The translations under genes and the position numbers were made by a program. From the NCBI RefSeq assembly GCF_000204645.1, contig NC_015422.1, positions 4,665,001 through 4,729,000 on the forward strand: a DNA stretch of 64,000 nt, written 5' to 3'. The notes below the pieces were generated by a model, which saw nothing but the letters and a program-made list of their open reading frames with translations, was not told the origin of the DNA and did no database searches. This stretch comes from Alicycliphilus denitrificans K601. Lineage in GTDB: Bacteria > Pseudomonadota > Gammaproteobacteria > Burkholderiales > Burkholderiaceae_C. Below are positions 1-64,000 of this stretch, in pieces (position 1 is the first letter of the stretch; the number at the start of each line of letters is the position of its first letter).

Positions 1-969
1 CACCAGTTCCTGGGGAAAGGCCGTCAGCAGCCCCGTGACCACCGCGCCAAAGATGCCCACGGCGATGTACAGCAGTCCGCAGGAAGCCGCGGCCGTGTAG
101 CGCCGCGCGCGGTCGGGGTGCGCCTCGGGCCCCATGCAGATGGCGGCGGTGATGGCGCTGAAGTTGAGGGCGAAGGCGCCGAACGGGGCCAGCGCCAGCG
201 TGGCCAGGCCCGTCATGGTGATGAGGCGCGAGACCGGCAGCTGGTAACCGGTGGCGCGCATCACGGCCACGCCCGGCAGGTTCTGCGAGGCCATGGTCAC
301 GATGAACAGCGGCAGGGCCAGGCTCATCAGCGCCTGCAGGCTGAACTGCGGCGCGGTGAATACCGGCATGGCCGGCGCCAGGTGCACGGCGGACCAGCGC
401 ATCTGCCCGCCGGCCGCCGCCCAGACGATGCCCGCGGTCAGCGTGAGCACCACGGCATAGCGCGGCAGCAGGCGGCGCGCCAGCAGGTAGGCGAGCAGCA
501 TCGCCAGCACCAGCGGCAGCGCCGTCTGCAGGGCCGCGAAGGCCTGCATGCCGAAGCGCGCCAGCACGCCCGCCAGCAGCGCCGAGGCGATTTCCATGGG
601 AATGCGGCTCATCACCCGCTCGAACCACCCGGTGACGCCGGCCAGCGTGATCAGCAGCGCGCAGACCATGAAGGCGCCGACGGCCTCGCCCATGGAAAAG
701 CCCCCCGCCAGCCCCGCTGTGGCCAGCACGGCCGCGCCCGGCGTGGACCAGGCGACCATGACCGGCTGGCGCAGGATAAGCGAGGGCACGAGCGAGCACA
801 GACCCATGCCCAGCCCCAGCGCCCACATCCAGGACGTGATCTGCTCGGGCGTGGCGCCGAACGCCTGCGCCGCCTGGAACACGATGGCCACGGAGCTGGT
901 GAAACCCACCAGCACGGCCACGAAGCCTGCCGTGAAGGCGGACAGGCTCAGGTCTTTGAAAAACTGCAT
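1..969 (-). CDS. benE: BenE-family benzoate/H+ symporter, C-terminus beyond window
   Basis: The 323 residues visible are the N-terminal part of a BenE-type membrane transporter. This family imports benzoate or related aromatic acids with protons. The protein starts MQFFKDLSLSAF and runs as a chain of hydrophobic helices. Family-like stretches are VGFTSSVAIVFQAAQA near residue 22, the motif QPVMVAWSTPGAA near residue 65, and FGAFALNFSAITAAICMGPE near residue 280. Full BenE proteins have about 390-400 residues, so roughly 70 are cut off by the window edge. No benzoate catabolic genes are adjacent here, so the substrate is not certain. A short dispersed repeat lies directly upstream. Confidence 0.85.
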   Translation of the reverse strand, partial: MQFFKDLSLSAFTAGFVAVLVGFTSSVAIVFQAAQAFGATPEQITSWMWALGLGMGLCSLVPSLILRQPVMVAWSTPGAAVLATAGLAGGFSMGEAVGAFMVCALLITLAGVTGWFERVMSRIPMEIASALLAGVLARFGMQAFAALQTALPLVLAMLLAYLLARRLLPRYAVVLTLTAGIVWAAAGGQMRWSAVHLAPAMPVFTAPQFSLQALMSLALPLFIVTMASQNLPGVAVMRATGYQLPVSRLITMTGLATLALAPFGAFALNFSAITAAICMGPEAHPDRARRYTAAASCGLLYIAVGIFGAVVTGLLTAFPQELV

Positions 970-1009
970 AGCGGCGGATTGTGGCACCGCCCTCCGGCTC
1001 GCGGAGCGC

Positions 1010-1072
1010 ATGAAACTATCAAAATAATAGCTTCCGCCGCTTTCCACACAAGGGTTGGAGGCTAAAACAATG
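1010..1072 (+). repeat. dispersed ~60 bp repeat, copy 1 (intergenic)
   Basis: AT-rich patch between benE and kup with the family order ATCAAAATAATAGCT, then GCCGCTTT, a short spacer, AAGGGTTGGAGGCTAAAA. It matches other copies in the window in order and spacing rather than base for base. Confidence 0.6.
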
Positions 1073-1102
1073 GAATATGGAATGCACCGTGCCGACGGCT
1101 GC

Positions 1103-2974
1103 TCAGATTTCGATCTTGCCGCCCAGCTCGACCACCGCGTTGCTGGGCAGGTTGAGGAATTCAGCCGCCGCGCCCGCGTTGTGGTGCATCTGGGCGAACA
1201 GCTTTTCGCGCCAGGCCGCCATGCCCCGGCCAAGGGTGGGCATGACGATCTCGCGCGAGAGGAAGTAGCTCGTGCCCATGGGGTCGAGCTTGATGCCGCG
1301 GCCGGTGATGTTGGAGAGCGCGCGCGGCAGGTTCACGTCGTTCTTGAAGCCGTAGTGCACCATCACCTGCCAGCAATCGTGGCCCAGTGACTCCACTTCG
1401 AGCCGCTTGTCCATGCCTATCCACGGGGTTTCGTGGTTGCATACAGTGACGAACAGGTTCTGCTCGTGCAGCACCTTGTTGTGCTTGAGGTTGTGCAGCA
1501 GGGCGTTGGGCACGATGCCCGGCTCGCTGGTCAGGAACACCGCCGTGCCGTCCACGCGCGCTGGCGGCGCGACGAACAGCGACTCCAGAAACTCCGCCAG
1601 CCCCAGCGCCGTGTCCTGCAGGGCCTTGTTGAGCAGTTCGCGCCCGCGCTTCCAGGTCATCATCAGCGTGTACACCAGGCCGCCGAGCAGCAGCGGGAAC
1701 CAGCCGCCCTCGACCAGCTTGAGCAGGTTGGAGCCGAAGAACAGGATGTCCACGGTGAAGAAGAAGCCTGTGGCCGCGACGCACAGCGCCAGCGGGTAGC
1801 CCCAGCCGTAGCGCACGACGAAGAAGGTGAGCACGGTGGTGATGGTCATGTCCAGCGTCACCGCAATGCCATAGGCCGCCGCCAGGTTGCTCGACGAGCG
1901 GAACAGCACCACGGCCAGCACGATCATGGCGAACAAGGCCCAGTTGACGAAAGGCATGTAGATCTGGCCCGTGTCCCAGGTGCTCGTGTGCTGTATCTGC
2001 AGCCGCGGCAGGTAGCCCAGCTGGATCACCTGCTTGGTCACGCTGAAGGCCCCCGAGATCAACGCCTGCGAGGCGATCACGGCCGCCACGGTGGCCAGGC
2101 CGACCAGCGGCAGCGTGATCCAGTCCGGCGCCAGGTGGAAGAACGGGTTGGCCACGGCCTCAGGTTCGGCCAGCAGCAGCGCGCCCTGGCCGAAATAGTT
2201 CAGCGTGAGCGCGGGCATGACGATGGAGAACCAGGCCAGCCGGATGGGCTGGCGCCCGAAGTGGCCCATGTCGGCGTACAGCGCCTCGCCGCCGGTCACG
2301 CACAGCACCACCGCCCCCAGGATGATGAAGGTGGTGCCAGGCTGGTGCGCAATGAAGCGCAGCGCGTGGTGCGGGCTCAAGGCGAACAAGATCTCCGGGT
2401 GGCCCGCGATGTGGTAGACGCCCAGCGCCCCGATGGAGAGGAACCAGAGCACCATGACCGGCCCGAAGAACCGGCCTATGCCCGCCGTGCCGCGCTTTTG
2501 CAGCAGGAACAGTCCCAACAGGATCAGCAGCGTGAGCGGTATCACCGCCCTGCGGAACGTGGGCGAGACCACGTCCAGGCCCTCCACCGCCGACAGCACT
2601 GTGATGGCCGGCGTGATGACGCCGTCGCCATAGAACAGGCAGGTGCCGAAGATGCCTATCGCCAGCATCCACTTGCGCAGGGCGGGCGCCTTGTCCTTGA
2701 CCGACTGCGAGGCCAGCGCCAGCATGGCGACCAGCCCCCCTTCGCCGTTGTTGTCGGCGCGCAACACCAAGACCACGTACTTCAGCGAGACGATGATGGT
2801 GAGCGTCCAGAACACGATGGACAGCACGCCGTACACGTTGGCGTGCGTGAACGGCACGTGGCCCGAGCCGAACACTTCCTTGAGCGTGTACAGCACACTG
2901 GTGCCGATGTCGCCATACACGACGCCGATGGCGCCCAGGGTCCTAAAGGCCAACGACGATTTGGTGTTTTGCAC
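1103..2974 (-). CDS. kup: Low-affinity potassium transport protein Kup
   Basis: Kup/HAK/KUP family K+ uptake protein of the inner membrane, 623 residues, the usual bacterial length. The family signature [16 protein letters not shown] is at residues 14-29. About twelve hydrophobic segments fill the first 430 residues and a soluble C-terminal domain follows. Kup works as a K+/H+ symporter in E. coli. It sits near gshA, trkH and trkA on the same strand, so the region collects potassium uptake functions, though a 95 bp gap separates it from gshA. The start [10 protein letters not shown] is the usual family position just before the first helix. Confidence in the family is very high. Confidence 0.95.
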
Positions 2975-3069
2975 GGTGCGATTCCCCTGGTCTTAAGAAC
3001 CAGAAGTTCCTGGGTTCTTTTGCGTGGCCGCCATTGTGCGCCGCCCTCGCAGGCGGCGCATGCGGGCGT

Positions 3070-4365
3070 TCAGTCGTAGATCTCGGCCTCGGGGTCCGTG
3101 GCTTCCAGCTCGTAGCTGGCGGCCAGCATGGCCAGGCGCGCGATCACGCCGTACATGTAGAAGCGGTTGGGCGCGCTCGCGCCCGGGCGGGCGCCGGGCT
3201 GGGGCAGTTGGGTGCTGTGCTGGAAGGCCAGCGGCACGAAGCTCGCGCCGGGAGCGTTCAGGTTCTCGTCCACGCCGCGCTCGGCATGCATGCGGTAGAA
3301 GCCCCCGACCACGTAGCGGTCCATCATGTAGACCACGGGCTCGGCCACGGCCTCGTGCACGCGCTCCTGGGTCAGCACGCCCTCCTGCACGATCACGTCG
3401 TGCACCTCCTGACCGTCCTTGATCACGGCCATCTTGTTGCGCGTCTTGCGGTTCAGGCCTTCGAGCTCCTTGGCGTCGTGCACGGTCATGATGCCCATGC
3501 CGTAGGTGCCGTTGTCGGCCTTGACGACGGCAAAGGGCTTTTCCTTGATGCCGTATTCCTTGTACTTGCGCCGCACCTTGGCGAGCAGCGCGTCGACCAC
3601 GCTGGCCAGCCCCTCCATGCCCGTTCCCTGGTTGAAGTCCACGCCCTCTACGTTGCCGAACAGCGGGTTGATGAGCCAGGGATCTATGCCCAGCATCTTG
3701 CCGAAGCGCTTGGCCACCTCTTCGTAGCTCTTGAAATGGTGGCTCTTCCTGCGCACGCTCCAGCCTGCGTGCAGCGGCGGCAGCAGGTACTGCTCGTACA
3801 GCTCCTCCAGGATACCCGGCGCACCGGCCGACAGGTCGTTGTTGAGCAAGATGGTACAGGGATCGAAGTTCTTCAGTCCCAGGCGGCGCTTGGTGCGGAT
3901 CACCGGCTCCAGCGTCACCGTCTCGCCGTGGGGCAGCGTGATGGTGGTGGTCTTCTTGATGTCCGGGCTGATCGAGCCCACGCGCACGTTGAGCCCAGCC
4001 ATGTTGAAGATGCGCACCAGCTGCGCCACGTTGGCCAGGTAGAAGGTGTTGCGCGAATGGTTCTCGGGGATGATGAGCAGGTTGCGCGCCTCGGGGCAGA
4101 TCTTCTCGATGGCCGCCATGGCCGCCTGCACCGCCAGCGGCAGCATCTCGTCGGTCAGGTTGTTCCAGCCGCCGGGAAACAGGTTGGTGTCCACGGGCGC
4201 CAGCTTGAAGCCGGCATTGCGGATGTCCACCGAGCTGTAGAACGGCGGCGTGTGCTCCATCCACTCCAGGCGGAACCAGCGCTCGATGGCCGGCATGGAG
4301 TCCAGGATGCGCTGCTCCAGCTCGTTGATCGGGCCTGTGAGTGCGGTGACGAGGTGCGGAACCAT
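3070..4365 (-). CDS. gshA: Glutamate--cysteine ligase (GshA type)
   Basis: First enzyme of glutathione synthesis: ATP-dependent joining of L-glutamate and L-cysteine. The protein belongs to the betaproteobacterial GshA family, distinct from the E. coli type, with conserved blocks DTNLFPGGWNNL, PENHSRN, KADNGTYGMGIM and YMYGVIARLAMLAA. I place the start at MVPHLVTALTGPINELEQ (431 residues), where family members begin. It is preceded by a GGGG stretch about 7 bases upstream. A GTG at 4413 with a GGGAGG in front would add 16 residues and lies only 20 bases after the trkH stop, so the longer form cannot be excluded. Likely cotranscribed with trkA-trkH upstream. Confidence 0.9.
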   Translation of the reverse strand: MVPHLVTALTGPINELEQRILDSMPAIERWFRLEWMEHTPPFYSSVDIRNAGFKLAPVDTNLFPGGWNNLTDEMLPLAVQAAMAAIEKICPEARNLLIIPENHSRNTFYLANVAQLVRIFNMAGLNVRVGSISPDIKKTTTITLPHGETVTLEPVIRTKRRLGLKNFDPCTILLNNDLSAGAPGILEELYEQYLLPPLHAGWSVRRKSHHFKSYEEVAKRFGKMLGIDPWLINPLFGNVEGVDFNQGTGMEGLASVVDALLAKVRRKYKEYGIKEKPFAVVKADNGTYGMGIMTVHDAKELEGLNRKTRNKMAVIKDGQEVHDVIVQEGVLTQERVHEAVAEPVVYMMDRYVVGGFYRMHAERGVDENLNAPGASFVPLAFQHSTQLPQPGARPGASAPNRFYMYGVIARLAMLAASYELEATDPEAEIYD

Positions 4366-4432
4366 ATAACCCCAGGTATTGCAGTCAAGCGCCGCATTGT
4401 AGGGACGCGGCACGCCGCCTCCCGTACGTAGT

Positions 4433-5899
4433 TCACCGACGCCAGAACGCGGGCGACAGCAGCGCCATGAAGCTCAGTATCTCCAGCCGCCCCAGCAGCA
4501 TGCCCAGGGTGCAGATCCAGATCTGGAAGTCGGTCAGCCCCGCGTAGTTGGAGCTCGGGCCTATCGTGCCCAGCCCCGGCCCCGTGCAGTGCACGCTGGC
4601 GAGCACGGCGGAGAATGCCGTCAGCGGGTCGAGGTCGGTCAGCAGCAGCACCATGCTCAGCACGATCACCGTGGCGCCGTAGACCAGCATGAAGGCCAGC
4701 ACCGAGAAGATCATGCGGTTGTCCACCACGCGCCCGCCCAACAGCACCGGCTGCACGGCGCGCGGGTGCACCAGGCGCGTGAGCTCGCGGCGCGCCTGCT
4801 GCACCAGGATCAGCATGCGCACCATCTTGATGCCGCCGCCCGTCGATCCGGCGCTCGTGGCCACGCCCGACAGGAGCAGCATGAACACCGGCGCGAACAC
4901 CGGCCAGGCCAGGTAGTCCTGCGTGGCGTAGCCCGTGGTCGTGGCCACGGACACCACGTGGAACATGCCGTGGCGCAGCGCCTGCAGCGGCTCGTACACG
5001 CCGTTGGCCCACAGCAGCAGTGCCACCAGCAAGCCCCCGCCGATCAGCACCGCCATGGTGGCGCGCACCTCGGGGTCGCGCCAGAAGCCCCGCCAGTGGC
5101 CCTTGCGCAGCGCCACGAAGTACAGCGTGAAGTTGCAGCTGGCCACCAGCATGAAGAACACCGCCATCGCCTCCAGCACGGGCGATTCGAAGAAGGCGAA
5201 GCTCGCGTCGTGCGAGGACAGGCCTCCCAAGCTCACGGTGGTGAACATGTGCATGACGGCGTCCATGGGCGTCATGCCCCCGACCCAGAAGCACAGCGCG
5301 CACACGACGGACAGCGCCGCGTACACGCCCCACAACCCCTTGGCCGTCTCCGTCATGCGCGGCGTGAGCTTGGTGTCCTTGATGGGGCCCGCGGCCTCGG
5401 CCTTGAAGAGCTGGCTGCCGCCCACGCCCAGCAGCGGCAGCACGGCCACGGCCAGGATCAGGATGCCCATGCCGCCCATCCACTGCAGGAAGGTGCGCCA
5501 GAAGTTGACCGACAGTGGCAGCGCATCCAGCCCCGAGAGCACCGTGGAGCCCGTGGTCGTCAGGCCCGAGACGGCCTCGAAGTACGCGTGCGTGAACGTG
5601 ATCGGCTGCCCCAGCTGCGCCATGGCCAGCCACAGTGGCAGGCTGGCGCACAGCGGCAGCAGCACCCACACCAGCGTCACCAGGATCACGCCGTGGCGCG
5701 GCTGCAGCTCCTGACGGTGGCCGCGCAGGAGCCACCACAGCACGAGCCCCGCCCCCAGGGTCGCCAGGACGGAGGCCGGGTAGACGCGCCACACCGCCTC
5801 CTGCAGCCACCACGACAGCAGGCCCGGCAGCACCATGCCCAGGGAGAACATGCACATGAGCATGCCCAGCACGCGCAGGACGGGGAACAGGTCGCGCAT
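4433..5899 (-). CDS. trkH: Trk potassium uptake membrane subunit TrkH
   Basis: Membrane channel subunit of the Trk K+ uptake system, 488 residues with about ten hydrophobic segments and four P-loop-like selectivity regions. The first, around SGLTTTGSTVL, and the later VATTTGYAT and TSAGSTGGGIK contain the conserved selectivity glycines. It requires the cytoplasmic regulator TrkA, whose gene lies directly upstream with a single base between the TrkA stop and this ATG, so the two are translationally coupled. The family and operon order trkA-trkH are well established in proteobacteria. Confidence 0.94.
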   Translation of the reverse strand: MRDLFPVLRVLGMLMCMFSLGMVLPGLLSWWLQEAVWRVYPASVLATLGAGLVLWWLLRGHRQELQPRHGVILVTLVWVLLPLCASLPLWLAMAQLGQPITFTHAYFEAVSGLTTTGSTVLSGLDALPLSVNFWRTFLQWMGGMGILILAVAVLPLLGVGGSQLFKAEAAGPIKDTKLTPRMTETAKGLWGVYAALSVVCALCFWVGGMTPMDAVMHMFTTVSLGGLSSHDASFAFFESPVLEAMAVFFMLVASCNFTLYFVALRKGHWRGFWRDPEVRATMAVLIGGGLLVALLLWANGVYEPLQALRHGMFHVVSVATTTGYATQDYLAWPVFAPVFMLLLSGVATSAGSTGGGIKMVRMLILVQQARRELTRLVHPRAVQPVLLGGRVVDNRMIFSVLAFMLVYGATVIVLSMVLLLTDLDPLTAFSAVLASVHCTGPGLGTIGPSSNYAGLTDFQIWICTLGMLLGRLEILSFMALLSPAFWRR

Positions 5900-5900
5900 T

Positions 5901-7376
5901 TCAGCAGAAGATGGCGTTCACGCGGAACAGTTTTTCCACCTCGCGCACCAGGCGCTTGTTCGGCAGAAAGAACACCACATGGTCGTTGCTCTCGATCACC
6001 GTGTGGCTGCGCGGGATGATGACCTCGGGCGTGCGCGGCTGCACAGGCACGATGGCGCCCTCGGGCGGCGGCGGCGCGTCCGGGTCGGGCAGGCCGCGTA
6101 CGATCAGGCCCATGTGCACAGCCGGCGGCAGCGACAGATCCTCCACGCGCCGGCCCACCACGCGCGAACTCTTGCGGTCGCCGCGCGCCACGATCTCCAG
6201 CGCCTCGGCCACGCCGCGGCGCAGGCTGTGCACTGCCTGCACGTCGCCCTGGCGCGTGTAGGCCAGCAGTTCGCCCAGCATGGCCTGCGCGGGCGTCAGG
6301 GCGATGTCGATCTGCGTGCCGTGCATCAGCTCGGCATAGGCCTGGCGGTCGATGAGCGCCAGCACGCGGCGCGCGCCCATGCGCTTAGCCAGCAGGCAAG
6401 ACATGATGTTGTTCTCGTCGTCGTTGGACAGCGCCAGGAAGAAGTCCACCTCCTCGATGCCCTCCTCGCCCAGCAGCTCCTCGTCCGACGACTCGCCCTG
6501 CAGCACCAGCACTTCCTCGGGCAGGTTCGACGCCAGCGCCACGCAGCGCTGCGCGTCGTGCTCGATGATCTTGATGTTGAAGCGCCCCTGCTCGGCCGCG
6601 AGGGCGCGCGCCAGGCGCTCGCTGACCACGCCGCCGCCGGCCATCATGATGCGGCGCACCACGCGCGGCGGCTGGCCCGGGCGCATGCGCAGCGCCGCCA
6701 GCACCTGGGGCACGCGCTCGCGGCCGGCCAGCGCGAACACCTCGTCGCCCGGCTCGATGCGCGTGGCGCCGTCGCAGGGCACGAAGCGGTCGGGCTCGTC
6801 GGGAAAGCGCCGGTAGATGGCGACGATGCGCACCGCCACGTCCGGCATCTGCTCGCGCAGCAGCTTGATCTCCAGGCCCACGGCCGGCGCGCCGGCGCGC
6901 GCGCGCGCCGACACCAGGCAGGCGCGCCCGTCGGCGAACTCGCGCACCTGCAACGCGCCGGGGTATTCCATGAGCTTGCCGATGTAGCGCACCAGCGAGT
7001 TCTCGGGGCACAGGATGTGGTCCACCGCGAAGCCCTCGCGCGAGAGCAGCGCGCTGCCGTCCTCGAAACCGTTGGTGCGCACGCGCGCGATGCAGCTCGG
7101 CACGTTGAACTGCATCTGCGCCACCTTGGCGCAGACCAGGTTGGTCTCGTCCTGCGCCGCGCAGGCGATGAGCAGGTCGGTGTCGCGCGCGCCGGCCTCG
7201 GCCAGCACGGCCGGGTCTATGCCGTTGCCTACCACGCCGCGCAGATCCAGGCGCGCCTCCAGGTCGCGCAGGCGCTGGGCATCGGTGTCGATGACGGTGA
7301 TGTCGTTGCTCTCTGACACCAGGCTGGCCGCCGCGCTCTGGCCCACGCGGCCCGCGCCCAGGATGATGATTTTCAT
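5901..7376 (-). CDS. trkA: Trk system regulatory subunit TrkA
   Basis: Cytoplasmic NAD(H)-binding gating subunit of Trk. Two tandem TrkA-N/TrkA-C modules are visible. The first Rossmann motif GAGRVG is at residues 7-12, with the acidic ribose-binding end at VIDTD near residue 28. The second glycine motif, AGGGVVS, is near residue 246. At 491 residues it is about 30 longer than E. coli TrkA. The extra length is a proline-rich stretch (PDPDAPPPPEG) in the last TrkA-C domain near residue 430. The start MKIIILGAGRVG is the usual one. A dispersed repeat abuts the start codon on its upstream side. Confidence 0.95.
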   Translation of the reverse strand: MKIIILGAGRVGQSAAASLVSESNDITVIDTDAQRLRDLEARLDLRGVVGNGIDPAVLAEAGARDTDLLIACAAQDETNLVCAKVAQMQFNVPSCIARVRTNGFEDGSALLSREGFAVDHILCPENSLVRYIGKLMEYPGALQVREFADGRACLVSARARAGAPAVGLEIKLLREQMPDVAVRIVAIYRRFPDEPDRFVPCDGATRIEPGDEVFALAGRERVPQVLAALRMRPGQPPRVVRRIMMAGGGVVSERLARALAAEQGRFNIKIIEHDAQRCVALASNLPEEVLVLQGESSDEELLGEEGIEEVDFFLALSNDDENNIMSCLLAKRMGARRVLALIDRQAYAELMHGTQIDIALTPAQAMLGELLAYTRQGDVQAVHSLRRGVAEALEIVARGDRKSSRVVGRRVEDLSLPPAVHMGLIVRGLPDPDAPPPPEGAIVPVQPRTPEVIIPRSHTVIESNDHVVFFLPNKRLVREVEKLFRVNAIFC

Positions 7377-7436
7377 ATGAAATTGGCCTCTAGACCAATG
7401 TGGATACGCTCTATCAGCTATTAAGTCAGGAGCTAA
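7377..7436 (-). repeat. dispersed ~60 bp repeat, copy 2 (trkA-proA gap)
   Basis: Read on the minus strand it gives TTAATAGCTGATAGAGCG, a short spacer, then TCTAGAGGCCAATTTCAT. It fills the whole gap between the proA stop and the trkA start, so it must form part of the trkA leader. Confidence 0.65.
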
Positions 7437-8717
7437 TCAGCCCCGCACCTCGCCCTCGCCCAGCACCACCCACTTGAGCGACGTCAGGCCCTCGATGCCC
7501 ACGGGCCCGCGCGCGTGGAACTTGTCCGTGCTGATGCCGATCTCGGCGCCCAGGCCGTACTCGAAGCCGTCGGCGAAGCGCGTGCTGGCGTTGACCATCA
7601 CGCTGGCCGAATCCACCTCGCGCAGAAAGCGCTGCGCGTGCATGTGGTCGCGCGTGAGGATGGCGTCCGTGTGGTGGCTGCCGTAGCGGTTGATGTGCGC
7701 GATGGCTTCATCCAGCCCCGCCACCACCTTCACGCTGATGATGGGCGCCAGGTACTCCTCGCTCCAATCCTGCTCGGTGGCCTCGGCCAGGTCGGCGCCC
7801 GGCACGGCGCGCAGGATGGCCAGCGCCTCGGCGTCGCCGCGCATCTGCACGCCCTTGGCGGCGTAGACGGCGCCGATCCGCGGCAGGAACCCGGCCGCCA
7901 CGCCGCGCGCCACCAGCAGGCCCTCGCTCGCGTTGCAGGGGCTGTACTTGTTCGTCTTGGCGTTGTCGGCCACGTTCACGGCCATGTCCACGTCGCAGGG
8001 GTCGTCCACGTAGGTGTGGCAGTTGCCGTCCAGGTGCTTGATGACGGGCACCTTGGCCTCGGCACTGATGCGCTCGATCAGCCCCTTGCCGCCGCGCGGG
8101 ATGATCACGTCCACGTACTCGGGCATGGCAATCAGCTGGCCCACCGCCGCGCGGTCGGTGGTCTGCACCAGCTGCACGCCGTGCTCGGGCAGGCCGGCCT
8201 CGGCCAGCGCCCGAGCCACCAGCCGTGCCAGCGCCTGGTTGGAGTCGATGGCCTCGGAACCGCCGCGCAGGATGCAGGCGTTGCCGCTCTTGATGCTCAG
8301 GGACGCCGCCTCGATGGTCACGTTGGGCCGGCTCTCGTAGATCATGCCGAAGACGCCGATGGGCACGCGCATCCGGCCCACGCGGATGCCGCTGGGCTGC
8401 TGCTTCATCCCGATGATCTCGCCGATGATGTCCGGCATGGCCGCCAGCTGCTCGCAGCCCTGGGCGCAGGTCTCGATCACCTTGGGCGTGAGCTTCAGGC
8501 GGTCCACCATGGGCTCCGCCAGGCCCGCGGCGCGCGCGCGCTCCAGGTCGCGCGCGTTGTCCAGCTGCAGCGCGCCGACGTTCTCGCGCAGCAGCCGGGC
8601 GAGCGCCAGCAACGCTTTGTTTTTAATAGCTGCTGGCGCACGCGCCATAAGCGCTGAAGCGGCTTTTGCTTGTAAACCCAACGTCTGGGTGTATTCGGCG
8701 ATGTTCAGGGCGTTCAT
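7437..8717 (-). CDS. proA: Gamma-glutamyl phosphate reductase ProA
   Basis: Second enzyme of proline synthesis: NADPH reduction of glutamate 5-phosphate to the semialdehyde. 426 residues from [14 protein letters not shown], matching the family. Conserved blocks are RRVPIGV-like [30 protein letters not shown], the catalytic-Cys region [11 protein letters not shown], and the C-terminal [18 protein letters not shown] longer reading frame upstream (to 8816) has no family support. Residues about 10-35 are encoded by an AT-rich patch that matches the dispersed repeat of this genome, yet they still align in length with E. coli ProA. proB is not in the window. Confidence 0.95.
8611..8692 (+). repeat. 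dispersed repeat, copy 3, inside proA
   Basis: Contains TTTTTAATAGCTGCTGGCGC, a spacer, then CATAAGCGCTGAAGCGGCTTTTGCT, in family order. It lies fully within the proA coding region and encodes about residues 9-36 in frame. Confidence 0.6.
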
Positions 8718-8788
8718 GCGCGAATTGTGGCGCAGTTCGGCACTGCCGGCGCCATGGCCTGGGCCGCCCATTGCGGGAGCGCCGCGCG

Positions 8789-9124
8789 TCAGCCCACGCG
8801 CTGCAGTTTCACGCACGCGCCTTGCGCGGCGGCCACATGCTCCGTGCTGATGTACCGCAGCGTGCCGCGGCCGTCCAGGACGCGCGCCTGCAGCGCGAGC
8901 TCGGACGTGGGCCGGCCCAGCAGGCCCGCCGGGTCGGCCCAGTCCAGGCGAAACGCACTGGCGTCGCCATGCACCGGCGCGCGCACCGGGGCGGCATATT
9001 GCGCGACCAGCGGCGCCGCGGCGTCCTGGCGCCCGACGTCGCGCAGCTCGACCGTGAGCACCAGCTCAGCGCCGCTCGGCGGTGCGTCGCTGGGCCATAG
9101 CACCTGACCTTCGAGATGGGGCAT
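8789..9124 (-). CDS. YbaY/YscW-like small beta-sandwich protein
   Basis: A 111-residue protein resembling the YbaY / YscW (type III pilotin-like) domain. The pattern is [20 protein letters not shown], then ELRDVG, then a P-rich strand, FRLDW, and [19 protein letters not shown] near residue 75. I chose MPHLEGQV because the domain begins there. The longer frame to 9217 only adds sequence antisense-like in composition. It has no signal peptide or lipobox, unlike enterobacterial YbaY. Its start lies inside the 3' end of the ATP-grasp gene (59 base overlap), so it is probably the third gene of that operon. Function unknown; it may bind or chaperone a product of the system. The 3' end carries one copy of a 16 bp direct repeat that flanks the locus. 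Confidence 0.65.
8804..8819. repeat. 16 bp direct repeat, left copy
   Basis: CAGTTTCACGCACGCG occurs here and again, unchanged, at 11607-11622. The two copies bracket the protease / ATP-grasp / YbaY-like gene set. This copy encodes Ala-Cys-Val-Lys-Leu near the C-terminus of the YbaY-like protein. Confidence 0.7.
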
Positions 9125-10127
9125 CGTCTTGGCGTGACCTGATAGGTTGGGATGATGAAGGGCCGTGGCGCCTTCGCTGGCGCTGCCCGGCAGCGAGCCT
9201 GCGCAGCGCGTCCGCATGCGCCTGCGTGATCGGCAGGCCTGTGCGCGACTCCACGAACAGCCATTGGCCGGCGGGATTCACCTCCAGGAAATAATAGTCG
9301 CCGCGGGCGTCCTGCTTCAAGTCGATCGCGCCATAGACCAGCCCGAGCCGCCGCATCAAGGCCAGCAGGCGGGCGGCCAATGCCGCGGGCAATTCGACGG
9401 CACGGATCTTCGCCTGGCCGATCACCATGCGCATGTCGGTCGGGTAGTCGCTGTCGCGGGCGTCGATCTCGGCGGCAAAGATGGCCTCGCCGATCACGGT
9501 GACGCGCAGGTCCACGCCCTGGATGCAGCGCTGGAAGATCACCGGCGCCAGCCGCACCAGTTCCAGGCGCGCAAGGTCCTCGGCCTCGACCAGGCGGGTC
9601 TCGCGCCAGTCCGCGATGCTGGCGAGAAAGGGCTTGAACACCACGCCGGCGCCGCGGTGCGCGTCGCAGAAGGCGCGCGCGGCATCGGCGGACGTCGTCA
9701 CGCAGGTCGGCGGCAGCGTCAGGCCGACGGCCGCGGCCTGCGTCCACTGCAGCGGCTTGCGGTGCGCGGCATCGTCGGCCCCGCGGGGATTGATCCACGG
9801 CGCGTCGATCGAATCGAGCATGCCCAGCACGGCCTGCTCCGTCTCGCTGTGGGCGAACTGGCGCCGGTCGGCGGGCCCCACCGCGGGGTCTATCTCGAAG
9901 GGGCGCACACGCCGCCACCACACGGCATCGGCCGTCGCCAGGTCGATGGGCTCCTCGCCCAGCAGTTGCAGCGACGGCGCGCCATGGCCGGGCCAGCCGA
10001 AGGCCAGCGGCCGCCGGCCGGGGAACTCCGACAGGTCCAGCCGGTGGACCGGCTCCCCGGCGGCGGCCAGGCGCGCGCACACGGCGTCGGTGTGCTCCTC
10101 GCCCGGGTAGGAGACGACGACGATCAT
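9066..10127 (-). CDS. MvdD-like ATP-grasp peptide ligase
   Basis: 353-residue ATP-grasp enzyme related to MvdC/MvdD, the macrocyclases that join Asp/Glu side chains to Thr, Ser or Lys in microviridins and other graspetides. An N-terminal pre-ATP-grasp domain starts MIVVVSYPGEEHTDAV. The family segment INPRGADDAAHRKPLQWTQA is at residues 112-131. Other motifs are the ATP-lysine FKPF at 164-167, IDLKQD at 268-273 and the metal-binding LEVNPAGQWLFVE at 281-293. All expected catalytic residues are present. The last 40 residues are basic and low in complexity. Its ATG overlaps the protease stop by four bases (ATGA), which implies coupled expression. RimK-type ligation of another substrate is the main alternative. 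Confidence 0.85.
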   Translation of the reverse strand: MIVVVSYPGEEHTDAVCARLAAAGEPVHRLDLSEFPGRRPLAFGWPGHGAPSLQLLGEEPIDLATADAVWWRRVRPFEIDPAVGPADRRQFAHSETEQAVLGMLDSIDAPWINPRGADDAAHRKPLQWTQAAAVGLTLPPTCVTTSADAARAFCDAHRGAGVVFKPFLASIADWRETRLVEAEDLARLELVRLAPVIFQRCIQGVDLRVTVIGEAIFAAEIDARDSDYPTDMRMVIGQAKIRAVELPAALAARLLALMRRLGLVYGAIDLKQDARGDYYFLEVNPAGQWLFVESRTGLPITQAHADALRRLAAGQRQRRRHGPSSSQPIRSRQDDAPSRRSGAMAQRRTAERR

Positions 10128-11431
10128 GCCGTCCCCTCGCCGCCCCCCATCGCGCGCCAGGCCTGCAGGGCCTGCTCCAGCTCCAGCGCCAGCGCATCGG
10201 CGGCGGCCTGGGCCTCCTGGTGGGCGGCGGCGAGCTGCTCCAGCTGCTCGGCCGCCTGCTGCATCGCATCGCCGGGGTTGTCCATCTGCGGCTGGCGGCT
10301 CGCCCCGGCCAGCACGAAGGGCGTGGCAATCCCGCCGGCGGCCGGGTTGATCAGCGGGCCGGGGCCAGGGCCGATCGGGTCCCGGCCGACCTCCTTGACC
10401 GTTTCCCTGATCGGGTCCTTGCCGATCTCCTTGGCCGTGTCGCTGATCGGGTCCTTGCGCACCTCCTTGATCGTGTCACGGATGGGATCCTTGGCAATCT
10501 CCTTGACCGTGTCGCTGATCGGATCCTTGCGCACTTCCTTGACCGTATCGCGGATCGGATCCTTGGCGATCTCCTTGATCGTCGGCCGCACATTGGGATA
10601 CATGGCCAGGACGCCCGCGATGTCGCCGGCGGACAGGCCCGTGCGCTGCCCCATGGTGACGCCCGGCGGCAGCGGCACCCGCGGCACCAGCGTGGGCTGC
10701 CCGTTGGTCGAGAAGGCCGTCGCCGGGTAATGCATGATCGACCCGAAGTCGTACGCGCCCAGGTCGTCGCCGTCCTGGATGTGCTGGTTGAAGTTGTGCT
10801 GCATCGCCGGATCGATGTTCGCCCAGTTGACCTGCACGAACTGGTCGCGGTCCTCCCGGCTCTGCTCGTGCCACAGGCCAACGGCGTGCCCGATCTCATG
10901 GATCGCGTTGCCCAGCGTGCAGCCCGTGCCCAGGGTGATCGACTGCGCACCGCCGCGGCGCCCGACATTCGACGAGCACCCGCTGCCGGGCACGAACCGC
11001 ACGTAGTCCGGGTACTGCGCGGCATTGGCCGGCGTGCGGGCGACGAAACGGATGACGGTGTTCGCCTCCCAGTGCGCGATGGCGTCCGTGACCCGCGCCT
11101 GGTTCGGAAGGGCGGCGTCGATCTCGTACGGAACGCGGCCATTGGCCCAGCGGAACTGCACGCCATCGGGGCTGGTGATGCCGACCGAGAACAGCACCGG
11201 GTTGCCCGACTCGTCCGCCTGCATGTCGGCGACGCTCCCCAGCACGATGTCCCCTTCGAAGATCGCCTGGCCATCGACATCGGCATAGTGCAGCCACTTG
11301 CCCGTCGTGTTGTTGAGGCCCCGCAGCCCCACGAAGGCCGTGCCCGCCAGCGGGCCCGAACGGCATTCGCATTGATCGCCGCCACCGGACTTGCCGGCCG
11401 GGCCGCGCCCGGTTTCTTGTCGTGTTGCCAT
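10124..11431 (-). CDS. Astacin-type (M12) zinc metalloprotease with 12-residue repeat tail
   Basis: 435 residues from ATG 11431, chosen because GAGGAG stands 8 bases upstream (an ATG at 11437 would be too close). There is no signal peptide, unlike most astacins. Residues 1-95 form an uncharacterised domain. The catalytic domain follows with the zinc motif HEIGHAVGLWHEQSREDRD at 178-196 (His178, Glu179, His182, His188) and the Met-turn SIMHY at 231-235, so it should be active. Residues 282-353 are six repeats of 12 residues, consensus R/S-D/E-T-V/I-K-E-I/V-x-K/R-D-P-I. Next come a Gly-Pro linker and an Ala/Gln/Glu-rich coiled-coil-like tail. The repeats offer regularly spaced Thr, Ser, Lys, Asp and Glu, the residue types used by graspetide ligases, and such a ligase is the next gene. 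I infer that this protein carries its own modification region. Confidence 0.88.
   Translation of the reverse strand: MATRQETGRGPAGKSGGGDQCECRSGPLAGTAFVGLRGLNNTTGKWLHYADVDGQAIFEGDIVLGSVADMQADESGNPVLFSVGITSPDGVQFRWANGRVPYEIDAALPNQARVTDAIAHWEANTVIRFVARTPANAAQYPDYVRFVPGSGCSSNVGRRGGAQSITLGTGCTLGNAIHEIGHAVGLWHEQSREDRDQFVQVNWANIDPAMQHNFNQHIQDGDDLGAYDFGSIMHYPATAFSTNGQPTLVPRVPLPPGVTMGQRTGLSAGDIAGVLAMYPNVRPTIKEIAKDPIRDTVKEVRKDPISDTVKEIAKDPIRDTIKEVRKDPISDTAKEIGKDPIRETVKEVGRDPIGPGPGPLINPAAGGIATPFVLAGASRQPQMDNPGDAMQQAAEQLEQLAAAHQEAQAAADALALELEQALQAWRAMGGGEGTA
10373..10588 (-). repeat. six tandem 36 bp coding repeats
   Basis: In frame within the metalloprotease gene. The units read RPTIKEIAKDPI, RDTVKEVRKDPI, SDTVKEIAKDPI, RDTIKEVRKDPI, SDTAKEIGKDPI, RETVKEVGRDPI. 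Units 2-5 alternate between an R-type and an S-type start, suggesting growth by duplication of a 72 bp pair. Thr, Lys-Glu and Asp-Pro-Ile are kept in every unit. Confidence 0.97.
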
Positions 11432-11743
11432 GATCATTTCTCCTCGCCGAAGTGCGTGTCGATCCGCCACGGAGGCGGACTCGCCTGCAGTGGTCGGAGC
11501 CATGACGGCCGTGCTTGGGACCATGCTCCAACGCGTAGTGCGCACCCACACAGCCGGCAAGGCCCTGGATACGCCAGTACTTCCGCGGCAGCGGGCCGCG
11601 GCGATCCAGTTTCACGCACGCGTTTTGTAATCTCAAGCTGACGCAGGTAACACCAGTGCAACAAGCGTACGCAGCGTTACGCCATGCCGAAGGCACCCCG
11701 TCCCGGCGCACTGGAGAGCCAACCTGACGCTACGCTACGCACC
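11432..11743. other. divergent intergenic region
   Basis: About 310 bp between the protease operon and a small plus-strand gene. It should hold both promoters, but I see no convincing -35/-10 pair. It holds the second copy of the 16 bp direct repeat, whose minus-strand reading (about QNACVKLDRRG) resembles the end of the YbaY-like protein ([11 protein letters not shown]). It may be the stub of a duplicated gene. Confidence 0.5.
11607..11622. repeat. 16 bp direct repeat, right copy
   Basis: Identical to 8804-8819. Flanking similarity (CAA before, CGC and GGC after, read on the minus strand) extends weakly to about 33 bases. Confidence 0.7.
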
Positions 11744-12028
11744 ATGCCCGCCCCACTCGCCGCCCATCAGCTCGACCAGTTGCAGCACGATCTGCGCGCC
11801 CTGCAGGACATGCGCACCAGCCCCCACGCCTTCAGCTCCGCCGCGCGCGGCCACGCCGATCTGCTCGCGGCCCTGCCGCCGCGCTACGGCGAGGTGCTGC
11901 TGGGCCTGCTGGACCGCCTGGAAGCCGGCGCCCTGTTCACCGAGGAAAGCTGCTCCTTCAGCCACCAGGGCGTGGTGGACAGCCTGCAGCTGTGGGTGGA
12001 CAAGGCGCGCGGCGTGCTCATGGGCTGA
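11744..12028 (+). CDS. Conserved hypothetical protein, 94 residues
   Basis: Small, probably cytoplasmic, mostly helical protein: AAHQLDQLQHDLRAL, then HAFSSAARGHADLLAALPPR, a Leu-rich helix, and SFSHQGVVDSLQLWVDKA at the end. I believe similar proteins occur in related Comamonadaceae but know no function. No membrane segment or signal peptide. The start MPAPLAAHQ is preferred over an upstream ATG at 11684 because the extra 20 residues look like untranslated sequence. The ribosome binding site is weak for either. It is convergent with holA and separated from it by a long inverted repeat. Confidence 0.6.
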   Translation: MPAPLAAHQLDQLQHDLRALQDMRTSPHAFSSAARGHADLLAALPPRYGEVLLGLLDRLEAGALFTEESCSFSHQGVVDSLQLWVDKARGVLMG

Positions 12029-12037
12029 AAATGCCCC

Positions 12038-12204
12038 TAGGAGCCTGGGCGGCAGAAGCTGCGTCGGCTGCAACGCGCGAGAAAACGGTCCATCGCGATG
12101 CTCCCAACGGCGCCCATGGCTCGGCTATGGGCTTGTTGGCATCACCACGCTGTCTTCGTTTTTCGCACGTTTCGCTTCGACGCCTTCTGCCGTCCAGGCT
12201 CCTA
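12038..12204. repeat. 167 bp long inverted repeat (element A)
   Basis: Arms TAGGAGCCTGGGCGGCAGAAG (12038-12058) and its complement with one mismatch (12184-12204). Complementarity continues imperfectly through most of the interior (GCGTCG / CGACGC, then AACG-rich blocks, then GATGC...CCCAT / ATGGGC...GCATC), so a transcript could fold into one long hairpin. It sits between convergent genes, where it could terminate both. Confidence 0.8.
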
Positions 12205-12210
12205 GCCCTT

Positions 12211-12246
12211 GCCAGGCAAGCGCTGGCAGCTATCGAAATTGAGGCC
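12211..12246 (-). repeat. dispersed repeat, copy 4, at the end of holA
   Basis: Contains CAAGCGCTGGCAGCTATCGAAATT. The TAG stop codon of holA (12230-12232) lies inside it, so the repeat supplies the last codons and the stop. Confidence 0.6.
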
Positions 12247-13309
12247 TGGCAGCGGGTGCGGCGGATTGCCCCAGCCGGCACATCTGCAGCGCCAGCCGCG
12301 AGAGCGCCTGCCAGCCGCTGGTGGGCCAGTCCGGCACCTTGAGGCCCTTGACGATGCCGTCCACGACGTGGGCGGAGTGCACCAGGCGCGCCAGCTGCGC
12401 GTCGCCCGCCTGCGGCAGCAGGCGCTCGTACAGGCGCTCCTTGGCGCCCCAGATGCGGTTTTCGCGCAGCGCCATGGGCAGGGGCTTGCCGGCGTTCATG
12501 GCGTCCTTCACGCGCTTCAAGGCGCGTATGTCCTCGGCCAAGGCCCAGTGCACCAGCACCTCGGCCTCGCCCTCGGCCTGCAGGCCGTCGAGCATGCGCT
12601 GCACGCGCGCCACCTGGCCGCAGAGCACGGCCTCGCTGAGCTTGAACACGTCGTAGCGCGCGACGTTGAGCACGGCGGCCTCGACCTGCTCCCAGGCCAG
12701 CTCGCCCGGGGGGTGCAGCAGCGCGAGCTTTTGTATTTCCTGGTGTGCGGCCAGCAGGTTGCCCTCCACGCGATCGGCAAAGAACTGCAGCGTACGCTGG
12801 CCCTCCTCGCCCGGGGCCACGCGCTGACCCTGGGCGGCCAGACGCTGGGCGATCCACTGCGGCAGCGCGGCGCGCTCCACGGGGTCGATCTGCACGGTGG
12901 CGCCGTGCGCCTCCAGGGCCGAGAACCACGCGCCCGTGCGGGTGGCCTTGTCCAGCCGCGGCAGCAGGACGATGGTGAGGGTGCTGTCGTTGCCGTCGGC
13001 CTGGGCGGCGATCTGCTGCAGCGCGGAGGCGCCGTCCTTGCCGGGCTTGCCCGAGGGGATGCGGATCTCCAGGATCTGCTTGTCGGCGAACAGGCTCAAG
13101 GACCCACCCGCGGCCAGCACCGCGCTCCAGTCGAAGTGCGCGCCGGCGACGGTGTGGCTGCTGCGCTCGGTGTAGCCCTGGGCGCGCGCGGCGGCGCGGA
13201 TGGCGTCCTGCGCCTCCTGCTGCAAGAGCGGCTCGTCGCCGTGCAGCGTGTAGAGCGAACGCAGGCCTTTGTGCAGGTGCGCGCCGAGCTGGTTCAGAGG
13301 GATTTGCAT
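12230..13309 (-). CDS. holA: DNA polymerase III delta subunit
   Basis: HolA, the clamp-loader wrench that opens the beta sliding clamp, 359 residues. Family features are YTLHGDEPLLQQEAQDAIR near residue 20, the beta-binding LSLFADKQILEIRIPSGKPG around 70-90, RTLQFFADRVEGNLLAAHQEI near 175, and the C-terminal collar domain. The start MQIPLNQLGAHL agrees with the family. A further upstream frame (to 14098) is not supported. It follows lptE and leuS on the same strand, and leuS-lptE-holA is a common order in proteobacteria. The C-terminus (SAAPAARPQFR) ends in repeat DNA and is probably lineage-specific. Confidence 0.93.
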   Translation of the reverse strand: MQIPLNQLGAHLHKGLRSLYTLHGDEPLLQQEAQDAIRAAARAQGYTERSSHTVAGAHFDWSAVLAAGGSLSLFADKQILEIRIPSGKPGKDGASALQQIAAQADGNDSTLTIVLLPRLDKATRTGAWFSALEAHGATVQIDPVERAALPQWIAQRLAAQGQRVAPGEEGQRTLQFFADRVEGNLLAAHQEIQKLALLHPPGELAWEQVEAAVLNVARYDVFKLSEAVLCGQVARVQRMLDGLQAEGEAEVLVHWALAEDIRALKRVKDAMNAGKPLPMALRENRIWGAKERLYERLLPQAGDAQLARLVHSAHVVDGIVKGLKVPDWPTSGWQALSRLALQMCRLGQSAAPAARPQFR

Positions 13310-13329
13310 AGGGCCCCGTGAGGCGGGCA

Positions 13330-13842
13330 TCACTGGGGTCTCACGGCGGACAGGCGGCGTATCAGCTGCCGGACCAGGTCGTTGCGCATGTCGCGAAACA
13401 GCATGGCCTCTTCGCCCTCCTTGGACAGGGCCAGCGTTTCGTTGTAGCTGATGTCGCGCTGCTGCAGCAGTTCGGTGTCGGCGATCCATTCCTGGCCCTG
13501 CTGGCCGCGCAGGCGGAAATGTATGCGTAGGCGCAGCTGCAGTTCGCGCACCTGGCCGGCGGAGCTCATGCCCACGGCCACGCGCTCCTGCCGCTCGGAG
13601 AGCAGGTCCAGCACGGCCTCGGCCTGGGGCATCTGGGCGGGGTCGGTGAGCACGGTGAGCTCGCCGCCCCCGCCCTGCAGGGTGCGGACGAGGTCGCGCG
13701 CGAGCGCCGAGCCCGCGGGGGCCTGCACGTACAGCGTGCGGAAGGCGAACTCCGGCGCGCCGCGCAGGCGGAAGCCGCAGGCGCCGAGCAGGCCGGCCGC
13801 GGGGGCGGCGGCCAGGCCGGCGAGCAGTGTGCGCCTGCGCAT
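13330..13842 (-). CDS. lptE: LPS assembly lipoprotein LptE
   Basis: Outer-membrane lipoprotein that plugs LptD and helps insert lipopolysaccharide. 170 residues with a basic N-terminus, hydrophobic segment and lipobox GLLGAC at about residue 22. The typical CGFRLRG follows the lipidated Cys. The rest alternates strands and one long helix, ending in LRNDLVRQLIRRL-like sequence. The leuS stop and this ATG overlap by one base (TGATG); a GTG three bases earlier is also possible. The gene order leuS-lptE-holA supports the assignment. Confidence 0.9.
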   Translation of the reverse strand: MRRRTLLAGLAAAPAAGLLGACGFRLRGAPEFAFRTLYVQAPAGSALARDLVRTLQGGGGELTVLTDPAQMPQAEAVLDLLSERQERVAVGMSSAGQVRELQLRLRIHFRLRGQQGQEWIADTELLQQRDISYNETLALSKEGEEAMLFRDMRNDLVRQLIRRLSAVRPQ

Positions 13843-16547
13843 CACAGCACCACGTTGACGAGGCGCCCGGGCACGATGACGATCTTCTTGGGCGCCCGGC
13901 CTTCGGCGAACTTGTGCAGGTCGGGGCTGGCCAGCGCCGCCTGCTCGATGGAGGCCTTGTCGGCCGTGGCGGCGACGCGAATGGCGCCGCGCAGCTTGCC
14001 GTTGACCTGCAGCATGAGTTCGAGCTCGTCCTGCACCAGGGCCTGCGGGTCAGCCTGGGGCCAGGCGGCGTCCAGCAGATCGCCCAGCGCGCCGGCATAG
14101 CCCAGGCCCTGCCACAGCACGTGGGTGATGTGCGGCGTGGCCGGGTAGAGCACGCGCAGCAGGATGCCGAAGCCCTCGATCAGCGCGACCTGGGCGCCGG
14201 CGCCGTCCATGGCCTTGAAGTCCTCCAGCGCGTTGATCATCTTCATGGCGCCCGAGACCACGGTGTTGTACTGCATGCGCTGGTAGTCGTAGTCCACCTG
14301 CTTGAGCACGGTGTGGATCTCCAGGCGCAGGGCGCGGGCCTCCTTGCCGAATTCCACGTCTTTCAGGCTTGTAGCGCCCGCCACGCTTTTCAGGGCAGCT
14401 TCCTTATCGATAGCAGACAGCTTGACGCCGAAATTCCACACGCGGCGCAGGAAGCGGTAGCTGCCCTCGACGGCGGCGTCGTTCCATTCGAGCGTGAGCT
14501 CGGGCGGCGCGGTGAACATGGTGTACAGGCGCGCGGTGTCGGCGCCGTACTTCTCGATCAGGTGCTGCGGGTCCACGCCGTTGTTCTTGGACTTGGACAT
14601 GGTGCCCACGCCCTCGTAGTCGATGGGCGTGCCGGCGGGCAGCAGGCCGTCACCGCTCTCGGCGGGGTTCTTGAGCCGCGCGCCGACGATCTTGCCGTCA
14701 TCGCCCAACACATGTTCCACGTCGTGCGGCCAGAAGTAGTCCTTGGCGCCCTTGGCCGTGCGCCGGCTGTAGATGTGGTTCAGCACCATGCCCTGGGTGA
14801 GCAGACGCGTGAAGGGTTCGTCCACCTTCACCAGCCCCAGGTCGCGCATGACCTTGGTCCAGAAGCGCGCGTACAGCAGGTGCAGGATGGCGTGCTCGAT
14901 GCCGCCGATGTACTGGTCCATGGGCATCCAGTAGTCGGCGCCCTCGGCGACCATCTTCTCGCCGTTCCTGGCGTCGCAATAGCGCATGAAGTACCAGGAG
15001 CTGTCCACGAAGGTGTCCATGGTGTCGGTCTCGCGCCGCGCGCTCTTGCCGCAGCAGGGGCAGGTGACGCCGGCGTGGAAGGCCTCGCTCTTGACCAGCG
15101 GGTTGCCCGAGCCGTCGGGCACCAGGTCCTGCGGCAGCACCACGGGCAGGTCCTTCTCGGGCACGGGCTGGGGGCCGCAGTCCTCACAGTGGATGATGGG
15201 AATGGGCGTGCCCCAGTAACGCTGGCGGCTGATGCCCCAGTCGCGCAGGCGCCAGGTGGTCTTGAGCTCACCCAGGCCCTTGGCGGCCAGCGCATGGGCC
15301 ACGGCGGCCACGGCGTCCTGGTGGCCCAGGCCGCTGAAGTTGTCGGAGTTGATGGTGACGCCGCGCTCCTTGTCGGCATACCAGTCCTGCCAGCGCTGGT
15401 CGTCGAAGGTCTCGCCATCGACCAGGATGACCTGCGTGATCGGCAGGTCATACTTGAGGGCGAAGGCGAAGTCGCGCTCGTCGTGCGCGGGCACGCCCAT
15501 CACGGCGCCGTCGCCGTAGCTTATGAGCACGTAGTTGCCGACCCAGACCTCGATCTGCTCACCCGTCAGGGGGTGGGTGACGAACAGGCCCGTGGGCATG
15601 CCCTCCTTTTCCTTCAGGGCCAGCTCGGCCTCGGTGGTGCCGCCCTTCTTGCATTCCTCGATGAAGGCGGCGAGCCGCGGGTTGCCGGCCGCCGCGTGCT
15701 GGGCCAGCGGGTGCTCGGGCGCCACGGCGCAGAAGGTGACGCCCATGATGGTGTCGGCGCGCGTGGTGAACACGTAGAGCCTGCCGTCCTGGATCGGCTT
15801 GCCGTCCGCGCCCTCGATGTCGTGCGTGAACGCGAAGCGCACGCCGCTGGACTTGCCGATCCAGTTCTCCTGCATCAGCCGCACCTTGTCGGGCCAGCCG
15901 TTCAGGGTCGCCTTCTCGTTGCCGATCTGCACGTGGTCGAGCAGCTCCTGCGCGTAGTCGGTGATCTTGAGGTAATAGCCCGGGATCTCGCGCTTTTCCA
16001 CCGGCGCGCCGGTGCGCCAGCCCTTGCCGTCGATGACCTGCTCGTTGGCCAGCACCGTCTGGTCCACCGGGTCCCAGTTCACGACCTGGGTCTTGCGGTA
16101 GGCGATGCCCCTCTCCAGCATCTTGAGGAACAGCCACTGGTTCCACTTGTAGTAATCGGGGTCGCAGGTGGCCACCTCGCGGCTCCAGTCGATGGCCAGG
16201 CCCATGGCCTGCATCTGCTGCTTCATGTAGGCGATGTTCTCGTAGGTCCACCGCGCCGGGGGCACGCCGTTCTTGAGCGCGGCGTTCTCGGCCGGCAGGC
16301 CGAAGGCGTCCCAGCCCATGGGCATGAGCACGTTGTAGCCCTTCATGCGCAGGCTGCGCGTGAGCATGTCGTTGATGGTGTAGTTGCGCACATGGCCCAT
16401 GTGCAGCTTGCCGCTGGGGTAGGGCAGCATGGAGCAGGCGTAGAACTTCGGCCGGGCCGCGTCCTCGGCCACGCGGTAGGCGTCGCTGGCGTTCCAGTGG
16501 GCATGCGCTGCGCGCTCCACCTCGGTGTGGTTGTATTTGTCTTGCAT
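13842..16547 (-). CDS. leuS: Leucyl-tRNA synthetase
   Basis: Class I aminoacyl-tRNA synthetase charging tRNA-Leu, 901 residues, some 30-40 longer than E. coli LeuS. The HIGH-type motif is [11 protein letters not shown] at residues 42-52. The CP1 editing domain includes [12 protein letters not shown] and the [10 protein letters not shown] box. The second signature is MSKSKNNG from about residue 650, preceded by Thr where many homologues have Lys. The anticodon-binding domain and C-terminal extension complete the protein. Around residues 710-730 ([20 protein letters not shown]) the DNA turns AT-rich and matches the dispersed repeat. First gene of leuS-lptE-holA. Confidence 0.97.
14358..14422 (-). 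repeat. dispersed repeat, copy 5, inside leuS
   Basis: Blocks TTGTAGCGCC, CACGCTTTTCAGGGCAGCTT and TTATCGATAGCAGAC follow the family order in reverse orientation. Read through in frame near residues 710-730 of LeuS. A diverged copy, less certain than the others. Confidence 0.45.
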
Positions 16548-16703
16548 GGAAGCTGGAGAAAAAGGGACTGCGGGGAACTGCGCTGCGGCGCAGCGGTCAC
16601 ACTAAGCATCAGTTGCGCCCAATTCTAGGCGTTCATCCCCCATTCCACCCCGCACCGCCCGCCCGCAAGGGCCGGCGTGCCGTTCCATTGCAAGGAGTTT
16701 TTC

Positions 16704-17948
16704 TTGACCGAGACCACCCTCGCGCTGCTGGGTTCGTTCAGCCCCCGGATGCAGGCGGCCATCGGCCTGGCGGGCCTGCTGCTGCTGTCCTACGTCGCCC
16801 AGGCCGTGGCGCAGTACCTTCTGCTGCACATGGTGCCGCGCATTCGCGAACGCATGGACGTGCGCTGGGCGCGCGTGGTCTGGCACGACCAGGTGCTGCG
16901 CCGGCTGGCGCGCGTGGTGCCGTCGCTGGTCATGCAGGCGGGCATCGGCGCCGTGCCGCACCTGGATCCGGTGGCCTTCGCGGTGATCCGCAACCTGGCC
17001 GTGGCGCTCACCGTGCTGCAGCTGGTGCGCACGCTCAACGCCCTGCTCGACGCCGTCCTGCTGGAGCAGGCGCCGGGCGGCGCGCCCACGGGCACGCGCT
17101 CCATCAAGAGCTACGTGCAGCTGGGCAAGCTGGCGCTGACCCTGGTGGGGGCCATCGTCATCGTGGCGGTGCTCATCGACCGCTCGCCGCTGATCCTGCT
17201 GTCGGGCCTGGGCGCGATGTCGGCGGTGCTGATGCTGGTGTTCAAGGACACCATCCTCTCGTTCACCGCGGGCGTGCAGCTCTCGTCCAACGACATGCTG
17301 CGCGTGGGCGACTGGATAGAGATGCCCCAGGTGGGCGCCGACGGCGACGTGGTGGACATCGCCCTGCACACGGTGAAGGTGCAGAACTGGGACAAGACCA
17401 TCACCACCATCCCCACCTGGCGGCTGATGAGCGAGAGCTACCGCAACTGGCGCGGCATGAGCGAGTCCGGGGGGCGGCGCATCAAGCGCACGCTGCGGCT
17501 CGACACCACCACCGTGCGTTTCCTGAGCGACGAGGACATCGACCGCCTGTCGCGCATCACCCTGCTGGCGCCCTACCTGGCGCACAAGCGCGAGGCCGTG
17601 CAGGCCACCAACGCCGCCCTGGGCGAGGACGCCGCCGCTCCCGCCAACCTGCGGCGGCTGACCAACCTCGGCACCTTCCGCGCCTACGTGCAGGCCTACC
17701 TGCGGGCCCACCCGGGCATCCACCAGGGTATGACGCTGATGGTGCGCGCCCTGGAGCCCACGGCCGAGGGCGTGCCGCTGGAGCTGTACTGCTTCACCGC
17801 CACCACGGCCTGGGTGCAGTACGAGGCGATCCAGGGCGACATCTTCGACCACCTGATCGCCGTGCTGCCCGAGTTCGACCTGCGGATGTACCAGAGCCCG
17901 ACGGGGGGCGACATACGGGCGGGCCTGCAGCGGGCCGCGATGCAATGA
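16704..17948 (+). CDS. MscS-family mechanosensitive channel (YbdG-like)
   Basis: 414-residue inner-membrane protein of the YbdG/MscM branch of small-conductance mechanosensitive channels, which release solutes on osmotic downshock. Several N-terminal helices are followed by the pore and beta domain: LSGLGAMSAVLMLVFKDTIL, FTAGVQLSSNDMLRVGDWIEMP, then GDVVDIALHTVKVQNWDKTI and TTIPTWRLMSESYRNWRGM, which is typical of YbdG. The start codon is TTG, chosen because AAGGAG lies 6 bases before it. A GTG at 16677 lacks a binding site. It is divergent from leuS and monocistronic. Confidence 0.9.
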   Translation: MTETTLALLGSFSPRMQAAIGLAGLLLLSYVAQAVAQYLLLHMVPRIRERMDVRWARVVWHDQVLRRLARVVPSLVMQAGIGAVPHLDPVAFAVIRNLAVALTVLQLVRTLNALLDAVLLEQAPGGAPTGTRSIKSYVQLGKLALTLVGAIVIVAVLIDRSPLILLSGLGAMSAVLMLVFKDTILSFTAGVQLSSNDMLRVGDWIEMPQVGADGDVVDIALHTVKVQNWDKTITTIPTWRLMSESYRNWRGMSESGGRRIKRTLRLDTTTVRFLSDEDIDRLSRITLLAPYLAHKREAVQATNAALGEDAAAPANLRRLTNLGTFRAYVQAYLRAHPGIHQGMTLMVRALEPTAEGVPLELYCFTATTAWVQYEAIQGDIFDHLIAVLPEFDLRMYQSPTGGDIRAGLQRAAMQ

Positions 17949-18000
17949 AAACAATAGCTGCCAGCGCTTGTCATTCGGCGGTTTACGGCAATTTTCACTG
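17943..18000 (+). repeat. dispersed repeat, copy 6 (after the MscS-like gene)
   Basis: AACAATAGCTGCCAGCGCTT begins right at the stop codon of the channel gene and is followed by the spacer and a degenerate second half. Confidence 0.6.
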
Positions 18001-18009
18001 ATTTTCTGG

Positions 18010-18056
18010 ATGCCCCGCCGTCGCCAGGAGGAGAAAGGCCGGGGGCGGCGGGGCAT
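18010..18056 (+). terminator. GC-rich hairpin, possible terminator
   Basis: Perfect 11 bp stem ATGCCCCGCCG / CGGCGGGGCAT with a 25-base loop downstream of the MscS-like gene. No U-run follows, so intrinsic termination is uncertain. Confidence 0.4.
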
Positions 18057-18177
18057 GTGTACCAGGGCATGGCGGCAGTGGCGCAATCTGGGACACATGC
18101 GTAGCGATTCGTGACAGTCGGCAGCACGAAGGCCCCGGTTCGGGCGCTTTTGGCGCCCTTCCCCGCCATCCGGGGCT

Positions 18178-18193
18178 TGGCACAGAGTTTGTA
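18178..18193 (+). promoter_or_regulatory. candidate sigma54 promoter of the aldehyde dehydrogenase
   Basis: TGGCAC, five bases, then TTGTA: the -24 element is perfect and the -12 element differs from TTGCA by one base, with correct spacing. It lies about 60 bp before the dehydrogenase start. A sigma54 activator of AcoR type is encoded nearby. Confidence 0.6.
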
Positions 18194-18252
18194 TGTCTCC
18201 GGGCAGTCGGTCTTCTTGCCCTCACCGACCATCAACCCAACAGGAGATCACC

Positions 18253-19779
<1,527 letters not shown>

Positions 19780-19861
19780 CCCCCGCCACCCCCATGCGCC
19801 GGTGATGCAGCATCCGCAGCGGCGGAGCGTGGGGGCCGCGCCACCATGGAAGGAGTGGAAC

Positions 19862-20690
19862 ATGCGTCTGAACCAGCTCTGCACGGCCGCCGGCCGGCCG
19901 CTGCGCGCCGCGCTCTGCGGCCTGCTGTGCGTCCAGGGCGCGGCGGCGCAGGAGGCCGCGGCCCCTGCCCTGCCCGAAGTCACGGTGCGCAGCGTCCTGT
20001 CGCCCACGGCCGTGGAGAAGGCCCCCGCCGCCGTGACCGTGGTGGGCGGGCAGCAGCTGCGCGAACGCCAATGGCAGGTGAACCTGTCGGAGTCGCTGGG
20101 CAACGTGCCCGGCATGCTGATACAGAACCGCCAGAACTACGCGCAGGACCTGCAGCTGTCGATCCGCGGCCATGGGGCCCGATCGACCTTCGGCGTGCGC
20201 GGCATACAGGTGTACATGGACGGCATCCCGGCCACCATGCCCGACGGCCAGGGCCAGGCCAACCACATCGACCTGTCGTCGCTGGAGCGCCTGGAAGTCC
20301 TGCGCGGCCCCTATTCCACGCTGTACGGCAATGCCTCGGGCGGCGTGATACAGGCCTACACCGAACGCGGCGAGGGCGCGCCGCAGCTGCACAGCAGCTT
20401 CGCCATGGGCAGCAATGGCCAGAAGCGCCTGGGGCTGAAGGCCACGGAGAGAGCGGCGGCGTAGGCTACACGGTCAGCGCCAGCCGCTACCTGACCGACG
20501 GCTACCGGCGCCAGAGCGCGGCCGACAAGAACCTGCTCAACGCCCGGCTGGACACCAGCAGCGGCGAATACAGCCACTGGACGGTGGTGGCCAACCACGT
20601 GGACATGGACGCCCAGGACGCGGGCGGCGTCGCGCCCGCGCAATGGGCCGCCGACTCCCGTGGCATGCGCCATGGCCTGCCAAAGCTCCA
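19862..20690 (+). pseudogene. TonB-dependent receptor, frameshifted and truncated
   Basis: Begins like a normal outer-membrane receptor: AAGGAG, ATG 19862, a signal peptide ending around GAAAQ, then a plug domain (LPEVTVRSVLSP, SIRGHGARSTFGVRGIQVYMDG, LERLEVLRGPYSTLYGNASGGVI). After GLKATE, near 20445-20455, the frame is lost and a TAG follows at 20462. The neighbouring frame continues the barrel (GYTVSASRYLTDGYRR, then YSHWTVVANHVDMDAQDAGGV) until it meets the 3' end of acoR at 20693. Receptors of this type have about 700 residues; only about 270 remain. It is therefore dead by both frameshift and deletion. Its place in an alcohol-oxidation locus suggests a former cofactor (PQQ?) or metal receptor, which is a guess. 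Confidence 0.85.
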
Positions 20691-20692
20691 AA

Positions 20693-22669
20693 TCAGTTCA
20701 GCAAGTCCGGCGGCAGCAGGTTCTTCTTGCGGTAGATGGTGTTGCGGGAGACCCCCAGGGCCTTGGCCGCCGCTGATACATTGCCCTTGTGCAGCCGCAA
20801 CATCTGTGCCATGGCATGGAGGGTGACGTCCTGCAGGCTGTGGCCGTCGGCGCCGGCATCGCCTGGCAGGACGAGTTCGGGTAACGGGCATGCGGGGGCA
20901 AGGGCCGGCGCCTGCATCGCATGCAGCTCCTCCAGGAAATCGTCGGGCAGATGCTCGGCCGCGATCTCCCCCTCGCGGCCCACCATGACCACCGCCGTGC
21001 GCAGCAGGTTGTGCAGCTGGCGCACGTTGCCGGGCCAGTGGTAGCTGCGGAACAGTTCCATGACCGGCTCGGAGATACCGACATGCTGCCCGTCGTCGCA
21101 CAGCGACTTGAGCAGCTTCCTGACCACGCATTCGAAATCCGTGCGCTCGCGCAGCGCCGGCAGGCGCACCACCAAGCCGTTCAAGCGATAGTACAAGTCC
21201 TCGCGGAAGTCGCTGCGCGCGATCAGGTCCTTGAGGTTCTTGTGGGTGGCGCAGACCACCGCCACGTCCACGTCCACCTCCTTGCCCGCCCCCAGGGGGC
21301 TGATGCGCCGCTCCTGCAGCACGCGCAGCAGCCGCGCCTGCAGATGCTTGGGCATGTCGCCGATTTCGTCGAGGAACAGGGTGCCGCCGTGGGCCTGGGC
21401 GATCTTTCCGATGGCGCCCTTCTTGCGCGCGCCGGTGAAGGCGCCCTCCTCATAGCCGAACAGCTCGGCCTCTATCAAGGATTCGGGAATGGACGCGCAG
21501 TTGACCGCCACGAACGGCTGGCGCGCCCGCGCGGAATCGTTGTGAAACGCCTGGGCCAGCAGGTCCTTGCCGGTGCCGGTCTCGCCCAGGATCATCACCG
21601 GTATGTCGCGGTCCACCACCTTGCGCAGCTTGTGGATCACCGCCGCGACCTGGGTGTCGCCCGTGTCCAGGTACTGCAGCGAGGACAGCTGCGCCTTGCG
21701 CGCCGGCGCCGCGGCGGGCCGCTCGGCAAACGTGGGGGCCGCCCAGGGACCGGCCGGCTTGACGTCGGCCCGGCACCAGACGGAAACGCCGCTGTGCAGA
21801 TGCAGCTGCCTGGGCGCATCCGAGGTCCCGCCGAACAGCTCCAGCAAGGCCGACATCGGCAGGTCGAACAGCGAGGAGAAGGTGCGCGCCTGCAGGGCGC
21901 CGAAAGGCAGGCCCAGCTGGAACTGTGCGCTGCGGTTGGCCGACAGGAAGCGCCCCTCGGGGGTGAACACCGCGATGCCCTCGACCAGGGTGCCCAGGAA
22001 TTCCGGGCGCGCATGGAAGTGCAGCCGTACCGCCTTGGGAAAGCTGCCGGCGAACATCTGGTTCTCGATCATCTGCGCCGACATGCGCACCAGGGCCAGG
22101 GTGTGCTGGTGGTAGCTGCGGTGGTCGCCGGAGACATCCAGCGCGCCGACGACCTGGCCATGGGGGTTGAAAATCGGCGCGCACGAGCAGGTCAGCGCGT
22201 GGTTGGCGTGCATGTAGTGCTGCTCGCCGTGCACCGTGACCGCCGTCTCCTCGCTCAGGGCCGTGCCTATGGCATTGGTGCCCTTGGCCTTTTCCGACCA
22301 GTCCACGCCGGGCGCCAGGGCAACGCGGGAGGCCTTTTCCAGGAAGTCCTTGTCCCCCAGGGAATGCAGCACCAGCCCCTGCGCGGTGGTCAGCAGCACC
22401 ATGCTGTGGGTGTTGGCGATCTGCTCGTACAGCGTCTCCATGACCGGCGCGGCGTACTGGAACAGGAAGCGGTTGTTCTCCACCACGTCGTTGAGGTCGC
22501 ACTGCGCCGACGTGGAGAAGTCCGGTCTCTCCCAGGCGACGACGCCATAGCGCTGGGAACGCTGATGCGCCTTGCCTATGACCTCCGTGTAATCCTGGGT
22601 CGCCCCCAAGGTGCCGGGGGCTGGACCCTGTCGCTGTGCCAATGGGCCAGAAAGAGGGATGCTCATCAT
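20693..22669 (-). CDS. acoR: Sigma54-dependent activator, AcoR type
   Basis: 658-residue bacterial enhancer-binding protein. An N-terminal GAF-like sensory region (GVDWSEKAKGTNAIGTAL, HANHALTCSCAPIFNPHGQV) is followed by a PAS-like part. The AAA+ domain has Walker A GETGTGKD near residue 362, the sigma54-contacting GAFTGA near 408 and Walker B GGTLFLDEIGDMP. The Fis-type helix-turn-helix GNVSAAAKALGVSRNTIYRK is at the C-terminus. AcoR relatives activate acetoin, alcohol or aldehyde catabolism genes. It faces the truncated TonB gene tail to tail and is divergent from the PedF-like cytochrome gene. Candidate sigma54 promoters precede both the dehydrogenase and the cytochrome gene. Confidence 0.9.
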   Translation of the reverse strand: MMSIPLSGPLAQRQGPAPGTLGATQDYTEVIGKAHQRSQRYGVVAWERPDFSTSAQCDLNDVVENNRFLFQYAAPVMETLYEQIANTHSMVLLTTAQGLVLHSLGDKDFLEKASRVALAPGVDWSEKAKGTNAIGTALSEETAVTVHGEQHYMHANHALTCSCAPIFNPHGQVVGALDVSGDHRSYHQHTLALVRMSAQMIENQMFAGSFPKAVRLHFHARPEFLGTLVEGIAVFTPEGRFLSANRSAQFQLGLPFGALQARTFSSLFDLPMSALLELFGGTSDAPRQLHLHSGVSVWCRADVKPAGPWAAPTFAERPAAAPARKAQLSSLQYLDTGDTQVAAVIHKLRKVVDRDIPVMILGETGTGKDLLAQAFHNDSARARQPFVAVNCASIPESLIEAELFGYEEGAFTGARKKGAIGKIAQAHGGTLFLDEIGDMPKHLQARLLRVLQERRISPLGAGKEVDVDVAVVCATHKNLKDLIARSDFREDLYYRLNGLVVRLPALRERTDFECVVRKLLKSLCDDGQHVGISEPVMELFRSYHWPGNVRQLHNLLRTAVVMVGREGEIAAEHLPDDFLEELHAMQAPALAPACPLPELVLPGDAGADGHSLQDVTLHAMAQMLRLHKGNVSAAAKALGVSRNTIYRKKNLLPPDLLN

Positions 22670-23033
22670 GTCTCCAGATCCGGGCTCGATGGGCCCGGCT
22701 TTTTATTGCCCCATGTGGCGGAAAGCCGCCTGGTGCATGTGCGTAGATATACAAGGCCTCCCCGGATCCCGGGCATTTTTTCTCCATGCCCTCACGAAAC
22801 TTTGGAGTACTCCGGGGATTTGCCCCCGGCTCCAGAGCCCGAAGGCGGCCAGGATCGTTGCAGCAAAAAGTGTTCCAACCAGCAGCGCACCCGATTGCTC
22901 CAAGCTGCAACACCCCGCTGCACGGCCTTGTGCCCGCACGCACTTGTACATCGCTCCCATGTGCAGGCACCTTGATCTGGTCCGCATATTGCTCCGTTGC
23001 GGGGAAATCCCTTTCTCTCAACAGGAGACATCC
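22670..23033. other. acoR / cytochrome c divergent regulatory region
   Basis: 364 bp without a gene. It contains a GC-rich hairpin around 22811-22830 (CCGGGG...CCCCGG) and a sigma54-type promoter at 22978-22993. The sensor-activator encoded alongside probably binds here, but I could not define a convincing dyad. Confidence 0.5.
22978..22993 (+). promoter_or_regulatory. candidate sigma54 promoter of the PedF-like gene
   Basis: TGGTCC, five bases, TTGCT: perfect -12 element, -24 element with the essential GG, and exact spacing. It sits about 40 bp before the cytochrome start. Confidence 0.5.
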
Positions 23034-23516
23034 ATGCGCGTCATTTCCCTGCGTTTTCTGCAACGCCAACTGCTGACCCTCATCCTTGCCTACAGCGCGG
23101 CAACTGCCATGGCCCATGGCGACGTGGTGCCGCAGGCCGTAGACACCAGCAGCCTGCCGCAACTAGGCAGCAAATGGCTGGAGGCGAACCCCTGCAGCAA
23201 GGGTGCGGCGCAAAAGGAGGCCCTGCGCATCGGCAGCTCGGCCTACAACCAGAACTGCGCCCGCTGCCATGGCCTGGAGGCCGTCTCTGGCGGCATCGCC
23301 CCGGGCCAGCGCAAGTTCGACGAGGAATGCAGCGGCCTGGCCGATGCCGGCAAGAAAGCCGCCTGCTACACCGACATGGACGACTATTACCTGGGCACGG
23401 TCAGGCGCGGGCGTACGCGTGACGGGCGCGTCTACATGCCGCCCTTCGAGGGCACGCTGTCCCAGGAGGCGATCTGGGCCATACGCACCTACCTGGAAGT
23501 CCGGCGCGGGCAATGA
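23034..23516 (+). CDS. pedF: Cytochrome c-550, PedF-like
   Basis: Periplasmic monoheme c-type cytochrome, 160 residues. The signal peptide ends near AMAHG at residue 28. The heme motif CARCH is at 75-79 and the likely axial Met is in VYMPPFEGTL. The conserved WLEANPCSKGAA stretch and the DDYYLGTVRRGRTRDGRVYMPPF block are typical of PedF, the electron acceptor of PQQ-dependent ethanol dehydrogenase in Pseudomonas. AGGAGACATCC precedes ATG 23034. The quinoprotein dehydrogenase itself is not in the window, so the electron donor must be encoded elsewhere or has been lost. Confidence 0.82.
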   Translation: MRVISLRFLQRQLLTLILAYSAATAMAHGDVVPQAVDTSSLPQLGSKWLEANPCSKGAAQKEALRIGSSAYNQNCARCHGLEAVSGGIAPGQRKFDEECSGLADAGKKAACYTDMDDYYLGTVRRGRTRDGRVYMPPFEGTLSQEAIWAIRTYLEVRRGQ

Positions 23517-23930
23517 CGGCCCTGGCTTGCGCCGCGACCCACAATCTCCCAACCCTTGCCGTACGTCATATTTGCCGGTGTCTGCCTTCAATGCCGCGCA
23601 CTCAACCGTCAAACACTGTCAACTCGCGTCGGCGGATCACCAAAAATAAACGACTGATCGTATATTTATGTAACTGCAAGTTAAGCAGATCAACGCAGCC
23701 CCGCCTGCACGGCTCTACTCGGGCCGTTGCCATCGACGCTCGCTTGATTGAGAAGAATGCGACAGATCCCCAGCAGAGACATCCCCGTTCGCCAGCAGAA
23801 CACCGCCCTAGTCGAAGAGGCCGCCGCAGGCCGCGGGCACGCCCCGTTACAGTTCCGCATGGCTCTCCGCCTATCGGAAATGAAAATGCGAACGTTACAA
23901 TAGTTACGCAACTACAAGTCACGTACCGTC
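23517..23930. other. gene-free region before the DosP-like gene
   Basis: 414 bp. The middle (about 23640-23700) and the end (23880-23925) are notably AT-rich and presumably hold the promoter of the downstream signalling gene. I see no clear RNA gene, repeat or hairpin. Confidence 0.4.
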
Positions 23931-26507
23931 GTGCTTCCTACCATCCTTCCCGGCTCGGCCCCCTCGGATCGGGGCCTGCACGAACAGCTCCTGGTACAGA
24001 CGCTGGAGCAGGCCGTCGATGCCGTGGTCGTCATCGACGAGCACAACCGCGTGGTACTGTTCAACGCTGCGGCCGAGACCCTGTGGGGCTGGCCGCGCGC
24101 CGAGGTGCTGGGCCGCAACGTCGGCATGCTGGTGCCGCCGGGCATCCGCGAGGCGCACGACGGTTACGTAAACACCAACCGCATCACGGGCATCAACCGC
24201 ATCGTTGGCACCTCGCGCGACGTGCCGGTGGAGCGCCGCAACGGCACGCGGCTATGGGCGTCGATGTCGATCTCCCGCGTGGTGATCGGCACGCGCGTGC
24301 TCTACACCGCCTTCCTCAAGGACGTGACGGCCCAGCGCGCGCAGCAGCAGCACCTGCGCCAGCTCTCGCTCGTGGCCGACCGCAGCGGCAGCGGCATGGT
24401 CGTGGCCGATGCCGACCGGCGCATCACCTACGTGAACGCGGGCTTCACGCGGCTGCTGGGCTTCGCCGGCGCCCACGCGCTCGGGCGGCGGCTGCCCGAA
24501 CTGGCCCGCGGGCCGCACACCGACGTGGGCGCCATCGACGCGCTGCGCGCCTGCGCCGAGGCCGGGCAGGAGATGCAGACCCAGCTACTGCTCTACACAA
24601 GCGACGGGCGCCCGCTCTGGGCCTCGGTCATGATGAACCCGGTGCGCGGCGCCGCGGGCGAGCTGGAGCACATCGTGTTCGTGCTCACCGACATCACGCA
24701 CACCAAGATGCACGAAGTGCTCCAGCACAAGGTGCTGGACGCGATGGCGCACAACGCGCCGCTGCACGACGTGGCCATGCTGCTGTGCCGCGAGGTCGAG
24801 CGCATCGCGCCCGAGGTCACCGCCACGCTGCTGGAGGTGGACGCCGACGGCTGCATGCGCGTGCTCGCCGCGCCCAGCATGCCGTCCGAGATCGAGGCCC
24901 TGACCAACGGCGTGCCCATCGGTCCCGAGGTCGGCTGCTGCGGCGCGGCGGCGGCCACGGGCCAGCCGGCGCTGTCCGCCGACATCGCAACCGACCCGCG
25001 CTGGGCGCCCGTGCAGCGGGCGTTCACCCGCCACGGCCTGCGCGCCTGCTGGTCCAACCCCATCAAGGCGCGCGACGGCACCGTGCTCGGCACCCTGGCC
25101 TTCTACTACCGCGAGCCGCGCGGCCCCGACGCGCTGCACGAGCGCCTGGTGGACATGGGCCTGCACCTGTGCGCCCTGCTGCTGGAGCGCGAACGCGAGC
25201 GCGCCCACATCCACCAGCTCGCCTACTACGACGCGCTCACGGGCCTGGCCAACCGCAGCATGCTGCGCACGCAGGCCGAACGCAGGCTGCACGAGGCGCG
25301 GCGCAGCGGCGCGCCGCTGGCGCTGCTGTTCATAGACCTCGACCGCTTCAAGCAGGTCAACGACACGCAGGGCCACCCTGCGGGCGACGCGCTGCTGAGC
25401 GCCGTGGCCACCCGGCTCCAGGACAGCGCCCGCGCCGGCGACGTGGCCGCGCGCATGGGCGGCGACGAATTCGTGCTCGTGCTGCCGCAGTGCGGCGCCA
25501 GCCAGGCGGCGGCCGTGGCCGAGCGGCTGCTCGCCGCCGTCGCCCAGCCCGTGGAGGCCGAGGGCGCCGTGCTGTACCCCAGTGCCAGCCTGGGCATCGC
25601 CATGTACCCCGAGGACGGCACCGACGCCGACAGCCTGCTGCGCTGCGCCGACATGGCGATGTACCAGGCCAAGAGCGCGGGCGGTCAGTGCTATCACTTC
25701 TACAGCGCCGAGATGAACGACCAGGCACAGGAGCGCTCGCGCCTGGAGTCCGACCTGCGCGCGACGCTGCGCAGCGGGGGCCTGGCCCTGCACTACCAGC
25801 CCCAGATGCACGGCCAGGCCCTGCACGGCGTGGAGGCGCTGCTGCGCTGGACGCACCCGCAGCACGGCCCGATCCCGCCGCCGCGCGTGGTCGAGACGGC
25901 CGGGGAATGCGGCCTGCTCGACGCCCTCACGAAATGGGTGCTGCAGGAAGCCTGCCGCCAGATGGCCGACTGGCGCAGGCGCGGCGTGGCCGTGCCGCGC
26001 GTGTCGGTCAACCTCGATGCCGACAGCTTCCTCGACCCCGCCCTGCCGGACCTGCTGGCCGGCACGCTCACGGCCCACGGCCTGCAGCCCGCGGACCTGA
26101 CGGTGGAGATCACCGAGGCCGTCATGCTCACGTCCGACCCGGCCGTGCTCGCCACCGCGCGCGCCGTGCGCGAGCGCGGCATCGCGCTGTCGCTGGACGA
26201 CTTCGGCACAGGCTACTCCAGCCTGAGCGCGCTGCACCGCCTGCCGATCGGCGAAATCAAGCTCGACGCGAGCTTCGTGCAGGACATAGAAACCAGCGCC
26301 ACCGTCCGCTCGCTGGCCTCCGCCGTGCTGCACATCGCGCGCGGGTTGGATCTGTCCGTGGTCGCCGAGGGCGTGGAGACGCCCGCCCAGCGCCAGTTCC
26401 TGACCGAGCAAGGCTGCGCCGTGCTCCAGGGCTATCTGCTGTCGCGGCCCATGCCCGCGGATGCGCTGGAGTCGCTGCTGCAGGGCGGCGCCGCGGCGGC
26501 GCAGTGA
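23931..26507 (+). CDS. PAS-PAS-GAF-GGDEF-EAL protein, DosP-like
   Basis: 858-residue cyclic di-GMP enzyme with the order of E. coli DosP: PAS (20-120), PAS (about 135-260), GAF (about 270-420), GGDEF with intact MGGDEF near residue 508, EAL with EALLRW near 635 and downstream DDFGTGYSSL and EGVETPAQ. In the first PAS, His76 (REAHDGY) aligns with the heme-ligand His77 of DosP. The distal Met95 is replaced by Thr94, so it may bind heme and sense O2 or another gas. Both output domains look active, whereas the DosP GGDEF is degenerate. The start is GTG with a poor ribosome binding site. It is transcribed alone, convergent with exbD. Confidence 0.88.
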   Translation: MLPTILPGSAPSDRGLHEQLLVQTLEQAVDAVVVIDEHNRVVLFNAAAETLWGWPRAEVLGRNVGMLVPPGIREAHDGYVNTNRITGINRIVGTSRDVPVERRNGTRLWASMSISRVVIGTRVLYTAFLKDVTAQRAQQQHLRQLSLVADRSGSGMVVADADRRITYVNAGFTRLLGFAGAHALGRRLPELARGPHTDVGAIDALRACAEAGQEMQTQLLLYTSDGRPLWASVMMNPVRGAAGELEHIVFVLTDITHTKMHEVLQHKVLDAMAHNAPLHDVAMLLCREVERIAPEVTATLLEVDADGCMRVLAAPSMPSEIEALTNGVPIGPEVGCCGAAAATGQPALSADIATDPRWAPVQRAFTRHGLRACWSNPIKARDGTVLGTLAFYYREPRGPDALHERLVDMGLHLCALLLERERERAHIHQLAYYDALTGLANRSMLRTQAERRLHEARRSGAPLALLFIDLDRFKQVNDTQGHPAGDALLSAVATRLQDSARAGDVAARMGGDEFVLVLPQCGASQAAAVAERLLAAVAQPVEAEGAVLYPSASLGIAMYPEDGTDADSLLRCADMAMYQAKSAGGQCYHFYSAEMNDQAQERSRLESDLRATLRSGGLALHYQPQMHGQALHGVEALLRWTHPQHGPIPPPRVVETAGECGLLDALTKWVLQEACRQMADWRRRGVAVPRVSVNLDADSFLDPALPDLLAGTLTAHGLQPADLTVEITEAVMLTSDPAVLATARAVRERGIALSLDDFGTGYSSLSALHRLPIGEIKLDASFVQDIETSATVRSLASAVLHIARGLDLSVVAEGVETPAQRQFLTEQGCAVLQGYLLSRPMPADALESLLQGGAAAAQ

Positions 26508-26513
26508 GGCAGG

Positions 26514-26933
26514 CTACTTCTTCGATGGCTCGGCCACGAAGCCGATGCGCGACAGCCCCGCAGCCTGTGCCGCGCCCATGAGCTCCGCCACCCGGCCGTA
26601 GGGCACGGCCGCGTCCGCGCGCAACTGCACCTCGGTGTCGGGCCGGCGCGCGGCGACGTCCTTCAGGCGCGCGGCCAGCGCGTCCTGCGCCAGCGCCTCG
26701 CCGTCGAGGAAGGCCTGGCCCGCCTTGTCCACGGACACGGTGACGGACTGCGGCGCCGCGCCCGGCTGCGTACCCTGGACGCGCGGCAGCTCCAGGCGGA
26801 TGGAGTTGGCGAGGAGCGGCGCGGTGAGGATGAAGATGACCACCAGCACCAGCATCACGTCCACGAGCGGGGTGACGTTGATCTCGCTCATGGGCTCGGG
26901 GCCCTGCGTGCGCTCCAGCCGGCCGAATGCCAT
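26514..26933 (-). CDS. exbD: ExbD/TolR-family energy-transducing protein
   Basis: 139 residues. One N-terminal membrane helix follows the family motif SEINVTPLVDVMLVLVVIFI with the proton-path Asp at about residue 25, and a periplasmic domain completes the protein. It works with ExbB as the proton-driven motor for TonB or Tol systems. It lies six bases downstream of exbB on the same strand. No tonB gene is adjacent, so the partner is encoded elsewhere. TolR is the alternative name, since sequence alone hardly separates the two. Confidence 0.85.
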   Translation of the reverse strand: MAFGRLERTQGPEPMSEINVTPLVDVMLVLVVIFILTAPLLANSIRLELPRVQGTQPGAAPQSVTVSVDKAGQAFLDGEALAQDALAARLKDVAARRPDTEVQLRADAAVPYGRVAELMGAAQAAGLSRIGFVAEPSKK

Positions 26934-26939
26934 GGCGGG

Positions 26940-27593
26940 TCAGCCTGCGGCGGCGACCAGCTCGCGCAGGTCGCGCGCAAAGCCTTCGAGGTCGGCCTCG
27001 ATGCGGCCGATGGCGCGGCCGAACCAGTTGTAGGCCAGCACGGCGGGGATCGCCACCGACAGGCCCGCAGCGGTCATGACGAGCGCCTCGCCCACGGGGC
27101 CGGCAAGGCGTTCGATGGTGATCTGCTCGGCGCCCGCGAGCGCCCCGAGCGCATGGTGGATGCCCCACACGGTGCCCAGCAGCCCCACGAAGGGCGCCGT
27201 CGAGCCCACGGTGGCGAGCAGCACCTGGCCGAACTGCAGCCGGCCCAGCACGCCGTGCAGGGCATCGCGCAGCGCGCGCGTGAGGCGCTGCGCAATAGCG
27301 CCCTGGTCGGCCAGCGCGGCGCCCGAGCCAGAGCACGCCACCTGCGCGGCGGCGCGCACCAGCGGCAGCACCAGCGCCTCGCGATCGCAGGGCGGCAGGC
27401 GTTCGAGCCCCGCGGCGAGCGACGGCGACTGCCAGAACGCAGCCGTGCTGCGCGGCACGTCCACGCGGGCGCGCCACATCAGGCGCAGCTTCCAGAGGAT
27501 TACGACCCAGCTGGCCACCGACATGGCGAGCAGCAGCAGGGCCAGCCCCTGCGCGACCGCGTCGCCCTGGTGCAGCCAGCGCATGCCGTCCAT
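26940..27593 (-). CDS. exbB: ExbB/TolQ/MotA-family proton channel
   Basis: 217 residues with three membrane helices: one near residues 12-32, and two in the conserved core LLATVGSTAPFVGLLGTVWGIHHAL and MTAAGLSVAIPAVLAYNWF. These are the family signature with the channel-lining Thr/Pro residues. It forms the stator with ExbD, encoded directly downstream. The start MDGMRWLHQGD lies 7 bases after the dapB stop, so the set probably belongs to a bamE-dapB-exbB-exbD transcription unit. Confidence 0.88.
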   Translation of the reverse strand: MDGMRWLHQGDAVAQGLALLLLAMSVASWVVILWKLRLMWRARVDVPRSTAAFWQSPSLAAGLERLPPCDREALVLPLVRAAAQVACSGSGAALADQGAIAQRLTRALRDALHGVLGRLQFGQVLLATVGSTAPFVGLLGTVWGIHHALGALAGAEQITIERLAGPVGEALVMTAAGLSVAIPAVLAYNWFGRAIGRIEADLEGFARDLRELVAAAG

Positions 27594-27600
27594 GAGGCGG

Positions 27601-28422
27601 CTACTTGAGGTTCAGCACGTCGAACATGTCGAACATGCCCGCGCGCTGCCCGGCCAGGAAGCGCACGGCGCGCAGGCTGCCCTGCGCGTAGCCGGCGCGG
27701 CTGCTGGACTTGTGCGTGATCTCCACGCGCTCGCCGGTGCCGGCGAACAGCACGGTGTGGTCGCCCACGATGTCGCCGCCGCGCACGGTGGCAAAGCCGA
27801 TGCTGCCCTCCTTGCGCTCGCCCGTGTGGCCGTAGCGCTCGTACACGGCACGGTCGGCAAGGCGCGTGCCCTGCGCCTCGGCGATCACCTCGCCCATCTT
27901 CAGGGCCGTGCCCGAGGGCGCGTCCACCTTGTGCTTGTGGTGCGCCTCGATGATCTCGATGTCGTAGCCCGTGGCGAGCGCCTGCGCGGCCATCTGCAGC
28001 AGCTTGAGCGTGACGTTCACGCCCACGCTCATGTTGGGCGCGAGCACGATGGCCACCTTGCGCGCGGCGGCCTCCATGTCGGCCTTCTGCGCGTCGGAGA
28101 AGCCCGTGGTGCCGATGACCATCTGCACGCCCAGCTCGGCACACACGGCCGCATGGGCCAGCGTGCCCTCGGGGCGCGTGAAGTCGATCAGCACATCGGC
28201 ATTCTTCAGCCCCTCGCGCAGGTCGGCGGTGATGGCCACGCCGCTCGCGCGGCCCAGGAAGGCGGTGGCGTCCTGGCCCACGGCGGGGCTGGTGGGCAGG
28301 TCCAGCGCGCCGGCCAGCACGCAGTCGTCGCTTGCCTGGATCGCCTCGATGAGCATGCGGCCCATGCGGCCGCTGGCGCCGGCTACGGCCACGCGGCGGG
28401 GTACGGAAGAGGATGAGGTCAT
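27601..28422 (-). CDS. dapB: 4-hydroxy-tetrahydrodipicolinate reductase
   Basis: DapB of the lysine/diaminopimelate pathway, 273 residues. NAD(P)-binding motif [18 protein letters not shown] at the N-terminus, [29 protein letters not shown], and the substrate-binding signature [16 protein letters not shown]. The start [10 protein letters not shown] is preferred; a TTG four codons earlier also opens the frame. It lies between bamE and exbB on the same strand, an arrangement common in this family of bacteria. Confidence 0.95.
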
Positions 28423-28476
28423 GTCAGCTCGCAATCAAAACGGGAACGGGCTCCGCCATGGGCGGGCCGGGGACAC

Positions 28477-29031
28477 TCAGCGGCGCGGCGATTCCAGCGG
28501 CGGGTAGCTCGCGACGGGCGGCGCGGCAGGTGCGGGGGAAGGCCCGGGCACGGCGGACTCGGCCTTGGGAAAGCGCGCCAGCTGCGCCTCGGTGGCCTCC
28601 AACTGGGGCACCTTGGGCTTGGACACCTTGGAGGTGAGCGAGGCCACGAACTCAGACTCGGAGGGCATCTCGTCGCCTTCGACGTGGTCCATCACGTTGT
28701 CCTTGAAGAACACGGTGAGCTTGCGCGTCTGCGCCTCCACGCCCGGGCGCTTGAGCGTGAAGACGTATTCCCAGCGGTCGCCGTGGAATACGCTCACCAT
28801 GAGCGGCGTGCCCAGGATCTCGCGCACCTGCTGGCGCCCCATGCCGGGCTGCAGCATCTGCACCTGCTCGCGCGAGACGAAGTTGCCCTGTACCACGGCC
28901 ACCTTGTAGGGCGTGACGACGTTCGACAGGCGCTCGCCGGTGCCCGCGCAACCGGCCAGCACGGCGGCCAGCAACACTATGGCGCCCCGACGGGCGCCCC
29001 TACGGGCGGGAGCAGACATGGGTTTAGGCAT
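28477..29031 (-). CDS. bamE: Outer membrane assembly lipoprotein BamE (SmpA/OmlA)
   Basis: 184-residue lipoprotein of the Bam beta-barrel assembly complex. Signal peptide with lipobox VLAGC near residue 28. The SmpA/OmlA domain follows: [43 protein letters not shown] and a strand-rich end. A Pro/Ala-rich tail of about 50 residues is extra to E. coli BamE. The start [11 protein letters not shown] (29031) or the Met four residues later are both possible. It is divergent from fur with only 99 bp between starts, so the two promoters must be interleaved. Confidence 0.9.
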
Positions 29032-29130
29032 AGGGGATATGATCCGGTCCATTGTAGCGGCCCGGGCCTGGCGCCCAGCCTGCGGGGCGCACCATCCCTG
29101 ATTTCGCCCTGGCAGATGAAGGACCTTGTC

Positions 29131-29550
29131 ATGACGAACATCGACGAACTCAAGAGCACCGGCCTGAAGGCGACGCTGCCCCGGCTGAAGATCCTGGAAA
29201 TCTTCCAAAAGGGCGCCCAGCGCCACATGACGGCCGAGGACGTGTTCCGCGTGCTGCTGGACGAGCGCTCGGACATCGGCCTGGCCACCGTCTACCGCGT
29301 GCTCACGCAGTTCGAGCAGGCCGGCATCCTGATCCGCAGCAACTTCGAGAGCGGCAAGGCCGTCTACGAACTCAACGAGGGCCAGCACCACGACCACTTC
29401 GTGTGCACGGCCTGCGGCAAGGTCGAGGAGTTCTACGACCCCGAGATCGAGAAGCGCCAGAACCTGATCGCCCAGTCCAAAGGCTGGGTGATACAGGACC
29501 ATTCCATGGCCCTGTACGGCCAGTGCGCCAGTTGCGCCAAGAAGCGCTGA
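29131..29550 (+). CDS. fur: Ferric uptake regulator Fur
   Basis: 139-residue iron-responsive repressor. Winged-helix N-terminal domain ([43 protein letters not shown]), then the metal-binding [22 protein letters not shown] and the C-terminal CASCAKK. GAAGGACC precedes ATG 29131. The divergent bamE-fur arrangement is typical of beta- and gammaproteobacteria. The gene ends 7 bases from the hprK stop (convergent). Confidence 0.96.
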
Positions 29551-29557
29551 TGCGCGG

Positions 29558-30511
29558 TCAGGCGCCGCCGCCTTCCATGGCGCGGCGGTGGCGCTCGACG
29601 AATTCCTGGTAGGTGTCTATGCCGCGCAACTGCAGGATGGTGTTGCGCACCGCGGCCTCGACCAGCACGGCGATGTTGCGCCCGACCACCACCTGGATCA
29701 CCACCTTGAGCACGGGCACGCCCAGCACGTCCTGCGTGAGCGGCTCGTAGGGCATGCGCTCGTAGTCGCGCTCCATGGTTTCCTTGCGCACCAGGTGCAC
29801 GATGAGCTTCAGGCGCATCCTGCGGCGCACGGCCGTCTCGCCGAAGATGGCGCGGATGTCCAGCAGGCCGATGCCGCGCACTTCGAGCAGGTTCTGCAGC
29901 AGGTCGGGGCACTTGCCCTCGATGGTGGTCTGGTTGATGCGGTACAGGTCCACCGCGTCGTCGGCCACCAGGCCGTGGCCGCGCGAGATCAGCTCCAGCC
30001 CCAGCTCGCTCTTGCCCAGGCCCGATTCGCCCGTGATGAGCACGCCCAGGCCCAGGATGTCCATGAACACGCCGTGCATGGTGGTGCGGTCGGCGAAGTG
30101 CTTGGACAGGTAGGCGCGCAGCACGTCGATGACGAAGGCCGCCGACTCCCGCGTGGCGAACAGCGGAATCTGCGCACGCTCGCACATCGACACCACCTCC
30201 TCGGGCGCGGCCTGGCCGTCGGCCAGCACCAGCACCGGAGGCTCCAGCGTGACGATGCGCGCGATGCGGCGCTTGCAGTCCCCGGGCGTCGCGTTGGTCA
30301 GGTAGGCGACTTCGCGCTCGCCCAGGATCTGCGCGCGGTAGGGGTGTATGTAGTTGAGGTAGCCGACGAGGTCTGCGCCCGAGCGCGCGGCGCGCACAGC
30401 CACCTCGGCGAAGCGCCGCTCTGAAGCCCCCAGGCCCGCGACCCACTCCCATTTGAGCAGGGTGCGGAACTCCTCGAAGAGCACATCGGCGCTGACGACG
30501 TTGGGTTTCAT
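29558..30511 (-). CDS. hprK: HPr kinase/phosphorylase
   Basis: 317-residue enzyme that phosphorylates and dephosphorylates a Ser of the phosphocarrier HPr/NPr. Walker [16 protein letters not shown] around residues 155-170, the DDAVDLYRI block, and the signature [15 protein letters not shown]. In betaproteobacteria it belongs to the nitrogen PTS regulatory branch, normally next to ptsN. Here a 270 bp inverted repeat separates it from ptsN upstream, so it may need its own promoter. Confidence 0.95.
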
Positions 30512-30524
30512 GGCAGCCGATGGC

Positions 30525-30794
30525 TAGGGCCTGTTAACACTATGGAAGGGGATCGCGTTGCCTCGCAAAGGGGCTGGGTGCAAGGCGCCCGCGCGCTGGC
30601 CAAGGCTGATGCCTTGCAAGCGTGGGCAACGCCGCAGACGGCCCCTTTGCGAGACAACCCGAAGGGAAGCTCATGACAGCCCGCCCCTCGGCGTTGCGCT
30701 CCTTGTGCGTGCACACGCACGCACTGCGTCGCGCGCCTGGATGGACGGGCTGTCATGAGCTTCGCTACCCCTTCCATAGTGTTAGCAGGCCCTA
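30525..30794. repeat. 270 bp compound inverted repeat (element B)
   Basis: Outer arms TAGGGCCTGTTAACACTATGG... (30525-30551) and complement (30768-30794), 26 of 27 paired. Inside are two further hairpins: one around CCTCGCAAAGGGGC / GCCCCTTTGCGAG and one around AGCTCATGACAGCCCG / CGGGCTGTCATGAGCT. The first inner unit shares TGCAAGGCGC and GCAACGCCGCAGAC with element C at 56.7 kb. It lies between ptsN and hprK, two genes on the same strand. Confidence 0.88.
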
Positions 30795-30804
30795 GGGCGT
30801 GGCG

Positions 30805-31272
30805 TCAGGCGCTCTGGGCCGACTGCCATCCCGAGATCATGCCGTGCAGGCTGGCGGCGTCGGCGCAGCTCTTGAGGCGCTCGCGCAACGCGCTGTCGCT
30901 GAGCAGCTCGGCGATTTCCGACAGGATCTCCAGGTGCTTCTGTGTGGCAGCCTCGGGCACCAGCAGGAAGATCAGCAGCACCACGGGCTGCTCGTCGGGC
31001 GCGTCGAAGCCGATCGGATGGGCCAGCTGGAACACCGCCGCCATGGGCGATTTCAGCCCCTTGATGCGGCCGTGCGGAATGGCCACGCCATGGCCCAGCC
31101 CCGTGGAGCCCAGGCGCTCGCGCGCGAAGAGGCTGTCGGTGATCAGGGCCCGGGACAGGCCGTGCTGGCTCTCGAACAGCAGGCCGGCCTCCTCGAATGC
31201 ACGTTTCTTGCTAGTGGCATCGACGCTCACGAGCACTTGTGCGGGAGGCAGTATGGAAGCGAGTCGGTTCAT
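30805..31272 (-). CDS. ptsN: PTS IIA-like nitrogen regulatory protein
   Basis: 155-residue EIIA(Ntr). The phosphorylated His is in GHGVAIPHGR near residue 66, and the family fold continues through VVLLIFLLVPEAATQKHLEILSEI. It acts in the nitrogen phosphotransfer chain controlling K+ transport, sigma54 functions and metabolism in proteobacteria. ATG 31272 is preferred over a GTG two codons upstream. hpf lies upstream behind a terminator, so ptsN is partly separated from it. The usual rpoN is not in this cluster. Confidence 0.93.
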   Translation of the reverse strand: MNRLASILPPAQVLVSVDATSKKRAFEEAGLLFESQHGLSRALITDSLFARERLGSTGLGHGVAIPHGRIKGLKSPMAAVFQLAHPIGFDAPDEQPVVLLIFLLVPEAATQKHLEILSEIAELLSDSALRERLKSCADAASLHGMISGWQSAQSA

Positions 31273-31333
31273 GGTCACAGTGAGCGACGATTATGCACGC
31301 CCAGCGGAAACCCTGAGAGTGTATCCACCAGCA

Positions 31334-31358
31334 ACAAAAAACCGCCCCGCGGGCGGTT
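31334..31358 (-). terminator. intrinsic terminator after hpf
   Basis: On the minus strand an 8 bp stem AACCGCCC / GGGCGGTT with a 3-base loop, followed directly by a run of T. It lies 55 bp after the hpf stop and before ptsN. Confidence 0.85.
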
Positions 31359-31412
31359 GCGGCACCACCGCTTTTGCACGAGCGGTGGCGCGGACGGGCT
31401 CTGGCCGTTCAC

Positions 31413-31760
31413 TCAGGATGCCGCGGCGGCCTGCACGGTGGCGCGGCGCACGCCTGCCTGGTGATCCTGCATGCGGTCCTTGTGGCGCACGACCATGCGG
31501 TCCAGCTTGTCCATCAGTTCGTCCACGGCTGCGTACAGGTCGAAATGCGCACTCTCCACGAACAGGTCGTTTCCTTTCACGTGCACCGTGCACTCGGCGC
31601 GCTGGCGTTTTTCCTTTTCCTTCTGCTTCTCTACGGTCAATAGCACCTTGACATCCACCACCTGGTCGAAGTGGCGGATGATGCGCTCCAGCTTGGACGT
31701 CACGTAACTACGCAAGGCGGGGGTCACTTCAAGGTGATGACCGCTGATCGTCAAGTTCAT
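31413..31760 (-). CDS. hpf: Ribosome hibernation-promoting factor
   Basis: 115-residue short-form HPF/Rai[21 protein letters not shown] begins the first strand, [21 protein letters not shown] follows, and [16 protein letters not shown] and [21 protein letters not shown] complete the fold. It binds the ribosome decoding region in stationary phase to make inactive 70S or 100S particles. It is next to ptsN as in many proteobacteria. The start at 31760 agrees with the family; a TTG two codons upstream is unlikely. Confidence 0.93.
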
Positions 31761-32072
31761 AGACAAGCCTCCTGTGGCTCACTGGTTGAAAAACACCGTC
31801 CTGATACCGGCTCGGGGCGGCTGGCGAACGTGAATGCATTCGGGCCTGGATTCACTATGCGCCCGCGCGCCACGGAACGCAATGCGTTCCCGCCCGGGGC
31901 GCACGGGATATGGCAACGGGGTGCCAAGGCGCGCAAAAAGCTTCACAATCGGCTGGATTTCCAGCCTGTGGCGGCCCGCGAATCGCCGCGCCACAGGCTC
32001 CGGCGCCACGGCTAGAATGGCCCGCTTTGGCCCCGGCGATGGCGGGGCAGACCCTTTCGCCCGACCGTCTCT
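31761..32072. other. hpf / purC divergent region
   Basis: 312 bp without a gene. It presumably holds the hpf and purC promoters. I see a GGCGGGG hairpin-prone end near purC but no PurR-type or riboswitch-like structure I can support. Confidence 0.4.
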
Positions 32073-32993
32073 ATGACCCAGCCCAGCACCTCTGCCCTGC
32101 ACACCTCCGCCCTGACCTCGCTGCCGCTGCTGGCGCGCGGCAAGGTGCGCGACAACTACGCCGTGGGCGACGACCGCATCCTGATGGTGGCCAGCGACCG
32201 GCTCTCGGCCTTTGACGTGATCATGGGAGAGCCGATCCCCGGCAAGGGCGAGCTGCTCACGCAGATGGCGCTGTTCTGGTTCGACAAGCTGGGCCACGTC
32301 GTGCCCAACCACCTGACCGGCGAGGCGCCCGAGAGCGTGGTCACGCCGGCCGAGGCGCCCCAGGTGCGGGGGCGCTCCATGCTCGTCAAGCGCCTCAAGC
32401 CGATTCCCATCGAGGCCGTGGTGCGCGGCTACCTGGCCGGCAGCGGCTGGAAGGAGTACCAGGAGTCGCGCTCGGTCTGCGGCGTGCCGCTGCCCGACGG
32501 CCTGACCAATGCCGCCAGGCTGCCCCACAGCATCTACACGCCGGCCGCCAAGGCCGCCATGGGCGAGCATGACGAGAACATCACGTTCGAGCGTACCGTG
32601 GAGATGGTCGGCCCGGATCTGGCCGCCAGGATCCGCGACGTTTCCATCCAGCTGTACGAGGCCGCCGCCGCCATCGCGCTCGCCAAGGGCATGATCATTG
32701 CCGACACCAAGTTCGAGTTCGGCCTCGACAAGGACGGCACGCTGGTGCTGATGGACGAGGTGCTCACGCCCGACAGCTCGCGCTACTGGCCCGTGGAGGG
32801 CTATGCCGAGGCGCTGGCCCGCGGCGAGAACCCGCCCAGCTACGACAAGCAGTTCGTGCGCGACTGGCTGGAGCAGGCCCAGGTGGGCGGCAAGCCCTGG
32901 AACAAGACCGCCCCCGCGCCGCGCCTGCCGCGCGAGGTGGTGGAGAAGACGGCCGCCAAGTACCGCGAGGCGCTGCAGCGGCTCACTGCCTGA
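32073..32993 (+). CDS. purC: SAICAR synthase
   Basis: Phosphoribosylaminoimidazole-succinocarboxamide synthase, 306 residues, purine pathway. [27 protein letters not shown] at the N-terminus binds nucleotide. [26 protein letters not shown] and the C-terminal [13 protein letters not shown] are family signatures. It is the eukaryote-like, longer form usual in betaproteobacteria. It is followed by a strong terminator and is near purE-purK, with a thioredoxin gene in between on the opposite strand. Confidence 0.96.
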
Positions 32994-33013
32994 TTCCCGG
33001 CTTCCAGCAAAAG

Positions 33014-33043
33014 ACAAGGCCCCTCGCGGGGCCTTGTTTCTTT
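33014..33043 (+). terminator. intrinsic terminator after purC
   Basis: Perfect 10 bp stem ACAAGGCCCC / GGGGCCTTGT with a 4-base loop and a T-rich tail (TTTCTTTC). It sits between the convergent purC and cnoX-like genes. Confidence 0.9.
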
Positions 33044-33951
33044 CAGCTCAGCACCACCGAGCTCAGGCGCCGGCGGTAGGCCGCCACCACCGGGTCCTCG
33101 GGCGGGATCTGGCCCTCGGCCACCTTGGGCTTGGGCGGCTCGATGATCTCCAGGATGGCCACGTAGGTCTTGCGCGCGGCCTCGTCGTTCCAGGCCTTGT
33201 CGCGCATGAGGATTTCCAGCAGCTCGTCCATGGCCTCCTGCCAGCGCTGGCGCGCCATGAGCCAGCGTGCGCGGCCGAAGCGCGCCTCGAAGTCGCGCTT
33301 GTTGGCGGTAATCTTTGCATCGAATTGGGCGTCAGCGCCCTCCCCATGCGCGCCAGCAGCTACGAAATCAAGAGCATCCATCCAGGCCTTGAGCGCGCCC
33401 AGGCGGCGCGAGGCCTCGGCCTTTGCGATCACGGGGGCGAAGGCCACCTTGGCATCGTCCTCGCGGCCGAGCTGCAGCAGCAGCTTCACGTAGTCGAAGC
33501 GCGCCTCGTCGTTGGCCGGGTCGGTGGCCACGGCGTGCTGCAGCTTTTCCAGCGCGCCCTCGGTGTCGCCTTCGGCCAGCGCATCCTGCGCTTCTTCCTC
33601 CTGTTCCTCCGCCTGCAGCGCCTCGGCGCTGGGCACGTGCTTGTCGAGGAAGGCGCGCAGCTGGCCCTCGGGCTGTACGCCCATGAAGCCGTCCACCGGC
33701 TGGCCGTTCATCATCAGCACGCAGGTCGGGATGCTGCGGATGCCGAACATGGCGGCCAGCTGCTGCTCCTGGTCGGAGTCGATCTTGGCGAGCTTGAAGC
33801 GGCCCGCGTATTCGGTCTCCAACTTCTCCAGCACCGGGCCCAGCGTCTTGCACGGGCCGCACCAGGGTGCCCAGAAGTCCACCAGCACGGGCTGGCTCAT
33901 GGAGGCGGCGACCACCTCGGTCTCAAAGGTTTCCAGGGTAACGTCGATCAT
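33043..33951 (-). CDS. cnoX: Thioredoxin-TPR co-chaperone, CnoX/YbbN-like
   Basis: 302 residues: an N-terminal thioredoxin domain with intact active site WCGPC at 30-34 and cis-Pro in RSIPT, followed by a TPR-like helical half ([28 protein letters not shown] and later repeats). This matches CnoX (YbbN), a holdase that hands clients to GroEL and DnaK. Unlike E. coli CnoX it keeps both catalytic Cys, so it may reduce disulfides. Residues about 195-215 ([15 protein letters not shown]) are encoded by an AT-richer copy of the dispersed repeat, a loop-like insert between helices. Confidence 0.88.
33310..33378 (-). repeat. dispersed repeat, copy 7, inside the cnoX-like gene
   Basis: Contains GCGTCAGCGCCCTCCCCATG followed by CGCGCCAGCAGCTACGAAAT in family order, in frame. 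Confidence 0.5.
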
Positions 33952-34092
33952 GTATAGGCATCCCGGTAATGGCTCAACGGGGATTCTCGGACATATTCGG
34001 CGCCGTGGAACAGAACCCCGGCGGGCGCGGTGCATGTCCGAAAAGTAAAATGCCGGGTTCCCCCGACGAGCGCCGTTGCGCGCACTCCTCAC

Positions 34093-34590
34093 ATGAACCC
34101 CATCCAGATCGGCGTGGTCATGGGCTCCAGCAGCGACTGGGACACCATGCAGCACGCAGCCGCCATCCTCCAGCAGTTCGGCATCGCGCACGAGGCGCGG
34201 GTGGTCTCGGCCCACCGCATGCCCGACGACATGTTCCGCTACGCCGAGGCCGCCGCCGGCCGCGGCCTCAAGGCCATCATCGCGGGCGCAGGCGGCGCCG
34301 CCCATCTGCCCGGCATGATCGCCGCCAAGACCTGCGTGCCGGTGCTGGGCGTGCCCGTGGCCAGCAAGCATCTCTCGGGCGTGGATTCGCTGCACTCCAT
34401 CGTGCAGATGCCCAAGGGCGTGCCCGTGGCCACCTTCGCCATCGGCGCGGCCGGCGCGGCCAACGCGGCGCTGTTCGCCGTGGCCCTGCTGGCCAACAAC
34501 GACCCTGCGCTGCGCGAGCGGCTCGAAGCCTTCCGCGCCGAGCAGACCGCCGCCGCGCGCGCCATGACCCTGCCCCCGGTGGCCACATGA
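34093..34590 (+). CDS. purE: N5-carboxyaminoimidazole ribonucleotide mutase
   Basis: Class I PurE, 165 residues. [13 protein letters not shown] at the N-terminus, [11 protein letters not shown] with the active-site His, [18 protein letters not shown], and [22 protein letters not shown]. It converts N5-CAIR made by PurK to CAIR. Its TGA overlaps the purK ATG (ATGA), so the two are coupled. Start [11 protein letters not shown] as in the family. Confidence 0.97.
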
Positions 34591-35756
34591 GCGCGGGCCG
34601 GGGCGTGATCCTGCCCGGCGCCACGCTGGGCGTGCTCGGCGGCGGGCAGCTGGGGCGCATGTTCGTGCACGCGGCCCAGGCCATGGGCTACTCCACGGCC
34701 GTGCTGGACGACGACGCAGCCAGCCCGGCCGGGCTGGTGAGCCAGCACCACATCCGCGCGGGCTACGAGGACCCGCAGGGCCTGGCCGAACTGGCGCGCC
34801 TGTGCGCCGCCGTAACCACCGAGTTCGAGAACGTGCCCGCCGCCGCGCTCGACATCCTGGCGCGCAGCCTGCCCGTGTCGCCCGCGGGCGGCGCCGTGGC
34901 GATCGCGCAGGACCGCGCGGCCGAGAAGGCCCACTTCGTGCGCTGCGGCGTGCCCGTGGCGCCGCACGCGGTGATAGCGACGCCCGCGCAGCTGGCCGCC
35001 GTGGATGCCGGCCTGCTGCCCGGCATATTGAAGACCGCGCGCCTGGGCTACGACGGCAAGGGCCAGGCGCGCGTGAATACGCCACAGGAGCTGGCCGCCG
35101 CCTGGGACGATCTGGGCCGCGTGCCCTGCGTGCTCGAAAAAATGCTGCCGCTGGCGCACGAGTGCTCCGTCATCGTGGCGCGCGGCCGGGACGGCCATGT
35201 CGTGCACCTGCCCGTGCAGCGCAACCTGCACAGGGGCGGCATCCTGGCCGTGACCGAGGTTCATGAGGGAAATCTGCCTCCAGGGCAGGCCCGTCAAGCG
35301 CTGGCAGCTGCCAAATCGGTAGCAGATGGCCTGGACTACGTGGGCGTGCTGTGCGTGGAGTTCTTCGTGCTGCAGGACGGCGCCCTGGTGGTCAACGAGA
35401 TCGCCCCGCGCCCGCACAACAGCGGCCACTACAGCCAGAACGCCTGCGACGTGTCGCAGTTCGAGCTGCAGGTGCGCGCCATGGCCGGCCTGCCCCTGGT
35501 GCAGCCGCGCCTGCACAGCCCGGCCATCATGCTGAACCTGCTGGGCGACCTATGGTTCAGGGACGGCGACGGCCCCGCCACGCCGCCCTGGGACGAGGTG
35601 CTGGCGCTGCCCGGCTGCCACCTGCACCTGTACGGCAAGCGCGACGCGAAGCGCGGGCGCAAGATGGGCCACCTGAACGTCACGGGCGCCACGCCCGGGG
35701 CCGTGCGCGCCACGGCACTCAAGGCGGCGGCCATCCTCGGCATCGAACCCTTCTGA
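34587..35756 (+). CDS. purK: N5-carboxyaminoimidazole ribonucleotide synthase
   Basis: ATP-grasp enzyme of purine synthesis, 389 residues. [18 protein letters not shown] at residues 14-31, [20 protein letters not shown], and the metal-binding [13 protein letters not shown] near residue 275. A short segment near residues 228-245 ([18 protein letters not shown]) is encoded by a reverse copy of the dispersed repeat, yet fits a helical stretch of the family. purE is coupled upstream and tsaC follows 5 bases downstream. Confidence 0.96.
35260..35330 (-). repeat. dispersed repeat, copy 8, inside purK
   Basis: Reverse complement reads GATTTGGCAGCTGCCAGCGC, a spacer, then TGGAGGCAGATTTCCCTCAT. A clear family member, read through in frame. 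Confidence 0.65.
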
Positions 35757-35761
35757 CCCCC

Positions 35762-36760
35762 ATGATCCTGGACGGCACGCTCCCCTCCTCGGTACAGGCC
35801 GCGGCGCGGCTGCTGGCGCGCGGCGAGCTGCTGGGCCTGCCGACCGAGACCGTCTACGGCCTGGCGGCCGACGCGGACAACGACGCGGCCGTGGCCCGGA
35901 TCTTCGCCGCCAAGGGCCGGCCCGCCAACCACCCGCTGATCGTGCACGTGGCCGACAGCACGGCCATCACCCACTACGCCAAGGAGGTGCCGCTGTTCGC
36001 GCAGCAGCTCATCGACGCCTTCTGGCCCGGCCCGCTCACGCTGATCCTGCCGCGCCTGCCCGCCGCGGCGCGGGCCTCCACGGGCGGGCAGGACAGCGTG
36101 GGCCTGCGCTGCCCCGCCCACCCCGTGGCCCATGCCGTGCTGGCCGCCTGCCAGCGGCTCGACCCGCCCGTGTGGGGCGTGGCCGCGCCCAGCGCCAACC
36201 ATTTCGGCAAAGTCAGCCCGACCACGGCGCAGCACGTGGCCGACGCGTTCGGCGACGAACTGCTGGTGCTCGACGGCGGCGCCTGCGCCGTGGGCATAGA
36301 GTCCACCATCATCGACTGCACGCGCGGCGTGCCGGTGCTGTTGCGCCCGGGCGCCATCTCGCGCGCGGACGTGCAGCGCGCCTGCGGCCTGCGCCCACTA
36401 TCGAAAGAAGAGCTGCCGGCGCACACACCACGCGCTTCAGGCACGCTTTTGGCTCATTACGCCCCGACGGCACGCGTGCGCCTGATGGACGCCAGGCAGC
36501 TGCAGGCCGGCCTGGACGTGCTGGGCGCCGACGCCGCCCACCTGGCCGTGTACGCGCGCGCACCGCTGCGCTCGGCATCGTCCAGGATCATCCTGCGCCG
36601 CATGCCCGACGACGCGGCCGCGGCCGCGCAGCAGCTGTTCGCCGCGCTGCGCGGCTTCGACGACGCGGGCGCGCGCCTGATCTGGATCGAGACCCCGCCC
36701 GACACGCCCGACTGGGAGGGCGTGCGCGACCGCCTGCAGCGCGCCGCGGCCGCGGGCTGA
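35762..36760 (+). CDS. tsaC: Threonylcarbamoyl-AMP synthase (Sua5 type)
   Basis: First enzyme of the tRNA t6A37 modification. 332 residues: the TsaC/YrdC domain (GLPTETVYGLAADA, FAAKGRPANHPLIVHV, PGPLTLILPR, VAAPSANHFGKVSPT, GIESTIIDC) plus a C-terminal Sua5 domain starting after SGTLLAHYAPTARV. The linker between domains (LSKEELPAHTPRASGTLL) is encoded by a copy of the dispersed repeat. tsaB of the same pathway is 6 kb downstream. It follows purK by 5 bases and is probably cotranscribed. Confidence 0.93.
   Translation: MILDGTLPSSVQAAARLLARGELLGLPTETVYGLAADADNDAAVARIFAAKGRPANHPLIVHVADSTAITHYAKEVPLFAQQLIDAFWPGPLTLILPRLPAAARASTGGQDSVGLRCPAHPVAHAVLAACQRLDPPVWGVAAPSANHFGKVSPTTAQHVADAFGDELLVLDGGACAVGIESTIIDCTRGVPVLLRPGAISRADVQRACGLRPLSKEELPAHTPRASGTLLAHYAPTARVRLMDARQLQAGLDVLGADAAHLAVYARAPLRSASSRIILRRMPDDAAAAAQQLFAALRGFDDAGARLIWIETPPDTPDWEGVRDRLQRAAAAG
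36396..36462 (+). repeat. dispersed repeat, copy 9, inside tsaC
   Basis: Contains ACTATCGAAAGAAGAGCTGC, CGCGCTTCAGGCACGC and TTTTGGCTCATTAC in family order. It encodes the inter-domain linker in frame. Confidence 0.6.
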
Positions 36761-36823
36761 CGTCTTCACACGGCGCCGCAACCCTGTCGTTAAACTCTCG
36801 CCCACCTCAATCCGGAGAAATAC

Positions 36824-37780
36824 ATGCCAGCAAATTGGATGCGCCGCAGCTTCTTGGCGGCCGCCTGTGCATCGGCCGCCCTGCTGGCGGCCTGTGGTTC
36901 CAGCGACGTCGAATCCGCCTTCACGCCCACGCGCTTCGTCGCCTTCGGCGACGCCCAGGCCGACGTGGGCCAGGTGGGAGGCAAGAGCTACACGGTCAAC
37001 GACGGCACCCTGAACATCTGGACGAAGCAGCTCGCCTCGCGCTACGGCGGCACGATCGCGCCCGTGTCGGCCAGCGGCCTGAGCTACGCCCAGGGCAATG
37101 CGCGCGTGGCGGCCACCCCCGATGCGGCGGGCGACGCCAGCACGCCCACGGTGACGCAGCAGGTGACCCAGTTCCTCGCCGGCCAGCAGCCCGCCGACGG
37201 CGACCTCGTGATCGTCAGCGCCGGCGCGAGCGACATCATCGCCGGCATGGCCGCCGTGCAGGCGGGCACGCTCACCGAGGCGCAGTACGTGGACGCCGCG
37301 AGCCAGGCTGGCAAGAACCTTGCCGCGCAGGTGCGCCGCCTGTCCGACGCTGGTGCCAAGCACATCCTGGTGACCGGCACCTACGACCTGAGCCGCACGC
37401 CCTGGGCCGTGGCCATCGGCAAGCAGGACCTGATCAGCAGCGCCAGCCTGCGCTTCAACAACGACCTGCTGGTCGCCATCGAGGACCTGCGCAAGACCGT
37501 GTTCTACGTGGACATCGCCTACTACGTGAACCTGTTCCAGGGCAACCCCGGCGGCTATGGCTTCACCGACGGCAGAACGCCGGTCTGCACCTCGGTGGAC
37601 GCCGGCCCGGGCATAGGCATAGGCGCTGGCGAGGTGAACTCGTCCCTGTGCACCTCGTCCACGCTGCTGACCGACGCCGATCCCGGCCGCTACGTGTTCG
37701 CCGACAAGGTGTACCTCACGCCGGCCGCGCACCGCAGGTTCGGCGATTACGCCTACGACCGCCTGCGCCAGCGCTGGTGA
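36824..37780 (+). CDS. SGNH/GDSL-like lipoprotein, catalytic Ser replaced
   Basis: 318-residue exported lipoprotein (lipobox LLAAC, Cys24) with an SGNH-hydrolase fold. Block I reads FGDAQADVG at residues 41-49, where active enzymes have GDS: the nucleophile position is Ala44. Block III is SAGASDI instead of GxND. The block V region ADKVYLTPAAHRRFGDYA keeps a candidate Asp/His pair. The protein may be an inactive, binding-only relative or use another nucleophile. GGAGAAATAC precedes the ATG. Monocistronic, ended by a strong terminator. Confidence 0.8.
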   Translation: MPANWMRRSFLAAACASAALLAACGSSDVESAFTPTRFVAFGDAQADVGQVGGKSYTVNDGTLNIWTKQLASRYGGTIAPVSASGLSYAQGNARVAATPDAAGDASTPTVTQQVTQFLAGQQPADGDLVIVSAGASDIIAGMAAVQAGTLTEAQYVDAASQAGKNLAAQVRRLSDAGAKHILVTGTYDLSRTPWAVAIGKQDLISSASLRFNNDLLVAIEDLRKTVFYVDIAYYVNLFQGNPGGYGFTDGRTPVCTSVDAGPGIGIGAGEVNSSLCTSSTLLTDADPGRYVFADKVYLTPAAHRRFGDYAYDRLRQRW

Positions 37781-37801
37781 TCGCAGGCCGCCCCGCGCGT
37801 G

Positions 37802-37830
37802 AAAAAGCCGACCCGCGGGTCGGCTTTTTC
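37802..37830. terminator. bidirectional intrinsic terminator
   Basis: AAAAAGCCGACCC / GGGTCGGCTTTTT: 13 bp stem with A-run and T-run at the two sides, between the convergent SGNH and OmpW genes. Confidence 0.92.
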
Positions 37831-37848
37831 GCATCCGGCGCAGGCCGG

Positions 37849-38544
37849 TCAGAACGTGTAGCCGGCGTTGACCGTCAGCACCACGGGGTGGAAGCGGATG
37901 TCGATCTCGCGCTGCACGCCGGCCGTGTGCGTCGTGAGCTTGCTCTTGACGCGCGCCGTGGCGACGGCGCCGGTGATGGACCAGCGCTCGTTGATGCGGT
38001 AGCTCAGGCCCACCTGCCCCGCCAGGCCCCAGGAGTCGGAGAGGCGGATGTCCGTGGGGCCGCCGTTGAGCGCGTTGTTCGCGGCCGTGGAGGTGCGCTT
38101 GTCGAAGTTGGTGTAGTTCAGCCCCACGCCCACGAAGGGGCGCCACCGGCTGGTCGCGTCGCCGAACTTGTAGTTGAAGAACAGCGTGGGGGCGATCTGG
38201 CGCACCTCGGCCACCTTCCGGCCGTCGAAGGCCACGATGTGCGGCGGCAGCCAGGGGGCGATCTTGGCGTTCACGTCATGGGTCGGCGGATAGCCCAGCG
38301 CGAGCTCGAACTCCATGTTCGGGTGGAACCCGTAGGCCAGCGACAGGAACAGCGTGGACTTGTTCTGCACATCGATGCTGATGCCCGACGGCGGGCCGGG
38401 CAGCATGGGGCCCACGGCGTCGGTGGCCGAGGAATGGGGGGCGATGTGGCTCAGGCCGCCGCGCACGGTGAACTGGGCCGAGGCGGTGCCGCACAGCGCG
38501 AGCAGCGCGGCGGCGGACAGGGCATGGGAGATGAAGCGTGCCAT
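37849..38544 (-). CDS. ompW: OmpW-family outer membrane protein
   Basis: 231 residues with a signal peptide (MARFISHALSAAALLALCGTASAQ) and alternating strands of an eight-stranded barrel: FTVRGGLSHIAPHSS, FELALGYPPTHDV, APTLFFNYKFG, WRPFVGVGLNYTNF, GLAGQVGLSYRIN and the terminal HPVVLTVNAGYTF ending in Phe. OmpW forms a hydrophobic channel for small nonpolar molecules. The start at 38544 is set by the signal peptide. It is 28 bp downstream of the lipase-like gene and may share its transcript. Confidence 0.92.
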   Translation of the reverse strand: MARFISHALSAAALLALCGTASAQFTVRGGLSHIAPHSSATDAVGPMLPGPPSGISIDVQNKSTLFLSLAYGFHPNMEFELALGYPPTHDVNAKIAPWLPPHIVAFDGRKVAEVRQIAPTLFFNYKFGDATSRWRPFVGVGLNYTNFDKRTSTAANNALNGGPTDIRLSDSWGLAGQVGLSYRINERWSITGAVATARVKSKLTTHTAGVQREIDIRFHPVVLTVNAGYTF

Positions 38545-38572
38545 GGTGTCGGTACTCCTTGTGCAACGGCGT

Positions 38573-40132
38573 TCAGCCGCCCGATGCCAGCACCTGCTGG
38601 AAGAACGCGCGCGCGGCCACGTTGCAGAACGGCGGCACCAGCGAGCCGTGGTAGGCCTGCACCACGGCATTGGCGCCGCCCTGCGCGGCCGCATTGGCCT
38701 TGGCCTGGGCGAACCCGGCCTTGACGGCAGCGAACGGGTCGGACGCGCCGCCGCTGGCCGAATCCACGTCCAGCACCGTGAGCAGGCCGGTCGGCAGGGC
38801 CAGCGGCGAAGGCGCGGACCACAAGCTCTGCATCAGCGTGGTGTTGACCTTGTAGAACACCGTCGGGTCGGCATTGCCGCCGCACAGCAGCACGGGCCGC
38901 CGGGGTGCCCAGTTGCGCAGGTCGTTGGCCTTGAAGGCCTGGCGCAGCGGGTGCCGGGGCGCGGCCGCCTGCGCCCCGGTGGTCACACTGGGCACGGCGC
39001 CGTCGGGATTGGCGATCGCATCCTGCAGGTAGGCCAGGCGCACGCTGTTCTTGATCAGGTTGTTGCTGCCAAAGCCGAGGGCAAACAGCGGCGCCAGCTC
39101 GGGCGGCTGGGTCGGTGGCGTGACGCCGGCGAAGGCGGGATCAGGCGGCGTGCTGCTGAAGAGCTGCGTCTGCGGCAGCTTGCCCTGGGCAAACAACGTG
39201 TCGATGGGCGTGGTGGACGGCAGCAACTGGTCTATGCCGGTGGCGTAGGCCGCTTCGAACATGTCAGAGGGCTGAGCATAGAGGTTGCCGTAGGCCTTCT
39301 GATAGCTCGACGCCAGCAGCGGCGTGAACACGGTGGAGGCCAGGTTCACGTTGCCGTAGTACACGGCATCGCCGAAGGCCCCCAGCGCGTAGGGCCCCGA
39401 CATGGGTGCCGACGCCGTCACGATCTGGTTGGCCGCCTGCAGCGCACGGTGCGTGGCCATGGCCACGTGGCCACCCTGCGAGTAACCGGTGATGAGCAGC
39501 TTGCCGCCGTCCTGGCCGTTGATGCCGGGCAGCGCCTTGCGCGCGGCGGTGAGCGCGTCGATCATCTCCTTGGACTGCTGGTCCGCGTTCAGGTAGGGGT
39601 GGTAGCCGAGCTTGGAAACGTCATAGCCCGCGTAGTTGGGTGCTACCACGATGAAGCCCTGCGCCGCATACATGGCGGCCAGCAGCGTGCCCTCGGAGGC
39701 GCCGGGGCGCGCGGGCTCGGTGATGTCGGCGATGTTGTAGGCGCGGTCGGTGCTCGTGCCATGGGCATACAGCACCACGGGGCGCGCTCCGCTGCAGCCC
39801 GCCGCGTCGCCCGTAGGCACCATGAGCGCGCCCGAGGCGTTCGTCTTCTCGCCCGCGCCGCCTACGGTGCCGTATTCGATGTAGTGGATGTTCACGCCGC
39901 ACTTGGGCGCGCCCGCGAGCGCCAGCAGGCTCTGACCGCTCGGGTTGGCCGCGAGCCGGTCCTTGAGCTCTGCCGCGGAAAGCGCCGTCACGCGCAGCGG
40001 CGGGTTGTACATGAGGGAGCCGCGCGCCCCGCTCAGATCGGTCTCGGTGCTGCCGCCCGGGTCGGAGCCCCCGCCGCATGCCGCCAGAATTGCGGCGGCG
40101 CTGGCCATGGCCAGTCCCGTCCATTTGTTCAT
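38573..40132 (-). CDS. Secreted alpha/beta-hydrolase lipoprotein (lipase-like)
   Basis: 519-residue lipoprotein with lipobox ILAAC (Cys19) and an alpha/beta-hydrolase domain. The nucleophile elbow GYSQGG places Ser near residue 218. RPVVLYAHGTSTDR supplies the oxyanion region. The late RPVLLCGGNADPTV and VVQAYHGSLVPPFC supply likely acid and His. It resembles the secretory-lipase (LIP) type of bacterial esterases, possibly acting on esters or polyesters. A perfect palindrome, GAACGATCGTTC, stands 22 bases before the start, suggesting TetR-type repression. It is followed by ompW, so the pair may handle hydrophobic substrates. Confidence 0.8.
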   Translation of the reverse strand: MNKWTGLAMASAAAILAACGGGSDPGGSTETDLSGARGSLMYNPPLRVTALSAAELKDRLAANPSGQSLLALAGAPKCGVNIHYIEYGTVGGAGEKTNASGALMVPTGDAAGCSGARPVVLYAHGTSTDRAYNIADITEPARPGASEGTLLAAMYAAQGFIVVAPNYAGYDVSKLGYHPYLNADQQSKEMIDALTAARKALPGINGQDGGKLLITGYSQGGHVAMATHRALQAANQIVTASAPMSGPYALGAFGDAVYYGNVNLASTVFTPLLASSYQKAYGNLYAQPSDMFEAAYATGIDQLLPSTTPIDTLFAQGKLPQTQLFSSTPPDPAFAGVTPPTQPPELAPLFALGFGSNNLIKNSVRLAYLQDAIANPDGAVPSVTTGAQAAAPRHPLRQAFKANDLRNWAPRRPVLLCGGNADPTVFYKVNTTLMQSLWSAPSPLALPTGLLTVLDVDSASGGASDPFAAVKAGFAQAKANAAAQGGANAVVQAYHGSLVPPFCNVAARAFFQQVLASGG

Positions 40133-40154
40133 CGCGAATCTCCTGTTGTAAATA

Positions 40155-40166
40155 GAACGATCGTTC
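40155..40166. promoter_or_regulatory. palindromic operator candidate
   Basis: GAACGATCGTTC, a perfect 12-base palindrome in an AT-rich setting (TTTATTTC beside it), just upstream of the lipase-like gene. This form is common among TetR-family operators. The regulator is not in the window. Confidence 0.5.
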
Positions 40167-40234
40167 GTTTTATTTCGCGATGTTAATCCCGGCCCGCCCT
40201 TCCGATGCCGGGGGAAACCACCAATGCGGGCCGG

Positions 40235-41707
40235 TCACAAGCCCGTATCGCGCGCAGTCCAGTCGACCAGTGCGTCGAGCGCGGGCCGCGCCGCGGCCGC
40301 GTCCGGGTGGTTGATGATGGCCACCAGCACGTAGCGGCGCCCGCTGGCGGCCAGCACGTAGCCGGCCATGGCCGCCACGTCGCGCAGGCTGCCGGTCTTG
40401 AGGTGTGCGGCGCCCGCGGCCAGGACCGGCCTGCGGCGCAGCGTGCCGTCCACGCCCGCGACCGGCAGCGAGGCGACGAACTCCGGCATCACGGGCGAGG
40501 CCCAGGCCTGCTGCAGCATGCGTGCCAGCGCCCGCGGGCTCAGGCGCGCCTCGCGGCTCAGGCCCGCGCCGTTGTCCACCACGGGCGCATCGGTGCCGCC
40601 CATGCGCTGGCGCCACCACTGGGCGAGCACGGCGCGCGCGGCCTCGAAGCTGCCCTGGCCGCCCCTGTGCAGCCCCAGCGTGAGCAGCAGCTGCTGCGTC
40701 ATGACGTTGTTGCTGTGCTTGTTGATGTCGCGCACCACCTCCGCCAGCGCGGGCGAGCGGCTAACGAACGCCGGCTGCAGGCCCGCGGGCACCTGGCCGT
40801 CGCGCACGCGGCCCGCAAGCGTGCCGCCCACCTCGCGCCACATGCCCTCCACGGCGCGCGCCGCATAGCCGCCCGGATCGGCCGGCGCCACGGACCACTC
40901 GCGCGCGCCGCAGGCCTGCGGGTACACGCCCTGGAAGGCGATGCGCGCGGCATCGGCGAAATCGGCGCGCAAGGCTGTGCGCCAGTCGCCGCAGGCCGTG
41001 CCCGGGGGCGCCAGGGGCACGCTGGCCGGCAGATCCATCCCGGCCAGCGGCGGCGCGTAGCGCACGCGGGCCACGCCGGCGGCCGCGTCGGGCATGAAGT
41101 CCATGGCCACGGCCTTGTAGTTGAGCAACAGCGCGTCGGGCGCGGCGTTGTAGGGGCGCCAGGGCTCGCCGTCGAACCCGGCCGGGTCGTGGGCCGGCAG
41201 CGCAAAGGCGCTGCGGTCGAGCACGATGTCGCCCTCGATCCGGGCGACGTCCAGCGCGCGCAGGCTGCGCATGAGCAGCCACAGCCGCTCCACCACCAGC
41301 TTGGGGTCCCCCTGGCCCTTGATGTAGACGTTGCCGCGCAGGCGCCCGTCCCGGGGCATGGCGTCCAGGTACACGGGCGTGTCCCAGGTGAAGGCCGGTC
41401 CCAGCATGTCCAGCGCCGCGAAGGTGGTCACCAGCTTCATGACCGAGGCCGGGTTGCCCGCCTTGTCGCCCTGGTAGGCCAGGCGTGCGGGCGCGCGCCC
41501 CTCGACGTCCACGACCATGGCCGACAACGCCGTGCGCGGCAGCCCGGCGCGCTGCAGCGCCGCATCGACGGCGGGGGGCAGTGCGCCGGCATCGGTCGGC
41601 GGGCCGGACGGGGCCGCGGCGCAGGCGCCCAGGCAGAGGCTGGCGATGCCGGCGCAAGCCGCGCGGCGCAGGCGGCGGCAGGCGCGCGCAAGGGTCAGGG
41701 GCAACAT
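40235..41707 (-). CDS. dacB: D-alanyl-D-alanine carboxypeptidase/endopeptidase (PBP4)
   Basis: 490-residue class C low-molecular-mass penicillin-binding protein (S13 family) trimming peptidoglycan. Signal sequence with LGACAA (possible lipoprotein). Active-site SVMK at residues 88-91, the SxN motif in NKHSNNVMTQQLL, and KTGSLRDVAAMAGY near the C-terminus. The large insert between SxxK and SxN is typical of PBP4. It is divergent from tsaB with 75 bp between starts. Confidence 0.93.
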   Translation of the reverse strand: MLPLTLARACRRLRRAACAGIASLCLGACAAAPSGPPTDAGALPPAVDAALQRAGLPRTALSAMVVDVEGRAPARLAYQGDKAGNPASVMKLVTTFAALDMLGPAFTWDTPVYLDAMPRDGRLRGNVYIKGQGDPKLVVERLWLLMRSLRALDVARIEGDIVLDRSAFALPAHDPAGFDGEPWRPYNAAPDALLLNYKAVAMDFMPDAAAGVARVRYAPPLAGMDLPASVPLAPPGTACGDWRTALRADFADAARIAFQGVYPQACGAREWSVAPADPGGYAARAVEGMWREVGGTLAGRVRDGQVPAGLQPAFVSRSPALAEVVRDINKHSNNVMTQQLLLTLGLHRGGQGSFEAARAVLAQWWRQRMGGTDAPVVDNGAGLSREARLSPRALARMLQQAWASPVMPEFVASLPVAGVDGTLRRRPVLAAGAAHLKTGSLRDVAAMAGYVLAASGRRYVLVAIINHPDAAAARPALDALVDWTARDTGL

Positions 41708-41782
41708 GGCCGCAAAGTCTATCGCCCTGCCCGGCCCCGCACGCCGCCATGGCCCGGCGCGCAGCCGATAATCGGACCCTCC

Positions 41783-42511
41783 ATGAATCTGCTCGCCTTC
41801 GACACCAGCACCGACACCCTGTCCATCGCCGTACTGCACGGCGCGCTGGTGTGCGAGCACCACGGCCCAGGCGGCGCCCAGGCATCGGCCACCCTGATCC
41901 CGGCCATCCTCGCGCTACTGGCGCAGGCCGGGCTGTCGTTCGAGCGGCTCGACGCCGTGGTCTTCGGCCGCGGGCCGGGCTCGTTCACGGGGCTGCGCAC
42001 GGCCTGCTCCGTGGCCCAGGGCCTGGCCTTCGGCGCGCGCGGCGGCCAGGGCGTGCCCGTGCTGCCCGTGGACACGCTGCTGGCCGTGGCCGAGGAGGCC
42101 CGCGCGGCGCATGGCTGCACGCGCGTGGTTGCCACGCTGGACGCGCGCATGGACGAGGTCTACACGGCGCCCTTCGAGTGGCAACCCGACGCCACGGCTG
42201 CCACCGGCGGCCACTGGCGCGCGCCGCAGGACTTCGGCCTGTGCGCCCCCGAGGCCGTGGAAGTGCCCGCCGGCTGGACGCTGGCCGGCAACGCCCGCGC
42301 CGCCTATGGCGCGCGCCTGGCGCCCGGCGCGCCCCACGTGCAGGCCCTGCCCACGGCCACGGCCCTGCTGCGCCTGGCGCCGGCCCTGCTGGCTGCCGGC
42401 TGCGCCGTGCGCGCGGACGCCGCGCTGCCGCGCTACATCCGCGACAAGGTGGCGCAAACCACCGCAGAGAGAGAGGCCGCCCGGCGTGCCACGCCGGCCC
42501 CGCACGCATGA
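41783..42511 (+). CDS. tsaB: tRNA t6A37 threonylcarbamoyltransferase subunit TsaB
   Basis: 242 residues. MNLLAFDTSTDTLSIAVLHG, GRGPGSFTGLRTACSVAQGLAF and DARMDEVY are diagnostic. TsaB dimerises with TsaD and is needed with TsaC and TsaE to make t6A in ANN-decoding tRNAs. Its stop overlaps the rimI start (ATGA), the classical tsaB-rimI arrangement. Confidence 0.95.
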   Translation: MNLLAFDTSTDTLSIAVLHGALVCEHHGPGGAQASATLIPAILALLAQAGLSFERLDAVVFGRGPGSFTGLRTACSVAQGLAFGARGGQGVPVLPVDTLLAVAEEARAAHGCTRVVATLDARMDEVYTAPFEWQPDATAATGGHWRAPQDFGLCAPEAVEVPAGWTLAGNARAAYGARLAPGAPHVQALPTATALLRLAPALLAAGCAVRADAALPRYIRDKVAQTTAEREAARRATPAPHA

Positions 42512-42984
42512 ACGCGATGGCCCAGCCCCCAGCCACCACCGAGGCCCGGTTCGAGCCCCTGACGCCCGAGCGCCTGGACGCGCTCATGGCGATCGAGCAA
42601 AACGCCTATTCCCATCCCTGGTCGCGTGGCAATTTCACCGACGCCCTGGCCGCCGGCTACCAGGTCCAGCTGCTCACGGCGGGCGCCCAGATCCTGGGCT
42701 ACTTCGTCGCCATGCCCGGCGTGCAGGAGGCGCATCTGCTCAACATCACCGTGGCGCCGGCCTTCCAACGCCAGGGCTGGGCCCACGTGATGCTCGATGC
42801 CCTGGCCCTGTGGGCGCGCAGCCAGGGCGCGCAATGGCTGTGGCTGGAGGTGCGCGTAAGCAACGAGCGCGCCCGGCACGTCTACGAAACCCACGGCTAC
42901 CGCCGCGTGGGCCTGCGCAAGTGCTACTACCCGGGCCCGGACGGCCAGCGCGAGGACGCCGTGGTCATGAGTCTGCCGCTATGA
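42508..42984 (+). CDS. rimI: Ribosomal protein S18 alanine N-acetyltransferase
   Basis: 158-residue GNAT acetyltransferase. AIEQNAYSHPWSRGNFTDAL is the RimI signature and ITVAPAFQRQGWAHVMLDAL binds acetyl-CoA (the usual RGxG is QGW here). WLEVRVSNERARHVYETHGYRRVGLRKCYYP follows. It acetylates the N-terminal Ala of S18. It is coupled by ATGA overlaps both to tsaB and to the uracil glycosylase-like gene. Confidence 0.94.
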   Translation: MNAMAQPPATTEARFEPLTPERLDALMAIEQNAYSHPWSRGNFTDALAAGYQVQLLTAGAQILGYFVAMPGVQEAHLLNITVAPAFQRQGWAHVMLDALALWARSQGAQWLWLEVRVSNERARHVYETHGYRRVGLRKCYYPGPDGQREDAVVMSLPL

Positions 42985-43718
42985 GCCTCGAACTGGACGC
43001 GCGCCAACGCGCCATGCTGCAGGAAATGGGCGTCACCGTCTGGGCCGCGCCGCCGCCGCGACCGGCCCCGGAGCCCGTCCCCGCCCAGCCCACCGCCGCC
43101 CACGCCGAGGCGGCGGTGCCCCCGCCCATGCAGGCGGCCGCGCCCGCACCCGCGCGGCGCCCGACGCCGGAGCCCGCCGCGCGCGCGGCACCGGCAGGCG
43201 CTCCGCCGGGTGGCCTGCTGCTCGGCGCGCCCCAGGCGCTGTACCCGCAGGCCGACCCGGCCGCCACGCCGCCCGGACTGGGCGAGGCTTGGCTGGTCGT
43301 GCTGGAGAGTCCCACGCCGGGAGAGCCCCTGGCTGGCGAGGTCGGCCGGCTGCTGGACAACATGCTGCGCGCCATGGGCCTGCACCGGCACCCGCGCACC
43401 TTCGTGGCCACGCTGGGCCGTCCCGCGCCCGGCCTGTCGGCCGAGGGCGTGGAGCCCGCCGCCGGCCTGCAGCAGGCGCTGGCCACGCTGCGCCCGGCCA
43501 TGGTGCTGGTACTGGGCCTGGCCGCGGCGCGCGCGGTGCTGGGCAGCCGCGAGCCCCTGGGGCGCCTGCGCGCCGCCACGCACCGACTGGCCGACGGTAC
43601 GCCGGCCGTGGTCAGCTACGACCCGGCCTACCTGCTGCGCGCCCCCGAGGCCAAGGCCGCCGCCTGGGCCGACCTGTGCCGCGCGCTGGCCCTGGTGCGC
43701 CATACGGCCGCTGGCTGA
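42981..43718 (+). CDS. Uracil-DNA glycosylase-like protein, degenerate motifs
   Basis: 245 residues. The first 90 are a Pro/Ala-rich linker-like region and the rest has the UDG family 4/5 layout. Where active enzymes have GEAPG and a following RPFVG, this protein reads LESPTPGEPLAGEVGRLLDNML. Where they have an HP motif it reads SYDPAYLLR, so the catalytic His is Asp. The four Cys of the Fe-S cluster in family 4 are absent. Probably a structural or divergent relative kept in the tsaB-rimI operon. Function uncertain. Confidence 0.7.
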   Translation: MSLELDARQRAMLQEMGVTVWAAPPPRPAPEPVPAQPTAAHAEAAVPPPMQAAAPAPARRPTPEPAARAAPAGAPPGGLLLGAPQALYPQADPAATPPGLGEAWLVVLESPTPGEPLAGEVGRLLDNMLRAMGLHRHPRTFVATLGRPAPGLSAEGVEPAAGLQQALATLRPAMVLVLGLAAARAVLGSREPLGRLRAATHRLADGTPAVVSYDPAYLLRAPEAKAAAWADLCRALALVRHTAAG

Positions 43719-43784
43719 GCCCCTGCGCCCATCGGGGGCGAGTGCGATAATTGCTAGCTTACACATTCAGGAAATAGCGCCATG

Positions 43785-43840
43785 GAAAGCTACCCCAGTT
43801 GGTAGCTTTCAGCCTCCCGGACTGCCGAGGGGCTGAAAGC
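43785..43840 (+). promoter_or_regulatory. corA leader with two mutually exclusive hairpins
   Basis: Hairpin 1: GAAAGCTACC (43785-43794) with GGTAGCTTTC (43801-43810). Hairpin 2: GCTTTCAGCC (43805-43814) with GGCTGAAAGC (43831-43840). Both stems are perfect 10 bp and share bases 43805-43810, so only one can form. They lie 49 bases before the corA start, which fits an attenuator or metal-sensing leader. Confidence 0.55.
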
Positions 43841-43888
43841 ACCCCATCCCCCTTGCAGACACCACAAAAACAACCGGGAAAGTGAGCC

Positions 43889-44875
43889 ATGCTCAACATC
43901 TTTTCGCTCGCCAATGGCCGGCTGGTCCAGGAAGAAATCGAGTCCCTGGAAGAGCTGGCGCGCTTCCAGCCGATCTGGGTGGACCTGGAGTCGCCCACGC
44001 TGGAGGAAAAGCGCTGGATCAAGCAGCACTACGGCCTGTCCATCCCCGAGGACGCGATGGACGAGGACATCGAGGAGTCGGCGCGCTTCTACGAGGAAGA
44101 CAACGGCGAGCTGCACATCCGCAGCGACTTCCTGGTGGACGATGACGAGGAGCCGCGCTCGGTGCGCGTGGCCTTCATCCTGAACCAGCACAACACCGGG
44201 CTCAAGAGCTGCGGCGTGCTGTTCTCCATCCACGATGAGGACATCCCTGTGTTCCGCCTGCTGCGCATGCGCGCGCGCCGCGCGCCGGGGCTCATCGAGG
44301 ATGCCAAGGAAGTGCTGCTGTCGCTGTTCGACACCGACGTCGAATATTCCGCCGACACGCTCGAAGGCATCTACGACGACCTGAAAAAGGTCAGCACCCA
44401 GGTGCTCGAGGGCCACGTGACCGACGACCACGCCCAGCGCGTGCTGGCCGACATCGCCTGGCAGGAGGACCTGAACGGCCGCATCCGCCGCAACATGCTG
44501 GACACGCGCCGCGCCGTGAGCTTCATGATGCGCAGCAAGATGCTCAACGCCGAGCAATTCGAGGACGCGCGCCAGATCCTGCGCGACATTGAGTCGCTCG
44601 ACAGCCACACGCAGTTCCTGTTCGACAAGATCAACTTCCTCATGGATGCCACGGTCGGCTTCCTGAACATCAACCAGAACAAGATCATCAAGATCTTCTC
44701 GGTGGCCAGCGTGGCGCTGCTGCCGCCCACCTTGATCGCCAGCGTCTACGGCATGAACTTCCGCGCCATGCCCGAGCTGGAATGGGAGCATGGCTACATC
44801 TACGCCATCGCGCTCATGATCGCCAGCGCCGTGGTGCCCATGCTGTACTTCCGCAAGCGCGGCTGGTTGAAGTAG
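43889..44875 (+). CDS. corA: Magnesium/cobalt transporter CorA
   Basis: 328-residue Mg2+ channel. A long acidic N-terminal cytoplasmic domain is followed by two C-terminal helices with the signature YGMNF near residue 287, and the final positive segment FRKRGWLK. GGGAAAGTGAGCC precedes ATG 43889. The preceding leader can form alternative hairpins, so its expression may be controlled after initiation. Confidence 0.94.
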   Translation: MLNIFSLANGRLVQEEIESLEELARFQPIWVDLESPTLEEKRWIKQHYGLSIPEDAMDEDIEESARFYEEDNGELHIRSDFLVDDDEEPRSVRVAFILNQHNTGLKSCGVLFSIHDEDIPVFRLLRMRARRAPGLIEDAKEVLLSLFDTDVEYSADTLEGIYDDLKKVSTQVLEGHVTDDHAQRVLADIAWQEDLNGRIRRNMLDTRRAVSFMMRSKMLNAEQFEDARQILRDIESLDSHTQFLFDKINFLMDATVGFLNINQNKIIKIFSVASVALLPPTLIASVYGMNFRAMPELEWEHGYIYAIALMIASAVVPMLYFRKRGWLK

Positions 44876-44924
44876 CCGGCCTGCAAGCCGTCGGCCGCAT
44901 AAGCACCTGGTCCATGGATTACAG

Positions 44925-44992
44925 CAAAATACGGCTGAAATCTTTGCTAAACAAGCGCTAACAGCTATATTTTTATAGCAAATAAGCCAAAG
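44925..44992 (-). repeat. dispersed repeat, copy 10 (after corA)
   Basis: Contains GGCTGAAATC, then AACAAGCGCTAACAGCTATA, then TTTTTATAGCAAATA. The clearest AT-rich copy of the family. Confidence 0.7.
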
Positions 44993-45169
44993 GGTACGGC
45001 CGGGAAACGTTCCGCCACGGGCCGGAGGCTTCGAGCAACGCCTGCGAAACGCCCGCCGCCCAAGATGGCACCCGTGGCTCCACCCGCCATCCATGCGTTC
45101 CGGCCTTGCGACCCAGGGGCGTTTTGAAGCAGTGCCGAAGAGGTGTCGAATCAATCCTTCATCGAGAAC

Positions 45170-45379
45170 ATGCGGACGATCCAATTGCCCATCGTCATGG
45201 CGATCGTGGGACTGCCGCTCGCCATCACCGCGGCCACAGTCGTCATGCGGGCCCTGGCCGTCCCCCGCCACCGCCAGTTCACCAAGCGCATCCGGCACAG
45301 CATCCACTGCGACGAGAACATCGTGTTTCTCGCGATCCAACCCTGGTTCAGGCAGGTGCTCGGACCCCGCCCGCTCTGA
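45170..45379 (+). CDS. possible small membrane protein, 69 residues
   Basis: Begins MRTIQLPIVMAIVGLPLAIT with one clear hydrophobic segment (about residues 5-27) and a basic, soluble tail (PRHRQFTKRIRHSIHCDEN). A GTG at 45143 would extend it by nine residues. The ribosome binding site is poor for both. I do not recognise the family. It could equally be chance coding in a decayed region. Confidence 0.3.
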   Translation: MRTIQLPIVMAIVGLPLAITAATVVMRALAVPRHRQFTKRIRHSIHCDENIVFLAIQPWFRQVLGPRPL

Positions 45380-45594
45380 CGGACAGCGCGCAGACCCCTT
45401 ACCGAGCCTGAACCGGAGGCCACACAGCACTGCGGCCCTGGAAAACAGTGGACGCTCACAACATTCCCCGTCCGGGGTGTTGCGCAGCCCCCGGGCACCT
45501 GCCTACGATGCATGCCCACGCCCCGCACGATCGTCCCCATGACCAGCGCACCCGCTCCCGGCCTGCAGCTCCTGGGCAGCGTGTGCTGGCACGC

Positions 45595-45660
45595 TGCTGG
45601 CAGCCGTCGGCGTCCACCTCCAGCAGCGCGGCGGTGACCTCGGGTGCGCACAGCAGTATG
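45595..45660 (-). pseudogene. GAF-domain scrap of a DosP-like protein
   Basis: Minus-strand reading APEVTAALLEVDADGC matches APEVTATLLEVDADGC in the GAF domain of the large GGDEF-EAL protein at 24-26.5 kb, preceded by a piece like AILLC. Nothing else of such a gene remains. Confidence 0.55.
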
Positions 45661-45678
45661 GCCGCGATAGGGGTTCCC

Positions 45679-45861
45679 ATGGACGCGCCGTTCACCACCG
45701 GAGGCGTCAGCATCTTCGGCGGCCCGCATGCGAGCGAGCGTGTGGCCCAGGCCGTGCACCTGCTGGAGCACCTAGCGCCCTACCTGCAGCGCGACGGCCG
45801 CGACCGGCTGCAACTGCCCGGGCGCGCGGCGGTGCTGGTGCTGGCCGAGGAGCTGCCGTGA
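45679..45861 (+). CDS. possible small protein, 60 residues
   Basis: ATG 45679 follows AGGGG by five bases, a reasonable binding site. The sequence MDAPFTTGGVSIFGGPHASE then runs into a likely amphipathic helix (VAQAVHLLEHLAPYLQRDG) and a Val/Leu-rich end. Unknown family. Convergent with mtnN. Overlap with the decayed region keeps confidence low. Confidence 0.35.
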   Translation: MDAPFTTGGVSIFGGPHASERVAQAVHLLEHLAPYLQRDGRDRLQLPGRAAVLVLAEELP

Positions 45862-45877
45862 ATAACCCTGGCCGCAA

Positions 45878-45936
45878 GGTCATGAGCCAAATCCACCTCC
45901 AGCGCTTTATACGAAAGCGCCAGTAGCTCTTATTTC
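45878..45936 (-). repeat. dispersed repeat, copy 11, at the end of mtnN
   Basis: Reverse complement: ATAAGAGCTACTGGCGCTTT, spacer, AAGCGCTGGAGGTGGATTTGG, then CTCATGA. The best full-length copy. The mtnN stop codon TAA lies within its first bases. Confidence 0.75.
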
Positions 45937-46697
45937 GAGAGCAATCGCAGGAATTCCCGGATGATGTGGTCGGCATAGCGGCTGGCCACGTGCCGCACGA
46001 AATGCGGGAAGTCCACGTGGGCGCCATCGTCGGCGCGATCCGAGATGGTGCGCACGGCCGCGAAGGGCAGGCCATAGTCGTGGCACACCTGGGCCACGGC
46101 CGCGCCCTCCATCTCCACGGCTAGCGCCTCATGGCCGGCCGCGGCCAGCGCTTGGCGCAGCGCGCCGGATTCGGCCGAGGTGGAGACGAAGCGGTCGCCG
46201 CTGACGATCAGCCCCTGGTGCACGCGCGACGCATGGCTGTGCCCGATCCCCGGATTTTGAGGATCAAAACCGCCCTTACCCCTTGTCAAATAATCATTTA
46301 CAGCTTCGAATAGCATAGCGGTCAACCCTGCATCGCAGGGCATGCGCGCCATGCCGTAGCCGGGCAGCTCCCAGCGCGGGAAGATGGGCGAGGCATCCAT
46401 GTCGTGCTGTAGGAAACCATGCGCCACGGCCACGTCGCCCACCTGCACGCCCGCGCCCAGGCCACCGGCCACGCCGGTGAACACGATGCGCTCCACGCCG
46501 AAGCGCTCGGCCAGCACCGTGGCCGTGGTCGCTGCCGCCACCTTGCCGATGCCCGACAGCGCCAGCACCACGGGCTGCCCCTGCAGGCCGCCGCGCCAGA
46601 AGGCGCGGCCGGCATGCATGACGCGCTCGGGCTGAGCCAGAGCGTGGACGAGGCTGCCCTGCTCTTCGGACAGGGCGCTGAGGATGGCGGTGGTCAT
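45930..46697 (-). CDS. mtnN: 5'-methylthioadenosine/S-adenosylhomocysteine nucleosidase
   Basis: 255 residues. Cleaves MTA and SAH (and 5'-deoxyadenosine) to adenine and the thioribose. MTTAILSALSEEQGSL, VFTGVAGGLGAGVQVGDVAV, SGDRFVST, VEMEGAAVAQVC and the catalytic Asp in TISDRADD are all present. It is longer than E. coli MtnN (232). The extra residues sit near 125-145 (NDYLTRGKGGFDPQNPG), encoded by an AT-rich patch matching the dispersed repeat. The stop codon also falls in a repeat copy. Confidence 0.92.
   Translation of the reverse strand: MTTAILSALSEEQGSLVHALAQPERVMHAGRAFWRGGLQGQPVVLALSGIGKVAAATTATVLAERFGVERIVFTGVAGGLGAGVQVGDVAVAHGFLQHDMDASPIFPRWELPGYGMARMPCDAGLTAMLFEAVNDYLTRGKGGFDPQNPGIGHSHASRVHQGLIVSGDRFVSTSAESGALRQALAAAGHEALAVEMEGAAVAQVCHDYGLPFAAVRTISDRADDGAHVDFPHFVRHVASRYADHIIREFLRLLSK
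46246..46318 (-). repeat. dispersed repeat, copy 12, inside mtnN
   Basis: GATTTTGAGGATCAAAACCG, CCCTTGTCAAATAATC, ACAGCTTCGAATAGCAT in reverse family order. It adds about 17 residues to the enzyme in frame. Confidence 0.6.
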
Positions 46698-46712
46698 GGC
46701 GGGGCGGACGTG

Positions 46713-46735
46713 AAAAAGCCGGGATTATCCCGGCT
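46713..46735 (-). terminator. intrinsic terminator after fadD
   Basis: On the minus strand: 8 bp stem AGCCGGGA / TCCCGGCT, 3-base loop, then TTTTTC. It stands between fadD and mtnN. Confidence 0.85.
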
Positions 46736-46756
46736 CTGCAGCGGTTGGCGGCTGCG

Positions 46757-48433
46757 CTACTTCTTGTCGCGCAGCTCGCGGCGCAAGATCTTGCCCACGG
46801 GGGTCTTGGGCAGCTCCGTGCGGAACTCGACCACCTTGGGCTGCTTGTAGCCCGTGAGATTGGCCTTGCAGAACTCGCGCACCTGCGCCTCGGTCAGCAC
46901 CGGATCCTTCTTCACGATGACGAGCTTGACAGCCTCGCCGGTCCTGTCGTCGGGCACGCCAACCACGGCGCACTCCAGCACGCCGGGCATCAGTGCCACC
47001 ACGTCCTCCACCTCGTTGGGGTAGACGTTGAAGCCGCTGACCAGCACCATGTCCTTCTTGCGGTCCACCACCTTGAAGTAGCCGCGCTCGTCCATAGTGC
47101 CGATGTCGCCGGTCTTGAAGTAGCCGTCCTCGGCCATGACCTTGGCGGTCTCGTCGGGCCGCTGCCAGTAGCCGGCCATGACCTGCGGGCCCTTGATGGC
47201 GATCTCGCCGGGCTGGCCGGTGGCCGAGATGTCATGCCCGTCGTCGTCGAGGATACGCATGTACGTGCTGGGAATGGGCACGCCGATGGTGCCCGAGAAC
47301 TCCTTGGCCGTGACCGGGTTGCAGCTGACCGAGGGGCTGGTTTCCGACAGGCCGTAGCCCTCGCAGATGGGGCAGCCGGTCTTCTCCAGCCACAGCTTGG
47401 CCACGGCCGCCTGCACGGCCATGCCGCCGCCCACCGAGACCTTCAGGTGGCTCCAGTCCACCGTGTTGAACTGGGGATGGTTGGCCAAGCCGTTGAACAG
47501 CGTGTTCACGGCCGGGAAGCTGTGGAAGCGGTGCCTGGACAGCTCCTTGAGCACGGCCGCCAGATCGCGCGGGTTGGGGATCAGGATGGTCTTTCCGCCC
47601 GTGCGCATGGAGAGCATCATGTTCACCGTGAAGGCGAAGATGTGGTAGAGCGGCAGCGCGCACACGGCCGTGGGCTGCTCGCCGGCCGGGATCTTGCTCG
47701 TGGCGGGCGCGTTCCAGGCCTCGGACTGCAGCACGTTGGCGATCACGTTGCGGTGCAGCAGCACCGCGCCCTTGCTGACGCCCGTGGTGCCGCCCGTGTA
47801 CTGCAGCAGCGCGATGTCGTCGGGGGCGAGCTCGGGCTGGCTGAACGCGGCCGACGCGCCCTTGGCCAGCGCGTCGTTGAAGCGCACCGCGCCCGGCAGC
47901 TGGTAGGGCGGCACCAGCTTCTTGACGTTGCGCACCACGTAGTTGACGAGCAGCCCCTTGAGCCCCAGCCGGTCGCCCATGGCGCACAGCACCACGTGCT
48001 TGACGGCCGTGTGGGCGATGCAGGCCTGCAGCGTGGCGGCGAAGTTCTCGATGATGACGATGGCCTTGGCGCCCGAGTCCTTGAGCTGGTGCTCCAGCTC
48101 GCGCGGCGTGTACAGCGGGTTCACGTTCACCACCACGAAACCCGCGCGCAGCACCGCCGCCACGGCGATGGGGTACTGCGGCACGTTGGGCATCATCAGG
48201 GCCACGCGGTCGCCGCGCGCCAGGCCCAGGCTCTGCAGGTAAGCGGCGAGGCGGCGGCTCAGGGCATCGGTCTCGCCAAAGCTGATGTCCTTGCCCATGA
48301 AGCTGTAGGCGGTGCGGTCCGCATAGTCGCGAAAGGCCTGCTCCATCAGCTGCACCAGCGACTGGTACTGCGTCGGGTCGATATCGGCAGGCACGCCCTG
48401 CGGATAGGCCGCCAGCCATGGTCGGTCGGTCAT
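46757..48433 (-). CDS. fadD: Long-chain fatty acid--CoA ligase
   Basis: 558-residue AMP-forming acyl-CoA synthetase. Motifs: YTGGTTGVSKGA (P-loop), GYGLSETSP, YFKTGDIG, DRKKDMVLVSGFNVYPNEVE, and the C-terminal catalytic Lys in LPKTPVGKILRRELR. FadD activates imported fatty acids for beta-oxidation. The start MTDRPWLAAYPQG at 48433 is the family position; the frame extends 8 codons upstream without support. Ends at a clear terminator. Confidence 0.93.
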   Translation of the reverse strand: MTDRPWLAAYPQGVPADIDPTQYQSLVQLMEQAFRDYADRTAYSFMGKDISFGETDALSRRLAAYLQSLGLARGDRVALMMPNVPQYPIAVAAVLRAGFVVVNVNPLYTPRELEHQLKDSGAKAIVIIENFAATLQACIAHTAVKHVVLCAMGDRLGLKGLLVNYVVRNVKKLVPPYQLPGAVRFNDALAKGASAAFSQPELAPDDIALLQYTGGTTGVSKGAVLLHRNVIANVLQSEAWNAPATSKIPAGEQPTAVCALPLYHIFAFTVNMMLSMRTGGKTILIPNPRDLAAVLKELSRHRFHSFPAVNTLFNGLANHPQFNTVDWSHLKVSVGGGMAVQAAVAKLWLEKTGCPICEGYGLSETSPSVSCNPVTAKEFSGTIGVPIPSTYMRILDDDGHDISATGQPGEIAIKGPQVMAGYWQRPDETAKVMAEDGYFKTGDIGTMDERGYFKVVDRKKDMVLVSGFNVYPNEVEDVVALMPGVLECAVVGVPDDRTGEAVKLVIVKKDPVLTEAQVREFCKANLTGYKQPKVVEFRTELPKTPVGKILRRELRDKK

Positions 48434-48523
48434 CTCCAAGTCTCCTGATGAATTCATCGAATATGAAAAACCGTGCTGGAAAAATCCGCACGGTCGTACT
48501 TTTTATTGGCCGATTATGCCCCG

Positions 48524-49936
<1,413 letters not shown>

Positions 49937-49972
49937 GTTCGTCTTCCTTTTCTTATGGTTCTTATCTGGTTC

Positions 49973-51583
49973 TTATTTGCGGAACATGGCGAGCATGCGG
50001 CGCGTCACGGCAAAGCCGCCGAACATGTTGACGGCCGTGAGCACCAGCGCTGCAAAGGCCAGCCAAAGGATCAGCCCGTCGGGGCGCCCGCTCGCCCCTG
50101 CTTCGGGCGGCGCGATCTGCACCAGCGCGCCGATGGCGATGATGCTGGAGATGGCGTTGGTCACGCTCATCAAGGGCGTGTGCAGCGCGGGCGTGACGTT
50201 CCACACCACCATGTAGCCGATGAAGCAGGCGAGCACGAACACTGTGAAGTGTCCCAGGAAGGCCGCGGGCGCATAGGCGCCGATGAACCAGAACAGCACC
50301 GCCGCCACGGCGAAGATGACGGCCAGGGTGGTGGCCGGCAGCGGGCCGGTGCTGCCATGGCCATGGCCGCCCTTCTTCTGCTCCACGGGCGCGACGGCGG
50401 CAGGTTTGGGCGCCGGCGCGGGCGGCGCCTTCAGCGGCGGGGCGGGCCAGGTGACGGAGCCGTCCTTGATCACGGTGAGGCCGCGGATCGCGTCGTCCTC
50501 CATGTTGACCACGGCATGGCCGTCCTTGGCCTTGCACAGCTCTTCCACGAGGCGCAGCAGGTTCGTGGCGTACAGCGTGGACGACTGCTTGGCCAGGCGC
50601 GAGGCCAGGTCGGTGTAGCCGATGATGGTCACGCCGTGGCGCACCACGGCCTCGCCGGGCACCGTGAGCTCGCAGTTGCCGCCCTGCTCGGCGGCCATGT
50701 CCACGATCACGCTGCCGGGCTTCATGCTCTGCACCATCTCGGCGGTGATGAGCTTGGGGGCCGGCTTGCCGGGGATCAGCGCGGTGGTGATGATGATGTC
50801 CGCGTCCTTGGCCTGGGTGGCGTACATCTGGCGCTGCGCGGCCTGGAAGCCCTCGCTCATGACCTTGGCGTAGCCGCCGCCGCCCGAGCCTTCTTCCTCG
50901 TAGTCCACCTTGACGAACTCACCGCCCAGCGATTTCACCTGGTCGGCCACCTCGGCGCGCGTGTCGTTGGCGCGCACGATGGCGCCCAGGTTGGCCGCCG
51001 TGCCGATGGCCGCCAGGCCCGCCACGCCGGCGCCGGCGATGAATACCTTGGCCGGGGGCACCTTGCCCGCGGCCGTGATCTGGCCGTTGAAGTAGCGGCC
51101 GAAGGCGTTCGCCGCCTCGATCACGGCGCGGTAGCCGGACACGCCTGCCGTGGAGGTGAGCGCGTCCATCTTCTGCGCCCGGCTGAGCGTGCGCGGCAGG
51201 CAGTCGATGGCCAGCACGGTGGCCTTCTTCGCGGCGAGCTGCTGCATCAGGTCGGGGTTCTGTGCCGGCCAGACGAAGCCGATGAGCATGCCGCCCTCGC
51301 GCATCAGCGCCGCTTCCTCGCTGCTCGGCGGACGCACCTTGAGCACGATGTCCGACGCGGCCCACAGCGCGGCGGCATCGGGCAGCACCTCGGCGCCGGC
51401 GGCGCGGTAGGCCTCGTCGCTGAAGTTGGCGGCGTCGCCCGCGCCCGATTCGACGGCAACGGTGAAGCCGAGCTTGATGAGCTTTTCCACCACGTCGGGG
51501 ACGGTGGCCACGCGCTTCTCGCCCGGGAAGGTTTCCCTGGGCACGCCGATGCGCTGCACCGGCGGGGTTGGACTGGTCTGCAT
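49973..51583 (-). CDS. pntA: NAD(P) transhydrogenase subunit alpha (fused PntAA-PntAB)
   Basis: 536 residues. NAD(H)-binding domain I ([55 protein letters not shown]), an Ala/Pro-rich linker near residue 395, then membrane helices ([19 protein letters not shown] and two more) ending in [16 protein letters not shown]. Many betaproteobacteria split this into two genes. Here it is the single E. coli-like form, slightly longer because of the linker with GGHGHG. Operon with pntB. Confidence 0.96.
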
Positions 51584-51637
51584 GCTTGTTCTCCTCGAAG
51601 TTTGAAAATTGTTATGCCATGCCGATGCGGTGGAGCA

Positions 51638-52357
51638 TCAGGGTATGGGGATCGCGAACGGGAAGGGCGGAATCGCCAGGTAGCCGTCCATCATGCCCGT
51701 GCTCACGCGCACGGCCTGCGCCAGATCGCGACCCCATTGCAGCGCCGGCCAGCCTGCCGCCAGGAATTCATGGTTGTTGCGGGCCACGGGGGTCAACAGC
51801 CGCGGGTCCACCAGCACATCCACCTCCACCACGGCGCTGCCCGTAGCGGCATAGCGGTAGCTCAAGTATGAATATGGCTTGCCCATGACGATCTTGCGGC
51901 GATCGAGCCACCGCGCGAAATCCGGGTCGTTCTTTTCCAGCCATTGCGTGCCGTCGGCCCGGCGCTTGAAGCGCAGGCAGTCCACGCGCACCGTGCTGCC
52001 GCGGGTGGCGTCCTCCACCATCAGGCCCTCCTGCTGCGGGCAGCGGCCCGTCCAGTACACGGGGTCGCGGGGATGGTTGTCGCGGTTGGTATGCACGCGC
52101 AGCACCGCCAGCAGCTCCTGGCGCGCGCCACGCAGCGCCACGGCGCGGGCCTGCAGGGCCATGGTGCTTGCGGGCGCCGGCAGCACCTCGATGGCCTCGT
52201 CGGCCGCGCCCAGGTCTTCCCACACCCCCGGCGGCAGCGCCAGGCTCGCACGGCCCACCGGGTACTCAGTCTGCGTGGGAGACAGGGGTGCGCAAGCCGC
52301 CAGCACCACCAGGGCGCAGGGCAGCAGGCGCCGGATAATCGAACTCGTCAGCGTCAT
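51638..52357 (-). CDS. Uncharacterised lipoprotein, 239 residues
   Basis: Signal peptide with lipobox VLAAC (Cys22) and a mature domain of mixed strands: YPVGRASLALPPGVWEDLG, ARQELLAVLRVHTNRDN, PVYWTGRCPQQEGL, and a hydrophobic C-terminus rich in Pro/Phe/Ile. I do not recognise a named family; sequences like this are annotated as hypothetical. ATG 52357 is set by the signal peptide. It stands between pntA and fba, separated from fba by a terminator, so it may be transcribed alone. Confidence 0.7.
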   Translation of the reverse strand: MTLTSSIIRRLLPCALVVLAACAPLSPTQTEYPVGRASLALPPGVWEDLGAADEAIEVLPAPASTMALQARAVALRGARQELLAVLRVHTNRDNHPRDPVYWTGRCPQQEGLMVEDATRGSTVRVDCLRFKRRADGTQWLEKNDPDFARWLDRRKIVMGKPYSYLSYRYAATGSAVVEVDVLVDPRLLTPVARNNHEFLAAGWPALQWGRDLAQAVRVSTGMMDGYLAIPPFPFAIPIP

Positions 52358-52427
52358 GGAAGCAAAGGGTTGAGGCACGCGATGGGCATGGCCATGCTGA
52401 CCGCGAGCTTACATGATGCGCAAACCT

Positions 52428-52457
52428 CAAAAAAATCGGCAGCCACAGGCTGCCGAT
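52428..52457 (-). terminator. intrinsic terminator after fba
   Basis: Minus strand: perfect 10 bp stem ATCGGCAGCC / GGCTGCCGAT with a 3-base loop and a run of seven T. Confidence 0.92.
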
Positions 52458-52480
52458 CTTCGGAGGGAGGGAACGAGGCC

Positions 52481-53545
52481 TTAGTTGACGACCTGGCCCA
52501 GTGCGCCCGCGGCGTATTTCTGCGCCATCTGCTCCAAGGTATGGCCCTTGATCTTGGCGCCCTGGCCTTCGCAGCCGAACTCCAGGTAGCGCTGCTTGCA
52601 GATCGCCTTGGCGGCCTCGCGCGCCGGCTTCATCCACTCGCGCATGTCGAACTTGTCGGGGTTCTCGGCCTGGAACTTGCGCACAGCGCCGGTCATGGCC
52701 ATGCGGATGTCGGTGTCGATGTTGATCTTGCGCACGCCATGCTTGATGGCCTCCTGGATCTCCTTGACCGGCACGCCGTAGGTCTGCTTCATCTTGCCGC
52801 CGTACTGGTTGATGATGTCCAGCAGATCCTGCGGCACGGACGAGGAGCCGTGCATCACCAGGTGGGTGTTGGGGATGCGCGCGTGGATTTCCTTGACGCG
52901 CGAAATCGCCAGCACGTCGCCCGTGGGCGGGCGCGTGAACTTGTAGGCGCCGTGGCTGGTGCCGATGGCGATCGCCAGGGCGTCGAGCTGCGTGGTCTTG
53001 ACGAACTGCGCGGCCTCCTCGGGGTCGGTCAGCATCTGGGCGTGGCTGAGCTTGCCGGCCGCGCCGATGCCGTCTTCCTCGCCGGCCTCGCCGGTCTCCA
53101 GGCTGCCCAGGCAGCCGAGCTCGCCCTCGACGGTGGCGCCGACCTTGTGGGCCATCTCGACCACCTGCCGCGTCACGCGCACGTTGTAGTCGAAGTCGGC
53201 CGGCGTCTTGCCGTCCTCCTTGAGGCTGCCGTCCATCATCACCGAGCCGAAGCCGAGCTTGAGCGCACCCTCGCACACGGCGGGCGAGGTGCCGTGGTCC
53301 TGGTGCATGACCAGCGGGATGTGCGAATAGGCCTCGGCCGCCGCCAGGATCAGGTACTTGATGAAGCTCTCGCCCGCGTACTTGCGCGCACCGGCGCTAG
53401 CCTGGAGGATGACGGGTGCGCCCACCTCGTCGGCCGCGGCCATCACGGCCTGCACCTGCTCCAGATTGTTGACGTTGAAGGCGGGAATGCCATAGCCGCT
53501 GTCGGCGGCATGGTCGAGCAGTTCGCGCATCGAGACGAGAGGCAT
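52481..53545 (-). CDS. fba: Class II fructose-bisphosphate aldolase
   Basis: 354-residue zinc aldolase of glycolysis/gluconeogenesis (Calvin-type, CbbA-like). [20 protein letters not shown], the zinc ligands in [51 protein letters not shown] and [11 protein letters not shown]. The start at 53545 is the family one, although the frame stays open far upstream. It follows pyk on the same strand with 137 bp between. Confidence 0.95.
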
Positions 53546-53682
53546 GGCGATGGATCCGTTCGAAGGTTGAGGAGAAAGCGGCGGTAACCGCCTGGTAACC
53601 GCCGATTCTACCCACCCGCCACTGCCAGCCCGCGCGATCGCCCCATGCCCGGCCGACCGGCGCGGGTGGGGCGGCGCCGCGC

Positions 53683-55125
53683 TCACCGCGCCCGGCAGAT
53701 CTTGAGCATGTTCGTGCCGCCCGGCGCGCCCATGGGCTCGCCGCAGGTAATCACGTACAGGTCGCCCTGCTGCACGATGTTGCGCATCTTCAGGTGGTTC
53801 TCGGCCTGCTCCAGGGCCGTGTCGCGGTCGGCGCTGGTGTCCATGAGCAGGGGGCGCACATTGCGGAACATGGCCATGCGCCGCTGCGTGGCCACCTTGG
53901 GCGTCAGCGCGTAGATCGGGATGTGGATGCGGTGGCGGCTCATCCACAGGGCCGTGGAGCCGCTGTCGGTCATGGCCACGATGGCCTTGGCGCCCAGGTG
54001 GTGGGCGGTGAACAGCGCGCCCATGGCCACGGACTGGTCGACGCGGCCCGCCGTCTGGCCGTCGAAGTCGGCGTCGCGGTCGGGGTCCTCTGCGGCCTCG
54101 GCGGCGGCGCAGATCTTGGCCATCTCCTGCACCGTCTCCAGCGGATACTTGCCGGCGGCCGTCTCGGCGCTGAGCATCACGGCGTCGGTGCCGTCGAGCA
54201 CGGCGTTGGCCACGTCGCTGACCTCGGCGCGCGTGGGCACGGGGTTGGAGATCATGCTCTCCATCATCTGGGTGGCGGTGATCACGACCTTGTCCATGTC
54301 GCGCGCCATGCGGATCATCTTCTTCTGCAGCGCCGGCACGGCGGCGTTGCCCACCTCCACGGCCAGATCGCCGCGCGCGACCATGATGCCGTCGGATACG
54401 TGCAGGATCTCTTCGAGGCGCGGAATGGCCTCGGCGCGCTCTATCTTCGCGATCAGCCCGGGCTTGTGGCGGAACTCGGCGGCCGCCACGTTGCACAGCT
54501 GGCGCGCCATCTCCATGTCGGTGGCGTTCTTGGGAAAGCTCACGGCCACGTAGTCGGCCTGGAAGCTCATCGCCGTCTTGATGTCCTCCATGTCCTTGGC
54601 CGTGAGGGCCGGCGCCGTCAGGCCCCCGCCCTGCTTGTTGATGCCCTTGTTGTTGGACAGCTCGCCGCCTATCCTCACCGTGGTGTGCACGGCCTCGCCG
54701 CGCACCGCATCGACCTGCAGCACGATCAGGCCGTCGTTGAGCAGCAGCACGTCGCCCGCCCTCACGTCGCGCGGCAGCTCCTTGTAGTCCAGCCCCACGC
54801 CCTGCAGGTCGCCGGGCTCGGTGCGCGAGGCGTCGAGGACGAACGGCTGCCCCACCTCCAGGTGCACGCGCCCCTCGGCGAACTTGCCCACGCGGATCTT
54901 GGGGCCCTGCAGGTCGGCCATGATGGCCACCTCGCGCCCGGCGCGCTGGGCGGCCTCGCGCACCTTGGCGGCGCGCTCCACGTGGTCGCGCGCCTTGCCG
55001 TGGCTGAAGTTCAAGCGCACCACGTTCACGCCCGCCGCGATCATCTGCTCCAGCAGCAGCGGGTCGCTGGAGGCGGGGCCCAGGGTGGCGACGATTTTGG
55101 TGGCGCGGCGGCTTCGCATGAACAT
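53683..55125 (-). CDS. pyk: Pyruvate kinase
   Basis: 480 residues. [24 protein letters not shown], the metal/substrate block [17 protein letters not shown], the signature [30 protein letters not shown] with the active-site Thr region, and a C-terminal allosteric domain. Start placed at [10 protein letters not shown] (55125); a Met two residues later is equally possible, both behind a GAGAGAG. It shares the glycolytic neighbourhood with fba. Confidence 0.96.
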
Positions 55126-55200
55126 GTCTCTCTCAGTGGATGTAATCGAGTTTCGATTTTTACACAAAACAGGTTACAAGACGGTTTCCAAATCACGCCG

Positions 55201-56583
55201 TCATGCCCGCATCAGCGCCTCGATCTCGTCGCCCTCCACCGGCACGCCGCGCGTCATGAGCTCGCAGCCGTCATCGGTGACGACGGCGTCGTCCTCGATG
55301 CGTATGCCTATGCCGTGGAACTGCCCGGGCACGCCCGGCGCGGGGCGCACGTAGATGCCAGGCTCCACGGTCAGTACCATGCCCGGGCGCAGGATGCGGC
55401 TGGGGCGGTCCTTGATCAGCTCGCCCGACAGCGGATCCTTGCGTTCGCTCACCCGGCCCACCTCGCCGGGCTCGACATAGCTGCCGCAGTCGTGAACGTC
55501 CATGCCCATCCAGTGGCCGGTGCGGTGCATGTAGAACTGGAAATAGGCGCGCTTGTCGATCACGTCCTGCACGCCGCCCACCTTGTCCTTGTCGAGCAGC
55601 CCGAGGTCCAGCATGCCCTGGGCCAGCACGGCCACGGCAGCATCGTGCGGGTCGTTGAAGCGCCTGCCGGGCCGTATCGCGGCGATAGCGGCTTTCTGGC
55701 TTTCCAGCACAAGGTCGTACAGGGCGCGCTGCGGGCCGGTGAAGCGCCCGTCTGCCGGGAAGGTACGCGTGATGTCCGATGCGTAGCCGTCGAGCTCGCA
55801 GCCGGCGTCGATCAGCACCAGCTCGCCCGCGCGCACGGGCGCGGTGTCGGCGCGGTAGTGCAGCACGCAGGCATTGGCGCCCGAGGCCACGATGGAGCTG
55901 TAGGCGGGATACTGCGAGCCCTCTTCGCGGAAGGCGTGCAGGAGCTCGGCGTCCAGGTGGTACTCGCGCACGTCCTCGCCCGCGCGCAGCATGCGGCTGC
56001 TCCTCTGCATGGCGCGCACGTGGGCGCGCGCGCTGATGGCGCCGGCGCGGCGCATGATGGCGAGTTCATGCGCATCCTTGATCAGGCGCATCTCGTCGAG
56101 CAGCTCGCACAGGTCGCCCTGCTGCGCCGGGCACAGCGCGCCGTAGCGCACGCGCGCGCGCACCTGGTCCATCCAGCCCTCCACGCGCGCCGCCAGACCC
56201 GCATGGGTGGCGAACGGGAACCAGACCTGGCTGCGGTTTTCCAGCAGGCGCGGCAGGCGCGCATCGAGCTCGGCCACGGAATGCGCGGCGTTCACGTCCA
56301 GGGCCGCCACGGCCGCCTCCGGGCCGAGGCGGTAGCCGTCCCAGATCTCGCGCTCCAGGTCCTTGGGCTGGCAGAACAGCGTGCTCTCGCCCTCGGCGCT
56401 CAGCACCAGCCAGGCATCCGGCTCGGTAAAGCCGGTGAGGTAGTAGAAGTAGCTGTCGTGGCGGTACAGGTACTCGCTGTCGCGGTTGCGGCCGTACTGC
56501 GGCGCGGTGGGCACGATGGCGATGCCGCCCGCGCCCAGCTGAGCCGCCAGGCGCGCACGGCGTTGGGTGTAGATGGAGGTCAT
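55201..56583 (-). CDS. pepP: Xaa-Pro aminopeptidase (AMPP)
   Basis: 460-residue M24B metallopeptidase releasing N-terminal residues before Pro. The N-terminal domain (RDSEYLYRHDSYFYYLTGFTEPDAWL) is typical of PepP. The dinuclear-metal catalytic domain has DAGCELDGYASDITRTFP, HRTGHWMGMDVHDCG and the Glu ligands in LTVEPGIYV and GIGIRIEDDAVV. Start MTSIYTQRRARL at 56583. A 160 bp inverted repeat lies upstream. Confidence 0.95.
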   Translation of the reverse strand: MTSIYTQRRARLAAQLGAGGIAIVPTAPQYGRNRDSEYLYRHDSYFYYLTGFTEPDAWLVLSAEGESTLFCQPKDLEREIWDGYRLGPEAAVAALDVNAAHSVAELDARLPRLLENRSQVWFPFATHAGLAARVEGWMDQVRARVRYGALCPAQQGDLCELLDEMRLIKDAHELAIMRRAGAISARAHVRAMQRSSRMLRAGEDVREYHLDAELLHAFREEGSQYPAYSSIVASGANACVLHYRADTAPVRAGELVLIDAGCELDGYASDITRTFPADGRFTGPQRALYDLVLESQKAAIAAIRPGRRFNDPHDAAVAVLAQGMLDLGLLDKDKVGGVQDVIDKRAYFQFYMHRTGHWMGMDVHDCGSYVEPGEVGRVSERKDPLSGELIKDRPSRILRPGMVLTVEPGIYVRPAPGVPGQFHGIGIRIEDDAVVTDDGCELMTRGVPVEGDEIEALMRA

Positions 56584-56644
56584 GCACTATCGTACTGTGC
56601 GCCGCCGCCGCGGCGCGCGCGCCTGCCCCCACCGCGGGCAGGCA

Positions 56645-56804
56645 GAGCCTGTTCATGGTCTTGTCATGGTGCCCGTTGCCCCGCAAAGGCAGTGGATGCA
56701 AGGCGCAAACCGCAGCCGGGCTGGTGGCCCGGCGAGGATTTGCAACGCCGCAGACGCTGCCTTTGCGGGGCAACGGGCACCATGACAAGACCATGAATAG
56801 GCTC
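56645..56804. repeat. 160 bp long inverted repeat (element C)
   Basis: 48-base arms at 56645-56692 and 56757-56804 with a single mismatch, including GCCCGTTGCCCCGCAAAGGC and its complement. The loop region carries TGCAAGGCGC and GCAACGCCGCAGAC, also present in element B, and an internal GCCGGGC...GCCCGGC hairpin. It ends exactly where the enoyl-CoA hydratase stop codon begins. Confidence 0.92.
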
Positions 56805-57584
56805 TCAGGAACGCTTGTTCTTCCGTTCGAGGAACGCGTTCATGTGGTGCTGCGGCTCGCCCGTCTTGAAGGCCTCGCCGAACTCGGCGATGCTGTCGTC
56901 GATGGCCGCGTCCACGGTCATGCACTCCCAGCGGCGCAGCAGGCGCTTTTGCTGGCGCAGCACCACGGGGCCGATCTGCGCCAGCCCTGCGGCGATCTCC
57001 AGGATGCGCTCGTCGAGCCTGTCCCTGGGCACGCATTCGTTGATCAGGCCCCATTGCTGGGCCTGGGTGGCGGGGATGTTCTCGCCCGTGAGCAGCAGCC
57101 AGGCGGCGCGCGCCGCGCCGATCTGCGCGGGCATCATGGCGGCGTGGATCACCGAGGGGATGCCCACCTTGACCTCGGGCATGCCGACGACGGCGTCATC
57201 CGCGGCGATGCGCAGGTCGCCGGCCATGGCCAGCTCCAGGCCGCCGCCCAGCGTATGCCCTTCCAGGCGCACGATGACCGGCACGGGGAAGTGGCGCACG
57301 GCGTTGCACAGGTCGCGCAGTGCACTGATGAAGGCGCGCCCCGTGGACGCCGTGAGCGCGGCCATCTCCTTGATGTCGGCGCCCGCGATGAAGGCGCGCG
57401 AGCCCGAACCGCGCAGCACCAGGCAGTGCAGCTCGCTGTTTTCCGCCAGCTCGCCCAATTGCGCCGTCAGGGCGCGGATCACGGGCGTGCTCAGCACGTT
57501 GAGCGGGCCCGCGTCGGCGATGGTCAGGACGGCAGTCGCTGGCGTGGGGTAGGAAATCTGGGAATACATGGCTTTTTCACCCAT
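56805..57584 (-). CDS. Enoyl-CoA hydratase/isomerase family protein
   Basis: 259-residue crotonase-fold enzyme. SRAFIAGADIKEMAAL supplies the oxyanion hole. The two catalytic Glu candidates are in GGGLELAMAGDLRI and GMPEVKVGIPSV. It probably hydrates an unsaturated CoA thioester made in the same cluster. Its ATG overlaps the stop of the upstream Bug receptor (TGATG), hence the start MGEKAMYSQ; the Met five residues on is the alternative. Last gene of the catabolic cluster. Confidence 0.85.
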   Translation of the reverse strand: MGEKAMYSQISYPTPATAVLTIADAGPLNVLSTPVIRALTAQLGELAENSELHCLVLRGSGSRAFIAGADIKEMAALTASTGRAFISALRDLCNAVRHFPVPVIVRLEGHTLGGGLELAMAGDLRIAADDAVVGMPEVKVGIPSVIHAAMMPAQIGAARAAWLLLTGENIPATQAQQWGLINECVPRDRLDERILEIAAGLAQIGPVVLRQQKRLLRRWECMTVDAAIDDSIAEFGEAFKTGEPQHHMNAFLERKNKRS

Positions 57585-58555
57585 CACATTTTCTCGAAAC
57601 CGATGTCCTTGACGAGGCGCGCCCAGGCCTTGTTGGAGCGCTCCACCGTTTCCTTGAACTGCTGCGGCGTCTGGTAGTCCACGATGGCCGACTGCTGTTC
57701 GATGGTCTTGACCAGCTCCGGATTCTGCAGCGTCTTCTTCAGCGCGGTGCTCAGCCTGGCCAGGATGGCCGGGTCCAGGTTGGCCGGCGCCCCGATCCCG
57801 TACCAGGACATCTCGTTCATGGGCTTGAGGCCCGCCTCGGCATAGGTGGGCACGTCGGGGAGGCTGGCCAGCCGCTTCGGGCTGGAGACCGCCAGCGCGC
57901 GCAGCTGTTTGCCGGCGATCAGGCCGCCGGACGAGGGCATGTTGTCGAACACCACGTCGATCTGCTTGGCCATCAGGTCGTTGAGGGCGGGGCCCAGTCC
58001 CTTGTAGGGCACATGGGTGATCTGCGTGCCCGTGGTGTTGCCGAACAGCGCCCCGCTCAAATGGCTGTACCCGCCATTGCCCGACGACCCGTAGTTGAGC
58101 TTGCCCGGCGCCTTGCGCGCGGCCTCCACCACGTCCCGGACCGACTTGTAGGCCGAGTCGAAGCCGACCACCATCACGCCGGGCACGTTGGCGATGTTGC
58201 TGATGGGCGTGAAGTCCTTCACCGGGTCGTAGGCCGGCTTGGCGTAGACGTTGGGGTTCACCGCGTGCGAACTCTCCACCATCATCACCAGCGTATAGCC
58301 GTCCGCGGGCTGCTTGGATGCGTGGAGCGAGCCGGTGCTGCCGCCGGCGCCGGGCTTGTTCTCCACCACGACGGACTGCCCCAGCTCCTCGCCGAGGTAG
58401 CGCGCCACGACGCGCCCGATCACATCGGTCGCGCCGCCCACGGCGTAGGGCACGATCAGGCGCACGGGGCGCTCGGGGTAGCCGGCGGCCCATGCGGCGG
58501 GCGCGGTGGCCGCGCACAGCGCGACCGCCAGCAATGTCTTCTTCACGTGTGTCAC
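57584..58555 (-). CDS. Bug-family tripartite tricarboxylate receptor
   Basis: 323-residue periplasmic binding protein (TctC/Bug). Signal peptide ending near APAAWAAG, YPERPVRLIVPYAVGGATDVIGR, GAGGSTGSLHASKQPADGYTL, THVPYKGLGPALNDLMAKQID and NEMSWYGIGAPANLD are characteristic. Bug proteins bind organic acids and often sit by CoA-transferase genes. The GTG start follows the CaiB-like stop directly (TGAGTG), with AGGAG six bases before. Confidence 0.92.
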   Translation of the reverse strand: MTHVKKTLLAVALCAATAPAAWAAGYPERPVRLIVPYAVGGATDVIGRVVARYLGEELGQSVVVENKPGAGGSTGSLHASKQPADGYTLVMMVESSHAVNPNVYAKPAYDPVKDFTPISNIANVPGVMVVGFDSAYKSVRDVVEAARKAPGKLNYGSSGNGGYSHLSGALFGNTTGTQITHVPYKGLGPALNDLMAKQIDVVFDNMPSSGGLIAGKQLRALAVSSPKRLASLPDVPTYAEAGLKPMNEMSWYGIGAPANLDPAILARLSTALKKTLQNPELVKTIEQQSAIVDYQTPQQFKETVERSNKAWARLVKDIGFEKM

Positions 58556-59734
58556 TCAAGTCTCCTGGTTTACGGGTTGATGGGTCCTGGGCCTGGCTGC
58601 GGGCCCGAGTACGGGTGGCGGGGTGACCGGGGCATCCCGGCCCGCGGGCACCATGGGGTTGCGCACCAGCCTGAGCGTGCCCAGCTGCGGGTGATCGACG
58701 GTCTGCAGCATCTGCCGGTGCCGCACCTGGGGGTGGGCGAACACCTGCTCCATGTCGTTGACGTTTCCCCACGAGATGCCGTGCTCGTCGAGCGCCCGGC
58801 CCAGCGCCTCGACCCGCCAGGCCGCCAGCTTCTCGCGCAGCAGCGGGCGCAGCCGCTTGAGGTGCGTAAGCCTGCCGGCATTGGTCGCGAAGTCGGGCTG
58901 CAGGTGCCAGTCCGCGCCCATGAGCCGGCAGAACGCCACGAACTGCGTGTCGTTGCCGATGGCCAGGATGACGTGGCCGTCGGCGCAGGCGAACACCTCG
59001 TAGGGCGCCAGGTTCGGGTGCGTGTTGCCGATGCGCGCCGGGCTCTCGCCCGACACGAGGTAGTTGCTCGCCTGGTTGGCGTTCATGGCCACGGCCACGT
59101 CGAGCAGGGCGATGTCCAGGTGCTGGCCGCGGCCCGTGCGAGCGCGCTGCACCAGCGCCGCCAGCACCGCGCTGGTGGCGTACATGCCGGTCATCAGGTC
59201 CACCACGGCCACGCCGGTGCGCAAGGGTCCCGCGCCCGGCTCGCCGTCCGCGATGCCGGTGTAGCTCATCAGGCCGCCCATGCCCTGGAAGATGTAGTCG
59301 TAACCCGGCTTGTGGGCGAAGGGGCCGCTCTGGCCGAAGCCGGTGACGGACAGGTAGATCAGGCCCGGGTTGATCGCGGCCAGCGATGCGTAGTCCAGGC
59401 CGTATTTCGCGAGCGTGCCGACCTTGTAGTTCTCCACCAGCACGTCCGCGTCCCGGACTTGGCGCAGCAGCCAGTCGCGGTCGGCAGCGTCGGCAAAGTC
59501 CGCCGTCACCGACTGCTTGCCGCGGTTGCAGGACAGGAAATAGGCCGCCACCTTTTCGCCGGATCCGGCCGTGGCGAAGGGCGGCCCCCAGCCGCGCGTG
59601 TCGTCGCCCTGGACGGGCCGCTCGATCTTGAGCACGTCGGCGCCCAGGTCCGCCAGGTTCTGGGTGCACCAGGGCCCGGCCAGGATGCGGGACAGGTCGA
59701 TCACCCGCACCCCTTGCAGTGCATTCGCAAGCAT
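58556..59734 (-). CDS. CaiB/BaiF (class III) CoA transferase
   Basis: 392 residues. LQGVRVIDLSRILAGPWCTQ, LADLGADVLKIERP, the catalytic Asp region YDYIFQGMGGLMSYTG, LRTGVAVVDLMTGMYA and ARTGRGQHLDIALLD. It would activate the organic acid taken up by the cluster's receptors, using a CoA thioester as donor. Specific substrate unknown. Start MLANALQGVRV at 59734; 10 bases separate it from the thiolase gene. Confidence 0.9.
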   Translation of the reverse strand: MLANALQGVRVIDLSRILAGPWCTQNLADLGADVLKIERPVQGDDTRGWGPPFATAGSGEKVAAYFLSCNRGKQSVTADFADAADRDWLLRQVRDADVLVENYKVGTLAKYGLDYASLAAINPGLIYLSVTGFGQSGPFAHKPGYDYIFQGMGGLMSYTGIADGEPGAGPLRTGVAVVDLMTGMYATSAVLAALVQRARTGRGQHLDIALLDVAVAMNANQASNYLVSGESPARIGNTHPNLAPYEVFACADGHVILAIGNDTQFVAFCRLMGADWHLQPDFATNAGRLTHLKRLRPLLREKLAAWRVEALGRALDEHGISWGNVNDMEQVFAHPQVRHRQMLQTVDHPQLGTLRLVRNPMVPAGRDAPVTPPPVLGPAARPRTHQPVNQET

Positions 59735-59744
59735 CACGTACCCC

Positions 59745-60908
59745 CTACAACTGTGACGACAGGATGGCCGTGGCCTCGCTGGACAGCACGCCCCCGTTGC
59801 CATGCACCAGCGCGGTTTCCGCGCCGGCGACCTGCCTGGCCATGCCCTCGCCGCGCAGCTGCGTCACCGCCTCGATGATCAGGAAGATGCTGTACATGCC
59901 CGGGTGCACGCAGGAGAGCCCGCCGCCGTTGGTGTTCATGGGGAACGCGCCGCCCGGCTCGATGCGGCCGCCCTCGACGAAGGCGCCGCCCTCGCCCTTC
60001 CTGCAGAAGCCCAGGTCCTCCAGGAACAGGATGGGGTTGATGGTGAAGGCGTCGTAGAGCTCCACCACGTCGATGTCGCGCGGCTGCAGGCCCGCCTGCG
60101 CGAACGCCTTGCGCCCGGACTCCACGGCCGGGGTCACCGTAAGGTCTTCCATGCACGAGATCTGGCGATGCCAGTGCGCGAAGCCGCTGCCCAGCACGTA
60201 GATGGGCCTGGCGTGCAGTGCCTTGGCGCGCCGCGCCGAGGTGACGACGATGGCGCCCGCACCGTCCGTGACCAGGCAGCAGTCGAGCGCGGTGAACGGG
60301 TCCGAGATCATCCTGGCGTTGAGCACGTCGTCCACGCCGAGCGGTTTCTTGGAGAACGCGTCCGGGTTGAGCTGCGCCCACTTGCGCGCGGCCACCGCCA
60401 CCTCGGCCAGCTGCCTGCGTGTCGTGCCGTACTCGTACATGTGCCGCGCCGCGGCCAGCGCGTAGCTGGAAACGGGGTTGAAGGCCTTGTACGGGTGCTC
60501 GTAGGGCTGCGGGTCGAGCTCGGCGCGCATCTGGTTGATGCGCGAGCTGCTGGGCGCGCTGCGCGGCGTGGCGCCGTAGCAGATGAGCACGTTCTCGCAC
60601 TCGCCCGCGTCGATGGCCATCTGCGCGATCTTCAGGTCGGCGATGAAGGCCGAGCCGCCGAACATGGTGCTATCGGAGAAGCGCGGCCGTATCCCCAGGT
60701 ACTCGGCCATGCGCATCACCCACCACGGCGAGGTGAGGCTGGAGGTGATGATGCCGTCGATGTCGGACTTGGCGAGGCCGCTGCGCTCTATCGCCAGGCA
60801 GGAGGCCCGGGCGATGATTTCCTGCTCGGTGGCGCCGCCGGCATGGCCCATGCCGGCCAGGCCCGTGCCCAGGATGGCGATGGAGCCGCGTGATGCGTGC
60901 GTATTCAT
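59745..60908 (-). CDS. Thiolase-family protein (SCP-x type)
   Basis: 387 residues of the thiolase superfamily branch that works with DUF35/OB-fold partners. SIAILGTGLAGMG at the N-terminus, LTSPWWVMRMAEYLG, DSTMFGGSAFIADL (where classical thiolases have the catalytic Cys there is no obvious one), VVELYDAFTINPILFLEDLG and CVHPGMYSIF near the end. It probably performs or assists a C-C cleavage or retro-aldol step on an acyl-CoA. It overlaps the DUF35 gene by four bases. Confidence 0.85.
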   Translation of the reverse strand: MNTHASRGSIAILGTGLAGMGHAGGATEQEIIARASCLAIERSGLAKSDIDGIITSSLTSPWWVMRMAEYLGIRPRFSDSTMFGGSAFIADLKIAQMAIDAGECENVLICYGATPRSAPSSSRINQMRAELDPQPYEHPYKAFNPVSSYALAAARHMYEYGTTRRQLAEVAVAARKWAQLNPDAFSKKPLGVDDVLNARMISDPFTALDCCLVTDGAGAIVVTSARRAKALHARPIYVLGSGFAHWHRQISCMEDLTVTPAVESGRKAFAQAGLQPRDIDVVELYDAFTINPILFLEDLGFCRKGEGGAFVEGGRIEPGGAFPMNTNGGGLSCVHPGMYSIFLIIEAVTQLRGEGMARQVAGAETALVHGNGGVLSSEATAILSSQL

Positions 60909-61306
60909 GTCCGCACCTCCCCGCGCGCCGTGAAGACCAGCAGCGGCCCGTCCGCCATGGCATCGATGCGGGTGCGCACCGGCAGGCCGATGCGCACCTG
61001 CTCCACCGGCATGCCGACCACGCGGCTCATGAGGCGCGGGCCTTCTTCCAGATCGACCAGCACCACCGTGTAGTCCCCTTCCGCGCGGCGCACGATGGTC
61101 ACCGAGTACACCGTGCCATTGCCCGAGGGCGCGACCCACTCAAGATCCTGCGAGCCGCAGTGCGGGCAGCACACGCGCGGGTAGAAGTGGAACCTGCCGC
61201 AGGACAGGCAGCGCGGAATTTCGAACCGCCCCTCGGCCAGCGCACCGAAGTAGCGCTGGTCGCAGGCACTGGCCACGGCCGATTGCGGCGCACCGATATC
61301 CGTCAT
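60905..61306 (-). CDS. DUF35 OB-fold / zinc-ribbon acyl-CoA-associated protein
   Basis: 133 residues. Zinc ribbon CLSCGRFHFYPRVCCPHC near residues 33-50, then an OB-fold (GNGTVYSVTIVRRAEGDYTV, PVEQVRIGLPVRTRID). Such proteins partner SCP-x-like thiolases or MaoC-type hydratases and help bind the CoA substrate, as ChsH2 does. Coupled to the thiolase by an ATGA overlap, and 4 bases after a Bug receptor gene. Confidence 0.88.
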   Translation of the reverse strand: MTDIGAPQSAVASACDQRYFGALAEGRFEIPRCLSCGRFHFYPRVCCPHCGSQDLEWVAPSGNGTVYSVTIVRRAEGDYTVVLVDLEEGPRLMSRVVGMPVEQVRIGLPVRTRIDAMADGPLLVFTARGEVRT

Positions 61307-61310
61307 GCGT

Positions 61311-62318
61311 TCACTCCTCCGCGCTGACGCCGGTTTCGAGCACGACGCGCTTCCACTTGGCGACCTCGGCCGCGACGAAGCTGCGCGTCTGCGCCAGGTC
61401 CTTCACGCCCAGCGGCTCGCTGTACTGCAGGCGCAGGCGCTCGGTCATCTCGGGCGAGTTCATGATCCTGTTGATCTCGCCGTTGAGCAGCGCGAGCACC
61501 GGCGCCGGCGTGCCGGCGGGGGCGTACAAGCCCAGCCAGGTATAGACGTCGAAGTCCTTGAACTGAGCGCCCGCCTCGCGCAGCGTCGGCAGCTCGGGGA
61601 ACAGCTTGCTGCGCTCGGCCGCCAGGTTCGCGATCGGGCGCAGGCGGCCCGACGTGATGAAGGCCGACACGCTCATCGAGTCCTGCACCGCCATGGGGAT
61701 CTGGCCCGCCACGGCATCGTTCGTCGCCGGCGCCGCGCCCTTGTACGGCACGTGGGTGAACTGGTAGCCCGTGACCTTGCGCAGCCACTCGCCGCCCAGG
61801 TGGGTGGAGCCCGCGGCCCCCGCGGTGCCGAAGGGGATGTTGGGCTGCTTCTTCGCCCAGGCCAGGAATTCCTGGGCATTCTTAGCCGGCACGCCGGGGT
61901 TCACCACGATCAGGTTGGGCGCCCTGGCCAGCACGGCCACGGGCTCCAGGCTCTTGAGCGGGTCGTAGCCCACCTTCTTCATCGCGGGCGCGATCACGTA
62001 GCCGGTCGCGCCCACCAGCAGGGTGTAGCCATCGGCGGACTGCCGGGCCACGTATTCCGTGCCCACCTGGCCCGCGCCGCCCGGGCGGTTTTCCACGACG
62101 AAGGGCTGCTTGAGCCTTTCCTGCAATTCCTTGGCCAGCGCGCGGCTGACGATGTCCGTCATGCCGCCCGGCGGAAAGGCCACGACCACCGTGACCGGCT
62201 TGGCCGGATAGGCGCCGCCTTGCGCGTGGGCCGGCATGGCCGAGGCCGCCAGGGCCAGGCCGCACAGCGCGGCGGCGCGGGCCATGGAGCGGGCCCTGTG
62301 GAACAGCGTGAAATCCAT
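61311..62318 (-). CDS. Bug-family tripartite tricarboxylate receptor (second)
   Basis: 335 residues. Signal peptide ending at AMPAHAQG, YPAKPVTVVVAFPPGGMTDIVSRALA, GGAGQVGTEYVARQSADGYTLLVG, THVPYKGAAPATNDAVAGQI and WLGLYAPAGTPAPV. AGGAGACAAC precedes ATG 62318. It is the first gene of the cluster after the LysR gene, so it probably delivers the inducer or substrate. It differs clearly from the other Bug protein and is not a recent duplicate. Confidence 0.92.
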   Translation of the reverse strand: MDFTLFHRARSMARAAALCGLALAASAMPAHAQGGAYPAKPVTVVVAFPPGGMTDIVSRALAKELQERLKQPFVVENRPGGAGQVGTEYVARQSADGYTLLVGATGYVIAPAMKKVGYDPLKSLEPVAVLARAPNLIVVNPGVPAKNAQEFLAWAKKQPNIPFGTAGAAGSTHLGGEWLRKVTGYQFTHVPYKGAAPATNDAVAGQIPMAVQDSMSVSAFITSGRLRPIANLAAERSKLFPELPTLREAGAQFKDFDVYTWLGLYAPAGTPAPVLALLNGEINRIMNSPEMTERLRLQYSEPLGVKDLAQTRSFVAAEVAKWKRVVLETGVSAEE

Positions 62319-62477
62319 GTGTTGTCTCCTTGCGTGTTGTCTGGGTGCGCGACCGGCACCGCCGAACGCCTGATGCGGCGCTGCCCCAGTGTAGGAACGG
62401 CCCTGCGCCCGTTCCATCGCAAAGATTCGAACGCTGTCTTGGAGAATTTCGAACGGCCGGAGCCAGCCGCGCGGGGA

Positions 62478-63386
62478 TCAGGCGCGGGTCATGGCGACCT
62501 GCGGGTCTTCGAGCAGGAAGTTCACGAACTCCGTGATGAAGCCCGGGAACCTGGCGTCCTGCCGCACGACCAGGCTCAGCTCGCGCAGGGCCCAGGGCTC
62601 GTCGAGCGGCAGGACCGCGACCTGATCCGGCTGCAGGCGGCCGCCGAGCACACTCCTGGGCATGAGCGCTATGCCCACGCCCGCGGCCACCAGCGACAGC
62701 ACGGCGTCGAAGCCGTGCGCATGCAGGCGCGCGCGCACGGTCTTGCCGTACTTCTGCGCGGTATCGCGCAGGAACAGGTAGTTGCTGCTGGTGCGCGCCA
62801 TGCAGACGAAGTCGAACTCCAGCGCCGCGCCCAGGCACAGGCTGGACTGCGAGGCCAGCACGTGGTCGCGCGGCGTGACGATGACCAGGCGGTCGACGGC
62901 ATAGGGGTGGGTGGCCAGCCCCTGCACGGACGAAGGCCCCGCGAAGATGCCCACGTCAGCCTCGCGCGCGAGCACCGCCGCCGGGATGGTCTCGCTCTGG
63001 CGCTCCTCGATCTCCGCATCGATGCCCGGATAGGCGACCAGGAAGCGTCCCAGCGTCGGCGTCACGAAGCCGTTGAGGGAGCTGCTGTTGGCAATGAGCC
63101 GCACATGCCCCTTGACGCCCGAGATGAACCGGCCGACGTCGCTCTGCATGCGCTCCACGCCCTCGAACAGCTCGCGCACGTGCAGCAGCATCGCGTCGCC
63201 CGCGGGGGTCAGGTCCATGCCCCTGGGCGTGCGCTCGAACAGCGCCGTGCCCAGCGCCTGCTCCAGGTTCTTGAGCCGGTAGCTCGCGGCCGACGGCGTG
63301 ATGAAGACCGCCGCGGCTCCCGCCGTCAGGCTGCGCGCCTGTGCGATCTCCAGGAACAGCCGCAGGTCCGAGAGCTCGTAGCGCAT
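62478..63386 (-). CDS. LysR-family transcriptional regulator
   Basis: 302 residues. The N-terminal helix-turn-helix (LRLFLEIAQARSLTAGAAAV, PSAASYRLKNLEQALGTALFERTPRGMDLTPAG) is followed by an effector-binding domain (HVRLIANSSSLNGFV, ADVGIFAGPSS). It is transcribed in the same direction as, and 160 bp before, the Bug-CoA transferase cluster, not divergently as is more common, and probably controls it. The start MRYELSDLRLFL is the family position. Confidence 0.92.
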   Translation of the reverse strand: MRYELSDLRLFLEIAQARSLTAGAAAVFITPSAASYRLKNLEQALGTALFERTPRGMDLTPAGDAMLLHVRELFEGVERMQSDVGRFISGVKGHVRLIANSSSLNGFVTPTLGRFLVAYPGIDAEIEERQSETIPAAVLAREADVGIFAGPSSVQGLATHPYAVDRLVIVTPRDHVLASQSSLCLGAALEFDFVCMARTSSNYLFLRDTAQKYGKTVRARLHAHGFDAVLSLVAAGVGIALMPRSVLGGRLQPDQVAVLPLDEPWALRELSLVVRQDARFPGFITEFVNFLLEDPQVAMTRA

Positions 63387-63391
63387 GGCGG

Positions 63392-64000
63392 CTACCCCTG
63401 GGACGGGGCCGTGGCGTTCAGCGCGGCAAGGCGCCCGGGCGTGCCCACGTCCGTCCAGCGCCCGCGGTAAAGCTCGCCCGTCACGCGCCCGGCATCCATG
63501 GCGCGGCGCAAGAGCGGCGCCAGCGGCGCGGCCAGGCCCTCGGGGTTGCCGGCGGGAATGTCGCACCAGGGCGCGGCGAACAGTTCGACGCGCAGCAGGG
63601 CGATGGTGCTGTAGGTGAAGCGCTCCCGCGCATCGCCCTCGGGCAGGTTCAGCACCAGCCCCTGCGGGGACAGGCCGAAGTCCCCGCGGGGGTGATGCGG
63701 CGGGTTCTCCACCAGCCACAGGTGGGCCAGCGCGCCGCCAGCGGCGAACCGCCGGGCGGCCTCGGGGTCGAAGCGGAAATCCGGCGCGAACACGTCGCCC
63801 GCCGCCAGCCAGAACACCGCGCCGCCCAGCAGCGGCAGCGCGCGCGCGATGCCGCCGGCCGTCTCCAGCGCGCGGCCGAAGTCGCGGCCCTCGTGCGAAT
63901 ATGAAATCGATAGCTGCTCGCGCCCGCCCAGTAATGGCCGGGGGCCAAAATGGCTTGAAATCTGCTCTCCCAGCCAGGCCGTGTTGACCACCACGCGCGC
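63392..64000 (-). CDS. murU: MurU-like nucleotidyltransferase, N-terminus beyond window
   Basis: 203 residues visible of a protein of about 235-240, resembling N-acetylmuramate alpha-1-phosphate uridylyltransferase of the peptidoglycan recycling bypass. Matching parts: VVVNTAWLGEQI-like start, ISYSHEGRDFGRALETAGGI (E-LETAGGI is diagnostic), FWLAAGDVF and YSTIALLRVELF. The N-terminal nucleotide-binding motif is cut off. The segment around SSHFGPRPLLGGREQLSIS is encoded by a dispersed repeat copy. Stop lies 5 bases before the LysR start. Confidence 0.85.
   Translation of the reverse strand, partial: ARVVVNTAWLGEQISSHFGPRPLLGGREQLSISYSHEGRDFGRALETAGGIARALPLLGGAVFWLAAGDVFAPDFRFDPEAARRFAAGGALAHLWLVENPPHHPRGDFGLSPQGLVLNLPEGDARERFTYSTIALLRVELFAAPWCDIPAGNPEGLAAPLAPLLRRAMDAGRVTGELYRGRWTDVGTPGRLAALNATAPSQG
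63896..63966 (+). repeat. dispersed repeat, copy 13, inside murU
   Basis: GAATATGAAATCGATAGCTG, a GC-rich spacer, then GGGGGCCAAAATGGCTTGAAA, in family order and read in frame. Confidence 0.6.

Follow-up and report, generated by a model that had tools for sequence, protein, structure and literature searches.

Probable stapling of repeat tails on full-size enzymes by an adjoining graspetide-type ATP-grasp ligase

The window (a stretch of 64,000 nucleotides from Alicycliphilus denitrificans K601) contains three overlapping genes, all on the minus strand, which encode an astacin, an ATP-grasp ligase and a small YscW-like protein (Table 1). The reading frame of the astacin begins with ATG and is open throughout, and its product scores 173.7 bits with Pfam Astacin (cut-off 22.5) and carries both the HExxHxxGxxHE motif and the Met-turn of family M12A, so that the protease is intact, as an earlier note on this DNA had held; the four-base overlap with the ligase gene described there is also present. 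Within the prosegment E59, G60 and D61 are invariant in 11/11 tailed astacins, and the FEGD position is what we take to be the 'aspartate switch' of astacins. The protein also reaches 316.7 bits with the LegP model NF045530 of NCBIfam (curated cut-off 300), which is a domain resemblance only. A crude hydropathy measure gave no signal-peptide-like stretch at the window locus. The structure model of the whole astacin, built from 11 sequences, is poor (pLDDT 55) and is used here only for its low confidence in the tail and for the C-terminal helix.

Table 1. Features of the astacin-ligase locus, in positions of the window
Feature	Positions	Strand	Remarks
YscW-like small gene	8789..9124	-	111 aa from ATG 9124; 142 aa from ATG 9217
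Graspetide-type ATP-grasp ligase	9066..10127	-	353 aa; 316 aa core = 9180-10127
Tailed astacin (peptidase M12A)	10124..11431	-	435 aa; made up of prosegment, catalytic domain, tail with repeats and module at the C-terminus
Predicted C-terminal helix, residues 391-427	10151..10261	-	Second half of proposed recognition module; pLDDT block means mostly 63-71; alignment as further evidence
PFVLAG, start of conserved C-terminal module	10304..10321	-	Window astacin
Six 12-residue repeats T-x-K-E-x-x-(K/R)-D-P-I-x-(D/E; P in last unit)	10367..10582	-	Proposed cross-linking site; low confidence in poor model
Met-turn MHY	10727..10735	-	Window astacin
Zinc-binding motif HEIGHAVGLWHE	10865..10900	-	Window astacin, intact
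FEGD in prosegment	11249..11260	-	Window astacin

The six repeats that the earlier note had seen on the protease are also reported by Tandem Repeats Finder (period 36, 5.8 copies, score 238). In 24 repeat units, taken from the window protein and from three relatives, the residues T1, K3, E4 and D8 never change, P9 and I10 each occur in 23 units, and 20 units have D or E at position 12, the exceptions being the final unit of each protein only; positions 2, 5, 6 and 11 are variable. The codons of the fixed residues vary synonymously, D8 for example being encoded by GAT 7 times and by GAC 17 times.

The adjoining ATP-grasp gene is complete, in agreement with the same note, and its MvdD pre-ATP-grasp domain scores 35.2 bits with Pfam (cut-off 27); the 222 bits obtained with TIGR04187 of NCBIfam lie under the cut-off of 350. 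The ligase comes from a family that is known to make rings out of such repeats. The nine structures that match it best are ligases of the peptide macrocyclase type, which stand about 5 Z units above RimK, and it is predicted to have the fold of MdnB, MdnC and PsnB. These matches, together with conserved acceptor and donor residues that fit cross-linking, make it scarcely credible that the ligase acts like RimK and adds amino acids to the side chains or C-terminus of the tail in place of cross-linking it.

The ligase is rare in the order, where 7 of 300 genomes have any match at 1e-20, and in the class sample 8 of 369 genomes have any match, although only part of the candidates was scored in some genomes and the absences are to that extent incomplete. 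Beyond the window's own genome the order sample holds distant matches only (best 131.5 bits), and the class sample one nearer relative (G476, 189 bits); another (44%) lies on a Burkholderia stagnalis plasmid record. In place of an astacin, an M43-type protease directly precedes both nearer relatives; this protease likewise carries a repeat tail of its own and has a similar C-terminus. The two larger proteins of the window locus had no convincing match in PADLOC, and a collection of viral contigs gave one distant match only (22% identity), with no sign of phage carriage there. The window's own genome holds a second graspetide-type ATP-grasp gene (L028, G000:C1:2820993-2821772; ligase 6961-7944, minus strand), at which a small gene (7953-8333, minus strand) encodes an ordinary-looking short precursor of 126 aa with three TTKT/QTKT...RDD/QDD repeats in its C-terminal half. 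This short-precursor locus is a built-in comparison for the enzyme-borne tail.

Genome contigs were scanned with three ligases, from which the best 80 of 442 loci (L037-L116) were taken, and the tail was defined by one regular expression (PF and two residues, situated 31-109 aa before the end in an ORF of more than 250 aa), with the tailed ORF ending between -600 and +120 of the ligase start. Such a tail is found at 32 of 85 loci, comprising 30 of the 32 in L037-L068 plus L019 and L022; it is found at none of the 48 in L069-L116, the remainder of the best 80 of 442, nor at L020, L021 and L023. As for the two loci missed, just 191 bases precede the ligase of L049 (profile score 14.4 bits), and at L060 the profile locates the tail end in a frame of 128 residues. 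This profile, built from the 32 modules (whose own matches arise by construction), recovers the window protein, which was not a seed, with 45.5 bits. It has no match in L069-L116 even at E 10, nor at eleven Chloroflexota places of about 243-264 bits. In a ligase tree of 55 rows, which takes in only part of the 48 outgroup loci, the window, the 32 loci found by the expression, L049 and L060 group together as a clade of 35 rows (99/97) that excludes the remaining 20. A tailed enzyme stands beside the ligase at 33 of the 35 clade loci, and because it recurs in this way the anatomy of the window locus is not a matter of chance.

The same pairing is seen in whole genomes. Among 24 genomes picked for having the locus, 23 contain one clear module match and one (G679) contains two, each adjoining a ligase, and among the 369 class genomes the module occurs in two, both with a near ligase, and is missing from six that have distant ATP-grasps only. 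In the 81 Cellulomonas genomes, clade ligases (398 bits or more) number 17 and are spread over 12 genomes, while module matches number 15 in 11 genomes, and each of the 15 has a ligase match no more than 40 bases away; one module match (G746) has a TGA inside and was left unchanged and counted. The two clade ligases lacking a module match are that of G747, which goes with a tailed astacin bearing a divergent PLIL motif, and a second ligase in G720, which begins 77 bases from the contig end. No module match accompanies the weaker Cellulomonas ATP-grasps (190.9 bits in G691 and about 149-156 bits in one each of seven genomes), and none occurs in the 69 Cellulomonas genomes that lack a clade ligase. 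Four weak module matches (E 0.002-0.008) were rejected, as the frames with a PF motif at L144 and L145 belong to proteins of another kind and no such motif is present at L142 and L143. At 21 astacin places in eight other genomes of the order sample (300 genomes) neither module nor ligase was found in the fetched flank. What the earlier note had named as counting against its idea, homologous proteases mostly lacking the ligase, is thus true of the protease domain (ligase at 0/21 astacin places); as those 21 astacins are also without the tail module, the tail-ligase link stands. It is very improbable that the target of the ligase is encoded elsewhere and that the tail is a mere linker. Precursors encoded elsewhere have been proposed for the branch 7 ATP-grasp loci (PMC8939145, in the part of the text available), but here tail and ligase are coupled at 33/35 loci and jointly absent in the samples searched, in the genomes selected for the locus every clear module adjoins a ligase, and the conservation of the tail falls on Thr, Lys, Glu and Asp.

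The enzymes that carry the tail are diverse. Pfam assigns the 33 tailed proteins to Peptidase_M43 (12), Astacin (11), Trypsin_2 (8), Tyrosinase (1) and Peptidase_S8 (1), with one additional match to Trypsin, which makes 32 of the 33 hosts proteases from four unrelated families and the last a tyrosinase (L042). There is no separate short precursor at the window locus, where the tail is part of an enzyme of 435 aa, and the 32 other hosts have at least 420 aa each as called. The sources are labelled Pseudomonadota, Actinomycetota, Chloroflexota, Acidobacteriota, Planctomycetota, Myxococcota and Bacteroidota, although many are metagenome bins and single phylum labels may thus be wrong. Mapped onto the ligase tree, host type needs 6 label changes, where the minimum is 5 (six labels, one of them for the outgroup) and the shuffled mean is 20.5; this count leaves out L049 and L060, and in the smaller tree used for it the four outgroup rows do not stand together, L102, a long branch, being placed weakly elsewhere (74/60). 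The M43 hosts are forced into two separate places, and in the 55-row tree one M43 group joins the tyrosinase host (96/84). As enzyme type follows the ligase tree so closely, swapping has been less frequent than the variety of hosts suggests, so that one ligase clade serves five unrelated enzyme types through swaps that were few and mostly old. The self-processing of the tail by its protease, which the earlier note had considered possible, cannot be general given the tyrosinase host and the four unrelated protease families.

Several of these loci contain further genes. The tyrosinase host of L042 is preceded by a gene (3521-3967, plus strand) for a protein of 148 aa with a His-rich end and no Pfam match, which might be a copper-loading partner of the tyrosinase. 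In L041, from Streptomyces resistomycificus, a gene that is subtilisin-like by eye (3011-4345, plus strand) lies upstream of the tailed astacin. PADLOC reports LmuA matches in L047 (2343-3701, plus strand, 230 bits) and L054 (6983-8101, minus strand, 184 bits), adjoining the S8 host and one trypsin-like host respectively, and the gene in L047 also matches a Pfam metallo-beta-lactamase; a link of tailed enzymes to defence is possible from these two loci.

Repeat chemistry differs among the tails, which combine Thr and Lys with Asp and Glu, Lys with Asp and Glu, or Thr with Asp. When the best period is chosen for each of the 33 tails and positions at least 75% identical are regarded as conserved, T, S, K, D or E is found at 143 of 209 conserved positions and for 333 of 1251 residues at variable positions; since choosing the best period in itself favours conserved columns of any kind, only this comparison of residue types is used. 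The pattern of conserved Thr/Ser/Lys acceptors and Asp/Glu donors known from graspetides is accordingly present in sequence, though weakly in at least five of the 33 tails (L041, L043, L050, L054 and L068), which show little regular repetition (mean identity of 0.50 or less). Composition over a fixed stretch of 130 residues, too blunt a measure for such tails, gives a modest and uneven trend, T/S/K not exceeding the catalytic part in several of them. Inspection by eye of the 40 residues before the module in 32 tails revealed no cleavage site common to them. It is unlikely that the tail is a true precursor that is cross-linked and then cut by the attached or another protease to free the repeats as small graspetides. 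Known graspetides are indeed cut from precursors, 32/33 hosts are proteases, and the available text of Makarova et al. 2022 (PMC8939145) proposes that peptidases supply the peptides; the lack of a common cleavage site in that inspection, the tyrosinase host and the occurrence of the tail on four unrelated protease families argue against it.

Behind the repeats, all host types have in common a C-terminal module, although their enzyme domains are unrelated. In 33 modules its motif takes the forms PFVL (18), PFVQ (4), PFAL (3), PFIL (2), PFVI (2) and four single forms, and 18 of them contain the leader motif Phhx(1,2)h in full. According to the available text of Makarova et al. (PMC8939145), a proline with two hydrophobic residues is the most prominent feature of graspetide leaders; here an N-terminal leader (Phhx(1,2)h or PFFARFL) is lacking and the PFVL-like motif stands C-terminal to the repeats. 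Similarity between modules correlates with similarity between ligases (rho 0.53 over 30 loci, with the near-copies L058 and L061 excluded; p 0.0015 when permuted within enzyme types). With enzyme type taken out, the correlation is 0.40, compared with a partial correlation of 0.20 for enzyme type itself, so the module tracks the ligase more than the enzyme; the correlation becomes weak (rho 0.31, p 0.07) when only pairs of different enzyme types are compared. Among the modules, that of the tyrosinase host is closest to the one of an M43 host (L050). Because module and ligase genes are neighbours and co-inherited, the correlation fits recognition and is no proof of it, and the conserved module may be what recruits the ligase. 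It is quite improbable that the cross-linked tail serves as a tethered inhibitor of its own enzyme until release, since the module follows the ligase over the enzyme type, the hosts span metallo- and serine proteases as well as a tyrosinase, and the tailed astacins already have an xEGD prosegment, presumably with that role. The preponderance of proteases among the hosts (32/33) would suit a tethered inhibitor, as would the inhibition of proteases by free graspetides, the characterised members being protease inhibitors (PMC8939145, available text).

The small gene overlaps the ligase gene as the earlier note had stated, by 59 bases if it starts at ATG 9124, the start given there being 9217. It is YscW-like but falls below the Pfam cut-off with PF09619 (20.9 versus 22.6 bits); three relatives (L039, L041 and L043) exceed that cut-off. 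A YscW-like gene is present at the window locus and at 10/10 other astacin loci (five genes were seeds of the profile, four of them at these ten loci), and also at L049 and L060; it lies on the opposite strand in L052 and L053. In L068 a YscW-like domain is found within the ligase reading frame, a possible fusion. A lipocalin-like gene is present at 11/12 M43 loci, by a profile for which three genes were seeds, and the twelfth (L067) ends with the ligase; at E 0.01 the S8 locus, the tyrosinase locus and the 8 trypsin-like loci match neither profile. An astacin 65% identical to that of the window over 120 residues, with a different C-terminus, is encoded at L207, and a YscW-like gene lies nearby, with no module or ligase found in the flank. 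A role of the YscW-like gene in the service of the ligase was rejected on account of L207 and because the lipocalin-like gene replaces it in M43 loci. As YscW-like genes go with astacins, L207 included, and lipocalin-like genes with M43 enzymes, the small gene goes with the type of enzyme as its partner, and might inhibit it or act as its chaperone. This association, the PFVL-like module and the variety of hosts had no place in the earlier note.

The nearest described systems are plesiocin with PsnB and a large corallotide precursor (PMC13097080, as far as its available text goes), which likewise have one ATP-grasp ligase of the same fold and repeats with Thr/Lys acceptors and Asp/Glu donors; their repeats follow a leader, whereas those described here sit on enzymes of at least 420 aa and precede a conserved module. 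An engineered, peptide-sized ThfA with an artificial leader behind its core works at about half rate (PMC13003496, available text) and resembles the tailed enzymes in having its recognition element C-terminal to the core, which here would be natural, if the module is the recognition element; a literature search found no natural precedent for a leader motif placed after the core. The branch 7 loci of Makarova et al. 2022 (PMC8939145) are described in the available text as having unrelated peptidases and a YscW homolog beside the ATP-grasp gene, with no precursor found among candidates of 150 aa or less, and cleavage of other cellular proteins was proposed. Several unrelated peptidase families beside the ATP-grasp gene, and a YscW homolog at the window and all 10 other astacin loci, are found here too, and branch 7 thus very probably comprises the same loci, as matched by description. 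The difference from branch 7 as portrayed in that text is the substrate-like tail on the neighbouring enzyme. Group 32 of Carter et al. 2026 (PMC13097080), compared by description in the available text, is similar in its 'diverse families of neighboring proteases', which were read as maturation or resistance genes. A search of titles and abstract openings, with supplements and most subscription papers outside it, found no description of enzyme-borne graspetide tails and no paper joining 'graspetide' and 'astacin'.

Anatomy, co-occurrence, predicted fold and conservation together point to an enzyme-embedded graspetide system, in which the tail repeats would be cross-linked by the adjoining ligase after recruitment through the C-terminal module; we give this reading a probability of roughly three in four, the reaction, the recognition and the purpose being inferred from those observations. 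With the same kind of tail on unrelated enzymes beside a family known for ring-stitching, the missing target of the ligase is, judged by sequence, most likely the tail of its own enzyme. Within the tail repeats of the enzyme whose gene directly precedes its own, the ligase would activate Asp/Glu side chains and join them to Thr or Lys side chains as esters or amides, with the loss of 18 Da per link. The PFVL-like motif and the segment that follows would act as a follower in place of an N-terminal leader. Tail, module and ligase form a unit that occurs with astacins, M43 peptidases, trypsin-like proteases, a subtilase and a tyrosinase, and the small extra gene is a partner that varies with enzyme type (YscW-like or lipocalin-like). 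The purpose is most likely a stiff, protease-resistant tail that may stabilise or anchor the enzyme, which is preferred to peptide release or self-inhibition, given that the hosts work by unrelated mechanisms and include one that is not a protease. That the tail is the ligase substrate, as the earlier note had supposed, gains strong support from co-occurrence across unrelated enzymes, joint absence and conserved reactive residues, which fall short of proof; the idea is probably right and more general than stated there. A portable tail-stapling arrangement, with a single ligase clade that has a C-terminal recognition module to itself and cross-links the repeat tails of full-size enzymes of unrelated families, is likewise considered probable, with some reserve.

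An answer is thereby offered to the stated puzzle of a branch of graspetide-type ligases without precursors. Should it hold, such ligases have full-size enzymes as substrates, natural recognition elements can lie behind the core, and a class of substrates has escaped precursor searches that were confined to short genes. Graspetide chemistry would then be a protein-finishing modification and not just a route to small peptides, and a portable tag for stapling the tail of a protein would be a useful tool.
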